From a bacterium HR30 (lineage in GTDB: Bacteria > Desulfobacterota > Binatia > HRBIN30), in the NCBI GenBank assembly GCA_002898795.1, contig BEIG01000009.1, forward strand, positions 1 to 51,035: a stretch of DNA of 51,035 bases. The letters are read 5' to 3'. The position numbers and the translations under genes are program-made. This document shows positions 1 through 51,035 of the stretch, piece by piece (position 1 is the stretch's first letter; every line of letters begins with the position of its first letter). A model generated the notes under the pieces. That model was not told the origin of the DNA and ran no database searches. It saw only the letters and a list, made by a program, of their open reading frames with translations.

Positions 1-453
1 CCGCCCGTCGAACGTAGAAAAACCTCGAAAGCCGAAGATCGAGTCCACTTCGTAACTGCCCACGACCGCTCCCGTGTCGTAACCCGATGCGGCAAACAAC
101 TCGGCCAATTGCGGCCAGGTAGCAGAGAGGCGGTCAAGCGGGCCACGCACGCCATGGTGAGCTGCCAGGGTCCCGGTGAGCACGGTCGCACTGGCCGCGC
201 GCGCGTAGGGGGCGTTGGAATAGGCCTGTGTGAAGCAAATTCCGATGTCACAAAGGTGGGCCAGGGTTGGCGCCAATGGGCCAGCCGGAGCGGCTGGGAC
301 GATCGAGGCCCAGGAGCGGAGCGTATCGGCTCGAACCGCGCCCAACGACACCATGGCCACGCTTGGTCTTTGCATGTTCCGAACGACCAGGGACAGCGCA
401 ACGGCCAATGCCAAAAGCGCCGCCAGCCCCGAGACTGCATCCCAGAACCGCAT
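1..453 (-). CDS. Sulfatase-like (alkaline phosphatase superfamily) membrane-anchored protein, N-terminal part only, probably inactive
   Basis: An open frame of 151 codons runs from an ATG at 453 off the left edge, so the C-terminus is missing. Residues about 7-25 form a hydrophobic anchor. The rest follows the start of the sulfatase fold: a beta strand ending SLGAVRADTL, then NAPYARAASATVLTG, HHGVRG, and a LAELFAASGYDTGAVVG stretch. In typical members the first block reads S(L/I)D.LRADHL, where the Asp binds metal, and the second holds a Cys, Ser or Thr nucleophile next to PSHA or PSR. Here the Asp is Gly and the nucleophile position appears to be Ala, so this looks like a pseudo-enzyme. It starts 20 bases after the radical SAM gene on the same strand and is probably co-transcribed. 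Family call is fairly secure; inactivity is inferred from a remembered alignment. Confidence 0.7.
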   Translation of the reverse strand, partial: MRFWDAVSGLAALLALAVALSLVVRNMQRPSVAMVSLGAVRADTLRSWASIVPAAPAGPLAPTLAHLCDIGICFTQAYSNAPYARAASATVLTGTLAAHHGVRGPLDRLSATWPQLAELFAASGYDTGAVVGSYEVDSIFGFRGFSTFDGR

Positions 454-473
454 CGACCTCGGGAAAGCCCGGT

Positions 474-1490
474 TCAACCTGTTGCGGCGGTGGCAACCAC
501 CTCAGAACCCTTGGCTGGCCCCGTGCGTAAAGGCAGCCCCCGAAAAAGGTGCACTTTGTCGCAATCGGTGCAGAAATGGCCCTCGGGTAACGGCGTTTCA
601 GGGCGGGTCCAAATCCGCCGGGCAGCTATGAACCTCTCATTGTTCCACATCTGGCGGAAAGCGCCCGGACGGTAGGTATCGAAATCATCCTTCTTATGGA
701 AACCGGAGCAGCAAGAAGCGAACCCGCCATCCCAGTGGAACACCGCTTTCTCCCATAGCCAGACACAACGATTCGGCCGGATGTCCAGATAATCGAAGGA
801 GTACTGCCCTTTTGGCGCCCAGTTAGGATCCTCGTAGAGACCGCCAACGGCGGAAAAATTGTCCACCCCGATTTCTTGCGCGAGCGCACGCGCCTTTTCC
901 ACTTGTGCCTCGTTGTGACGGAACACCAGGTACTGCCACGTGATGAAGGGTTTCGAGTTTGGATTACGCTTTTTCGCGGCAACAAACTTCCGCAGGTTGG
1001 TCAAGGCCAGGTCGAAGCGGCCTCCCCGACGATAACCCTCGTAGCTTTGCTGATCCGCCCCATCGATTGACGCGGTGAGGTACGACAATCCCGCGTCCAC
1101 AATGGCCTGGAGGCGGCTGTCGTCGAGCGGAAAGCTTAGGTTGCTGGAAATGATTGTCGGCACGCCCCGCGCCTCGGCGTAAGCAATCATGGACGGAAGC
1201 TCTTTCGCGAACAGCGGCTCACCCCAATTAAACAGCTCGATGGAGTACGCGTATGGCCCGAGCTCATCGATAATGTGGCGGAATGTCTCCAAGTTCATCG
1301 TGCCGCGGCCTCTGCCGCCCTGTTCGCCTCGGCCGGTTGGGCAAAACGGGCAATGCAGATTGCATTTGTTCGTCACATCCACGCAAAGGAGATAGGGGTA
1401 CGACCATAACCGCTCGCGGCCAAGTTTCATTTCCGCTTTGACCAGCAAGAAATTTAGGCGCTTACGAACCCGAGCCCAAAAGCGTTGCAT
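474..1490 (-). CDS. Radical SAM protein with SPASM-type C-terminal cysteines
   Basis: A 338-residue protein. C43, C47 and C50 in NKCNLHCPFC form the CxxxCxxC site for the SAM-binding 4Fe-4S cluster. WGEPL at about 90 is the GGE-like SAM contact and TASIDGA at about 140 is typical of the barrel. The C-terminal third has further cysteines (NRCVW, ASCCSGF, FCTDC), which fit a SPASM or twitch domain carrying an extra cluster. Such proteins modify peptides, sugars or cofactors; nothing here identifies the substrate. The frame starts at an ATG with a weak GTAGAG upstream. A large hairpin at 1531-1570 separates it from dps. The sulfatase-like gene follows 20 bases later. That pair recalls sulfatase-maturing radical SAM enzymes, but the partner lacks the residue such an enzyme would convert, so I do not make that call. 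Confidence 0.85.
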   Translation of the reverse strand: MQRFWARVRKRLNFLLVKAEMKLGRERLWSYPYLLCVDVTNKCNLHCPFCPTGRGEQGGRGRGTMNLETFRHIIDELGPYAYSIELFNWGEPLFAKELPSMIAYAEARGVPTIISSNLSFPLDDSRLQAIVDAGLSYLTASIDGADQQSYEGYRRGGRFDLALTNLRKFVAAKKRNPNSKPFITWQYLVFRHNEAQVEKARALAQEIGVDNFSAVGGLYEDPNWAPKGQYSFDYLDIRPNRCVWLWEKAVFHWDGGFASCCSGFHKKDDFDTYRPGAFRQMWNNERFIAARRIWTRPETPLPEGHFCTDCDKVHLFRGLPLRTGPAKGSEVVATAATG

Positions 1491-1530
1491 GCACGAACTC
1501 TACCACAGCGCCGGGAGAGAAGGAAATGCA

Positions 1531-1570
1531 ACCTGGCCACAGGGCCTTTGTCCCGGCCCAGTGGCCAGGT
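1531..1570 (-). terminator. Strong hairpin between dps and the radical SAM gene, probable dps terminator
   Basis: A 10-bp perfect inverted repeat (ACCTGGCCAC at 1531-1540, GTGGCCAGGT at 1561-1570) encloses a second 5-bp one (GGGCC 1542-1546, GGCCC 1555-1559) after an A/A mismatch, leaving an 8-base loop. It sits 27 bases beyond the dps stop codon. On the minus strand it is followed by TGCATTTCC, only a weak T tract, so it may be an inefficient terminator or a processing hairpin in front of the radical SAM gene. Confidence 0.55.
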
Positions 1571-1596
1571 GTCGTTGCCTCGCTACGGCAACGGAA

Positions 1597-2076
1597 TCAT
1601 GCTTCCGTCGCCGTGGCCCGAAGCATCCAGGCATGCTTTTCGTGTTGCTCCATCAAGCCGGTGAGAAAATCGGCCGTTCCGACGTCGTGGTGTTGATCCT
1701 GCACCACCGCAATGTCTTGCCGTAGTTGGCGCACGATCGCTTCGTGGTCTTCGGCAAGATTGCGCACCATCTCGCGTGCCGAAGGGACCTTGCCCGGCTC
1801 TTCCCGCAGACGAGTTGCTTGGCGGAACTCTTCCAGCGTGCCTGGGGACACCCCACCCAGAGCACGAATTCGTTCCGCCACATCGTCAACGATATCGTCC
1901 AACGCCTCATACTGATCCTCAAAAAGCTTGTGGAGATCGTGGAACTGAGGACCGACGACATTCCAGTGATAGTTCCGGGCCTTGGTGTACAGCACGAACT
2001 CGTCAGCCAAGAGTTTGCGCAAAATGGCGCACACCCCTTCTCGTTGGTTATCCGTCAAACCGATATTGACCTTCAT
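1597..2076 (-). CDS. dps: Dps ferritin-like DNA-protection / iron-storage protein
   Basis: A 159-residue protein, normal length for Dps. Dps dodecamers oxidise ferrous iron with hydrogen peroxide and shield DNA. The intersubunit ferroxidase ligands can be read at family spacing: H37 in NYHWNV, H49, E53, D64 and E68 (E. coli H51, H63, D67, D78, E82, with Asp to Glu at the third). The ribosome-binding site AAGGAGG at 2090-2084 lies 7 bases from the ATG. It overlaps the palindrome at 2080-2103. The gene is divergent from oxyR, the classical peroxide-responsive activator of dps, so OxyR control is likely. A hairpin 27 bases after the stop probably ends the transcript. Confidence 0.95.
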   Translation of the reverse strand: MKVNIGLTDNQREGVCAILRKLLADEFVLYTKARNYHWNVVGPQFHDLHKLFEDQYEALDDIVDDVAERIRALGGVSPGTLEEFRQATRLREEPGKVPSAREMVRNLAEDHEAIVRQLRQDIAVVQDQHHDVGTADFLTGLMEQHEKHAWMLRATATEA

Positions 2077-2079
2077 ACG

Positions 2080-2103
2080 ACTGACCTCCTTTCACAGGTC
2101 AGT
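2080..2103. promoter_or_regulatory. Palindrome overlapping the dps ribosome-binding site
   Basis: ACTGACC at 2080-2086 and GGTCAGT at 2097-2103 are perfect inverted repeats with a 10-base centre. On the dps strand the centre and right arm contain AAGGAGG. If the transcript begins upstream of 2103, the hairpin would partly hide the ribosome-binding site. If it begins near 2097, as the candidate promoter predicts, the palindrome acts only as DNA and would be an operator just downstream of the -10 box. It does not match the ATAG-type OxyR consensus. Confidence 0.45.
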
Positions 2104-2131
2104 ACTCTAAGTCTGATCGTTGCAGTGGCAA
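2104..2131 (-). promoter_or_regulatory. Candidate sigma70-type promoter of dps
   Basis: Read on the minus strand, TTGCCA (2131-2126) and TAGAGT (2109-2104) are separated by 16 bases, matching the -35 and -10 consensus at 5 of 6 and 4 of 6 positions. Position relative to dps is suitable. The assignment is by eye only. Confidence 0.35.
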
Positions 2132-2166
2132 TTCTTTTCTTTAGATTTTTGCCATTGGCGTTGCCT

Positions 2167-3138
2167 ATGGACCTCACCGCAATCACCCTAACGGAGCTTC
2201 GCTACCTGGTTGCACTGGCGGACACCGGGCACTTCGGCAAAGCCGCTGCCAAATGCTTCGTCACTCAGCCAACGTTAAGCACGCAATTGAAAAAGCTCGA
2301 AAACAACCTGGGCGTCCAACTGATCGAGAGGGATCCGCGACGCGCGCGGCTTACAGCGGTGGGCCAACAAATTGTGGCCCGTGCTCGGGTGATTCTCGAA
2401 CAGATCCACGCCATTGGGGACGTTGCCCTGGGGCAAACCGACCCTCTCAGTGGAGAATTTCGCCTCGGGGTCATTCCAACCCTGGGCCCATACCTACTGC
2501 CCGAACTTTTGCGGCCGCTGGAAAGGCGCTTTCCGCGTCTCCGGCTTACGGTGGTGGAACAGGTTACGGCCACACTCGTCGATGAGCTTCTGGCGCACCG
2601 GCTCGACGCCGCTTTGCTGGCCCTGCCCATCGAGGAGGAAGGATTGGAAACTTTGGCGCTGTTCGACGAGCCGTTTTGGGTGCTCACCCCAAAACACCAT
2701 CCGCTGGCACGGCGTAAACGCGTTCGCGAACAGGACCTCGAAGGCCAAACGGTGCTGCTGCTTGCCGAAGGCCACTGTTTGCGAGAGCAGGCCTTGTCCC
2801 TTTGCACTCAGAGCCGTGCCGAGGTGGCGGCAGACTTTCGTGCCTCCAGCCTCGAGACGCTGCGACACCTCGTATCGGCCGGATATGGCTGCACCCTGAT
2901 TCCAGAATTAGCCGTACCGCGACTCCGCGACCCCCACACGGTGGTACGGCCGCTTACGGGCAATCGCGCCCATCGGCGAATCGGACTTGCTTGGCGGCGT
3001 ACTTATCCCCGACCGGAAGCCGTCAGCAGCCTGGGTCAATTCATCCGCGAGCAAGCGTTACAGTGCGGAGTTGGTAGTATCCGACCCAGCACGATGGCTG
3101 CAGTGGAACAAACTCAAACGCGAGGAGGGGTTCGCTGA
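2167..3138 (+). CDS. oxyR: OxyR-type LysR-family hydrogen peroxide sensor
   Basis: A 323-residue LysR-type regulator. The winged helix-turn-helix occupies about residues 5-65 (LTELRYLVALADTGHFGKAA, TQPTLSTQLKKLE). The substrate-binding-fold effector domain follows from about 95. C204 and C213 in the GHCLREQALSLC block correspond to the peroxidatic C199/C208 pair of E. coli OxyR with the same spacing of nine, which separates OxyR from other LysR proteins. The reading frame is open much further upstream, to 1726, but that part is antisense to dps. The ATG at 2167 gives the family N-terminus. The tail of about 20 residues after GQFIREQAL is not part of the fold. Divergent from dps, its expected target. 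Confidence 0.93.
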   Translation: MDLTAITLTELRYLVALADTGHFGKAAAKCFVTQPTLSTQLKKLENNLGVQLIERDPRRARLTAVGQQIVARARVILEQIHAIGDVALGQTDPLSGEFRLGVIPTLGPYLLPELLRPLERRFPRLRLTVVEQVTATLVDELLAHRLDAALLALPIEEEGLETLALFDEPFWVLTPKHHPLARRKRVREQDLEGQTVLLLAEGHCLREQALSLCTQSRAEVAADFRASSLETLRHLVSAGYGCTLIPELAVPRLRDPHTVVRPLTGNRAHRRIGLAWRRTYPRPEAVSSLGQFIREQALQCGVGSIRPSTMAAVEQTQTRGGVR

Positions 3139-3199
3139 ACGGGCCTTGGGGAAAAGGACCAGTTTTCTCCAACCGTGGGAGTGCTCCGCAGATACTGTC

Positions 3200-4006
3200 T
3201 TATCCTTCTCGTACCAGGCGCTGGTAACGAGCTAAAACGCGCCCAACATAGTCAAGGGTCTTCCGTCCCTGCGCATACCCAGCCGGAAGGAAACGATAGA
3301 ACGACTCGATTTCCAGGAGCGGAAGGACGCGCGCCACATGACCATGCCACCGACGGGGATCGAGGCCGAGACGCCGAGCGATCTCCTGCGCATCACGTAC
3401 GTGGGCTGGGCCCATATGGTACGCGGCGATCACGAACGGCAAACGTTCACCTTCGACCACATCGGCAAAGAGTTCATTCAAGTAAACCAGGTACCGCACG
3501 CCCGTTCGAATGTTGCTCTCTGGATCAGCAAACTGTTCCTCACCTACCTGCGAAGCCGCAATCGGGCGCACCTGCATGAGGCCCACGGCACCTCGCTCGC
3601 TAACGGCGTCTGGGTCGAAGTTGGACTCTTCCGCGATAATGGCAGCCACCAACTCCCAATCCAGTCCAGCCGCTTGCGAATAGGACACGATCCACCGATC
3701 GAAGGGAGACAAGCCTGGGTCGATCAAGGCTTGCTCTGCACTCTCCCAGAGTTCTTCCACACGGAGTGAAGCCAGCTCACCGCCATCCACGGCAATTTTC
3801 CACCCGTCTAGCCCGATGACCCAACGCTTGCCGTCGGCACTCGCATTTGCGCTGACGGAAGTAGAAACCTCGGCTACCCCGACGGGCAAAGAAACGGGGG
3901 TTACGGCCGATTCCGACCACCACCACCCCGCTACCGTAAGGGCTCCGCTGAGCAAAGCCCCGGCAACGAACGGCACAGCGCGGAACTTACGGATACCGCG
4001 TCGCAT
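3200..4006 (-). CDS. Membrane-anchored or secreted lytic transglycosylase, SLT domain
   Basis: A 268-residue protein with a hydrophobic segment at about residues 10-30 (signal anchor), a linker to about 95, and an SLT goose-lysozyme-like domain to the end. IIAEESNFDP carries the catalytic Glu (E127), followed by the family signature SERGAVGLMQV and later AYHMGP. It would cleave the MurNAc-GlcNAc bond of peptidoglycan with 1,6-anhydro product formation in the periplasm. The SLT domain resembles the C-terminal half of MltF. A GTG at 4012 in frame is an alternative start. No clear ribosome-binding site is visible for either. Divergent from the acyl-CoA ligase. Confidence 0.85.
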   Translation of the reverse strand: MRRGIRKFRAVPFVAGALLSGALTVAGWWWSESAVTPVSLPVGVAEVSTSVSANASADGKRWVIGLDGWKIAVDGGELASLRVEELWESAEQALIDPGLSPFDRWIVSYSQAAGLDWELVAAIIAEESNFDPDAVSERGAVGLMQVRPIAASQVGEEQFADPESNIRTGVRYLVYLNELFADVVEGERLPFVIAAYHMGPAHVRDAQEIARRLGLDPRRWHGHVARVLPLLEIESFYRFLPAGYAQGRKTLDYVGRVLARYQRLVREG

Positions 4007-4017
4007 GGCCACAGCAT

Positions 4018-4033
4018 GGCGGGTTTTCCCGCC
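4018..4033. repeat. Short perfect hairpin between divergent genes
   Basis: GGCGGG (4018-4023) and CCCGCC (4028-4033) flank TTTT. It lies in the 5' leader region shared by the transglycosylase and the acyl-CoA ligase. No function can be assigned. Confidence 0.4.
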
Positions 4034-4105
4034 TCGAGCAAGAGCAAACGCAGCCGGTGTACTCGATTGGTCGGTGGCTTTAATCGCTCGCGTTCGCTAG
4101 CCAAG

Positions 4106-5764
4106 ATGGTCGTGACCCACCTGCCCGATTGGCGTTGGGAGATCCCGGAGTTCTTCAACATCGGTGTTGCGTGTACTGACGCGCACGCTCATGGAGCCCG
4201 CGCCGACACGCCGGCAGTCATCGTCGATGACGACCGGCGGGGGGTAGCATCGTTAACGTTTGCGGAACTGGCGGAGCAAACGAGCCGCATGGCGCAGCTC
4301 CTTCGGGACCTGGGCGTTCAGCGCCAAGATCGTATCCTCATCCGCTTACCGAATTGCATCGAATACTCGGTTGTCTTCTTGGGGGCCTTGAAGCGAGGGG
4401 CGATTCCGGTGCCTAGCTCGATCTTGCTGACCGCGGATGAACTAAACTTTCTCGCACGCGATTCAGGGGCGGTTGCCCTTGTTCTCGACGTGAACTCGTG
4501 GCCGCTCGTTGGCGACGTTCAAGCCAACGCACCGAACTTGCGATGCGTCTTGGTTGTCGGCGAACACATGCCAAACGGTGCCCATGTTCGAGGAACTGCC
4601 GAGCTTTTAGGGCCGGCCCTAGAGGCTGTGCGCCATTGGGAGCCGGCAGAGCCCACGCGCAGCGAGGATCCTGCGTATTTGGTCTATACCTCTGGGACCA
4701 CGGGCTACCCCAAAGGCGTCTTGCACGCGCACCGGGTACTTTTGGGCAAACAACCCTCGTCGGAATATTGGTTCAACTTTTTGCCTTCGGGAGAGCGAGT
4801 TCTTCATTCCGGCAAGTACAACTGGACGTACGTTCTGGGCACGGGCATGATGGATCCGTTATATCGCGGGCACACGACAATCGTGCACGAGGGTAGCTCC
4901 GACGGGCCAGTTTGGCCCGCGTTGATCGCGAAGCATCGAGCGACGACGTTTATCGGCGTGCCGACTCTCTACCGTCACATTCTCGAGCGCTCCACGGCAA
5001 CCAAAGCAGACGTACCGAGCTTGCACCACTGCATGTCCGCAGGGGAGCAGCTATCGAGCGAGCTTCTGCGCCGCTGGCAAGAGCGATTCGGCATGCCGAT
5101 CTACGAAGGTTTGGGCATGACCGAATGCTCCTACTACATTTGCCAGACGGCCAAGAAACCAATTCGTCCGGGCGCTGCCGGCTTCATTCAGCCTGGGCAT
5201 GACGTGCGGATTCTCGACCCGGAGACGCTCACCGAATGTGGCACCAACGAGGAAGGAATGCTCTGCATCCGGCGGTCAGACCCCGCGTTGATGTTGGGCT
5301 ATTGGAATCGGCCCGAGGAAACGAAGCAATGCTTCCGCGGTGATTGGTTTCTGACAGGGGACTACGCGCGCAAAGACGCAGATGGCTACATTTGGTTTCT
5401 CGGCCGGCGTGACGATCTCATCAAATCTTTCGGCTACCGCGTGTCCCCGTTCGAGGTCGACCGCGTTCTCAAAGAACATCCCGACGTTCTCGATGCCGCA
5501 ACCACTGCGGAAGAAGTGAACGGGAACAAGCGGCTGGTTGTGTCTTACGTCATCTTGCGGCCCGAAGGCAGTGCGCACGCGAGCGACATCCTCAAATTTG
5601 CGCGCCAACACCTTGCCTCGTACAAGGCGCCAAAGATTGTTTATGTGGTCCGAGACTTCCCGCGCACACGAAATGGCAAAACGTTGCGTAGGGAGTTGCG
5701 CCCAGAGCTTGCCATCGAGCGCGCCAGCTCTCTCGACCTCCAATCTTCGCAGGCAGACGGGTAA
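4106..5764 (+). CDS. AMP-forming acyl-CoA / carboxylate-CoA ligase
   Basis: A 552-residue ANL-superfamily enzyme that would activate a carboxylic acid with ATP to an acyl-adenylate and then a CoA thioester. Visible motifs are the P-loop-like YTSGTTGYPKGV near residue 195, YEGLGMTEC near 335, the TGD motif, the hinge GRRDDLIKSFGYRVSP, and the C-terminal catalytic Lys in RTRNGKTLRREL. The family resembles benzoate-CoA or medium-chain acyl-CoA ligases; the substrate cannot be read from sequence. The frame extends upstream to 4016, but the ATG at 4106 gives a normal N-terminus (MVVTHLPDW). It is divergent from the transglycosylase and convergent with pckG. Confidence 0.88.
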   Translation: MVVTHLPDWRWEIPEFFNIGVACTDAHAHGARADTPAVIVDDDRRGVASLTFAELAEQTSRMAQLLRDLGVQRQDRILIRLPNCIEYSVVFLGALKRGAIPVPSSILLTADELNFLARDSGAVALVLDVNSWPLVGDVQANAPNLRCVLVVGEHMPNGAHVRGTAELLGPALEAVRHWEPAEPTRSEDPAYLVYTSGTTGYPKGVLHAHRVLLGKQPSSEYWFNFLPSGERVLHSGKYNWTYVLGTGMMDPLYRGHTTIVHEGSSDGPVWPALIAKHRATTFIGVPTLYRHILERSTATKADVPSLHHCMSAGEQLSSELLRRWQERFGMPIYEGLGMTECSYYICQTAKKPIRPGAAGFIQPGHDVRILDPETLTECGTNEEGMLCIRRSDPALMLGYWNRPEETKQCFRGDWFLTGDYARKDADGYIWFLGRRDDLIKSFGYRVSPFEVDRVLKEHPDVLDAATTAEEVNGNKRLVVSYVILRPEGSAHASDILKFARQHLASYKAPKIVYVVRDFPRTRNGKTLRRELRPELAIERASSLDLQSSQADG

Positions 5765-6112
5765 CGCCAAGAGACACAAACAAAATTCTGCGCGATCTGG
5801 TCGTGTTCGGACTCGGCTCCCAAATCTCCTCCCGTAGGGCGTGGTTGTACACAGCGAGAAGCTTCCCTCGAGGATCACCGCAGCTCCTCGCGTCTCGGAC
5901 GGTGTTCAGAGGGGCTTACGCTTCAAGCGAGGAAAACCAAAGTGACATGAAGCAGGGAGTTCAAGGCACCCATACCCAGTTCGGATTTCACTTCCGCATC
6001 CTTGTCGAGTAGGCACGGGAAACAGGCGGTCGACCGTCAACTCAAGCAGGCGCTTCGTCAGGGATCGCAGCCCACCGTTGGCAAGGCTCAGGCGCCAGAG
6101 TGGGCGTCCGCC
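5765..6112. other. Gene-free convergent intergenic region
   Basis: The 348 bases between the ligase stop and the pckG stop hold no convincing gene; short open frames here are unlike known proteins. The only structure noted is the inverted repeat CACCGTTGG (6073-6081) and CCAACGGTG (6117-6125), which spans the pckG stop codon with a 35-base centre and has no T tract. Confidence 0.5.
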
Positions 6113-7873
6113 TCAACCAACGGTGACCGAGCTTTGCAGTCGGCGAATGAGTTTTTCGTTCTCCTCCCAAAGTTCGCGGGGAAGCCGATCGCCAAACTGC
6201 TTGAGAAACTCTGCTTGGGCGCCGGCATTTTCCAACCAGCCGAGGCGGTCGACCGCGAGGAGCTTCCGCAAGGTGTCTCGAGTGACGTTGATTCCATCCA
6301 GGTCAATGTCCTTCACTCGCGGGACGTAACCAATCGGGGTTTCTTCTGCTTCGGCTTCGCCGTGAACGCGCGCCAGCACCCACCGCAACACGCGTAGGTT
6401 TTCGCCGAAGCCGGGCCACAGAAAGTTGCCATGCTCATCGCGCCGGAACCAATTAACCCGGAAAATTCGCGGGGGCTGCGGCATGCGCTGGCCCATTTGC
6501 AACCAATGGGCGAAATAATCGCCCATGTTGTATCCGCAAAATGGCAGCATGGCCATGGGATCGCGGCGGACCACACCCACTGCTCCGCTTTGTGCTGCAG
6601 TGGTTTCGGAAGACAAGACAGCTCCGAGAAACACGCCGTGCTGCCAGTTGAACGCTTCGAACACCAAGGGGATCAGGGATGCCCTTCTTCCGCCAAACAA
6701 AATGGCCGATATGGGCACGCCTTCTGGCGCCTCCCAGTAAGGTGACATGGACGGACACTGCCGAGCCGGCGCCGTGAAGCGAGAGTTCGGGTGTGCAGCT
6801 TTGGTTTCACTTTGGGGCGTCCAGGGTCGCCCTTGCCAATCCAAACATTCGGCTGGTGGGTTTTCGTCGAGTCCCTCCCAATACGGAGTGCCATCCGGCC
6901 GAAGCGCCACATTGGTGAACAATGTGTTGCGTTGAATCGTTTTCATAATGTTGGGGTTCGTCTTCCAATTCGTCCCCGGAGCCACTCCAAAAAATCCGGC
7001 TTCTGGGTTGATGGCCCTGAGCTGGCCAACCTCGTCTAAGTGCATCCACGCAATGTCCTCTCCAACGGTCCAAACCCGGTAGCCCTTTTGCGAGGGAGGA
7101 GGAACCAGCATGGCCAAGTTGGTTTTGCCACATGCCGAGGGAAAGGCGCCGGTCAAATAGGTCACCCGTCCATTGGGCTCTTCCACGCCAACAATCAGCA
7201 TGTGTTCGGCAAGCCAGCCCTCGAAGCGTGCCATGTAACTGGCGATCCGCAAAGCGAAGCACTTCTTTCCCAGCAACGCGTTGCCGCCGTAGCCGGAGCC
7301 GATCGACCAGATGTCACGCTCCTCGGGAAAGTGGAGAATGAATCGCCGTTCTGGGTTCAGGTCTCCCAAGGAGTGCTGCCCTTTGACAAAGTCGTCCGAC
7401 GAGCCGAGCCGCTCGAGGGCTACTTTGCCCATTCTTGTCATGATGCGCATACTCACGGCGACGTACGGGCTGTCCGTGACCTCGACGCCAACACGGGCGT
7501 AAGGAGACGAAGGCGGCCCCATCAGATACGGGAGAACATACATCGTGCGGCCGCGCATCGCCCCCCGAAACAACGCACCCACTTTTTCCTTCGCTTCCTT
7601 CGGAGGCATCCAGTTGTTGTTCGGTCCGGCGTCCTCTTTCTTTTCCGTGCAAACGAAGGTGAGGTGTTCGGTTCGGGCAACGTCCGAGGGGTGGCTGCGA
7701 TGCAAGTAGCAGCCCGGGAAAAGCTGTTGATTCAGTTCGATCAAGGTGCCGTCGTCGACCATCTCGCGGACGAGGCGTTCGTATTCTTCGTCCGACCCGT
7801 CACACCAAACGATGTTCTTGGGCTGCGTTTGCGACGCGACTTGGTCCACCCACTGTTCTAACGGCGTAGCCAT
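6113..7873 (-). CDS. pckG: Phosphoenolpyruvate carboxykinase (GTP)
   Basis: A 586-residue cytosolic enzyme, typical of GTP-type PEPCK (about 600), that interconverts oxaloacetate plus GTP with PEP, GDP and CO2. The hallmark nucleotide loop with its hyper-reactive Cys is visible as AFPSACGKTNLAML. Other family blocks are RTMYVLPYLMGP near 110, GSGYGGNALLGKKCFALRIA, and WFRRDEHGNFLWPGFGENLR. A good AGGAG ribosome-binding site precedes the ATG. It is the third gene of a minus-strand set: the CoA-ester lyase and FAH-family genes lie upstream with gaps of 3 and 24 bases. This links it to an oxaloacetate- or malate-centred pathway. Confidence 0.96.
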   Translation of the reverse strand: MATPLEQWVDQVASQTQPKNIVWCDGSDEEYERLVREMVDDGTLIELNQQLFPGCYLHRSHPSDVARTEHLTFVCTEKKEDAGPNNNWMPPKEAKEKVGALFRGAMRGRTMYVLPYLMGPPSSPYARVGVEVTDSPYVAVSMRIMTRMGKVALERLGSSDDFVKGQHSLGDLNPERRFILHFPEERDIWSIGSGYGGNALLGKKCFALRIASYMARFEGWLAEHMLIVGVEEPNGRVTYLTGAFPSACGKTNLAMLVPPPSQKGYRVWTVGEDIAWMHLDEVGQLRAINPEAGFFGVAPGTNWKTNPNIMKTIQRNTLFTNVALRPDGTPYWEGLDENPPAECLDWQGRPWTPQSETKAAHPNSRFTAPARQCPSMSPYWEAPEGVPISAILFGGRRASLIPLVFEAFNWQHGVFLGAVLSSETTAAQSGAVGVVRRDPMAMLPFCGYNMGDYFAHWLQMGQRMPQPPRIFRVNWFRRDEHGNFLWPGFGENLRVLRWVLARVHGEAEAEETPIGYVPRVKDIDLDGINVTRDTLRKLLAVDRLGWLENAGAQAEFLKQFGDRLPRELWEENEKLIRRLQSSVTVG

Positions 7874-7897
7874 TTTCGTGCTCTCCTTTCGAAGAGT

Positions 7898-8782
7898 TTA
7901 CTTCCTGGTCACAGGTTCTCCCGACGGCGCACCCGCGTCCGTAACGCACTCGTTCAGCAAAACACCGATGCCCTCGATCCACGAGCGGATCACGTCGCCG
8001 GGGCGCAAATAACGTCGCGGTTTTCGGGTCGATCCGACTCCGGCCGGTGTGCCGGTGAAGATGAGGTCGCCTGCTTCCAGAGTGCACCGACGCGACAGGA
8101 ATTCTATCAGTTCGGGGACGGGAAAGATCATCTCCCGAGTACGGCTATCTTGCATCATTTCACCACTGACCTCGCAGGTCAGTCTCAAGTCGTTTGGATC
8201 GGCAAACGCGTCTTGCGAAACAACTGCCGGCCCAATCGGGCCAAAAGTGTCGTACGATTTCCCCATGGAGAACTGCGGAGGGTTTCCGGCAAACTGAGCT
8301 TTTCGGTCGGAGATGTCTTGGCCAACTGTGTATCCGGCAATGTAATCCGCCGCTTCCTTGGCACGAATCGCTCGCCCACGGCGACCGATGACCACCACAA
8401 GCTCGACTTCCCAATCGACATAGTCGGAAGACAACTCCACCGCGTGGCGAGGACCAACGAGACAGTTTGGAAACTTCGTAAAAACCAGAGGAACCTCCGG
8501 AATGGGCAAGCCAGCCTCGGCAGCGTGATCACGGTAGTTCAAGCCGATGGCGAACACCTTACTGGGCCGTGGAACAGGGGGACCGAGCTGCTCTTCAATC
8601 ACGGGCCCTTCCGCAGCCCCAGGAGCGAGGCCAGCACCCCACTCGGCGATTTCGAACCACCGGCCAATGGCCTCCATTGGATCGGAAGGAAAGCGTCCTT
8701 GCGAGCCATGCTCCAAGTCGATGAACCCAGTGTCGAGCCACAGGCAAGCTCGTCCGGCCCTGTTGATTAAACGAACACTCAT
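7898..8782 (-). CDS. Fumarylacetoacetate hydrolase (FAH) family protein
   Basis: A 294-residue protein. The FAH-fold core starts near residue 75 with VFAIGLNYRDHAAE, then PLVFTKFPNCLVGP, DWEVELVVVIGRRGR (acidic metal-binding residues), YTVGQDISDR, and GDLIFTGTPAGVG near 255. The family includes fumarylpyruvate hydrolase, 2-keto-4-pentenoate hydratase, acylpyruvases, oxaloacetate decarboxylase and oxaloacetate tautomerase. Sequence alone does not separate these. Its tight placement between a malyl-CoA-lyase-like gene and pckG favours an oxaloacetate- or 2-oxoacid-related role (inference). The weak GGGAG ribosome-binding site lies 9 bases before the ATG. Confidence 0.85.
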   Translation of the reverse strand: MSVRLINRAGRACLWLDTGFIDLEHGSQGRFPSDPMEAIGRWFEIAEWGAGLAPGAAEGPVIEEQLGPPVPRPSKVFAIGLNYRDHAAEAGLPIPEVPLVFTKFPNCLVGPRHAVELSSDYVDWEVELVVVIGRRGRAIRAKEAADYIAGYTVGQDISDRKAQFAGNPPQFSMGKSYDTFGPIGPAVVSQDAFADPNDLRLTCEVSGEMMQDSRTREMIFPVPELIEFLSRRCTLEAGDLIFTGTPAGVGSTRKPRRYLRPGDVIRSWIEGIGVLLNECVTDAGAPSGEPVTRK

Positions 8783-8785
8783 TTC

Positions 8786-9859
8786 TCAAAGCTCCCGTAA
8801 GTCCTCGGGGGTGAACCCGTATGCGGCTGCGAGTTCTGGATCCTTGCGGGCGAGCATTTTTGCCAAGGTCACCATGACGCGGCACTGTTTCCAAGTCGCA
8901 TCGTCTTGCATTTTGCCGTCGATCATTTGTACCCCACGGCCGTCCGGCATGGCAGCCATAACCTTTCGAGCAAAGGCGACTTCATCGGGCGGTGGGCTAA
9001 AGACCTTTTTCGCGATTGGGATCTGGCTTGGATGCAACGACCAAGCACCGACGCACCCCAACAAGAATGCAGCACGAAACTGATCCTCGCACCCCAATGG
9101 GTCGGAAATGTCACCAAATGGGCCGTAAAACGGCAACGCTCCCGTGGCGGTGCAGGCATCGACCATACGAGCGATGGAGTAATGCCACGGGTCTTGCTGT
9201 GCTACCGGGCGTGGGGCCTCGGGGTTCTTCGGGTCAGGGTCAGCCCGCACTAGGTAAGCGGGATGCCCGCCGCCCACGCGCGTGGTTTTCATGCGCCGAG
9301 ATGCAGCCAGATCAGCCGGGCCAAAGCTCACCCCCTGCATGCGCGGACTAGCCGCGCAGATTTCCTCGACGTTGATCATACCCAAGGAAGTTTCCAGGAT
9401 TGCGTGCACGAGAATCGGCCGGCTCAATTTTGCCCGTGCCTCGAGTTGTGCCAAAAGCCGGTCGACGTAATGAATGTCCCAAGGCCCTTCGACTTTCGGC
9501 ACCATGATCACCTCGATTCGCTCGCCGACCTCCGTCACGATCCGGATCATGTCGTCGAGAAACCAAGGGCTTTCGAGGCTATTCACGCGGGTCCACAGAG
9601 GGGTGTCGCCAAGGTCGACCTCGCGAGCGATGCGAATCAGCCCCTCGCGCGCCGCCTCCTTCTTGTCGATCGGGATCGCATCTTCAAGGTTTCCAAGAAG
9701 AATGTCTGCTTGGCGCGCGAGCTCCGGCAACTTTGCTGCCATCTTGGGATTGCTCGGATCAAAAAAATGAATGACGCGCGATGGTTTGACCGGCACCTCT
9801 TTAAGTGGTTCTGGAGCCCCAATGGCCAAGGGTCGAAAAAAATCCCGCGGATTACGCAT
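8786..9859 (-). CDS. HpcH/HpaI / CitE-type CoA-ester lyase, malyl-CoA lyase-like
   Basis: A 357-residue TIM-barrel protein. [48 protein letters not shown] and the [14 protein letters not shown] block followed by [12 protein letters not shown] fit the CitE / malyl-CoA lyase group, which uses Mg2+ held by Glu and Asp in the LET and FGPAD motifs. [13 protein letters not shown] matches the C-terminal CoA-site block of these lyases. At 357 residues it is nearer to L-malyl-CoA/beta-methylmalyl-CoA lyases than to CitE (about 290). The likely reaction is reversible cleavage of a 3-hydroxyacyl-CoA diacid to glyoxylate and an acyl-CoA. GGGGAGGG just upstream of the ATG supports the start. First gene of the lyase-FAH-pckG set. 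Confidence 0.85.
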
Positions 9860-10008
9860 GAACCCTCCCCTGAGTTTTTGCGGCGAAATTGCAGGATCTT
9901 CTAGTCAGTTCTGCACACCTGGGGCAACCCGTGAAGTTTTCTTTGCCATTCCATTAGCAATCTCCCATGGTTGTGCTTCTGTTGGCCACCGATTAGGAAT
10001 GCCCAGCC

Positions 10009-11001
10009 ATGAATCTTGGGAAACTCGGGATCAGCCTACCGGTTCCGCCCGACATGCGCACCTGCCTCTGGTGGGCGCAGCGGGCGGAGGATTTGGGTTA
10101 CGAAAGTATATGGATTGCGGATACGAACGGACCGGACCCGTTTGCCCTGGCAGCCGCAGTGTGCCAGGTCACCAAACGTGTGCGTGTGGGCATCGCCGTT
10201 TCTCCCGTTTATACCCGCACCCCTGGTGTACTTGCGCAAGCCGCCGCTACGCTGGCCCAATTGGCACCGGGGCGATTTATTTTGGGTTTGGGATCTTCGA
10301 GCCACGCCATCGTGGAGCAGTGGCATGGCTTGTCGTTCGAGAAGCCGGTTACCCGCGTGCGGGAAACAGTGGATCTGGTGCGCATGCTCCTCCGCGGAGA
10401 GAAAACCTCCTTCGATGGCCGGACTGTGAAGAGTCGTGGCCTGCGATTGCTCATGGTGCCACCGGCACCCGTGCCCATTTACGTTGGAGCGTTGCGCCCT
10501 CCGATGCTCGAGCTTGCTGGCGAGGTTGCCGACGGGGTAGCTGTGAATCTGTTTCCGGTGGAAGCCTTGGCGCGGATGCGGGAACACATAGCCCTAGGGG
10601 CGCGGCGGGCCGGGCGTGATCCCAGCACCCTCGAGATCGTCTGTCGCCATCAAGTCATGGTCACAAATGACCGGCAAATGGCCCGAGAGATTTTCCGCAA
10701 TGCGCTGACGGGTTATTTTGCCACACCCGTCTACAATCGCTTCGCGGCCTGGTACGGCTTCGAGGAAGAAGCACATTGGATCGCCGAGGGCTTCCGCAAA
10801 GGTGACCGCGAGTTAACTCGCAAAGGCATGAGCGATCGCTTTGTCGACGCGCTAGCCATTTTTGGCAGCGTCGAAGAGTGCCGCGAGCGCATCGCTGCGT
10901 ATGTGGATGCAGGAGTGGATACGACCGCGGTTAGCGTCCTCAGCTTCGATCCCGAAGTTATCCAGGCAACCCTGGAGGGCCTGGCGCCGGTTCGCGCTTA
11001 G
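10009..11001 (+). CDS. LLM-class (luciferase-like) flavin/F420-dependent oxidoreductase
   Basis: A 330-residue TIM-barrel protein of the bacterial luciferase family. Visible blocks are WAQRAEDLGYESIWIAD near 22, VRVGIAVSPVYTRTPGVLAQ near 63, GRFILGLGSSS near 88, VPIYVGALRPPMLELAGEVADGV near 158, and a C-terminal AIFGSVEECRERIAAYVDAG. Members use FMNH2 or reduced F420; this form resembles F420-dependent types but the cofactor is not certain. Substrate unknown. It stands alone on the plus strand between divergent and convergent neighbours. Confidence 0.88.
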   Translation: MNLGKLGISLPVPPDMRTCLWWAQRAEDLGYESIWIADTNGPDPFALAAAVCQVTKRVRVGIAVSPVYTRTPGVLAQAAATLAQLAPGRFILGLGSSSHAIVEQWHGLSFEKPVTRVRETVDLVRMLLRGEKTSFDGRTVKSRGLRLLMVPPAPVPIYVGALRPPMLELAGEVADGVAVNLFPVEALARMREHIALGARRAGRDPSTLEIVCRHQVMVTNDRQMAREIFRNALTGYFATPVYNRFAAWYGFEEEAHWIAEGFRKGDRELTRKGMSDRFVDALAIFGSVEECRERIAAYVDAGVDTTAVSVLSFDPEVIQATLEGLAPVRA

Positions 11002-11040
11002 CCTTTGTGCTCTCCGTATACCGTAGCGCCCGTTAGTTGC

Positions 11041-12135
11041 CTATCCGTGCACGATAACGCTGCGGGCAACTTCCCCTTGTTCGATCAGGCTCATGGCCAA
11101 ATTGATCTCGTCAAGCTTCAGTTGGCGGCTGACGAGTTCATCCAGCTTGATGCGCTTGGCCATGTAAAGGTCGAGAATCCGCGGCATATCGTACCGGAAC
11201 CGGGGCGACCCGTAGTACGATCCGATCACACCCTTTTCTTCTAGAGGGAAGTTCATCGCCGGAAACGTGACTTGTTGCCCCATGGGCGGCACGCCGACAA
11301 TCACCAGCTTGCCACCGCGCCGCACGGCAGCGAAAGCCTGCTGGATCAAGTTTGGATTCCCAACGACCTCAAAAACAAAATCCGCACCTTTGCCTGCGGT
11401 TAGCGCCCGCACTTGGTCAGTCCAGTCACCCTGGCTCGGATTTACCGTGTCCGTAGCGCCGAACTGCTTCGCCAGTTCGAGTTTCTTTTCCACCAAGTCG
11501 ACCGCGATAATCCGCTCCGCGCCGCACACCTGCGCCCCTTGAATCACGTTGAGGCCAACACCACCGCAGCCAACCACAGCAACCGTGTCCCCCGGTTCAA
11601 CACGCGCCGTGTTCATCGCCGCGCCCACGCCGGTCATCACCCCGCAACCGACCAGGCACGCACTCGTTAACGGGACGTCCTTGCGGATGGGAATCACGGC
11701 TTGCTCCGGCACCACTGTGTACTCCGCAAACGAGCCGCACCAGTGCCGCAACGGCTGACCATCGAGTTGGAAGCGCGTAGTTCCGTCGTACATCGCGCCG
11801 GACATGGTGGCCATAGCTGCCTTCTCGCACAGGTGGGGACGGCCCCGCCCGCAATCGCGACAGTATCCGCAAGAATAGAGCCAAGTAAGCACGACATGGT
11901 CGCCTTTCTTGACCGAGCTAACCCCAGGGCCAACCTCTTCGACGATTCCCGCGCCCTCGTGGCCAATGATAATTGGGGGCATCATCGGGAGAAGACCGCG
12001 TTGAATGCTCAGGTCGCTGTGGCACACTCCACTGGCAACGACTTTCACCAGCACCTCGCCTTGATGAGGCTGATCTAAGTGTACTTCTCGGACCTGGAAT
12101 GGCTCGTTCCAAGCTTGCAGCACAGCGGCTCTCAT
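11041..12135 (-). CDS. Zinc-dependent alcohol dehydrogenase (MDR superfamily)
   Basis: A 364-residue NAD(P)-dependent dehydrogenase. Catalytic zinc ligands are C38 (GVCHSD), H59-E60 (GHEGAG) and a Cys in VGCGVMTG. Structural zinc cysteines are C89, C92, C95 and C103 (CGYCRDCGRGRPHLC). The Rossmann motif is VVGCGGVGLNVIQGA. This pattern fits class III-like or aryl-alcohol dehydrogenases acting on alcohols, aldehydes or S-conjugates; the substrate is not resolved. The ATG at 12135 follows GAGAGGAG and is preferred over a TTG at 12153 in the same frame. Divergent from the pteridine-reductase-like gene, 70 bases away. Confidence 0.92.
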   Translation of the reverse strand: MRAAVLQAWNEPFQVREVHLDQPHQGEVLVKVVASGVCHSDLSIQRGLLPMMPPIIIGHEGAGIVEEVGPGVSSVKKGDHVVLTWLYSCGYCRDCGRGRPHLCEKAAMATMSGAMYDGTTRFQLDGQPLRHWCGSFAEYTVVPEQAVIPIRKDVPLTSACLVGCGVMTGVGAAMNTARVEPGDTVAVVGCGGVGLNVIQGAQVCGAERIIAVDLVEKKLELAKQFGATDTVNPSQGDWTDQVRALTAGKGADFVFEVVGNPNLIQQAFAAVRRGGKLVIVGVPPMGQQVTFPAMNFPLEEKGVIGSYYGSPRFRYDMPRILDLYMAKRIKLDELVSRQLKLDEINLAMSLIEQGEVARSVIVHG

Positions 12136-12205
12136 CTTGCACTCCTCTCGCAACGCGTGAATGATGCCACGGCTAGTAATTCACCGCACAGTTTAAGGCA
12201 ACGCG

Positions 12206-12958
12206 ATGGAACAGGAGGGAACCAAGCCCGTAGCCGTGGTTACAGCCGGGGGAGCCCGGATCGGGCAAGCGATCGTCTTGGCTTTTGCGCGAGCGGGCTA
12301 CAACGTGGTTATTCACTACCGGACCTTGCGCCCCGCCGTGCAGACGACAGTCGATCTCGCTCACGCTGTGGGCGCGGAGGTGATCCTACACCAGGCAGAC
12401 CTCGCAGTTCGAGCCCAGGCCGAACAACTTCTGGAGGTCACGGTGCAGCGCTTTCAGCGGGTCGACGTGCTCGTCGCCAATGCTGGGGCGTTCGAACGCA
12501 CCCCGGTGGATCAATTTTCCGATGACGTCTGCCGACGCATGTTGGATGACAACCTGTTTGCTGCCCTCTGGGTGTCACGCACTTTCGGGGTGTGGATGCG
12601 AAACAACGGCAACGGCAGCATCGTGGCTTTGGCAGACGTGGCGGCGTTGCGTCCGTGGCGCGGGTACTTGGCGTACAATATCGCTAAGGCTGGGGTGGTC
12701 GCGATGGTCCGCACGCTGGCCAAGGACCTGGCACCTGCGGTGAGGGTCAACGCCGTGGCACCCGGACCGATCTTGTTTCCGCCCGGATTTTCCGAAGAGC
12801 AGCAACAACGCGAAATTGATCGAACGTTGCTCCGGCGGCCAGGTTCACCCGAAGATGTGGCGGAGGCCGTGCTCTTCTTGTGTCGGAACAACTACATTAC
12901 TGGCGTTGTCCTACCCGTGGATGGCGGGCGACTACTCGCAGGTGACGATGGGCACTGA
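12206..12958 (+). CDS. Short-chain dehydrogenase, pteridine reductase / FolM-like
   Basis: A 250-residue SDR. The N-terminal cofactor motif is AGGARIGQAI, followed by YNVVIHYRT. The Arg in RIG and the HYR block are typical of NADPH-using pteridine reductases rather than FabG. VANAGAF is the NAG motif. At the active site the usual SDR Ser is replaced: LADVAALRPWRGYLAYNIAK gives Asp, Tyr, Lys, the arrangement of pteridine reductase (PTR1) and FolM. The protein may reduce dihydropteridine or dihydrofolate. AAGG lies 6 bases before the ATG. Its last 11 bases overlap trmB, so the two are translationally linked. Confidence 0.82.
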   Translation: MEQEGTKPVAVVTAGGARIGQAIVLAFARAGYNVVIHYRTLRPAVQTTVDLAHAVGAEVILHQADLAVRAQAEQLLEVTVQRFQRVDVLVANAGAFERTPVDQFSDDVCRRMLDDNLFAALWVSRTFGVWMRNNGNGSIVALADVAALRPWRGYLAYNIAKAGVVAMVRTLAKDLAPAVRVNAVAPGPILFPPGFSEEQQQREIDRTLLRRPGSPEDVAEAVLFLCRNNYITGVVLPVDGGRLLAGDDGH

Positions 12959-13559
12959 GTTCTGGGCAGCCATCTTTGGACGCTCCGCGCCAGTCGAAGT
13001 CGAAATTGGCCCCGGCACCGGAACCTTTCTGCTCTCGGAAGCAGCGGCAAGGGGGGAGACGAACTTTTACGCCATCGAAGCTTCACGCAGCCGAGCAGAA
13101 CGTCTGACCGCCTTAATCGAGAAGCGGGACCTACGGAATGTGCGCGTCGTTCACGCTCCCGCACAATGCGTGGTTCGACTGATTCCAGACGCGAGCGTGA
13201 CCGCCTACCACGTGTACTTCCCCGACCCATGGTGGAAGCGGCGTCATCACAAGCGACGTTTGTTTACTCCGGGCTTCACTCGGGAACTCGCGCGAACTTT
13301 AGTACCCGGAGGCCGGGTGTACGTAGCGACGGACGTGTTGTTCGTGTGGGACCAGATCCAAGAATACCTGGAAGGGAGCGGTCTTCCCTTGAGTACCTTG
13401 CCGGTTCCCCCTCGCGCAACGCCGACGGCCTTCGAGCGAAAGGGCTTGCGACGTGGCGTGCCGATTTGGGAGGGAACATTTGTCCGACCCTCCGCGGCTT
13501 CGGCGGCTACCCAGGCACCGATGGAGAGCTGGCATACAGTCGCCGCAGATCGGACCTAG
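12948..13559 (+). CDS. trmB: tRNA (guanine-46-N7) methyltransferase
   Basis: A 203-residue SAM-dependent enzyme that forms m7G46 in the tRNA variable loop. The SAM motif is VEIGPGTGTFL at the N-terminus and the family signature is YFPDPWWKRRHHKRR near residue 90, with LFTPGFTRELARTL after it. The frame is open further upstream to 12816 but that part lies inside the SDR gene; the ATG at 12948 is chosen because it starts just ahead of the SAM motif. The protein lacks the usual N-terminal extension. Its 3' end overlaps the convergent flippase gene by 53 bases. Confidence 0.92.
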   Translation: MGTEFWAAIFGRSAPVEVEIGPGTGTFLLSEAAARGETNFYAIEASRSRAERLTALIEKRDLRNVRVVHAPAQCVVRLIPDASVTAYHVYFPDPWWKRRHHKRRLFTPGFTRELARTLVPGGRVYVATDVLFVWDQIQEYLEGSGLPLSTLPVPPRATPTAFERKGLRRGVPIWEGTFVRPSAASAATQAPMESWHTVAADRT

Positions 13560-14928
13560 CCAGCCCACCCACCGCAACGAGCAATACCACGTAGAGAATG
13601 AGCGATAGGAGCGCGAAGTGCGTTCCACGCCACTGTAGCAACGCTACCCCTACACACGCAGACAACACTCCAGCGGTTATCGCCGGAGCACTCGACCGTA
13701 CGCAGTCCACCAAAACACTCCGGGTGGCGGGAAAAACAAACCAAGAGGCAAACCCGACGGCACTGCTGAGCAACGTGGCCGCTGCGGCTCCGGCGCTACC
13801 GTAAGCTGGGATCCACAGCAGATTGAAAGCAATGTTGACCGCTACCGAGAGCGCACTCACGAGCAGCAACAACCGGTACCAGCATTCGATCAGAAACACG
13901 TTGACGTAAACCGCTCCTAGGTAGCTCAACAATAGATTCCAGCTCAAAAACACGGCGGCTGGCCACGCCGCGGCGTACTTCTGCCCGAACACCACCTGGA
14001 GCAAGTCCGGCGCTAAGTAGCTGCACGCTAAAGCCAACAGGGTTCCTGTCGCCGCCAAATAGCGGAAGCCTAACTGATACCGATGGCGGAACGCCTTGGG
14101 ATTCGAGCGGTGACTCGCGGCTAACAATGGAAACAGAGAGAGCATGACAGCCTCGGAAAACATCCCCAGCGCTTCGGTCAGGCGCACGGCGGCTGCGTAC
14201 TGCCCCGCCTCTTCCGCACCACGCAATTGAAAGAGCAGAATTTGATCGACCCTTAATGCGGTCATAAACAACAGGGCCAACAAGCCAATTTGGAACCCTT
14301 CCCGGAGCAAGCTCCGCGCCCTCCCCAGCTCCGCGAATGGCGAAATGCCCACGCGGAGGAGTACAGCGCGAAGGAAGAGTGCGGAAAACAGCAAAGCGTT
14401 CGCTAGCCCGAGCGCGAACACGGCAACCACCGAGCCTTGCCACCACCAGCACAAGCCTACGAGCAGGAGAAATGTCGCGCTTCCTGCAAGGGTGATGCGA
14501 TAGTAATGACGGATTTCCAAACGGCTTTGAAAATAAGCTCGGGCCAACAAATCGAACCCGAACGGCAACGTCGCTAAAGCGAGCACCAAGCATACAAACG
14601 TAACCCGATCGAGCGCCAACACCCATCCCACCAAGGCCCCGATGCCAGCGGCGAGAAAGCCCAAGCCGAGCCGCAACCACAACGCCGTTCCCAACAGAAC
14701 TCGCGCTTCGTGGGGTTTCGCGGATAGCTCACGGGTGAGCACGCGTTCCATACCCAGGTCCGTGAGGAAGCCGAAAAAAAACACCATGGCCCCTACGAAG
14801 GCGTAAATTCCAAACTGCTCTGCCCCCAGCATGCGAGCAAGCACGATCATCGTGACCAAGTGGACAAGCTTGTGCAGCGCCATCCCACTGAGGCCACTAA
14901 AGGAGTTACGCAACAACTGTCGGCTCAT
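13507..14928 (-). CDS. Wzx-like polysaccharide (lipid-linked oligosaccharide) flippase
   Basis: A 473-residue multipass membrane protein with about 12-14 hydrophobic segments. It starts with the family-like block LLRNSFSGLSGMALHKLVHL and LARMLGAEQFGIYAF, typical of the PST/MVF-type oligosaccharide exporters. It would flip undecaprenyl-linked glycan units across the inner membrane. The frame is open to 15003, but only from a TTG; the ATG at 14928 gives the family N-terminus. It is the last gene of the glycosyltransferase operon. The 3' end overlaps trmB on the other strand. Confidence 0.85.
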   Translation of the reverse strand: MSRQLLRNSFSGLSGMALHKLVHLVTMIVLARMLGAEQFGIYAFVGAMVFFFGFLTDLGMERVLTRELSAKPHEARVLLGTALWLRLGLGFLAAGIGALVGWVLALDRVTFVCLVLALATLPFGFDLLARAYFQSRLEIRHYYRITLAGSATFLLLVGLCWWWQGSVVAVFALGLANALLFSALFLRAVLLRVGISPFAELGRARSLLREGFQIGLLALLFMTALRVDQILLFQLRGAEEAGQYAAAVRLTEALGMFSEAVMLSLFPLLAASHRSNPKAFRHRYQLGFRYLAATGTLLALACSYLAPDLLQVVFGQKYAAAWPAAVFLSWNLLLSYLGAVYVNVFLIECWYRLLLLVSALSVAVNIAFNLLWIPAYGSAGAAAATLLSSAVGFASWFVFPATRSVLVDCVRSSAPAITAGVLSACVGVALLQWRGTHFALLSLILYVVLLVAVGGLARSDLRRLYASSPSVPG

Positions 14929-15038
14929 GCGTGCTTGCCTTGGTGAGTCGAGAGAATCATTGCGGAGCAGATTGTCCCGAGCGCTGCTGTTCCTTTGCGG
15001 CAAACGCGCAAGGCTTGGTTTCCGTAGTAGCGCTCAAG

Positions 15039-15962
15039 TTACTGCAGCCCTAACTCCCGCAACGGTAAACGCCCCGTAACTCCATCCAGAAACCCGCGCA
15101 CCAGCCACAAGTACGATTTCAGGCGATCGCCGCGAAAAACTCCCGCCACCATCCACCAACTAACGCCCAAGAAGAAAAGCGTGACGAACTTGCACAGTTG
15201 CGGCACGGTAGCATGTTTTCGCGCGAACAGGATGCTGTTGCGCCCGAGGAAGTAAAGCACGGGGAACGGTCGCGGCCGAGCCGGATTCGCCGCCCCAAAA
15301 CCCCGGTGATAGATGATGGCGTGTCCGTTGTACACGATGCGGAAACCGGCCTTGCGGGCGCGGGCACACCAATCGACGTCTTCGTGATATCCGAAGAAGT
15401 TCTCGTCAAAGCCCCCAACAGTTTCGATGGCCTCTCGCCGCATCATCATCCCGTTACCGATCACCCAATCCACGTCCTTCACCACGGTCAGTTCCGGCCC
15501 ATCAGGCACGCGCGAACCGACGAGATGCACCAGGTCGCGGTGGTACTTGAGTTCCCCATAGGCCCCCCAAACAATCTGGTGGTCTTCGAGCAAAATGTTC
15601 TTTGCTCCTACGGCACCAATTCGGCAGTCGCTCTCAGCTACGCGCACAAGCTCGCTCACCAACTCCGGATGCAGTTCCGTGTCGTTGTTCAGGAGCAAGA
15701 CATAATCCGCCCCCCGATCGAGGGCATCCGCAATTCCCCGATTGTTTCCCCCGCAAAACCCGAGGTTTTTTTCCATGACGAGTACTCGCTGCGAAGGAAA
15801 CTGCTGCCGAATGGCCTCGACGCTTCCGTCGAACGACGCATTATCGACGACAGTTGCGCTCCAGTTGGGGTAGCGAATTCGCGTCAGTGTGGAGAGGCAA
15901 CGTAGGACGTCGTCCTTACCGTTCCAGTTCAGGATCACGATCGCGACGTGTGGTTCAGCCAT
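15039..15962 (-). CDS. Family 2 glycosyltransferase (rhamnosyltransferase-like)
   Basis: A 307-residue GT-A enzyme. VAIVILNWNGKDD and VVDNASFDGS bind the nucleotide sugar; LVMEKNLGFCGGNNRG and LLLNNDTEL (metal-binding DxD-like site) follow, then GYHEDVDWCARARKAGF near 205, holding the probable catalytic acid. The C-terminal tail has hydrophobic and basic stretches that fit membrane association. The closest general type is dTDP-rhamnosyl transferase of O-antigen loci; sugar and linkage are not predictable. The ATG at 15962 overlaps the stop of the upstream gene by 8 bases. An in-frame start 9 codons earlier is less likely. Confidence 0.9.
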   Translation of the reverse strand: MAEPHVAIVILNWNGKDDVLRCLSTLTRIRYPNWSATVVDNASFDGSVEAIRQQFPSQRVLVMEKNLGFCGGNNRGIADALDRGADYVLLLNNDTELHPELVSELVRVAESDCRIGAVGAKNILLEDHQIVWGAYGELKYHRDLVHLVGSRVPDGPELTVVKDVDWVIGNGMMMRREAIETVGGFDENFFGYHEDVDWCARARKAGFRIVYNGHAIIYHRGFGAANPARPRPFPVLYFLGRNSILFARKHATVPQLCKFVTLFFLGVSWWMVAGVFRGDRLKSYLWLVRGFLDGVTGRLPLRELGLQ

Positions 15963-16914
15963 CCTCTCTCTGTTCCTGCTGCATTCCATGCCATGTAGCG
16001 CGGCTTGCCAAACCTAGCCTCTCCAGGGGAACGGGTCGGTGCAGTAAACCGTCCCGTACACCTTGTAAACGTAGCCGGAAACCCGCAAGCTCCTTCCGCC
16101 GCCAGCGTAGGAGCAGGTCTTTCATCAAGTTGACAGCCAAGTGCACCGCGTACTTGGTTTGCAAGCGCAAGCTGGCGTGTTTCCTCACGAACAAGATCGC
16201 GTTCCGGGCAGACAAGTACGTGATAGGGCTCAAGTAACCTCCACCGTTGGTCGACGCGTGCATGCGGTGGCGCACCACTGCCGTGGGAACGTAAGCGACC
16301 TGGTAGCCCTTGGCCCTTGCGCGGACACACCATTCCAAATCCTCATGGTAAGCAAAAAACTCGGGGTCGAAGAGCCCAACCTCCTCTAGCGCTTCCCGGC
16401 GAAGAAGCATGGCGCAACCGCTGACATAGTCCACGAACGCGAATTCGTTGAACTTGGTGACGTCCGGCTCCATCCAACCGCGCTGCTGCACCAGAGGACC
16501 GTGGTAAGTGAGCACCCCATACGCCGTATGGATTCTCGGGGGCTTTTCCTGAGTCAACGTCTTCGCGCCCACCGCGGCCAAGCTGCCATCACGCTCCAAA
16601 GCTTTCACCAGTTCCGAAAGGCATGTTGGGTCCACAACGGCGTCGTTGTTCACGAGAAAAATCGCTTCCGCTCCATGCCGCAGGGCAAACTCCATTCCGG
16701 CATTTGCGCCGCCGGCAAAGCCGCGATTTTCGCGAAGGAACACCCAACAAACCGAACCAGCGGTATCTGCGAACACATGCCGTGGGTCTTCAACGGATCC
16801 ATTGTCGACAACCACGGTCCAAGTAGGTACGAGCCGCCCTCCTCGAATGCTTTCGACGCACTCACGGGTAAGATCCGCTCGGTTCCAGTTCACCACGACC
16901 GCCGCGACGCGCAT
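15955..16914 (-). CDS. Family 2 glycosyltransferase (rhamnosyltransferase-like)
   Basis: A 319-residue paralog of its neighbours at 15039 and 17739. It shares the same order of blocks: VAAVVVNWNRADL, VVVDNGSVED, RENRGFAGGANAGM, FLVNNDAVVDP, VSGCAMLLRREALEEVG, FAYHEDLEWCVRARAKGY. A C-terminal basic helix (LLLRWRRKELAGFRLRL) suggests membrane contact. It lies 12 bases after the methyltransferase gene and overlaps the next transferase, consistent with one transcript. Donor and acceptor unknown. Confidence 0.9.
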   Translation of the reverse strand: MRVAAVVVNWNRADLTRECVESIRGGRLVPTWTVVVDNGSVEDPRHVFADTAGSVCWVFLRENRGFAGGANAGMEFALRHGAEAIFLVNNDAVVDPTCLSELVKALERDGSLAAVGAKTLTQEKPPRIHTAYGVLTYHGPLVQQRGWMEPDVTKFNEFAFVDYVSGCAMLLRREALEEVGLFDPEFFAYHEDLEWCVRARAKGYQVAYVPTAVVRHRMHASTNGGGYLSPITYLSARNAILFVRKHASLRLQTKYAVHLAVNLMKDLLLRWRRKELAGFRLRLQGVRDGLLHRPVPLERLGLASRATWHGMQQEQREDG

Positions 16915-16926
16915 CCCGCGTTTTCC

Positions 16927-17742
16927 TCATGTCTCGGGGCGTCGAGCCACCGCCAGCACTCCACCGGCTACCAACCATGGAGAAATGGCAAACGCAACGC
17001 GCTGTAGCAGCCGGCCGCGGCGATTCAGTTCCCACCGCTTATGGCCTGGCTTCATCTCGAACATTCCCGCGCGGTAACCGAAAAACGACGATGAGTCGAC
17101 CCACAGTCCCTTGCCCAGTGGCAAATGGAAGTCGTCTGCGTATAGGCGCTGAACAACGAAGCCAGCCTGTTCCAAGAACCGGCGTAATTCGCGTCCGCTG
17201 AAGCGGTACTCGGCAAACTGCAGCTTGAGTCCGCTGCGGCGCTTCTGCCAGTCCCGGAGCCGCCGTAGATGGTTGATCACACACCGCCGCCACGGATTGT
17301 TGTAAGGTACCGAAACCAACGCCACGCCCCCGGGTTTGAGTACACGGTAGAGTTCCTGAAGAGCCAGTGCAGGCCCCGCTTCGTCGTGCTCGATCACCCC
17401 GAGGGAAATCACGCCGCCCAAGCTGCAGTCACGTAGGGGTAAGCGCAAGGTGTCCGACGCAAACACCCACCCCTGCGCACCGTTTTGGGCGGCAGCAACG
17501 AGCGCCGCACGGGCCAAGTCGGTACCGATCACCTTGAACCCGCGGCGCCGAAGGTAAATCACCCACCGGGCGAGCCCACAGCCTGCGTCCACGATCACGC
17601 TATCGCGCGGCAGTTCGCGAAGAAACACAGGCAACGTGGTTTCATAGTCACAAAGTTCCACGTGATCGGCCACGCTGTCGAAGCTCCAGAAAATTTGGCT
17701 GGCGGCGATGCCGGTATCGACCGTGTAATACTTGAAACTCAC
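16927..17742 (-). CDS. SAM-dependent methyltransferase (class I, type 11-like)
   Basis: A 271-residue protein. Motif I is VIVDAGCGLARWVIYL near residue 50, followed by IGTDLARAALVAA, ISLGVIEHDE and LQELYRVLKPGGVALVSVP, the normal order of a class I methyltransferase. In this operon it most likely methylates a sugar or a sugar intermediate of the surface glycan (inference from context). Its ATG overlaps the stop of the upstream glycosyltransferase as ATGA. Confidence 0.85.
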   Translation of the reverse strand: MSFKYYTVDTGIAASQIFWSFDSVADHVELCDYETTLPVFLRELPRDSVIVDAGCGLARWVIYLRRRGFKVIGTDLARAALVAAAQNGAQGWVFASDTLRLPLRDCSLGGVISLGVIEHDEAGPALALQELYRVLKPGGVALVSVPYNNPWRRCVINHLRRLRDWQKRRSGLKLQFAEYRFSGRELRRFLEQAGFVVQRLYADDFHLPLGKGLWVDSSSFFGYRAGMFEMKPGHKRWELNRRGRLLQRVAFAISPWLVAGGVLAVARRPET

Positions 17743-18689
17743 TGGTCCTCCTCCTCTCGTAGGCCGAGCTCGACGAAAGGAATGGGGCGGTCACGCAAGG
17801 CGTCAATCATTCCTCGGACCTTGAGAATCACGCCAGCTTGTTCTCCAGTGACAAATCGCCTCAGGTACTGAAACGGAAGTGTCCCGAGCTGAAAACATGT
17901 GAACTTCGCCCGCTGAAACACGTTGCCATGTTTTTGCACGTAAAGGACCATGTTCCTCCCTGCCAAGTATTGCCGGATGCTGACGTATCCACGCCCTCCA
18001 GAGCTTCCGTGGCCCTTGTGGAGAATCCGGCCCGCCGGGGCAAAAACAATACGATAACCTTTTCGGCGGGCAGTCGTGCACCAGTCAACATCTTCGTGAT
18101 AGGCAAAGTAGGCATCGTCGAAGAGCCCCACGTCTTCGAGGGCTTGGCGGCGCAAGAGCATCGCCGTACCCGGCACCCACTCGACGTCACGCTCCTGGTT
18201 AAAGCGGAAGTCGTCAGGGCAGTAGTATCCCACGAGTCGCACTAAGCCTTGTCGAAAGGTTACGTACCCGTAAGCCACCCAGATACGCGAGGGATCGTCC
18301 CAGGCCAAGATCTTCACTCCGACCGCCGCAATGCGGGGGTCTTGCTCGGCAACCTGAACGGCCTTGGAAAGCACGTCGGGTTCCACCACGGTATCGTTGT
18401 TGAGCACGAAAACGTATTGCGCACCTGCATCGAGCGCATAGCGAATTCCGGCATTGTTACCCCCCGTGAATCCCAAGTTTCGCGGGAGCCGAAGGCATTT
18501 CACCGTTGGAAACCGCGCTTGCAACACAGGTGTCGGGTCAATCCGCGACCCGTTGTCCACAACGATGATTTCAACGTTCGGGTAATCCACGCGCTCGAGG
18601 CTTTCCACGCACTGCAACGTGTCTTCGTTGCCATTCCAGTTGACCACGACTACGGCCACCTTCGGCCGGGTTTCCGCTGGTCTATGCAT
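17739..18689 (-). CDS. Family 2 glycosyltransferase (rhamnosyltransferase-like)
   Basis: A 316-residue GT2 enzyme: VAVVVVNWNGNED, IIVVDNGSRID, LGFTGGNNAGI, YVFVLNNDTVVEPD, GTAMLLRRQALEDVG, FAYHEDVDWCTTARRKGY. It is the closest in layout to the enzymes at 15039 and 15955, so the three appear to derive from duplication and may add successive similar sugars. Starts inside the end of the GT4 gene (8-base overlap) and shares ATGA with the methyltransferase. Confidence 0.9.
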   Translation of the reverse strand: MHRPAETRPKVAVVVVNWNGNEDTLQCVESLERVDYPNVEIIVVDNGSRIDPTPVLQARFPTVKCLRLPRNLGFTGGNNAGIRYALDAGAQYVFVLNNDTVVEPDVLSKAVQVAEQDPRIAAVGVKILAWDDPSRIWVAYGYVTFRQGLVRLVGYYCPDDFRFNQERDVEWVPGTAMLLRRQALEDVGLFDDAYFAYHEDVDWCTTARRKGYRIVFAPAGRILHKGHGSSGGRGYVSIRQYLAGRNMVLYVQKHGNVFQRAKFTCFQLGTLPFQYLRRFVTGEQAGVILKVRGMIDALRDRPIPFVELGLREEEDQ

Positions 18690-19770
18690 CCAATGCCTCG
18701 TGATACACGGTTAATGTCCGCCGTGCGGTGTCCGACCAAGAAAAACGCTTTGCCTGTTCCAAGCCTAATTTTCGAAGTTGCGCACGCACGCTCGGGTCGC
18801 TCAAAACCTGCTGCAGCGCCTCGGCAATGGCCTCCGCGTCAAGCCTCGGCAAGTACAGGGCCGCCGGACCAAGTACCTCCGGGATCGAGGTATGGCGCGG
18901 GGCGATCACGGGACACCCGCATGCCATGGCTTCTAAGAAAGACAGACCAAAGCCTTCGTAGCCGGAGGGGCTACAGAATGCGAGCGCGTTGCGGTAGAGT
19001 GCCGCAAGGACATCGTCGGGCACCTCACCCAGGTAACGTACCCCTGCCGGGAGCTGCTGTAGAAATTCGGGCATGTAGCCAGGTCTTCGGCGACCCACTA
19101 AAAGCAAATGCACACCTCCGAGGTTCAGGCGCGAGTAAGCTTCTACTAACACTTCCACATGCTTCCGGGGCTGCAAGGTTCCGGCGTAGAGAACGTACGG
19201 AGATGGAACTCCCAGGCTTTGCAAAATGAGCTTGTCCCTCTCGGATGCGTCCGGGCGGAAGACCTCTCCCGCTGCAAGCGGCACGACGACCACCTTTGTC
19301 GCCGATACTCCCAGCGTTTCACACAGGTCTTCGCGAGCGTGGGTGCTCACGGTGATCACACGGCGCGCGATGCGTACCGAGAGCGGTACCAACGTTTTCT
19401 GATGCAAGCGTTGCAACCAAGCGAACGACTTTGGTTGGTGAAACACCGCGAGATCGTGCACCGTTACAACTTTTGGGACCCGCCGGCATAGGGGTAAGGT
19501 TCCCTTAGTTCCGTGATACAGGTCGACTCGTTTTTTGCGCAACGCTATGGCCGCGCGTTCTTCCCAAAGCCCTTGCTCCCAAGGGCGCCGGAGGGGAATT
19601 TCGATCACCTCTTTGACTGCCTGTCCCACACCGTCGAGCATCGCGGCTTGGTCGCACACGACCGTCAACTCATGCGATCCCGGCGTTTCTGCCAAAGCTC
19701 GGATGAGCTCCCGAGCGTAACGCGCCGGCCCGCCCCGCACACCTAGAATTGCCCCTATGGCAACGCGCAT
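18682..19770 (-). CDS. Family 4-type (GT-B) glycosyltransferase
   Basis: A 362-residue GT-B enzyme. The N-terminal half begins MRVAIGAILGVRGGPARYARELI; GTKGTLP and VVTVHDLAVFHQP follow. The donor domain has VLYAGTLQPRKHVEVLVEAY and the E-x7-E block GYEGFGLSFLEAMACGCPV. The reading frame continues upstream to 20427, but that part is antisense-frame noise within the next gene; the ATG at 19770 is the family N-terminus. It overlaps the upstream GT2 by 16 bases. Substrate unknown. Confidence 0.9.
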   Translation of the reverse strand: MRVAIGAILGVRGGPARYARELIRALAETPGSHELTVVCDQAAMLDGVGQAVKEVIEIPLRRPWEQGLWEERAAIALRKKRVDLYHGTKGTLPLCRRVPKVVTVHDLAVFHQPKSFAWLQRLHQKTLVPLSVRIARRVITVSTHAREDLCETLGVSATKVVVVPLAAGEVFRPDASERDKLILQSLGVPSPYVLYAGTLQPRKHVEVLVEAYSRLNLGGVHLLLVGRRRPGYMPEFLQQLPAGVRYLGEVPDDVLAALYRNALAFCSPSGYEGFGLSFLEAMACGCPVIAPRHTSIPEVLGPAALYLPRLDAEAIAEALQQVLSDPSVRAQLRKLGLEQAKRFSWSDTARRTLTVYHEALDA

Positions 19771-20696
19771 GGCACGGGTCGAGAAGCCAACTCCGGCGGT
19801 GGGCCCGAGTAACCGTTCACCCCCAGCCAAAGCCCGTGGCACATTTGTTGAACCACGCGCCATTGCCCTCGAGCAGCGTGCAAAAGGACGCTGCCAATAA
19901 AGAGCGCAATCATCGCCGGGCCAACCAGCAACCAGTGCCACGGACGCAGGTGTTCCCGAGCAACCAAAACCAAATTGCGCGACTTCAACACGGCGCTGAC
20001 CGCTGTAAAACTGCCGGCAAATCCTCGCCAGCCTCGATGAGCCACACGAACGCTGGGAACGAGTGCAACCTTGTACCCCTTTTTTCGTGCGCGCAAACAG
20101 AGGTCCACCTCTTCGTAGTATGCAAACAACTCCTCCCGGAAACCGCCAAGTTCTCGCCAACAGCTTCCTGAAACCAGCATACAGCACCCCACGACTCCAC
20201 CTACGAACCGGTACGGTTGCCGAACGAAGCGGTAACGTACCAGGCTCCGCGGAACGGCAAGCAACCAAGGAGCAACCCGTTCCCCAACCGACAACACCCG
20301 CCCGGTTGTTTGGTCCACCACGGTTGGGCCGGCAATGCCCAGCCCTGGAATGGCTTGCGCCACTTCGAGCAAGCGTTGGCAAGCTTCGGCGGGCAACACC
20401 GTATCCTGAGTGAGAAGCAAAAGCCAACGGGCACCGCGTCCAAGTGCTACCTCAGCCGCCTGGTTCGCGGCAGCGGCAAATCCGCGGTTGGTATCGTTCC
20501 AAACCACGTGCATGTGCGAGTTTCCCTTCGCACAGGCTCGTAACGCAGCCCGATCGGAGGGGGATGAATGGTTGTCCACCACCACGACAAAGGACTCGTG
20601 GTAACTTTGCGCCAATGCAGCCCGGATACAGTCGACGGCGAGGGCGCCCCCATTCCACGTAACGACGCAAATGCCGACGAGTTCGCTTTCGCTCAT
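19755..20696 (-). CDS. Family 2 glycosyltransferase
   Basis: A 313-residue GT2 enzyme: VGICVVTWNGG, VVVVDNHSSPSD, NRGFAAAANQAAE, LLLTQDTVLPAEA (the metal site reads TQDT rather than NNDT), VGGVVGCCMLVSGSCWRELGGF, FAYYEEVDLCLRARKKGY. A hydrophobic segment at about 255-275 may anchor it to the membrane. More distant from the three rhamnosyltransferase-like paralogs. It overlaps both neighbours by a few bases. Confidence 0.9.
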   Translation of the reverse strand: MSESELVGICVVTWNGGALAVDCIRAALAQSYHESFVVVVDNHSSPSDRAALRACAKGNSHMHVVWNDTNRGFAAAANQAAEVALGRGARWLLLLTQDTVLPAEACQRLLEVAQAIPGLGIAGPTVVDQTTGRVLSVGERVAPWLLAVPRSLVRYRFVRQPYRFVGGVVGCCMLVSGSCWRELGGFREELFAYYEEVDLCLRARKKGYKVALVPSVRVAHRGWRGFAGSFTAVSAVLKSRNLVLVAREHLRPWHWLLVGPAMIALFIGSVLLHAARGQWRVVQQMCHGLWLGVNGYSGPPPELASRPVPCALP

Positions 20697-21841
20697 ACCA
20701 GTGCTTCGACAAACGACGATAGAAACCGCTTGGCCTGCGCTGAGGGCGAAAATTGCTCGGACAGCAGTTGGGCGGCATTGGTAGCCAAGACTTCCCGCGT
20801 CTCCGGATGACGGTACAGGTCAATCAGCGCTTCGGCCAAGGCTTCGGGATTATTGGGGGGGACAAGGACAATGTTCTCTCCGTGCGTAAAAACCTCGCGC
20901 ACCGCCGGGCTATCCGCAGACACCACCGGCCGCCCCATCGCAGCGCATTGATACACCTTGTTGGGAATAACCATCCTGGCTTTCTGATTGTCGCTGAAGA
21001 TCCCCAAGCACACGTCGTGCTGCGCGATCAGTTGGGGAATCGTTCCGTAGTCTACCCAACCCAGCAGGGTAACGTTGTTCAGCGAAGCTGCATCGAGCTG
21101 CTTCTTCATTTCCGTCCATTGCCAGCCATTGCCGCACAACGTGAAGCGGATGTTGTGCTCTCCTTGTAACCGCTTTGCTGCCGTGAGGATGACCGGCACT
21201 CCATGGAGTGGAAGAAAGGAGCCGTAAAACAAAACGTGCATAGTTTCACTACGAGATCTCGGGGGGGCATATCGGAACAGACTGGTGTCAGCGCCAAGGT
21301 GGAACACGCGGATTTTTTGCGGCGGCACGTTCAACCGGCTCCGCAGATACTCAGCATGGGCGTGTGTGTCGATCACGACGCGATCGGCCAAGTTCAGGCT
21401 TTGGCGATCGAGCCAGGCCAGGAATCGCCTGATAGGAGGGAAATGGCGCGCCACCATCCGATCCTCGATCGTCTCCAACACCGTAACGAGGGGGGCGAAC
21501 ACGAGGCGCCGACCGCGGGTGTAGCCCAAGTGACTCGCCCACAGCACGTCGAGCTGGCCACGAAACCCAGCCACCAAAATTTGCGCAGGACACCTTCGCA
21601 GAAGTGGCCAAAGCCGCGAGGCCGAACGCACATAACGTGCGATGTAAGTGACAACGGCTGCGGGGCGAATGAGCTCGCGGGAAACCAACGGGGTTTCCCG
21701 AAAACTGTCATGACAATGGTGAACCACCAAGCCAGCAGCGTGCGCGGCCTGTACCAAGATGCGGCTTACCGTGTACGAGGCAGGGTACGTACCGAAAAAG
21801 CACACTTGGACGTTGCGCTTTTCCGTCCGGCTTTCCCTCAA
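20693..21841 (-). CDS. Family 4-type (GT-B) glycosyltransferase
   Basis: A 382-residue GT-B enzyme. VCFFGTYPASYTVSRIL starts the acceptor domain; VRVFHLGADTSLF-like text near 185, VLFYGSFLPLHGVPVIL, and PNKVYQCAAMGRPVVSADSPAVREVF form the donor site. The start is a TTG that overlaps the upstream stop as TTGA and is preceded by GGGGGAG at suitable spacing. No ATG is available in the N-terminal part of the frame, so TTG is the best choice. Substrate unknown. Confidence 0.87.
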   Translation of the reverse strand: MRESRTEKRNVQVCFFGTYPASYTVSRILVQAAHAAGLVVHHCHDSFRETPLVSRELIRPAAVVTYIARYVRSASRLWPLLRRCPAQILVAGFRGQLDVLWASHLGYTRGRRLVFAPLVTVLETIEDRMVARHFPPIRRFLAWLDRQSLNLADRVVIDTHAHAEYLRSRLNVPPQKIRVFHLGADTSLFRYAPPRSRSETMHVLFYGSFLPLHGVPVILTAAKRLQGEHNIRFTLCGNGWQWTEMKKQLDAASLNNVTLLGWVDYGTIPQLIAQHDVCLGIFSDNQKARMVIPNKVYQCAAMGRPVVSADSPAVREVFTHGENIVLVPPNNPEALAEALIDLYRHPETREVLATNAAQLLSEQFSPSAQAKRFLSSFVEALV

Positions 21842-22854
21842 CTTCCGCTCCCCCGACGGCGCTGCGCCTCAGAGTATTTGCGGTCAACTTCTTCGATACG
21901 AGGCAACCGTTCACCCAATTCTAAGCAGCGCAAACGAAACAGGATATCCTCGATCAAGTTACGGTTCCCTGCGATCAGGTCGGCCACCAAGCCGATCAGC
22001 ACGGTCTGAAAGCCGATGATAATCAAGAGTACCGTGAGCAGAAGCGATTGGATGTGTCCGCCGCCGGTGCCCGTGAAATAGTAGTACAAGAAGCGAACAC
22101 CAGGAATAAAGCCTGCCAGGATCAGCAGCCCTCCCAAGTAAGAAAAAACTTTTAGCGGCTCGTACAGCGCGTAGATTCGTACGATCGTGGATGCGGATCG
22201 CTTCACGTACTCCCATAAGGAATGGAAGAGCTTCGACTCGCGGGTAGGATAGCTACGAACAGGAACATGGGTAATGGGAAGGCGCTTTTTCCCGGCCTGG
22301 ATGATCGTCTCGATGGTGTAGGTAAAGTCAGAAATTACGTTCAGCCGAAGCGCGGCCTCGCGGCTAAATGCGCGAAAGCCACTGGTCGTGTCGGGAATGC
22401 TAGTACCGGAGAGGGTGCGAACGACCCAACTTCCATAGCGCTGCAACAGCCGCTTACCGCGGGAGAAATGCCGCAGGGTAGACGGGTCGCGATCCCCGAC
22501 CACCATATCCGCCTGGCCTTCGAGGATCGGCCGAATGAGCGCCGGGATATCGGCACCGTCGTACTGGCGATCTCCATCGGTATTCACGATGATATCGGCG
22601 CCAAGCCGCAAACAGGCATCTAACCCGGCCCGAAAGGCCCGAGCCAACCCCCGATTGTTGGGAAAGCGCAAGATGTAGTCTGCGCCTTCCTGGCGAGCAA
22701 TTTCTGCTGTTCGGTCGTGCGAGCCGTCGTCGATCACCAAAACTTCCACGATGTCGACTCCGGGTATAGAACGGGGCAATGACTTTAGCGTGTCCGCCAG
22801 GCATTCTTCCTCGTTTAGGCAAGGGATCTGAATGATGAGCTTCCGTGGTGTCAT
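21838..22854 (-). CDS. Polyprenyl-phosphate-type GT2 glycosyltransferase with C-terminal membrane helices
   Basis: A 338-residue protein. LIIQIPCLNEEECLADTL and VLVIDDGSHDRTAEIAR start a DPM1-like GT2 domain; IIVNTDGDRQYDG holds the DxD site; DTTSGFRAFSREAALRL is the acceptor-site block of this subgroup. Two hydrophobic segments follow at about 240-260 and 275-300. It probably transfers a sugar to a lipid-phosphate carrier or starts a glycan chain. It is the first gene of the nine-gene operon, 80 bases from the divergent membrane-protein gene. Confidence 0.9.
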   Translation of the reverse strand: MTPRKLIIQIPCLNEEECLADTLKSLPRSIPGVDIVEVLVIDDGSHDRTAEIARQEGADYILRFPNNRGLARAFRAGLDACLRLGADIIVNTDGDRQYDGADIPALIRPILEGQADMVVGDRDPSTLRHFSRGKRLLQRYGSWVVRTLSGTSIPDTTSGFRAFSREAALRLNVISDFTYTIETIIQAGKKRLPITHVPVRSYPTRESKLFHSLWEYVKRSASTIVRIYALYEPLKVFSYLGGLLILAGFIPGVRFLYYYFTGTGGGHIQSLLLTVLLIIIGFQTVLIGLVADLIAGNRNLIEDILFRLRCLELGERLPRIEEVDRKYSEAQRRRGSGS

Positions 22855-22934
22855 AGGCGCTTTGCCTCGAACAGGTTGTCACTAGCAGTGGCACGAGTCA
22901 AACACCTCTGCCCAATAGAGTTCCGGAGCGGTCA

Positions 22935-24941
22935 ATGTGGGAAAACCTTGGGGTCGTGATCCGCGTGATGCTCTTCGGTGCCTTGAGTTTTTACCTGCCA
23001 GGTCGTGCCTGGTCCGCTTGGATTTTTGCCGCCCGGAAGCCGACCGCGTTTTTCGTGCCGCCCTTGCTTCTGGAACTAGCGGTCAGCGTGGTCACGGCCA
23101 CTTTGGTGGGTTTCGTCTTATTGGAAGCAAGTGTGTGGTCGCCTCTCACCTTTGCGGCCGTAACGAGTTCGGTCGCTGCTCTCGGTTGGTGGGCCTCACG
23201 GGATAAAGCCAAGCCAGTATATGGGAGGGAGGATCTGCTGCTCCTTTTCGTCGGAGCTGCAGCGGCGTGGTGGCTCCTTCCTCCTTTTGAAGCTCGTTTT
23301 GCCTCAGGAGATGCCACTGGCTACTTGGCCGCTGGGATTCACGCGGCACGGGTGGGCAGTTTCGAGGTGAGCGACCCCACTGTGGGATTGATGGATATCG
23401 ATCTGCGGCGAATTCTGTTCCCCAGTGTTGCAATGGATCGCGGCTCGCCACCCTACTTACGACTGGAGGGTGGCTACGTTTTACAGTCGCTTGACGGTGC
23501 GCAAGTTTTGCCGGCGTTCCATCATGGTATCGTTCCCTGGGTTGCTCTGACTGTCACGCTTGTAGGTTCGAGCGCCGCTGAGTGGGTCTTTGGCGTTTTC
23601 GGGGTGCTTGCACTTGTCGCCGTGTACGGCGTAGCGCGCTCCCTTCAATTATCACCACCTTCTTCCCTGGCGGTCGTGACTCTGGCGGCAGTACAGCCTG
23701 TGTTGTTCTTTTACTGCCGCTTTCCCATGCCTGAAGTGACTGCAGCGTTTTTCCTGTGGTGTGGCGTTGCTCTTGCGTTGGGCGCAGGACCGAGCACCGT
23801 CCAAGCAGTTCTCGCTGGCCTTGCACTCGGATGTGCGGCGCTGATCCGGCTGGAAAATGCATTTTTGGTCTGCACGGGGCTTACCCTAGCTGCCATCCTT
23901 TCACCGCCTGGAACTCGGCTCGCTTGGGCTTTCTTTCCGGCGTTTCTTTTAAGCGGCCACGCCCTACTTCATGCTTACTTTTGGCGCACGCATTATTGGG
24001 GAAATCTCATCAATTTCCTTGCGAGCCAAGCAACCACGACCCGATCTCTTGTTCTCTTTGGGCTAGCGGCTGGCCTGGTCGCTTACACCGTGTGGAGCAA
24101 CCGAGGTGGTCGTAAACTTACCACGGTTCGGGCCCAGGTACTCGCCGTGGCGGTTGCCGTCGCATTCGCCGCCGCGGTACAGCTCTGGGCAAGGAACACC
24201 GCAGAGTGGAGTTTGTTGTGGGATTGGTCTGGCGGCTTACTCCTCATGTTCGGGCTTGCCGGGCTTTTCGTAGCCGCTGCTGCCGCTTCGTCCCTGGCTC
24301 AGACTCTCGTGATTTGCCTCGTTGTCCTATCGGGTCTTGTTTTCTTCCTCGGTCCGCAGGCGACCCCGGCAGATTTGTGGGTGCTGCGCCGGGCGACAAC
24401 GGTGCTGATCCCTGGCCTCTGTTTAACGCTCGTTTGGGGGGCTACGGAACTTTGTCGTCCCTTACCACGGAAGCTGGGAACCTTGTGTCTGTCGGCCACA
24501 TTGTTGCTAGCGCTGTTCGCGCCAGTGCCGAGGTTACTCACCGTGATCAACCAAGAATACTACACCGGTGGGGCCATCCATTCTCAGATGCTCGCAACCT
24601 CCCTAGATCGCCCCGCAGCTCTACTGGTTCACGGATCCCTAGCGCCGCTGAGTATCGCCCCTCTGTTGTGGGCAACCAGCGAGGCGCCGGTCTACTACGT
24701 CACGAACCCACAAGACTGGCTTGTCGCTGACCTCCTGCGTGCGTTGGCTCGGGTAGGCCGTCCGATTTATTTTCTGCTCCCGGGGGATTTACCGCCCTAT
24801 AACCCGCCAGCTAACGGCGGCTGGCGACCACATCTGCGGTATCGGTTTGCCTGGTCCAGTCCGTTTCAAAATCGCCCCTTGGCTGCGCCAACCTGGAAGG
24901 AGATCGACCTCAGCATCTATCGCTGGCAAGCCTCGCCATGA
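22935..24941 (+). CDS. Large multipass membrane protein, GT-C-like
   Basis: A 668-residue protein with at least ten hydrophobic helices up to about residue 545, then a soluble C-terminal part. FASGDATGYLAAGIHAARVGSFE near 125 resembles the first extracytoplasmic loop of GT-C glycosyltransferases of the GT39/ArnT type, where an acidic residue is catalytic. LIRLENAFLV near 300 also fits. No well-known family signature is complete, so the call stays general. It is divergent from the glycosyltransferase operon and may transfer a finished sugar from a lipid carrier (inference). Weak ribosome-binding site (GGAGCGG). Confidence 0.65.
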   Translation: MWENLGVVIRVMLFGALSFYLPGRAWSAWIFAARKPTAFFVPPLLLELAVSVVTATLVGFVLLEASVWSPLTFAAVTSSVAALGWWASRDKAKPVYGREDLLLLFVGAAAAWWLLPPFEARFASGDATGYLAAGIHAARVGSFEVSDPTVGLMDIDLRRILFPSVAMDRGSPPYLRLEGGYVLQSLDGAQVLPAFHHGIVPWVALTVTLVGSSAAEWVFGVFGVLALVAVYGVARSLQLSPPSSLAVVTLAAVQPVLFFYCRFPMPEVTAAFFLWCGVALALGAGPSTVQAVLAGLALGCAALIRLENAFLVCTGLTLAAILSPPGTRLAWAFFPAFLLSGHALLHAYFWRTHYWGNLINFLASQATTTRSLVLFGLAAGLVAYTVWSNRGGRKLTTVRAQVLAVAVAVAFAAAVQLWARNTAEWSLLWDWSGGLLLMFGLAGLFVAAAAASSLAQTLVICLVVLSGLVFFLGPQATPADLWVLRRATTVLIPGLCLTLVWGATELCRPLPRKLGTLCLSATLLLALFAPVPRLLTVINQEYYTGGAIHSQMLATSLDRPAALLVHGSLAPLSIAPLLWATSEAPVYYVTNPQDWLVADLLRALARVGRPIYFLLPGDLPPYNPPANGGWRPHLRYRFAWSSPFQNRPLAAPTWKEIDLSIYRWQASP

Positions 24942-25017
24942 AGCTGGAAGCGTCAGGCCAACGCAGAGGCGTGGCGCCTGGTCGGGCAACACGCTTTCTA
25001 GTTCACAGCCCAAAAAC

Positions 25018-25054
25018 GCGAAGGGCGTCAGGAATAGCTCCTGACGCCCTTCGC
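25018..25054 (-). terminator. Rho-independent terminator after the three-paralog unit
   Basis: A 16-bp perfect stem (GCGAAGGGCGTCAGGA at 25018-25033, its complement at 25039-25054) with loop ATAGC. Read on the minus strand it is followed by GTTTTTG, a T tract, and it lies 37 bases beyond the stop of the last paralog. It may also stop readthrough from the membrane-protein gene on the plus strand, though there is no T tract in that direction. Confidence 0.88.
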
Positions 25055-25091
25055 TCGTCCAAACTACCGAGATTAGACCCAGCTAACTCGG

Positions 25092-25733
25092 CTAGTTCAA
25101 AATACCCGGTCGCGCCACGACGTTGCCATCGTCACAGTTGACGACCTCTGCATCGAGGATCTCGACGTTCTGTTTGGCCAAACCTGTAGGCTGGGAGTTC
25201 TGGCTCAAACACTGGTCGAGCAAAATGGAACCCAAAACGACGCCACGTGGATTTGCCACAAAGCAGTTCGTTGGACCGACAGGACAATCCACGGTTACAT
25301 CCTGGAATGTTACCAACTGGTTGCTCTTAGTTGGATTTTTCGTGCCGACACCCGAACGTGTGGTGCGCAGCGTCAGCCGCACCTTCACCCGCTGGCCATT
25401 CTGCATGCCGAACGCGAGCAACTTCACCTTACCCTGCCCTCCAGTGCCCGGGAAGCGACGCACATCCAAACGGCCAAACGTCATGGTCGCTCCTGCTGGG
25501 TTCGATCCCCCCGGTGGTGGCAACGGGTCAGATTGGGTCGCGAAGCATCCCCCGCTGGGCAAATTCGTTGGTGAAACCACCGTTAGGCCACTCGGCGTAC
25601 AACTGTCAAAGGCACGGGCAAGCCACGTTGAGTAGCGGATTGCCTTGGTCGGAAATCCTGTCACCTGTGCGTAAGCTACGCCGGACCCTAACACCACTGA
25701 GGCCATCGCAGACGCTAGCCAAAACCTTTTCAT
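25092..25733 (-). CDS. Secreted protein of an unrecognised family, paralog 3 of 3
   Basis: A 213-residue protein. Residues 1-22 are a Sec signal peptide ending VAYA before QVTGFP. The mature part shares an ordered set of blocks with the next two genes: TWLARAFDSCTPSGLTVVSP, GGC, a strand with KVKLLAFG, GVGTKNPTKS, VTFQDVTVDC, CL, NVEILDAEVVN, and the terminal ARPGILN. This copy has a Pro/Gly-rich insert around residue 75 and extra cysteines. No enzyme motif, lipobox or membrane helix is present. I do not recognise the family; a beta-sandwich fold is a guess from alternating hydrophobic strands. The ATG at 25733 follows GGAGGG; a GTG two codons earlier is possible. Confidence 0.85.
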   Translation of the reverse strand: MKRFWLASAMASVVLGSGVAYAQVTGFPTKAIRYSTWLARAFDSCTPSGLTVVSPTNLPSGGCFATQSDPLPPPGGSNPAGATMTFGRLDVRRFPGTGGQGKVKLLAFGMQNGQRVKVRLTLRTTRSGVGTKNPTKSNQLVTFQDVTVDCPVGPTNCFVANPRGVVLGSILLDQCLSQNSQPTGLAKQNVEILDAEVVNCDDGNVVARPGILN

Positions 25734-25789
25734 TCTCACCCTCCCTCGCGCTCTATATATCTCAATTCACCTTCACGTTTCGTTCACCA

Positions 25790-26422
25790 CTAACGAAGCA
25801 CACCCGCTCGGGCGAATTCCTTACCCGTTGCCACATTGATCAAGCTTGCCCCGAGCACTTCAATATTGTTCGTACCTGCACCTCCACCTAAATTCGGGTA
25901 TGGCTGCAGGCAAGAATTCAAATCGGTTGCACCCACAATCGCGCCATTCGGCCGGACAACAAACGCATTCGGCGACGCAGGGCAATCGACCGTGACATCC
26001 GCAAACGTCACTGTAGTACTAGACTTGGTGGGATTTTTCGTACTTACGCCCTGCCGAGTCACTCGCAGGTTCAACCGCACTCGTACGCTCTCGCCGAACG
26101 TTAATCCTCTGGCGTAAAGCCGGATCTTACCAGACTTCGCGACACGCAACCGCGCGAAATTGTATGGCAATACGCTGTCGGTAACCGAATTGGAGCTAAG
26201 GCACCCGGTATTGGGGACGTTCGTTGGGGAAACAACGGTAAGCCCCGATGGCGTGCAACTGTCGTATGCCCGAGCCATCCACGTATCGAACGCCGGAGCT
26301 TTCTTCGGGTAGCTCGGTAAGGTTTGTGCACCCACTGTGCTGGCCAGGACCCCGACGAAGCTCACCATCACCAATGGTACAACCAACCGCAAAGCACTTT
26401 GGATTTTCACCGACCGGATCAT
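25790..26422 (-). CDS. Secreted protein of an unrecognised family, paralog 2 of 3
   Basis: A 210-residue protein with a signal peptide of about 33 residues ending VGAQ before TLPSYP. It carries the same blocks: TWMARAYDSCTPSGLTVVSP, TGC, RLYARG, GVSTKNPTKS, VTFADVTVDC, SCL, NIEVLGASLIN and ARAGVLR. The start at 26422 has GGAGG 8 bases upstream; the frame is open 11 codons further but would overlap the previous gene. It lies 29 bases after paralog 1 and 56 bases before paralog 3, so all three should be on one transcript. Function unknown. Confidence 0.85.
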   Translation of the reverse strand: MIRSVKIQSALRLVVPLVMVSFVGVLASTVGAQTLPSYPKKAPAFDTWMARAYDSCTPSGLTVVSPTNVPNTGCLSSNSVTDSVLPYNFARLRVAKSGKIRLYARGLTFGESVRVRLNLRVTRQGVSTKNPTKSSTTVTFADVTVDCPASPNAFVVRPNGAIVGATDLNSCLQPYPNLGGGAGTNNIEVLGASLINVATGKEFARAGVLR

Positions 26423-26451
26423 GGTTGCCGCCTCCCTCAGTTTTCTCTGCC

Positions 26452-27054
26452 TCATCGGAGCACCCCAGGACGGGCAAACACTTTGTTCGAGTTGTCTACG
26501 TTGACCAAGGCAACCTCTTCGATCTCAATGTTTCCGGTGGCCAACCCAGGGTAAGAACTCAGACAGTCTGCCAGATCAATTGAGGCGCCAAGAGCACCAG
26601 TCGGGTAGACAATCACAAAGCCAAATGGAGGAGGGCCACAGACCACGGTTTGGTCTGCAAACGTCACCCGCGCATTGCTCTTCGTGGGATTCTTCGTGTT
26701 GACTCCGGTCTTAGTGACGCGAACGGTTAACTGCACTTTAACTCGCCCGCCCGGGGTCATGCCGCGGCCAAAGAGTTTAATTTTCCCGCTGCCTTTCGAA
26801 ATGCGAACCTTTCCGAAATCCATGGTCATTTGGTTGTCCACCCCAGAGGCGGTACTCAAACAACCTTGCTGCGGCAATCCCGGGCTTACCACCGAGAGGC
26901 CACCCGGGGTACACTGATCGAATGCCCGCACTAACCACGCAGAAAACGAGCGCGCAAGTTGTGGAAACTGGGCCGTTTGCGCGCGGGTCGTCCCTGCGGC
27001 CAGCAGCAAGCTAAGCGCAGCTCCTGCCAGAGCCACTCCTCGACGTACTGTCAT
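26452..27054 (-). CDS. Secreted protein of an unrecognised family, paralog 1 of 3
   Basis: A 200-residue protein, first in its transcript. Residues 1-25 are a signal peptide ending TTRAQ. The mature part has AWLVRAFDQCTPGGLSVVSP, QGC, KIKLFGRG, GVNTKNPTKS, VTFADQTVVC, DCL, NIEIEEVALVN and ARPGVLR. Four cysteines are shared by all three copies, two near the N-terminus and two in the C-terminal half, which would allow disulfides in the periplasm or outside. AGGAGG lies 9 bases before the ATG. A sigma70-like promoter is at 27133-27162. Confidence 0.85.
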   Translation of the reverse strand: MTVRRGVALAGAALSLLLAAGTTRAQTAQFPQLARSFSAWLVRAFDQCTPGGLSVVSPGLPQQGCLSTASGVDNQMTMDFGKVRISKGSGKIKLFGRGMTPGGRVKVQLTVRVTKTGVNTKNPTKSNARVTFADQTVVCGPPPFGFVIVYPTGALGASIDLADCLSSYPGLATGNIEIEEVALVNVDNSNKVFARPGVLR

Positions 27055-27132
27055 GCGCTCCCTCCTGTCGTCCTTTTAACTCCCACCGTTTCACCGGCTG
27101 CTCTTGCTCCCTCTCCCTATCGAGCGGTGTCC

Positions 27133-27162
27133 ACTATTCCAACAGAGTTGCTCCTTTGTCAA
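27133..27162 (-). promoter_or_regulatory. Sigma70-like promoter of the three-paralog unit
   Basis: On the minus strand a perfect TTGACA (27162-27157) is followed after 18 bases by AATAGT (27138-27133), 4 of 6 matches to the -10 consensus. The first paralog starts about 79 bases downstream, leaving a leader of roughly 70 bases. Confidence 0.55.
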
Positions 27163-27416
27163 GAACAAACCCACGGGTAAAACATCCCGCACCCTTGAGC
27201 CTGCCGGAGGACTTCCGGACCCGAAAGAAGGCATGAATGGGGCTTCGAATAGAAGATCCACACCGTTGCTTCATATCCCGCTCGCGCCAAACACGGCGTT
27301 ACAGCATGTAGCATTCTCACGCCCAGATCAGCGCTCCCAAGCCCTTTTTCGCCTCCGCTGGTGTGGCACTCGTGGCGGCGACGACTTTTCCGCGGCTCTC
27401 GTACCCCTATTGCGGG

Positions 27417-27430
27417 CAGGCCAGGGTGCG
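27417..27430 (+). repeat. 14-bp direct repeat, copy 1
   Basis: CAGGCCAGGGTGCG, identical to 28460-28473. The two copies lie 1,043 bases apart within the gene-free stretch. It could be chance or the remains of a duplication. Confidence 0.4.
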
Positions 27431-28459
27431 ACGACTTCGAGTACTTCGAGGTTTCCCGACTTTTGCTCGCATTTTGTCGTCTCGCTATCGCGCGTGCTTC
27501 GCGCCCGGTGAGCGCCGGACACCGCGCTCAGCACTGTAAGAGCCAAGGGTTCTCAACCACCCGTTGGTTTTTGGTACCCCCGCGCGCGTTATCCCTGCCG
27601 CTCAATTCTGTCTTTCCGCGTCGCTCTCGCGAGGTCTGCGCCTACTCCATTTGTGGAAAAAGCTGGGACTACCACCAGGCAAATCGTGTCCCCAAAACTC
27701 GAGCAAGGTTTCGGGCGACCCAGCGTACTGGCTTTCGCAAGCTCAGCGGACAGAAGGTCGCACAGGTTACGATCCCCGTTTTCTTTTTCTTTCACAAACC
27801 CGCCTGATTTCCGAACTTGGCAGCAATCACATCGTCGCCACAGTTGCCACGTACCCCCTCATGAACGCCTGAGCGCCCTCTGCTGTCGGCCGTGCACGTA
27901 GTGGGCTCCAGTCAAAGAGCAGCAAGTTTCGTGAAACACGCGGCCTTTGGGCGTGTAGCTCTCTTGTCGCACTCGAGGGACTTTCCTCGGTCCACGATGA
28001 CTTGGCGATAGCACTCCCTCTATTGACGGCATTTGCTTTCTGGATTCGCGGTTCATGGTTCTTTCCCGGCGTCTTCTGGAGCCTTTCCTTCTGGCAGAAG
28101 AAGTACTCCGGTATTCTTCTACCGGCCTTCGCCGTATGTTGGCTGCGGCGGTGGCCCGACCTGAGGCAGCTCACGTCTGCTGCTCGGCGTTGGGGGAAGC
28201 GTTCTGCGTTTCCGCGTTGACGCTACTATCGTGGAGTGGGGCCGCCCCGTCGATTCTCGGCCGACCCTTTAAGGTCAAAGTCCGCATTGCCCCGCTTCCC
28301 ACTGGGTTTCCGCCGCTCCTCCGCCAATCTCCTCGCTGTTCTTCAGAGGGTAGCTGGTTCGACCCACGGCCGCCGCCCGCACTTTTCGAGGCCGTTCGTT
28401 ACATGTTTGCCCCCGGCCGCGGCGGGCTTCTGCCCTTTGCGTCGTTAAAATTTTCCATA

Positions 28460-28473
28460 CAGGCCAGGGTGCG
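28460..28473 (+). repeat. 14-bp direct repeat, copy 2
   Basis: Second copy of CAGGCCAGGGTGCG. The bases that follow differ between copies (acgact versus tgatgc), so the match does not extend. Confidence 0.4.
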
Positions 28474-28676
28474 TGATGCCAGATTGCTTCTTTGCTCCCC
28501 TGATTTTTCGCGGGTTTCTCACGACCGTGTTGTCGCCCTGGCTGGTACCTTTTATTTTCCTGCTCCCGTGGGCTACTAGCCGGCCACTAGTTGCTTATTT
28601 TGGGTCGTCGCACCGAATGGCACGGCCGACGCGTTGGAGCGCGGAGCCAGATAGAGCCCGTGCAGACAGAACCTTC

Positions 28677-29405
28677 TTAGCTGACCTGCCCGCCGTGGCC
28701 TTCGCCCAGGAGACGCAGCGCGTTCCGCGCAGCGTCTTGCTGTGCCGCCCGTTTACTTTTTCCTTGGCCCCGACTCAGAACCTCATCTCCTAGTACGACA
28801 TCAACAACAAACCAACGCGCATGGTCGGGCCCGCCTTGATCGACAACCACGTACCGAGGCGTCATACGGTGACGTGCCTGACAAATTTCTTGCAATGCTG
28901 TCTTCGCATCGAACTCGATCCGGGAGGGAATATGGTCGATGTCTTCTTCGAAATGGAGAGCAACACAGGCCCGAGCCGCCTTGCATCCGCCATCCAAATA
29001 GATCGCTCCAAGAACCGCCTCGTAGCTTGCGGCTAAAATACGATCCTTCTTTCGGCCCCCAGACTTCTCCTCACCACGACCGAGACGTAACGCCTGATCC
29101 AATCCCAAAATACGCGCTTTCCGCGCCAGGCTCTGCGTGTTCACGAGCGCTGCCCGATACTGGGAAAGCTCTCCCTCGGAGGCAGCAGGGTAACGGTGGA
29201 GCAGCAGGTCACCCAACATCAAACCCAACACGGCATCGCCCAAAAACTCAAGCTGTTCCATCCGGCGGGGTCCCGGCTCGACGACACTAGAAGCGTGGGT
29301 CAGGGCTGCTTCGAGTAGCTCCCGATCGCGAAACGAATACCCTAGCTTCAGCTCCAGCCCGGATACTTCCGAAGCAGGTGGCTTTACTTTTTTTCGGGTC
29401 GACAT
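28677..29405 (-). CDS. rnc: Ribonuclease III
   Basis: A 242-residue double-strand-specific endoribonuclease. The catalytic domain has the signature MEQLEFLGDAVLGLMLGD near residues 47-64 and later AASYEAVLGAIYLDGG, carrying the acidic Mg2+ ligands. The dsRNA-binding domain follows with KTALQEICQARHRMTPRY near 160 and ends GKSKRAAQQDAARNALRLL. It processes rRNA and regulates mRNA. The ATG at 29405 overlaps the end of mtaB by 22 bases; a longer frame to 29522 lies inside mtaB and is rejected. Last gene of the cdaA-rnc run. Confidence 0.96.
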   Translation of the reverse strand: MSTRKKVKPPASEVSGLELKLGYSFRDRELLEAALTHASSVVEPGPRRMEQLEFLGDAVLGLMLGDLLLHRYPAASEGELSQYRAALVNTQSLARKARILGLDQALRLGRGEEKSGGRKKDRILAASYEAVLGAIYLDGGCKAARACVALHFEEDIDHIPSRIEFDAKTALQEICQARHRMTPRYVVVDQGGPDHARWFVVDVVLGDEVLSRGQGKSKRAAQQDAARNALRLLGEGHGGQVS

Positions 29406-30715
29406 TGGCCAATCAACTGCCCCGCAACCATGGACTGGATTTGCACCGGCACCTCGGAGTTTGCAGGGACTTCTCCAGGTACACGCACTCTCTGGTAATT
29501 GCGCGAGTAGCCTACCGACCAACCCGGTTCTCCGCTGCCCTCTTCGAACAAAACGGACAGGCAGCGGCCGAGGAACCTTCGCGCAAAAGCTTCGCGCTTC
29601 TGCTGCCCGAGCCTCCGTAGCTTCCGGGCTCGCGCATGCACAACCGCGCGGGGCAGATGGCCAGGGAGCTTAGCCGCCGTGGTCCCCTGCCGAACGGAGT
29701 AGGGAAAGACATGAAAATAAGTCAGCGGCAAAGAGTCGAGAAAATCCAAGCTTTGCTCGAACTCCTCCTCCGTTTCTCCAGGGAAACCGGCGATCACGTC
29801 GGTACCAATTGCGGCATCTGGCAATCGTGCTCGAATTTCCTCAAGCCGGGCTCGAACCAGCGCCGTGTCGTAGCGGCGGCGCATTCGGCGGAGGACCGAA
29901 TCCACACCCGCTTGGATGGGCACATGTAAATGGGGGCAAAGCTGTGAAGCAGAAGAGAACAATGCCAGAAGGCGAGTTGTGATTTCCGGGGGATCGATCG
30001 AGCTCAGGCGTAAACGTGGCACGCGGTCTCGCTCCAGCAGCATCTCGATTATGTCCGCCAACTCCAAACGCGGCGACAGATCGTGCCCCCAGCTCCCGAG
30101 ATGAACCCCTGTGAGAACCACCTCTTTCACTCCGGCAGAGGCCAGGAAGTCGTACTGGGCGATAATCTCTCGAGGCGGCACACTACGGCTGGCGCCGCGG
30201 GCCATGGGAACGATGCAAAAAGAGCAAAAGAGGTCACACCCCTCTTGAATTTTCAGAAAGGCGCGGGTCCGGCTCGCATCGACACCAGGCCCGACGGTGC
30301 GCACCTGACGGGCCTGCCGCAGGTCGCTCACGAGAACACGGTCTTGTGCGTGCCCGAGGACGAAGTCGACCAGGTCTGGCAAGCGATTGAGACCCACAAC
30401 TCCATCGACCTCCGAAATAGCCGCACGCATTGGTGCCACTTGTGCAAAACATCCGGTCATGACCACCTTCGCTGCGGGGTTCATCCTTCGCGCGCGGCGT
30501 GCCAGCCGCAGGCTCTCCGCCTCGGCGCGGTCCGTAACGCTGCAAGAGTTCACGATGTAAACGTCGGCCGGTTGGTCGAACTCGACCAGCACGCAACCCT
30601 TTTCCCTTAGTGCCTGCCGAATGGCCACAGTATCGTACTGATTCACCTTACAGCCCAAGGTGGTAATGGCTACGCGGAGAGCGCCCACCTCTGTTTTCGG
30701 GTCAAATTGGAGCAT
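29384..30715 (-). CDS. mtaB: tRNA t6A37 methylthiotransferase
   Basis: A 443-residue radical SAM methylthiotransferase. The N-terminal UPF0004 domain has TTLGCKVNQYD (C22), VNSCSVTDRAE and VMTGCFAQ, whose three cysteines hold the auxiliary cluster. The radical SAM domain has GCDLFCSFCIVPMARG, followed by the conserved RSVPPREI. LGCKVNQ, not LGC.KN, marks the MtaB type, which converts t6A to ms2t6A at position 37. A TRAM-like C-terminus (LSVLFEEG to VPVQIQSMVAG) follows. The ATG at 30715 has GGAGG 8 bases upstream and overlaps mnmA by 14 bases. Its substrate t6A depends on TsaE, encoded in the same run. Confidence 0.93.
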   Translation of the reverse strand: MLQFDPKTEVGALRVAITTLGCKVNQYDTVAIRQALREKGCVLVEFDQPADVYIVNSCSVTDRAEAESLRLARRARRMNPAAKVVMTGCFAQVAPMRAAISEVDGVVGLNRLPDLVDFVLGHAQDRVLVSDLRQARQVRTVGPGVDASRTRAFLKIQEGCDLFCSFCIVPMARGASRSVPPREIIAQYDFLASAGVKEVVLTGVHLGSWGHDLSPRLELADIIEMLLERDRVPRLRLSSIDPPEITTRLLALFSSASQLCPHLHVPIQAGVDSVLRRMRRRYDTALVRARLEEIRARLPDAAIGTDVIAGFPGETEEEFEQSLDFLDSLPLTYFHVFPYSVRQGTTAAKLPGHLPRAVVHARARKLRRLGQQKREAFARRFLGRCLSVLFEEGSGEPGWSVGYSRNYQRVRVPGEVPANSEVPVQIQSMVAGQLIGQCRPEKK

Positions 30716-31763
30716 CGATCCAGCCTCCACCAACGACCCGATCTCCATCGTACAACACCGCCGCCTGCCCTGGCGTCACTGCCTGTAACCTACCCGGAGC
30801 CCGAACGACAAACGTCGTCGCATCTGCCGACTCCACTACCACTGGAGTGGGATTGAACCGGGAACGAATCTTCACCGTAAGCTGCTCACCTGGCTCGGGC
30901 AAGCGCGATACCAGCCAATTCACCTGGATCGCCCGCAAGCCTTGGGCAAGGGTGGCCGTTCGGTCCCCGACCCGCACCGTGCCGGTGTTCGGATCAAGAT
31001 CCACCACGTAGCGCGGTCTGCCCCCGCCGACACGCAGTCCCCGCCGCTGGCCAATGGTAAAACGGTGAATCCCGTCGTGAACGCCAAGCACTGCCCCATT
31101 CTCATCTACGATGGGACCTGGCGCGCCTGCCTGGCCGGTGTATTTCTCGACAAATTCGGCATAGTCCCGGCGTGGCACAAAACACACTTCCTGGCTTTCC
31201 GGCTTTTCCGCTACCGGTAGTTTTTTCTCCCGTGCCAATGCTCGCACTTCCTGCTTGGTTCGGTCGCCCACGGGAAAGAGGATTTGTGCTAGTCGCTGCC
31301 GCGGCAGCCCAAAGAGGAAGTAAGATTGATCTTTGTCGCGACTGCGCGCAGTGTGGAGATGCCATTCACCCTCTGGGCCACGCACGAGCCTGGCGTAATG
31401 GCCCGTGGCAAGGAAGTCCGCGCCCAGCGCCTGTGCTCGACTGAATAGTGCGTCGAACTTGACAAACTGGTTACAGCGAGCACACGGGTTCGGCGTGCGG
31501 CCTCGCAGATAGTCTTCGGCAAAGGGGCGCACCACGTGGCGTTCAAACAGGTCGGAGAAGTCCATCACAAAAAAAGGAATGCCTAATCGAGCCGCGACTC
31601 GTCGCGCGTCGACAAAGTCGTCCAGGGAGCAACACCCGCTGTCGCTCGGCCCGTTCCATAACCGCATCGCGACCCCAATCACGTCGTAACCAGCCTCCAC
31701 CAACAGCGCGGCCGCCACCGAGCTATCGACCCCGCCGCTCATTGCCACCAAAACCCGAGTCAT
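30702..31763 (-). CDS. mnmA: tRNA-specific 2-thiouridylase
   Basis: A 353-residue enzyme that makes s2U34 in tRNA-Lys, Glu and Gln. The PP-loop is VAMSGGVDSSVAAALL at the N-terminus. The catalytic cysteines lie in NPCARCNQFVKF and QEVCFVP. TGHYAR and KDQSYFLFGL are also family blocks, and the C-terminal beta domain is present. The ATG at 31763 overlaps the nifS stop as ATGA. Direct linkage to a cysteine desulfurase gene fits sulfur supply to MnmA. Confidence 0.96.
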   Translation of the reverse strand: MTRVLVAMSGGVDSSVAAALLVEAGYDVIGVAMRLWNGPSDSGCCSLDDFVDARRVAARLGIPFFVMDFSDLFERHVVRPFAEDYLRGRTPNPCARCNQFVKFDALFSRAQALGADFLATGHYARLVRGPEGEWHLHTARSRDKDQSYFLFGLPRQRLAQILFPVGDRTKQEVRALAREKKLPVAEKPESQEVCFVPRRDYAEFVEKYTGQAGAPGPIVDENGAVLGVHDGIHRFTIGQRRGLRVGGGRPRYVVDLDPNTGTVRVGDRTATLAQGLRAIQVNWLVSRLPEPGEQLTVKIRSRFNPTPVVVESADATTFVVRAPGRLQAVTPGQAAVLYDGDRVVGGGWIDAPI

Positions 31764-32950
31764 GCCGTGAACCCCTGGCGCGCGGTTTCCTCCGCAGCAC
31801 GGATCCGCCGAACCGCTTTGGCAAAGCACTCGGCAACAAAATCGATCTCCGATTCGGTTACGTCCTCACTCAGGCTAAACCGCACAGACCCTTGGGCACG
31901 CTCCACAGGAATTCCGAGGGCCAGCAACACGTGGGAAGGTTCGGCTGCCCCGGCCGCGCAGGCCGACCCAGCAGACACACAAATCCCCTCGAGATCGAGC
32001 GCAGCGATCAAGGCGTCGGCTGCAACCCCATCGACCGTCACCATTAGGGTGTTCGCTAGCACATTCTCGCCGACAGCACCGTGGCGTTGCACCCCGGGAA
32101 TCTGCCGCAAGTGTTCCCACAGGCGGTCCCGCAACGGACACACCCTCGCCACGAAGCGCTCGGCGCTTCGTGCTGCGATCCGCAGCGCCTCGGCGAACCC
32201 AACGATCCCAGGCACGTTCTCTGTTCCAGCCCGTAGGCCCCGCTCTTGAGAGCCTCCTCGAAACAGTGGGCGGATGAGAACTCCCTCTCGAACCACCAGG
32301 CAACCAACACCTTTTGGGCCCCCAAACTTGTGCCCCGATAACGACATCAAGTGGGCGGGAACACGGTGGAAAGGGAGCTTACCAGGCACCTGTACCGCAT
32401 CGGTGTGAAAAAGGATTCCCCGTGTCTCGCAAAGCGCGAAGATTTCGGCCACGGGCTGGAGGGTTCCAATCTCGTTATTCGCCCAGCCGACCGAAACTAG
32501 CTGGACGTTCGGCTCGAGTTGCCGCTCCATCTGTTCGAGGTCGACCCGCCCGTCGGGTAACAGTTCCACGTTCCGTACATCCCATCCCTGATCGGCCAAG
32601 TAATCAAGGGCACGGAGCACAGAGGAGTGTTCAATCGGGGTACTCAGGATGACACCAGGATCCAAGGCTGCGGCCGCCCCCAAAAGGGCCAGGTGGTTGG
32701 ACTCGGTACCTCCGCTGGTAAAGACAATCTCAGAGCGCTTCACCCCTAAAATCTGAGCAACCGTTTCCCGCGCCTCTTCTACGGCCGTACGGGCTCGGCT
32801 TCCGAGAGAATGGGCGCTCGAGGGGTTAGCGTACAAATCGGAAAAATACGGCTCCATGGCCGCGAGCACTTCTGCTCGCAGGGGCGTGGTTGCGTTGCAA
32901 TCCAAGTAAATTCTTCGCCGTTCAGGAGCGCGATCCGTGCGTGGCACCAT
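31760..32950 (-). CDS. Cysteine desulfurase (NifS/IscS family)
   Basis: A 396-residue PLP enzyme that takes sulfur from cysteine. IYLDCNATTPL starts the fold; FTSGGTESNHLALLG, HTDAVQVPGK and LSGHKFGGPKGVG (PLP Lys) follow. The catalytic Cys loop reads GICVSAGSACAAGAAEPSHVL, and the sequence between SAC and the conserved SHVL matches class I enzymes. Coupling to mnmA suggests it feeds tRNA thiolation; it may also serve Fe-S assembly, which MtaB needs. IscS and NifS cannot be told apart with certainty, so no symbol is given. Confidence 0.93.
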   Translation of the reverse strand: MVPRTDRAPERRRIYLDCNATTPLRAEVLAAMEPYFSDLYANPSSAHSLGSRARTAVEEARETVAQILGVKRSEIVFTSGGTESNHLALLGAAAALDPGVILSTPIEHSSVLRALDYLADQGWDVRNVELLPDGRVDLEQMERQLEPNVQLVSVGWANNEIGTLQPVAEIFALCETRGILFHTDAVQVPGKLPFHRVPAHLMSLSGHKFGGPKGVGCLVVREGVLIRPLFRGGSQERGLRAGTENVPGIVGFAEALRIAARSAERFVARVCPLRDRLWEHLRQIPGVQRHGAVGENVLANTLMVTVDGVAADALIAALDLEGICVSAGSACAAGAAEPSHVLLALGIPVERAQGSVRFSLSEDVTESEIDFVAECFAKAVRRIRAAEETARQGFTA

Positions 32951-33000
32951 CGATCGAGTGTCCGAGCGGTCAGACCGCCGACGGCCCGACCCGCGCCCTT

Positions 33001-34629
33001 TCAGTCTTGCGCCGGAGGTGGCACCGCCGTTCGTGGCCGCTTCTTTTGCTTTCGATCCTTGTAGAGTTTGTAATCGATACTGTCGACCAGCGCCTGCCAG
33101 CTAGCCTCGATCACGTTGTGCGACACACCGACGGTGCCCCAACGATCCTTGCCATCGCCCGATTCGATCAAGACGCGCACGGTTGCTTTCGTGCCCTCTC
33201 CTCCGCCCAGGACACGCACCTTATAGTCGAGGAGTTGGACCTCGTCGATTTCCGGATAGAACTTCCGCAGGGCCTTGCGCAACGCGTTGTCCAGAGCGTT
33301 CACCGGTCCGTTGCCTTGCGCCGCGGTATGTTCGACTTCTCCGTCAGGCCCTTCGATCATGATCGTGGCCTCGGAGAGAGGGGGCTCGTCTTCCGTGCGT
33401 TTTTCGTCGATCACGCGGAAACCGATGAGACGGAAGTGACGCGTGCGCTTCCCATTCAGTCCTTTCTGCAACAGCAACTCGAACGAGGCTTCTGCCCCTT
33501 CAAACTGAAAACCCCGACTCTCCAGCTCTTTGACTTCCTGCAACAGCCGGCGAACGGATGGCTTGAGGGATTCCAAATCAAGTCCGAATTCCCTCGCCTT
33601 GTAGAGAATATTCCCCTTGCCCGAGAGATCCGACACGAGAACTCTCTGCCGATTTCCTACCAGAGTAGGATCGATATGTTCGTACGTGCGCGAATTTTTT
33701 TGCACGGCAGCTACGTGGACACCGCCTTTGTGGGCAAAGGCACTGAGGCCCACGTAAGGCTGCCGCTTATTCGGCTCCAAATTGGCCAACTCCCAGACAA
33801 AATGGGATAGGTCCCGCAACTGGCGCAATTGCGCTGGGCTCACGACCCGGTAACCCATCTTGAGCTGAAGGTTCGCGACCACGGAACAAAGGTTCGCGTT
33901 ACCGCATCGTTCTCCGATGCCGTTAATGGTTCCTTGAACTTGGCGCACACCATGGCGCACGGCGATCAAGCTATTGGCCACGGCCAGTTCCGAATCGTTA
34001 TGACAATGGATTCCCAGGGGAGTCGGTATCGCAGCCCGAACCGCGTCGACACCAGCGGCAACTTCATCCGGCATGCGACCACCATTGGTCTCGCACAAAC
34101 AAATCCAGTCCGCGCCTGCTTCGGCGGCAACACGGCAACACTCCAAAGCAAACTCAGGGTTGGCCTTGTACCCGTCGAAGAAGTGCTCCGCATCGAAAAT
34201 AACCGTATCCACGTGTCGCTTTAGATATGCGATGCTCTCGTAAATCAGATCCAAGTTTGCGGGCAGGGGAATTCGTAAGTCATCACGCACGTGCAGGTCC
34301 CAGGTCTTGCCGAAAATCGTCACGACGGGCGTTTCCGCCTGCAACAGTTTACGGAAGATCGGGTCCTGGTGTGGCCGAAACCCAGCGCGACAGGTCGAGC
34401 CAAAAGCCGCGATTGAGGCTTGCTTCAAGCGCAGCCGTTTCACCTCCCGAAAAAACGCCTCATCTCTGGGGTTCGAACCGGGCCAACCGCCCTCGATGTA
34501 TTTGATGCCAAAATCATCTAGCCGCTCCGCAATACGCAGCTTGTCCTCCACCGTGAAGGAAATATCCTCGGCCTGGCACCCATCACGCAACGTGGTGTCG
34601 TACAGCTCCACTGTTGGCTGCTGCGTCAT
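33001..34629 (-). CDS. cimA: (R)-citramalate synthase
   Basis: A 542-residue enzyme of the LeuA/homocitrate synthase family that condenses pyruvate and acetyl-CoA to citramalate, giving 2-oxobutyrate for isoleucine. [24 protein letters not shown] starts the TIM barrel and marks the CimA subgroup (TLRDGxQ); [15 protein letters not shown] carries metal-binding histidines, and [15 protein letters not shown] follows. The C-terminal LeuA dimer/allosteric domain is complete ([16 protein letters not shown]). Overlaps lysC as ATGA. Adjacent placement links aspartate-family and isoleucine metabolism. Confidence 0.93.
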
Positions 34630-35861
34630 GATGGCGTCTCCTCACCGAACCCCTGCTCGACCAAGGCGGCGTGCAAGACGCGCACGGCAAGCTCCGTGTA
34701 CTTCGCGTCGATGACGATGGAGATTTTAATTTCCGAGGTGGAAATCATCTGAATGTTAATCCCCTCACGTGCCAGCACTTCGAACATCCGCGCCGCGACA
34801 CCCGCGTGGCTGCGCATCCCCAGGCCAACCACGGAAATCTTGGCAATGTTCGTATCGGAACTTACTCCAGTAGCCCCGATGTCTCTTGCAACGTCACTCA
34901 CGATCGCGAGTGCGCGGGCATGATCCGCGCGGGGAACCGTGAACGTCACATCGGTAAATCCATCCTCACTTGCGTTTTGGATGATCATGTCGACGACGAT
35001 GTGTTCCCGAGCAATTGGGCCAAAGATCCGAGCAGCTAGCCCGGGACGGTCCGGAACGCGGTGCAAGGTGATCTTCGCTTCATTTTGCTCCGCCGCTACG
35101 CCAGAGACCAATACATCTTCCATACTCGGCTCCTCGGCAACAACCCAAGTACCAGGTTCGTCGTTGAAGCTCGAACGCACGCACAATGGCACTCCATACC
35201 GTTTCGCGAATTCGACTGACCGAATTTGTAAAACCTTAGCGCCGAGGCTGGCGAGCTCCAGCATCTCGTCAAAAGAAATCCTCTCGAGTTTACGCGCCGC
35301 AGGACAAATTCGGGGATCTGTCGTGTAAATCCCGTCTACGTCCGTGTAAATTTCACAGACGTCGGCCTTGACCGCGGCGGCAATCGCCACCGCACTGGTA
35401 TCGCTGCCACCCCTGCCGAGCGTGGTCAGGTTTCCCCACCGGTCGACACCTTGGAATCCAGCGACCACTGCCACTTCGCCACCTTCCACGATCCCGAGCA
35501 ACTTCGAGGCGTCAATTCTTTTGATCCGAGCCTTTTGGAACACCCCGTCGGTTTCCACCGGGACCTGAAAGCCCAGCAACGAACGCGCAGGTATACCGAG
35601 ATCCTTCAAGGCGATGGCAACCAAACCGACCGACACCTGCTCTCCGGCCGCAGCGATCACATCGACTTCGCGCGGGGATGGGTGCGGCGATAAATCGTGG
35701 GCTAGTTTCAACAGGCGGTTGGTCTCCCCGGCCATGGCAGAAACGACGACAATGACACGATTCCCTTGCCGCCACGCTGCTGCCACCCGCTCGGCCACCG
35801 CCCGAACGCGGTTCAGGTTTCCCACGGAAGTTCCCCCGTACTTCTGAACGATCAAAGCCAC
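34626..35861 (-). CDS. lysC: Aspartate kinase, monofunctional with ACT domains
   Basis: A 411-residue kinase for the first step to Lys, Thr, Met and diaminopimelate. [11 protein letters not shown] at the N-terminus, [26 protein letters not shown] near 150 and [12 protein letters not shown] are the catalytic blocks. Two ACT domains follow from about 265 and should bind Lys or Thr as feedback inhibitors. The start is a GTG, which overlaps the tsaE end by 10 bases. Overlaps cimA at the 3' end. Confidence 0.95.
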
Positions 35862-36352
35862 GCTGGCGCTTGCTCCTCTAACGAATCGATCCAGTGTCGG
35901 TATCTGGAATCAAAAGCGGTAACCGTCACCGTCCGCCGCGTGCCCGTAGCGAAATGCAAATCCACGCGCACGTTACAGGACTCGCCGCGAACCCGGTCCC
36001 ACCACTCCACGGCAGCAACACCGTCCCCATAGAGGACCTCCCGCAATGCGAGCAAATCGAGCTCCGTGGCGTCGAGTCGATAAAAATCAATGTGGTAGAG
36101 GGGGAGCCGGCCCCCTTGGTACTCGTTCACCAAGGTAAATGTCGGGCTGCGAACCTTGTCTGCTCCTATGCCGAGACCTTCCGCCAATCCACGCACAAGA
36201 GCGGTTTTTCCCACACCCAGCGGCCCACAAAGGCCGATTCGATCTCCTGCACTGACAACCTTCGCCAGAGCCGCGCCTAACGCACGTGTGGCGTGCTCGC
36301 CGTTTAGCGAAAGGGTTACGAGCGGATAAAATTGAGTAACGTCACCGACCAT
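35852..36352 (-). CDS. tsaE: tRNA t6A37 synthesis ATPase TsaE
   Basis: A 166-residue P-loop protein required for threonylcarbamoyl-adenosine (t6A37) formation with TsaB, TsaC and TsaD. The Walker A is GPLGVGKT at 43-50; [13 protein letters not shown] and YHIDFYRLD are the family signatures; VEWWDR follows. The ATG at 36352 overlaps the preceding stop as TGATG; a GTG one codon earlier is also possible. Confidence 0.94.
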
Positions 36353-37926
36353 CACGCAGATGGTCGTTTAACTAGCGATTCCTGGTACCCACGCAATGCA
36401 TCGAGTTGTCGTGGAACCGCTCGAGCGACATCGGTTGCGAGGTAGCCAACGGCAGCATAGTCCCGGCTCAGGGCATCCGCCGCAGAGCCGTGGACGAACA
36501 CGGCCACGAGGCTCGCATCGACCGTTCGAAGCCCCTGGGCGATAAAGCCGCCGATCAAGCCAGCTAAAACGTCTCCCATGCCGCCAGAGGCCATACCTGG
36601 ATTGCCGGTAGGATTTACCCAGAGCGTGCCGCCCTCCTCTGTAACTAGCGTGGTGGCCCCTTTGAGAACCAGGGTGCAGCCTCTTTGCGCAGCGAACTCG
36701 CGCGCCAGGCGGGGGCGAGTCGCTTGAATTTCTGCCACCGCTTTTCCCGTGAGCCGGGAAAACTCTCCTGGGTGTGGGGTTAGTACCAAGTTGGGCCTTT
36801 TATAATCCGCAGCTCCAGGCAGCCGTGCAAGCAGAGTCAGGCCATCGGCGTCGCAAACAACCGGGAGGTCCGGGCGTTCGAGAATAAATCTCACCACACG
36901 CAAACACTCATCGGAAGTGCCCATGCCTGGGCCTAGTACAACCGCGTTTTTCCCTTCCAAAGCCCTCCGCAAAGCACCCTCGTCGAAACGCAGGTTGCCG
37001 TCTTCGTCTGGCAAAGGAAAGGTCATCACTTCCGGGCAATGCGCAGCCAATGTGGCGTGCAAGGAAGCTGGACCAGCTAGGGTGACCAATCCGGCACCCG
37101 CTCTCAAGGCCGCTTCCGCAGCCATTCTTGCGGCTCCGGTCCGCCCCACGCTGCCTCCAAGGACGAGGACGTGCCCGCATGTTCCTTTGTGAGCCGTGGG
37201 CGCACGCACGGGTAACCGACGTGCTATGTCCACGGGTTCGAGCAACCAAGACTTTGGGGAAACGTCCGCGACGGCAACTTCGGGGATTCCGATATCCACC
37301 ACTTCGAGCTGCCCCACAAAAGCGCGCCCTGGATAGATCACCTGTCCTACCTTGGTGAGGCCAAAGGTAACCGTGGCACTAGCGCACACCGCCACGCCCT
37401 GGGGTGCGCCGCAGTCGGAGTCCAAGCCCGATGGAACATCGAGGGACAAAATCGGTCGGCCGCTACTGTTCATCGCCACAATCGCGTCGGCCATGGCCCC
37501 TTGTGCCGGGGCATTTAATCCTGTCCCCAGAAGCGCGTCCACTAACAGCGTGGATTGGGGAAGCAAGCTCACCAATTGGCGCGGGTCTACATTGGTCAAA
37601 ATGGCAACGTTCGTTTCACGAAGCTCTCGGAACGCACGGGCGGCATCTCCTTTTAAATCTTCGGGCCGCGCCAACAGCGCCACGGTAACCGACGTTCCCC
37701 TGCGGGCCAGCAGACGAGCGCACACCATGCCGTCGCCCCCGTTGTTGCCCTTTCCGGCCACGACCAAAATTCGACGGCGCTGAGCCGGCGCGAAACGGCG
37801 CCGCAGCACCTCCGCGGCACCAGCGGCAGCCCGCTGCATCAACGTAAAGCTGGGTACTCCGAAGTCCTCGATGGTGCGACGGTCGAGCAACCGCATCTGC
37901 TCCGCAGTGACCAACATGACCGCCAT
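36352..37926 (-). CDS. nnr: Bifunctional NAD(P)HX epimerase / ADP-dependent NAD(P)HX dehydratase
   Basis: A 524-residue fusion that repairs hydrated NAD(P)H. The N-terminal YjeF_N (epimerase) half has GNNGGDGMVCARLLARRG and LLVDALLGTGLN. The C-terminal kinase-like dehydratase half starts near 230 and has HKGTCGHVLVLGGSVG, NLVLTPHPGEFSRLTG and the ATP-site block GMASGGMGDVLAGLIGGF. The start at 37926 gives the family N-terminus (VTAEQMRLLDRRT); an ATG at 37917 is also possible. The frame upstream to 38199 is inside glmM. Gap to glmM is 8 bases. Confidence 0.94.
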   Translation of the reverse strand: MAVMLVTAEQMRLLDRRTIEDFGVPSFTLMQRAAAGAAEVLRRRFAPAQRRRILVVAGKGNNGGDGMVCARLLARRGTSVTVALLARPEDLKGDAARAFRELRETNVAILTNVDPRQLVSLLPQSTLLVDALLGTGLNAPAQGAMADAIVAMNSSGRPILSLDVPSGLDSDCGAPQGVAVCASATVTFGLTKVGQVIYPGRAFVGQLEVVDIGIPEVAVADVSPKSWLLEPVDIARRLPVRAPTAHKGTCGHVLVLGGSVGRTGAARMAAEAALRAGAGLVTLAGPASLHATLAAHCPEVMTFPLPDEDGNLRFDEGALRRALEGKNAVVLGPGMGTSDECLRVVRFILERPDLPVVCDADGLTLLARLPGAADYKRPNLVLTPHPGEFSRLTGKAVAEIQATRPRLAREFAAQRGCTLVLKGATTLVTEEGGTLWVNPTGNPGMASGGMGDVLAGLIGGFIAQGLRTVDASLVAVFVHGSAADALSRDYAAVGYLATDVARAVPRQLDALRGYQESLVKRPSA

Positions 37927-37934
37927 GGCACGTT

Positions 37935-39314
37935 TCAATCGGCCTTTCCCGAAGCCAGCCGGACCTGTGAAGCGATCCTCTCCGACCAGAGTTGCAGGGC
38001 GGAAGGATTTTCCCCTTCCAACAAGATTCGAATTACGGGCTCCGTTCCAGAGGCGCGGACAACCAAGCGGCCCACACCTTGGAGCGCTTGGCGCGCGGCC
38101 TCCACGACCCGCTGGACAGCATCGTCGGCAAGCGTTTGGCGGGGGTTGGGCACCTCTACGTTCACCTGGACCTGGGGAAATAATTCCAAACCCGAACACA
38201 ACTCACTGACCGGGCGCTGTCGAGCCACCGCGATCTGCAGCACCGCCAGCGCGGTGAGAAGGCCATCGCCGGTCGTGGCATGATCGAGCCAGACGATGTG
38301 CCCAGACGGTTCTCCTCCCAACTGAGCTTGCACCTCTCGCATTTGCTCGACCACAAAGCGGTCACCTACAGAGGTGCGCAGCAGTTGTATTCCGCGGCGG
38401 GCCAGGGCCCGCTCTAGCCCGAAATTCGACATCACGGTACCGACAACCACTCGTCGCTTGAGTGCTCCCCGTTCGTCCAGATCGCGAGCAAGGATCCACA
38501 GAAGTTGGTCCCCATCCAACACCGATCCCCTCTCGTCCACCAACGCCACCCGATCGGCATCGCCGTCGAAAGCAACTCCGGCGTCACTCCCAAGCTCGAG
38601 TACCGTATTCCGTAATTGCTCGGGGAACAAAGAACCGCAATTGTCGTTGATGTTGTAGCCGTCGGGCGCCACTCCAATCGTTGTCACGTCCGCCCCGCAA
38701 GCTTGGAACAACTGCACCGCAACCGGAACGGCTGCGCCGTTAGCACAATCCACCGCTATCGTAAGCCCTGAAAGACTTCCGGCACCGTCCAATGCCTGCA
38801 AAAGCGAGTTGACGTACCACTCTGCCGCATGGGGAAGCGGTTGAGGCGACCCAACACGTCCGCCAAGCTTGGAGCCAGTGGGAACCCCGAGCTCTTGCCC
38901 AACATCTCGAAGCAAAGCCTCAAAGTCTTCCTCTTCCCGTGGTGACCACTTGAAGCCGTCTGCACCCACAAACTTGATGCCATTGTATGGCCAGGGATTG
39001 TGGGAAGCAGAGATGACAACGCCCTCGCATCCTACGTAGGAAGCCATTCTCGCCAATGCTGGGGTTGGTAAGACTCCGGCCAACAACGGCTCGCCCCCCT
39101 CAGAGCAAATTCCCGCGACCAACGCAGCCTCCAGCATCGGGCCAGAGATTCGTGTATCGCGCGCCAACAAGGTCCGTTGGTCAAGCCCCCGGCTTTTTTG
39201 AAAGCGCACCAAGCACTGACCGAATCTCACGACTGTGGTAGGGTCCAAGGGAGGCTTATTGGCAATTCCGCGAATTCCGTCGGTGCCGAAAAGTTGGGGC
39301 ATGACGACATTCAT
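37935..39314 (-). CDS. glmM: Phosphoglucosamine mutase
   Basis: A 459-residue enzyme that converts glucosamine-6-phosphate to glucosamine-1-phosphate for UDP-GlcNAc. LFGTDGIRGIAN starts the family; the phosphoserine loop ISASHNPW has S104; the metal loop is DGDADRVAL; sugar binding is GEPSGHIV; the phosphate-binding end is VRASGTEPVIRILLEG. AGGAAG lies just upstream of the ATG. It follows cdaA and cdaR, the widely conserved trio in which c-di-AMP synthesis and GlmM are coupled. Confidence 0.97.
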   Translation of the reverse strand: MNVVMPQLFGTDGIRGIANKPPLDPTTVVRFGQCLVRFQKSRGLDQRTLLARDTRISGPMLEAALVAGICSEGGEPLLAGVLPTPALARMASYVGCEGVVISASHNPWPYNGIKFVGADGFKWSPREEEDFEALLRDVGQELGVPTGSKLGGRVGSPQPLPHAAEWYVNSLLQALDGAGSLSGLTIAVDCANGAAVPVAVQLFQACGADVTTIGVAPDGYNINDNCGSLFPEQLRNTVLELGSDAGVAFDGDADRVALVDERGSVLDGDQLLWILARDLDERGALKRRVVVGTVMSNFGLERALARRGIQLLRTSVGDRFVVEQMREVQAQLGGEPSGHIVWLDHATTGDGLLTALAVLQIAVARQRPVSELCSGLELFPQVQVNVEVPNPRQTLADDAVQRVVEAARQALQGVGRLVVRASGTEPVIRILLEGENPSALQLWSERIASQVRLASGKAD

Positions 39315-39415
39315 TATATCTTCCTACCGGTTCAGCAACGTGCTGTCGCGAACCGACGGCCGACTTGTCTCGAGGGTCCATCCCACTCACCGTGCCGGCT
39401 GCTGCCGCAGGCTGC

Positions 39416-40414
39416 TTAACGCCGAGCGCGTGAGCGCTCGGCCGCTCCGCTGATATGTACCGAGACTTCTGCTGGGTCAACCGAGACCACCTCCACCCGA
39501 TCCGGCGGCTCGTAGAACACCGGTAAGCGGTACCTTCCCGGGGCTTTTCCCGCGGCATCAATGTACGCGAGCCGCTCCTCGAGGCTGGGGTCTTGCAACA
39601 ACCGCTTGGGTCCGCGTAACAAGACCCTGACCGTTTCTGGGGTCGCCCTCGCCACACTCCTAGCATTCCGAACCTCTACCCGGACACGCCGCAGCTCCTT
39701 GGTGGTAATCACTTCCTCGATCCGCAACTGCACGATGACGCGGGTAGCGCTGAAGGACACGTAATCTCCCGCTGGCTCCAGCGACACCTCCCGTTCGAAA
39801 ATTCCTGCCTCGACGTTGTTCACGTCAATGGGCTGGGTATAAGCCGCCGTCACATCCTCAATCGTGGAAGCGGGCCCCGCAACCTCGACCATTTCAGGCG
39901 CAATTTTCGTTTCTGCCATTTGGAACTCAGGCCTCAGGCGGCCATGGAGCCTCAGCCGCACTGGCACGATCTTGTGCCCGACGCGCTCTACTTCCAGCGT
40001 GACCTGCGCCGGTGCGATCCGTTGCACTCGGACGCCGCGAGGCAAGACGAGCGACTCCGGGCTCAGGCGAAAAACCGCCGGGCCAGGTCGCACTCCATTC
40101 AGGTCAATTGGGAAGGCCAGCCTGTTTCGGTCGATTCTTCCTAGTAGCGTGCGAGGTCCAATCAGCTGCACTTCCACAAAGTCGGGACGGGGACTGGTGA
40201 TCATCAAGTGAGGCGGGAGGTTCCGCAGTTCCAATGCCACCTTCACGGTCTCAACAGTGTCCCGTTCTCCGAAGTTCACGAAACTCCATAAGCCAAAGGC
40301 AATCGCCAGCGACAGGAGTTTTAGTAAAACATTATGAGTGAGTGCCTGCCACCAGCGGTGAGGGTTCCAGAGGCTTGCGAACAAGCGGCGCACGAGCTCC
40401 CAGGCATGAGCCAT
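39416..40414 (-). CDS. cdaR: YbbR-domain protein CdaR, regulator of diadenylate cyclase
   Basis: A 332-residue protein with one N-terminal membrane helix at about 27-48 (NVLLKLLSLAIAFGLWSFVNF), then YbbR-type beta repeats. The recurring pattern is a strand ending RPDFVEVQLIGP and P-x-x-V-xV-type segments, about three to four repeats. CdaR binds CdaA in the membrane and modulates c-di-AMP synthesis. The gap to cdaA is 13 bases. Confidence 0.88.
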   Translation of the reverse strand: MAHAWELVRRLFASLWNPHRWWQALTHNVLLKLLSLAIAFGLWSFVNFGERDTVETVKVALELRNLPPHLMITSPRPDFVEVQLIGPRTLLGRIDRNRLAFPIDLNGVRPGPAVFRLSPESLVLPRGVRVQRIAPAQVTLEVERVGHKIVPVRLRLHGRLRPEFQMAETKIAPEMVEVAGPASTIEDVTAAYTQPIDVNNVEAGIFEREVSLEPAGDYVSFSATRVIVQLRIEEVITTKELRRVRVEVRNARSVARATPETVRVLLRGPKRLLQDPSLEERLAYIDAAGKAPGRYRLPVFYEPPDRVEVVSVDPAEVSVHISGAAERSRARR

Positions 40415-40427
40415 GAATTCTCTTATT

Positions 40428-41177
40428 TCACGCGCCTAACAATTTCTGCAACGTCGTGCGCAAAGTTCCCGCATCGACGTCGCGCGTGATCCTCCCCTCG
40501 CGCACCAACGAAATCGCACCTTCCTCTTCGGAAATGACCACCACAACCGCATCTGTCTCCTCAGTGAGACCAATGGCTGCCCTGTGCCTAGTGCCCAGCG
40601 TGCGGCTCACGTGCGGATTGGTCGTCAATGGCAGAAAACATCCGGCAGCGATGATGCGACCATGATGAATGATCACCGCTCCATCGTGTATCGGCGAATT
40701 GGGAAGAAAGATGCTCAGAATTAGCTCCTTACTGACGCGGGCATCGAGTCTCGTTCCGACTTCGATGTATTGGTTCAGCCCCACCTCCCGCTGCAGGACG
40801 ATCAACGCCCCAATCCGCTTACTGGCCAAGGCCACCGCGGCTCGCACAATCTCTTCCAACTCTCCCGGCTCGATCCACTTTGTGGTTCCCAAAAACGGGC
40901 GCGTGCCTACTTGGGTTAGCGCCCGACGAATGTCGTCTTGGAAGATGACCACGATGACCAGCAAAATAGAGCTCAGGAAGTTATCCAGAATCCAATTCAG
41001 CGTGTAGAGCTCGAAATACTGCGACGACAAGAAGGCAAGAAAGACGATTCCAAGACCGATGAGCATTTGCACCGCACGCGTGCCGCGGATCAGGTCGATG
41101 ATGCGGTAGATGATGTACGAGATCAGCAAAATATCGATGGCATCCTGAATGCGAAGAGCTGCCAAGAAATCAAGCAT
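40428..41177 (-). CDS. cdaA: Diadenylate cyclase CdaA
   Basis: A 249-residue membrane enzyme that makes c-di-AMP from two ATP. Three hydrophobic segments occupy about residues 14-75. The DAC domain follows, with the signature IHDGAVIIHHGRI and GTRHRAAIGLTEETDAVVVVISEE, which hold the DGA and RHR catalytic motifs. AAGGGAGAAGG precedes the ATG. It is the first gene of the eleven-gene run, so its promoter should lie in 41178-42307. Confidence 0.97.
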   Translation of the reverse strand: MLDFLAALRIQDAIDILLISYIIYRIIDLIRGTRAVQMLIGLGIVFLAFLSSQYFELYTLNWILDNFLSSILLVIVVIFQDDIRRALTQVGTRPFLGTTKWIEPGELEEIVRAAVALASKRIGALIVLQREVGLNQYIEVGTRLDARVSKELILSIFLPNSPIHDGAVIIHHGRIIAAGCFLPLTTNPHVSRTLGTRHRAAIGLTEETDAVVVVISEEEGAISLVREGRITRDVDAGTLRTTLQKLLGA

Positions 41178-42307
41178 CGGAGCCTTCTCCCTTAACTCCT
41201 GGACGAGGGCAGTGTAGAGTCGCGTACGAGATTAGAGACCGCAATCCGTGAAAACGCCGCCGCATTCTATCTGCCATCCTGCTCCAACCGGGCGCTCGCC
41301 CGTGCTCCGAGTTTGTGGTCAATAAGACCATCACTATCGCATCCTTTGGCATTTTCGGGGAATTCGCAACACGGCTGACGAAGCCTCATCCTCTCGCACT
41401 CTTCCAGGTTCTTTTGGCTCTTGGGGTAGTGCCACGGGGTCGCGTTGTTGTTCCATGGTGTGCCGCCGGGGTGTGGCGACCGTTGCACGTAACCCCCGCT
41501 TCCCATGCCTTCCGCTTCCCGGGTTGGCATTGGCACAAACCTCTTGAGGTTAGCCCACCCGAGCATCTGTAAACTGCCCGCCCCGGTCATCACGCGAGAG
41601 TGTTCCCCACGCAAGGTTACGTCGTTGGAGCAGCTTTTCGTCCTCCGCGAAGCAAGGTTCCGAGATCATTCCACTGTCGGCTAGGGCGAACATCTCAACG
41701 AAATCGCGTGCGTTCGCGAGCGACCGCACCCGCGGAGACAACATGCTAGCAACACATCCACTTGACCAGCTACGAACTTGCGACCGCTCGGGCTCTGCCC
41801 GTCGTAATCCGCCACCACACCGCCCACACCTATGCGCAAGACGCAGCAACGCCCGTGGAACCCGCCAAAAACGCCAATAGCGGCGTAGACGTTCCACAGC
41901 TTGCCATCGCCGTCGTGCCAGCTCGGTTCCGCGTTGGCGCACCATGCGCCTTCGCGTGCGTATGTGCGCCGGCGGCACGAGCGTTCGTATGAGTGTCTGG
42001 TCGATTCCAGAGTTGACTTTTAGGCGGAGGCAACACTGGCTTGAGGAGCCTTCGCGGTGCGCCACAGACTTTTCGCCAGCGTCATGAACAATGATACGTA
42101 GGGAAGCGGCCCTCCGATTTGCGGTTCTTGCCCCCTCTTCAGGGCGTTCGGCGATTCGCCTGCGTGGGGAGCAAATGATGCTCTACTCTCGTTCAGGAGT
42201 ATCCGAGCATCAGGGAATGGTGCTCTTAGGTAAGGAACGACTACCCGGCGCGGCCCAACCTTTTCAAGGAGGGAGGGACCACCCAGCCTCGGGCCAAAGA
42301 CTTCCTG
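41178..42307. other. Gene-free stretch of 1.13 kb between ftsH and cdaA
   Basis: No convincing gene. A 171-codon minus-strand frame at 41550-42065 has no ribosome-binding site, no family motif, and heavy Arg/Ser content typical of noise in GC-rich DNA. The cdaA promoter should lie at its left end, but I could not pick clear boxes. A near-palindrome around GTGCGCCGGCGGCAC (about 41965-41979) is the only structure noted. Confidence 0.5.
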
Positions 42308-44158
42308 TTACGCTGTGACGCCAGCGCTTGCTCGCCAGCCCTCATCCGCTGCCTTACCTCTGGCCTCCTGCTGGCTGCGAAGAATGACGTCAATCTCGGC
42401 GCCGTCGAGCACCTCTTTTTCCAAAAGTTTCTCGGCAAGCCGGTGCAACGTGGAGAGATTTTCAGCCAGCAGCTCCTTCGCCCGCTGGTAACATTCGTTG
42501 ATCAAGCGCCGCACCTCATTATCAATCTCCACCGCGGTGTGCTCGGAGTAATCTTGGAGCTGGGTAAAATCCCTACCGAGAAAGATCTGTTCTTCCTTCT
42601 TGCCGAACGTCATTGGGCCAAGTTTCTCGCTCATGCCCCACTGGCACACCATCTTGCGGGCCCACTCCGTGGCACGCTCAAGGTCGTTCGCTGCGCCGGT
42701 GGTAATTTGACCAAGAACCAGCTCCTCGGCAGCCCGGCCTCCGAACAGAACCGTAATCTGAGCCAGAATCTGCTCCCGGGAGTAAGAATGGCGATCATCT
42801 GCTGGCACCTGCTGAGTGATTCCCAAGGCCATCCCGCGTGGAATGATCGACACCTTATGCACTGGATCAGCCCCAGGCAGCAGTTTTGCCACCAGCGCAT
42901 GCCCAGCTTCGTGATAAGCGGTGCTCCGCTTTTCCTCTGGGCTCATGATCATGCTCTTCCGCTCCACGCCCATGAGGACCTTATCCTTGGCCAACTCGAA
43001 GTCGGCCATACTGACTTTGTCCTTATTTTGGCGGGCTGCCAGCAAGGCTGCCTCATTGACCAGGTTCTCCAAATCTGCACCCGCAAAGCCTGGGGTTCCA
43101 CGCGCAAGTAACGCCAGGTCCACGTCGTCAGCGATGGGGACCCGTCGAGTGTGCACCCGTAGGATCCCTTCGCGACCCTTGACGTCTGGCCGCGGAACCA
43201 CGACCCGCCGATCGAAGCGTCCCGGACGAAGCAAAGCGGGATCGAGCACATCCGGCCGGTTAGTCGCTGCGATCAAGATGACGCCTTCGTTGGTTTCGAA
43301 GCCATCCATTTCCACGAGCAGCTGGTTCAGTGTCTGCTCCCGCTCATCGTGTCCGCCGCCCAACCCTGCACCCCGGTGCCGTCCCACCGCGTCGATTTCG
43401 TCGATGAAAATAATACAGGGGGCATTCTTCTTTCCTTGAACGAACAAGTCGCGGACCCGTGATGCCCCGACACCGACGAACATTTCCACAAAGTCCGAGC
43501 CGCTGATCGAAAAGAACGGCACTCCAGCCTCACCGGCAATCGCGCGTGCAAGCAGCGTTTTCCCTGTGCCTGGGGGTCCGACCAGCAACACACCCTTTGG
43601 TATGCGGCCTCCTAGTTTGGTGAACTTCTTCGGGTCCTTCAGGAAAGCGATGATTTCCTCGAGCTCTTCCTTGGCTTCGTCCACTCCGGCCACATCACTG
43701 AAAGTTACTCGTTGGCTGTTTTCGGTCAGCATCTTCGCCCGGCTCTTACCAAAGGCCATGGCTTTTCCCCCGCCGATTTGCATTTGGCGCATGAAGAAGA
43801 TCCACACGCCAATGAGCAGAAGCATGGGGAACCACTGAACGAACAAGATGACGTACCATGGCTCGCCCTCTTCGGGCCGGGCCTCGATTTTCACCCCTTT
43901 TTCACGCAACAGCTTGACGAGATCAGGGTCTTGCGGCGCAAAAGTCCTAAATCGCTCACCGGATGTGTACCGGCCCCGGATGCTCTGCCCCTGGATTGTG
44001 ACCTGAGCGACCTCGCCTTTGTCGAGCGCGTTCACGAAGTCGCTAAAGATCACCTCAGGCTCTTTCGTTTGCTGCCGGCTGAACACGTTGAACAGCAGCA
44101 GAAACAGTAAGCCCATGACCAACCACAGGGCTACATTACGCGAGAACTGATTCGTCAT
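42308..44158 (-). CDS. ftsH: ATP-dependent zinc metalloprotease FtsH
   Basis: A 616-residue membrane AAA+ protease that degrades misfolded and regulatory membrane and cytosolic proteins. Two N-terminal membrane helices occupy about 8-25 and 103-122. The AAA domain has [30 protein letters not shown] and the SRH block [21 protein letters not shown]. The zinc site is [11 protein letters not shown] (HExxH) with a downstream acidic residue. Full length. Downstream of tilS with an 80-base gap, the arrangement often seen for this pair. Confidence 0.97.
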
Positions 44159-44238
44159 AAGGGACTTCGCTACCTACCGGGAACAGCTTGCACGGTAACA
44201 CATGCATTTTCTAGCAGCAACGCTCTTTCGGGGCGCCG

Positions 44239-45657
44239 CTAGCCCGAGCGCTCTACTCCGAGGCGGGTGGCACGCAGGTGCCAAGCACGTCGTGTGGTTG
44301 GGCGGATGCGAGCGTGCGCAGCGCGAACCACTCCCGGAACCCACACGATGGTCCCGGCATCCTCCACGATCGGTCGGCCCCAACGCTCTAGGCGCGCCAC
44401 GTGCCGATCACAGTACACGTCTTGCAACTTCCGCTTGCCCCTCATACCCAGGGGGGTCAACGTATCGCCATGGCGCGCTGGGCGGGCAACGAGCGACCCT
44501 TTCAGGGCATCGGCGTCGACAAGCGCGCTCATTTCGTCGCGCGTCATTTCGTCCAGCTCCCGTTGCGGCTCGACACACATCTCCACGGTAAAAAGCCAGC
44601 CGCCTGGCATGGAATACGACCGCCCGGGCTCGAGCGTCACCGCGCTCCAGTCTTGGTCCTCGGCAATCCGAGAAACCTGATCTTGCGGGACGTAGATGAG
44701 ATATTCTCCACGGGTACAGACATAGCCAGTCGCCTTACGGCCTGAGAGAACAACGAACGGCTGTGTGCGCGATTCCACTGCGGTGTTCAGTTTTCTCACA
44801 AGCGCGGGCTCCGGCACCGTGCCAGTTTGCTGCCGGAGCCAAAGACGCAGGAGCTCTCCCCGCCAATAAGGCGGTAGTTCACGGAGACTGGCAAGGTCTA
44901 GGTGTCCCTCCGCCATCTCGACGCTACGTAATTTCTCGTTGACCACCGCGTCCAATGCGTCCACCGCCTCACGGGCTACAGTAGCCAAGCGGGCAACCGC
45001 AGCCGAAAAGCCGGGTTGCATCGCCTTCAGCTCGGGAATGAGCGCTGCCCGCACGCGATTACGGAGAAGGCGAAGGTCGCGATTGCTTTCGTCTTCGCGC
45101 CAAGGCACACCAAGTTCGAGTAGGAAGTCGCGAGCTTCTGCACGGCTGCAATCGATCAGGGGGCGAACAATCCCATCACTGCGGACATGCAGAATGCCTC
45201 GTAATCCTCTCAGTCCGGTTCCACGAAGGAGGCGCAAGAGGATGGTTTCCGCCTGATCGTCCCGCGTGTGACCGGTAGCTACCTTGGTGCAATCAAATCG
45301 CTGGGCAACTTCGCGCAAATACGCATACCGGAGCACCCGGGCTCGTGCTTCGACGTTGCTGCCTGACAAGAGCTCGCGAGGCAGTTCCCGCGTGTCGACG
45401 GGCAGCCCGAGATCCCTAGCCAACTGGCAAACAAACGTCTGATCTTCGCGAGCCGAAGCTCGAAGCTGGTGGTTCAGGTGGGCGACCACGAGTTCCAGCC
45501 CCAGAGCCTGTGCGAGCTTTTTCAACGCGAGGAGCATCGCAACCGAATCTCCCCCGCCCGACACGGCCACAACCACGCGTTCTCCGCGGGTGAACATGTC
45601 GTAGGCACGAACCGTTTGCCAGACCTTGCGCAAAAACCAGTTGCGTTTTTCCACCAT
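44239..45657 (-). CDS. tilS: tRNA(Ile)-lysidine synthetase
   Basis: A 472-residue enzyme that converts C34 of the AUA-reading tRNA-Ile to lysidine. The PP-loop is VVVAVSGGGDSVAML at about 28-42. HLNHQLRASARED, ATGHTRDDQAETILLRLLRGTGLRGLRG and RPLIDCSRAEARDFL follow. NRDLRLLRNRVRAALIPEL is the TilS signature, and the C-terminal tRNA-binding domain is present. AAGGGAG precedes the ATG. Divergent from the FAD-dependent oxidoreductase. Confidence 0.96.
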   Translation of the reverse strand: MVEKRNWFLRKVWQTVRAYDMFTRGERVVVAVSGGGDSVAMLLALKKLAQALGLELVVAHLNHQLRASAREDQTFVCQLARDLGLPVDTRELPRELLSGSNVEARARVLRYAYLREVAQRFDCTKVATGHTRDDQAETILLRLLRGTGLRGLRGILHVRSDGIVRPLIDCSRAEARDFLLELGVPWREDESNRDLRLLRNRVRAALIPELKAMQPGFSAAVARLATVAREAVDALDAVVNEKLRSVEMAEGHLDLASLRELPPYWRGELLRLWLRQQTGTVPEPALVRKLNTAVESRTQPFVVLSGRKATGYVCTRGEYLIYVPQDQVSRIAEDQDWSAVTLEPGRSYSMPGGWLFTVEMCVEPQRELDEMTRDEMSALVDADALKGSLVARPARHGDTLTPLGMRGKRKLQDVYCDRHVARLERWGRPIVEDAGTIVWVPGVVRAAHARIRPTTRRAWHLRATRLGVERSG

Positions 45658-45754
45658 TGGCTCCCTTACTGTTGCATCGCCAAGGCTGACCGCAACCAGG
45701 GAACACAGCGGTGGGCGGGAAGCAAATCTTGAGGATGCCTGCTATCGGGAATGC

Positions 45755-47050
45755 ATGCACATTGCCATCGTGGGAGCAGGACCCGCCGGTCTCGCGGCAG
45801 CCTACGACCTTGTCCGGGCCGGGCAATCCGTCACGGTTTTCGAAGGGTCGGAGAGTCTGGGCGGACTCGCCGGGGGCTTTCGAGAGCCGCACTGGGACTG
45901 GTCAGTAGAAAAATTTTACCACCACTGGTTTCAATCAGACCGCGCCATCCTCGGTTTCATCCGCGAACTCGGGTGGGAAAGGGATGTCCTGTTTCCTCGA
46001 CCGTACACTGTCTTGTATCATGAAGGCGATTTCTACCCGGCGGACTCTATTTACACGGCGGCACGATTTTTCTTCCGACGATTTCCGCCGCACGACGTAG
46101 TTCGCTTCGGGCTGGTAGGTCTCTACCTTCGTTTGACACCTTGGTGGCGCCCGTTGGAGCGGGTACCCGCGTCACAATGGTTACGCCGGTGGGCAGGAAG
46201 CCGCATCTACGAAGCGATCTGGGAGCCGATGTTGGTGGGAAAGTTCGGCGTCGAACATGCTGAGACGGTCAACATGGCTTGGTTCTGGGCCAGAATCAAG
46301 TCGCGCACCACACGGCTCGGAACCTTTTCCGGCGGATTTCAAGCGTTCTTCGATCGCCTCGGAGCTTTGCTTGCAAGCCAGGGAGTGCAGTTCCGGATGA
46401 AAACTGCAGTCACCGGCATCTCACCGCGAGCGACGGGAGGACTAACCGTCGAAACGCTGCAAGAGCAGCAGCATTTCGATGCGGTCATTTGCACGTCATC
46501 CCCTGCTCTGGCAAGCCGCATGATTCCGGCCTTACCCTCCAATTACAGCGAAAAGCTGAGAGCGCTCCGTTCCCTCGGCGCCGTGGTTCTCATCGTAGCG
46601 TTAGACCGCCCCTTGACCCGCTACTACTGGCACAACCTTCCGAAGTCGGCTGGCTTCCCATTCTTGGCTTTGGTGGAACATACCAACTTTGTATCTGCCG
46701 AGCATTTCGGGGGTGACCACCTGGTGTATTGCGGGGACTACTTGGATCCCAACCATGAATATTTCCACCTGTCGCACGAGCAGCTCCTGGAACGGTTCAT
46801 CCAGGCCTTTCCGCGGTTCAACCCTGCCTTTGATCCGAGTTGGGTCCGAAAGTCCTGGCTGTTCAAGACGACTTACGCCCAACCCATCCCGCCCGTCGGA
46901 CACTCCCGCAACATTCCTGACGTGCGTACGCCGATCCGGGGGCTGTACTTTGCTTCTATGAGCCAGGTGTATCCCTGGGATCGGGGGACTAACTACGCAG
47001 TGGAACTTGGCCGGCGGGTAGCCAGCATTCTCCTAGCCGATCTGGGGTGA
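45755..47050 (+). CDS. NAD(P)/FAD-dependent oxidoreductase, protoporphyrinogen-oxidase / UDP-galactopyranose-mutase-like
   Basis: A 431-residue flavoprotein. MHIAIVGAGPAGLAAAYDL is the FAD dinucleotide motif, and FEGSESLGGLAGGF completes it. WSVEKFYHHWFQSDRAIL, then WEPMLVGKFG and GTFSGGFQAFFDRLG, recall amine-oxidase-fold proteins found beside glycosyltransferase genes, often misnamed protoporphyrinogen oxidases. C-terminal YPWDRGTNYAVELGRRVA is the second FAD contact. Its reaction is unknown; a role in modifying a sugar or lipid of the surface glycan is possible. The frame extends upstream to 45626 but crosses the tilS start; the ATG at 45755 is clear. Confidence 0.82.
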   Translation: MHIAIVGAGPAGLAAAYDLVRAGQSVTVFEGSESLGGLAGGFREPHWDWSVEKFYHHWFQSDRAILGFIRELGWERDVLFPRPYTVLYHEGDFYPADSIYTAARFFFRRFPPHDVVRFGLVGLYLRLTPWWRPLERVPASQWLRRWAGSRIYEAIWEPMLVGKFGVEHAETVNMAWFWARIKSRTTRLGTFSGGFQAFFDRLGALLASQGVQFRMKTAVTGISPRATGGLTVETLQEQQHFDAVICTSSPALASRMIPALPSNYSEKLRALRSLGAVVLIVALDRPLTRYYWHNLPKSAGFPFLALVEHTNFVSAEHFGGDHLVYCGDYLDPNHEYFHLSHEQLLERFIQAFPRFNPAFDPSWVRKSWLFKTTYAQPIPPVGHSRNIPDVRTPIRGLYFASMSQVYPWDRGTNYAVELGRRVASILLADLG

Positions 47051-47112
47051 GATGCCGCAACCGCGCAAATGACAAATCCGTTCTCAAACCAGGCTGACAG
47101 ACTGCCTTCCGG

Positions 47113-48711
47113 CTAGAAACGTACGGATAAACTGACCCAGCCTTCGTCGTTTCTCCGATACTGACCAACGACCGATCGTCTACGCCCAGCAATCAGCAAG
47201 TATCCCACTTCGCTCGAAAGCCAATCGTTCCACTGATAAGTGAACCGTGGCCGCGCAAATACGTAACTGCTGTCGATTCCATAACCGCCTTGCAAATTTG
47301 TCCGCAGCCGCTCGCTCAGGAAGTTTTTTCTCAATGTGAGAAACGAACGCGTCTCCACATCGCGAATCAGTAAGCGCGTTTCCGCGTCGTTGTTCAGCAA
47401 GTTTGTCTGGTTTAGTTGCAAAATCAGAAGCCACCCATGAAACTGGTAATCCATTCCGACGCCCCACTCGACAGCGTTTCGCGTGACGGATGCCTCGGGA
47501 AGAACGACGGGCGTGGCCCCTGCACCGCGTGCGAGATCTTGCAAAGCCCGGAGGACCTCCCCTGCAAATGCAGGCGACTCAGAGAGTAAGCTGCGCACCT
47601 CGCGTACATACGGTCGCCCACTAATGAAGGCCGCTTCGGCGCGAAACACAAAATCACCGCGTGACTGGGCCGCGTCGAAGCCCACTAAGTCGATAGACTT
47701 GAACGCCGGCTGCAGAAAAGTGTGACCAGCGAGGTTTTTTACACGCAAGGGATTTGCCGGGTTCGGATCGGGTAGCCCCGTCGCCCACGCGCGAAAAGAA
47801 AAGGCTGCCTGCGGATCATACCCCCGGTAGTAGTATCCGGCCACGTCAGTGTTCCACACGGTCGCACCCAGCCGTGCACCGAACGAGCCATCCCGTAACG
47901 TGGCCCGCGGGGCCTCGTTCCGTACTTGGAAGGATAGAGGAACTGCCATCGAAGGGCTTAGCCCCCCTCCCGGCATCGGGAGGGCGCCCTCCGGAATGAC
48001 AAAGCTTGGGGGTGGTACTGCAGCGGGGGGAAACCACCGTTCGGCCTCGCAAACGGACTTAACCGAGTCCACCAACCGGCAACGTGCATCTGCGAACCTG
48101 TACGGTACGAACAGGGGGGCCCAAATCGCTGTAAATCGTGGGTCCGTGAACCAACCGGTCGAAGGCGCCGAGTAGGTAACGGAAACAGCAGGAATGCCAA
48201 TTCGGCGCTCGCCTTCCTCCACGAGAAATGGGTCGAAGTAGGCAAGGCTGTTAAAAACGTCGACAGGCGAAAAGCGATCGAGTTTGCCCCAAGCAACTCG
48301 CTGTTTCCCTAAACGTAGATCGAGACTCCGCCAGCTTGCATCGACGTAAACCTCCTCGAAGTCGACCGCTGGAGAGCGGTTTTGAAACACCTTCCGCCAG
48401 TGCAAGACCCCGCCGCGCCGGGCGAGCATCGTTGGTCCACCGACCATGCCAGAAACACTGGCAGCCAGACGAAAATTCTTGCTCCAGTCCATTCGGGGTG
48501 AAAGCCGCAGCTTACCCTGCGTACGCTCGCGTTGCGTTGATCTATTTTCTTCGAGCACCTCGCGTACTGAGGCGGCCACCCCGACTTCCAGGCGTTTTCC
48601 CTGCCATTCCAAGCGAAACGCGTGCGCCGCAGGTTTCACAAAAGAAACCCAACCAGCGACCAACAAGGCTCTAACCAGGATCCTCCACACCACACACCCC
48701 TCGCGCGCCAT
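47113..48711 (-). CDS. Outer-membrane beta-barrel protein, DUF1302-like
   Basis: A 532-residue protein with a signal peptide of about 31 residues ending PAAHA. Alternating strands run through the whole protein. LDLRLGKQRVAWGKLDRFSPVDVFN near 130 is the typical block of the DUF1302 family of outer-membrane proteins. The C-terminus SLSVRF ends in Phe, as usual for proteins assembled by BAM. Its ligand or role is unknown; relatives are linked to uptake or export of hydrophobic compounds. It supports a Gram-negative envelope. Divergent from the 76-residue gene, convergent with the oxidoreductase. Confidence 0.8.
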   Translation of the reverse strand: MAREGCVVWRILVRALLVAGWVSFVKPAAHAFRLEWQGKRLEVGVAASVREVLEENRSTQRERTQGKLRLSPRMDWSKNFRLAASVSGMVGGPTMLARRGGVLHWRKVFQNRSPAVDFEEVYVDASWRSLDLRLGKQRVAWGKLDRFSPVDVFNSLAYFDPFLVEEGERRIGIPAVSVTYSAPSTGWFTDPRFTAIWAPLFVPYRFADARCRLVDSVKSVCEAERWFPPAAVPPPSFVIPEGALPMPGGGLSPSMAVPLSFQVRNEAPRATLRDGSFGARLGATVWNTDVAGYYYRGYDPQAAFSFRAWATGLPDPNPANPLRVKNLAGHTFLQPAFKSIDLVGFDAAQSRGDFVFRAEAAFISGRPYVREVRSLLSESPAFAGEVLRALQDLARGAGATPVVLPEASVTRNAVEWGVGMDYQFHGWLLILQLNQTNLLNNDAETRLLIRDVETRSFLTLRKNFLSERLRTNLQGGYGIDSSYVFARPRFTYQWNDWLSSEVGYLLIAGRRRSVVGQYRRNDEGWVSLSVRF

Positions 48712-48799
48712 ACTCAGAGAGGCCCGCTTACCTTGAAACCTGCACTACAGCAAGATATTTCGACTCCCCGTGGGCGCCTCGAGGAACTTCGGAGATCAA

Positions 48800-49030
48800 A
48801 TGGCACGGGTTTTAGACAGCGACATCGTCATGACCCACGAACGTTTTATCGCGGCCATGGAGGCGAGGCTGGGTACGATGCCGCCGGACCAGAAAGAGCG
48901 GTACTTTGCTGTGCTCTCCACCTTGGTCAACAAACTCGAGGACCCGCAGAAAAGCCTCCGGGAGATTCTGCAAGAGATGGTCAACGAGGCCGCGGCCCTC
49001 GTTTTCGCCGAGCTCCAAGCCGATAGGTAA
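48800..49030 (+). CDS. Small protein of unknown function, 76 residues
   Basis: MARVLDSDI at the start, then an all-helical, charged composition: THERFIAAMEARLGTMP, PPDQKERYFAVLSTLVNKL and KSLREILQEMVNEAAAL. No cysteines or membrane helix. GGAG lies 5 bases before the ATG. It stops 9 bases before the RNase Z-like gene, so the two are very likely co-transcribed. I do not recognise the family; a partner or regulator of the downstream enzyme is possible. Confidence 0.7.
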   Translation: MARVLDSDIVMTHERFIAAMEARLGTMPPDQKERYFAVLSTLVNKLEDPQKSLREILQEMVNEAAALVFAELQADR

Positions 49031-49039
49031 GTCCGAACG

Positions 49040-50056
49040 GTGAAATCAGCCTTTGTCCCGCGGCTGATCAACGGCCCCTTCGGCGACCCTGGCCTGTACG
49101 TGTCTCTACGTTGGCTGGGCCGGGCGCTCCTCTTTGACCTCGGCAACCTCGAGCGGATCCCTGGTGCTGCAATTGCGCGGGTGAGCCATGTGTTTGTCTC
49201 GCACACTCACCTCGACCATTTCATTGGTTTTGATCGGCTGTTGCGCATTTTTCTGGCCCGAGACGCGGAACTTGTTCTTTACGGCCCCGCGGGTATCACG
49301 CGCAACGTGGCCGGCAAACTGCAGGGGTACACCTGGAATTTGGTGGAGAACTACTCTTTTTCCTTATTGGTGCACGAGGTTGATCGCGACAAAATCTCCC
49401 GGTGTCGCTTCCGCGCCCGAACCGGCTTCGAGGCGGAAAAGTTGGAGGAGCAACCATTACAGGGACTCTTGCACTCGGAGGCTTCGCTCTGGGTCGAGGC
49501 GGCTATTCTCGACCACCGTATCCCGTGCTTAGCCTTTGCGCTCCAGGAGCCGACCCGACTGAACATTCGCACCGATGCCTTGCGCCAGTTGGGCGTTCCT
49601 CCCGGGCCGTGGCTAAGCGAACTGAAACAACGGATTCGCGAGTCCTCCCCAGAAGACACGCTCATTTGCGCTCGGTGGTGTGAGCAAGGTAAAGAACACA
49701 CACGGGAATTTCGCCTAGGAGACCTCCGCCGGGAATTGGTGCTCGAGACACCGGGCACAAAGATCTGTTACGTCGTCGATGCCATTTTCCATAAGGACAA
49801 TGTTCGACGAATTGTGGAACTGGCTCGGGGCGCTGACTTGTTCTTCTGTGAATCCCTCTTTCTGGATCGAGATCGCGAGGAGGCGAGCAAGCGTTACCAT
49901 CTCACGGCCCGTCAAGCAGGCACATTAGCCCGTCTTGCCGGCGTGCGACAACTTAGAACGTTTCACTTTTCCCCACGGTACAGCGGGCAAGCGCAGCAGC
50001 TTGTTGCCGAAGCTCAAGCAACTTTTCTGGGAGAACTGCCGCCCGATGAGCCTTGA
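49040..50056 (+). CDS. RNase Z-like metallo-beta-lactamase-fold hydrolase
   Basis: A 338-residue protein. SHTHLDHFIGFDRLLR near 53-68 is the HxHxDH zinc motif. CYVVDAIF near 248 and CESLFLDRDREEASKRYHLTA supply further ligands. TFHFSPRYSG near the end matches the RNase Z HFSxRY block. These features suggest tRNA 3' processing or a related phosphodiesterase. The motif has Leu where tRNase Z usually has Gly (HxHGDH), and it is longer than short-form enzymes in the middle, so a different substrate is possible. Start is a GTG. Overlaps the next gene by 11 bases. Confidence 0.8.
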   Translation: MKSAFVPRLINGPFGDPGLYVSLRWLGRALLFDLGNLERIPGAAIARVSHVFVSHTHLDHFIGFDRLLRIFLARDAELVLYGPAGITRNVAGKLQGYTWNLVENYSFSLLVHEVDRDKISRCRFRARTGFEAEKLEEQPLQGLLHSEASLWVEAAILDHRIPCLAFALQEPTRLNIRTDALRQLGVPPGPWLSELKQRIRESSPEDTLICARWCEQGKEHTREFRLGDLRRELVLETPGTKICYVVDAIFHKDNVRRIVELARGADLFFCESLFLDRDREEASKRYHLTARQAGTLARLAGVRQLRTFHFSPRYSGQAQQLVAEAQATFLGELPPDEP

Positions 50057-50483
50057 TAGCGCAGCGCTGGAACTCGTGTTACGTGGCCGCGTGGCCCATC
50101 TGGCCACAGCCGACGGCCACGGCATCCCCCATGTAGTCCCAATTTGTTACGCGTACAAATCGGGCTGCTTCTATTTCGTGATCGATCGGAAACCGAAGAA
50201 AAAGCCACGGGATCTCAAGCGTTTACGGAACATCCGTGACAACCCCCACGTGGCACTGGTCATCGACCGTTATGAGGAGGACTGGAACCTGCTAGCCTTC
50301 GTCTTGGTTCACGGAAGTGCCGAGATGGTGACAGACCTTACCGAGTGGGCTGCCGCGATCGACCTTTTGCGGGAAAGGTACGCCGGCTACCAAGTAATGC
50401 CGCTCACGTTCGAGGAAAATCCGGTCGTTCGCGTGCGCATACACCGCTACCATTTTTGGGCGGCCAGCAACCAGGAATCCTGA
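50046..50483 (+). CDS. PPOX-class flavin/F420-binding split-barrel protein
   Basis: A 145-residue protein. RGRVAHLATADGHGIPHVVPICYAY is shortened here to its key points: RVAHLAT, GIPHVVPI and CYAY form the first strands of the split barrel; KPRDLKRLRNIRDNPHVAL and WNLLAFVLVHGSAEMV follow. The layout fits the probable F420-dependent PPOX subgroup (Rv0121c-like) more than PdxH. Substrate unknown. The ATG at 50046 lies inside the end of the RNase Z-like gene; the frame upstream to 49935 is not part of it. Confidence 0.82.
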   Translation: MSLDSAALELVLRGRVAHLATADGHGIPHVVPICYAYKSGCFYFVIDRKPKKKPRDLKRLRNIRDNPHVALVIDRYEEDWNLLAFVLVHGSAEMVTDLTEWAAAIDLLRERYAGYQVMPLTFEENPVVRVRIHRYHFWAASNQES

Positions 50484-50563
50484 TAAGACAAGTGCCACAC
50501 GCACTTCCCCGGGCGGGCCTTCGAGTCTGCCCCTGGGAGCTGCGCGGCCGAAAGCTGACCGGG

Positions 50564-51010
50564 TTAGGTCAGGGGTTCCACAACTACAGTGAGGTGCGCG
50601 ACTACACCCGCAGGTAAATGCACCGGCACCGAGTGTTCGCCGAGGGTTTTAATTGGTTCTTGCAAGCGGATGCGGCGGCGTTCGACAGCGATCCCCTGCT
50701 CTGCGAGGAGGCGTTCCAGGTCGAGGTTCGTGACCGATCCGAACAGCTTACCTTCCTCACCGGCCCGCACTTTCACCACCAGTCGCATTTGCGTCAACCT
50801 TTGCGCTAGAGTTTCGCTGGCACGTTTCTGCCGGTCGTACCTCGCTGCCGCCACGCGCTGTTCGTGTTCGAGCAACCGACGGTTACGGCGATCAGCAACA
50901 ACGGCGAGTCCGCGAGGGATCAAGTAGTTTCGGGCAAAGCCGGGACGCACTTTTACGATGTCACCGCTTCTTCCCAAGTTGGGAATTTCGGCTCGTAGAA
51001 TCACTTCCAT
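50564..51010 (-). CDS. rplI: 50S ribosomal protein L9
   Basis: A 148-residue protein. MEVILRAEIPNLGRSGDIVKV and GFARNYLIPRGLAVVA are the L9 signature. The long connecting helix follows, and the C-terminal RNA-binding domain starts near 80 (GSVTNLDLERLLAEQG). GAGGAG lies 7 bases before the ATG. Its usual operon partners rpsF and rpsR would lie upstream, beyond the right edge of the window. Confidence 0.97.
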   Translation of the reverse strand: MEVILRAEIPNLGRSGDIVKVRPGFARNYLIPRGLAVVADRRNRRLLEHEQRVAAARYDRQKRASETLAQRLTQMRLVVKVRAGEEGKLFGSVTNLDLERLLAEQGIAVERRRIRLQEPIKTLGEHSVPVHLPAGVVAHLTVVVEPLT

Positions 51011-51035
51011 GCTGTAGCTCCTCGTGAATCCTCTG

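Follow-up and report, generated by a model that had tools for sequence, protein, structure and literature searches.

A 51,035-nt stretch of the genome of bacterium HR30 (contig BEIG01000009.1; hereafter, the window) carries three adjacent genes for small exported proteins, and the question raised by this locus is what these proteins do and with which partner. The initial annotation presented them as a self-contained unit of secreted paralogs, placed between unrelated operons and derived from a family that it could not identify, possibly an undescribed extracellular system. Here, the three proteins are designated X-A, X-B, and X-C, their family X, and the membrane protein encoded beside them Y.

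The three exported paralogs and their transcription unit

All three genes are encoded on the minus strand. X-A (26452..27054) encodes 200 aa, with a signal peptide at about residues 1–25 and four cysteines; X-B (25790..26422) encodes 210 aa from the likely ATG, in a frame open to 26455; X-C (25092..25733) encodes 213 aa from the likely ATG, with a GTG alternative at 25739, and contains six cysteines. As read from the sequence, each protein starts with a signal peptide that lacks a lipobox and has an A-x-A-like site at its end. The mature parts were 49–51% identical in pairwise comparisons, and their alignment scores of 366–401 greatly exceeded those of shuffled sequences (about 34, maximum 61). 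The trio was found in the same order in two sister species, both same-genus relatives (G001 and G002); CALAMI010000036.1 (Candidatus Binatia bacterium) is an X-bearing contig of a same-genus relative. The description of three tandem signal-peptide paralogs of 200–213 aa was thus borne out by sizes, shuffle-tested homology, and conservation of the arrangement. The shared sequence blocks listed in the initial annotation were all present in the three proteins, as were four common cysteines (C48, C65, C139, and C164 in X-A numbering). The conserved cysteines probably form disulfides.

The X-A ortholog in G001 was 90% identical. Comparison of the X orthologs between sister species gave pN of 0.05–0.12 and pS of 0.60–0.83; all three are therefore constrained coding genes, which shows that X-A, X-B, and X-C are real genes under purifying selection.

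The proposal of a separate TTGACA promoter was sustained in part. The motif TTGACA-18-AATAGT (27133..27162, minus strand) is, taken alone, at chance level, with one occurrence found against 1.0 expected. In the upstream alignment of three species, TTGAC and a block preceding the −10 element were kept and the surroundings had diverged. The intrinsic terminator of the trio (25018..25054, minus strand) proved to be a 17-pair stem, including the 16 perfect base pairs noted initially, followed by a T-run; G001 and G002 have hairpins of different sequence at the same site. Between the trio and the RNase III gene, positions 27385-28541 (plus strand) hold what remains, broken over several frames, of a multi-TM protein; sister species have it intact (L024:6296-7741, 481 aa; L080:7931-9439, 502 aa). 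This region is a pseudogene, or else it contains assembly errors.

Distribution of the X family and its invariant residues

No further copies of X were found in the 3.73-Mb assembly of the same organism. The pattern scan of genome contigs, in which the patterns reach close relatives only, detected X in the sister species only, and the search of viral contigs for X relatives gave none. With the wide profile A7, the family was detected in 45 of 148 Binatia genomes, with one to nine matches in each, and among 395 sampled genomes of the phylum it was confined to Binatia. A narrower profile gave one marginal match of 19 bits outside the class.

Remote X members were among the sequences in the profiles applied to distant genomes, so the E-values from these profiles are partly circular. 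In an independent test, an alignment of ten window-type X proteins, compared profile to profile with an alignment of the Y-linked X proteins of families f7, f10, f13, f15, and f16, gave P of 1.6e-5 in local mode (probability 79%) and 3.2e-7 in global mode (88%), against a probability of 0.6% for the reversed control, and adjacency to Y, which played no part in building the profiles, provides independent support. The distant proteins of these families are probably homologous to the X proteins of the window. The result for the close relatives is independent of that assignment.

Tandem expansion of X recurs: independent arrays were seen at G105:C38:78920-81418 (three copies, with Y on the same contig) and G050:C2:10530-12056 (two copies). 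Other architectures were also noted. Two ORFs of 389-396 aa in G009 (L042 on C23 and L014 on C52) resemble two X domains in one chain, and a 405-aa ORF (L034, G007:C2:46257-46784) has an X domain at its C-terminus and an unrelated N-terminal part. A Y-adjacent X gene of the same genome (L090, G007:C1:347499-348156) is split across two frames by a frameshift or sequencing error.

The initial annotation had singled out the heptapeptide TKNPTKS, identical in the three paralogs (26677..26697 in X-A, 26021-26041 in X-B, and 25323-25343 in X-C, minus strand), as a target of selection. This idea was not supported by the comparison with relatives. In the sister species G002 the A protein has TKNPSKT at the corresponding positions and the C protein TKNPSGS, and outside the genus TKNPTKS is absent, the loop being different or missing. 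The residues invariant over the whole family are others, namely C48, C65, R112, G153, and G197; A44 and D134 come close to invariance, and C139 and C164 reach it among the closer relatives only. Judged from these alignments, TKNPTKS is a loop specific to the clade and not the functional signature of the X family. Recent gene conversion as the source of its identity was ruled out, since the paralogs write the motif with different synonymous codons.

Searches of Pfam, NCBIfam, and PDB sequences, with single X proteins as well as with alignments, returned nothing above noise and no characterised family. The claim of a family that could not be placed was upheld to this extent: X is exported, has shared cysteines and no match in these three collections, and is part of a system not described so far.

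The membrane enzyme next to the trio

The picture of an isolated unit was not confirmed. Tail-to-tail with X-C, with the T-run of the terminator serving the X side, lies the gene for Y (22935..24941, plus strand), a polytopic membrane protein of 668 aa, and this neighbour turned out to be a conserved partner of X throughout the class. A profile search yielded 48 Y matches in 43 of the 148 Binatia genomes. At 30 of these 48 loci X was the immediate neighbour within 3 kb, with gaps of 26–827 bp; if as many X genes were placed at random, 0.18 such cases would be expected. Only two arrangements were found, convergent (17 loci) and co-directional, with Y after X on the same strand (13 loci). A Y ortholog adjoins every close X locus with enough flanking sequence (G000, G001, G002, G003 at two places, G007, G008, G010, G027, and G054). 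Unpaired Y genes belong to family f9, lie at contig edges (G004 and G046), or are a second copy (G107). The survey of relatives for copy number and neighbours thus revealed both the spread of X and the recurrence of Y beside it.

Both genes were present in 38 of the 148 genomes, X only in seven, Y only in five, and neither in 98. Because relatedness is not taken into account in these figures, adjacency is the stronger evidence of the two. G009 is one of the genomes with X only: nine X matches were counted there, and Y was not detected.

Within the order, synteny extends over most of the block CimA-IscS-MnmA-MtaB-RNase III-X-Y-DPM-GT1-GT2. At G003:C20, in G027 and G054, and in family f10, the outer neighbours have changed and X and Y are still together; in families f7, f13, f15, and f16, a DPM gene is divergent from X, which is followed by Y. 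The X–Y pair outlives the other neighbours examined, RNase III and DPM among them. The adjacency is probably more than inherited gene order, and a class-wide link between the two genes is well supported.

Y has about eleven hydrophobic segments according to hydropathy, and its first large loop contains D126, Y130, and D147, all invariant across ten Y proteins. The recurrent Pfam match among Y proteins is PMT_2 (PF13231), to which the G021 protein scored 27.7 bits, above the cut-off of 26.1, and four other homologs 17.6–20.9 bits, below it; Y of the window had no Pfam match. Three Y members matched NF047440 (the LA_3751/LA_3752 family of putative glycosyltransferases) with a best E of 5.5e-7; the bit scores, where given, were far below the cut-off, as for Y of the window (11.4 bits against a curated cut-off of 200). 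The literature library searched contained no paper on LA_3751 and none joining Binatota with a glycosyltransferase. Y appears to share with the PMT_2 enzymes of the GT-C type the polytopic architecture and the conserved Asp in the first large loop, but differs from them in its pairing with an exported family lacking database matches. Its best reading, reasonably inferred from these features, is a GT-C glycosyltransferase, and there is good support for a polyprenyl-phosphate sugar as its probable substrate.

On the other side of Y lies a gene of the DPM/ArnC/GtrB type (21838..22854, minus strand), coding for a polyprenyl-phosphate glycosyltransferase with a GT2 domain (PF00535, 7.9e-21) and C-terminal hydrophobic segments. 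It has the layout of polyprenyl-phosphate sugar synthases and is likely the donor-making enzyme. Orthologs 59–93% identical to it adjoin X–Y in several families; in families f10 and f11 no close DPM was seen in the stretches read. Beyond this gene, further glycosyltransferases and a flippase-type Polysacc_synt protein are encoded. DPM1, ArnC, and GtrB are dolichyl- or bactoprenyl-phosphate glycosyltransferases, which in gtrABC modules or protein O-mannosylation are combined with acceptor enzymes of the GT-C type. The window resembles these systems in that the GT2 enzyme likely to make the donor is encoded next to a GT-C-type transferase. We know of no counterpart of the exported X family in either of them. 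None of the databases searched contains the X family, but an exported protein combined with a lipid-linked-sugar transferase is a known type of system.

The role of the exported proteins

X usually adjoins the same membrane enzyme across Binatia, and therefore the pair probably works together on cell-surface sugars. The locus is most likely a Binatia-specific envelope-glycosylation module in which the X proteins serve the GT-C enzyme as acceptors or as accessory subunits. Our tentative preference, held with somewhat less than even confidence, is that X proteins are Binatia-restricted, Sec-exported acceptors or carriers working with the glycosyltransferase Y. The DPM-like enzyme would load a sugar onto polyprenyl phosphate and Y would transfer the polyprenyl-linked sugar on the periplasmic side, to which the signal peptides would bring the X proteins as dedicated acceptors or carriers; the glycosylated proteins may end as envelope or surface glycoproteins. 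The acceptor role is favoured because the presence of several X per Y and the repeated tandem X arrays fit one enzyme with several substrates. That X is the protein acceptor of Y has modest support, falling a little short of an even chance. A fuller version, in which a class-specific protein-glycosylation module joins a dedicated GT-C enzyme to its own exported, disulfide-bonded acceptor family, tandem-expanded for surface glycan display, is possible, with the balance leaning against it.

Several observations speak against the acceptor role. Y of the window is 58% identical to its counterpart in a sister species (L024:10130-12139), whereas X proteins are 82-90% identical and the adjacent DPM-like protein 93%; with X more conserved than Y, a structural or accessory partner fits no worse than a substrate. 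In addition, some genomes have X with no detected Y, the Y genes of family f9 have no adjacent X, and the DPM-less stretches of f10 and f11 and the missing Pfam match of Y in the window also weigh on this side. X could instead be a periplasmic accessory or glycan-binding subunit, itself unglycosylated, that holds the glycan or stabilises Y while envelope polysaccharide is being made. We consider this nearly as likely as the acceptor role, which places it, too, among the tentative readings: the X–Y linkage supports it equally, and the locus sits within a polysaccharide cluster. Up to nine X proteins with one Y per genome, together with the tandem expansions, would nevertheless be unusual for a one-to-one subunit.

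It is improbable that X has a job of its own as a surface or matrix protein and lies next to Y through inherited gene order only. The seven genomes with X and no detected Y and the synteny of part of the block within the order would agree with such independence, but the pair has been kept across different gene orders and outer neighbours, and occurs as two separate pairs in G003.

The fold of X was approached via AlphaFold2 models of X-A and X-B, which are weak (pLDDT 66 and 62, respectively) because only six sequences were used as input. Both low-confidence models are beta-rich, which suggests a beta-rich, probably sandwich-like core. Foldseek with the X-A model returned no match at E ≤ 0.001; its top structural neighbours were Cu,Zn superoxide dismutases (SODs; Z 7.9, rmsd 3.3 over 97 residues), whereas the X-B model preferred other beta-sandwiches (best Z 6.6, best SOD 5.7). 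A degenerate Cu,Zn SOD/CHRD-type domain with a redox or metal function is very improbable despite this weak resemblance of one low-confidence model, since X-A, X-B, and X-C contain no histidine at all, so that the SOD metal site cannot exist, and the likeness was not reproduced by the X-B model. CHRD (PF07452) homology was likewise dropped, as there was no Pfam match and the profile comparison with Binatia CHRD domains gave a probability of about 0.2%.

Binatia are uncultured, globally distributed bacteria known from genomes, and little is known about their surface; glycosyltransferases, secretion, and the outer membrane go unmentioned in the main Binatota genome paper of the library searched (PMC8262859). 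The class-wide linkage of a GT-C enzyme to an exported family that has no name offers a concrete and testable approach to envelope construction in these bacteria. Should X be the acceptor, the pair would constitute a dedicated enzyme–substrate glycosylation system built on a protein family that Pfam, NCBIfam, and the PDB sequences do not contain.
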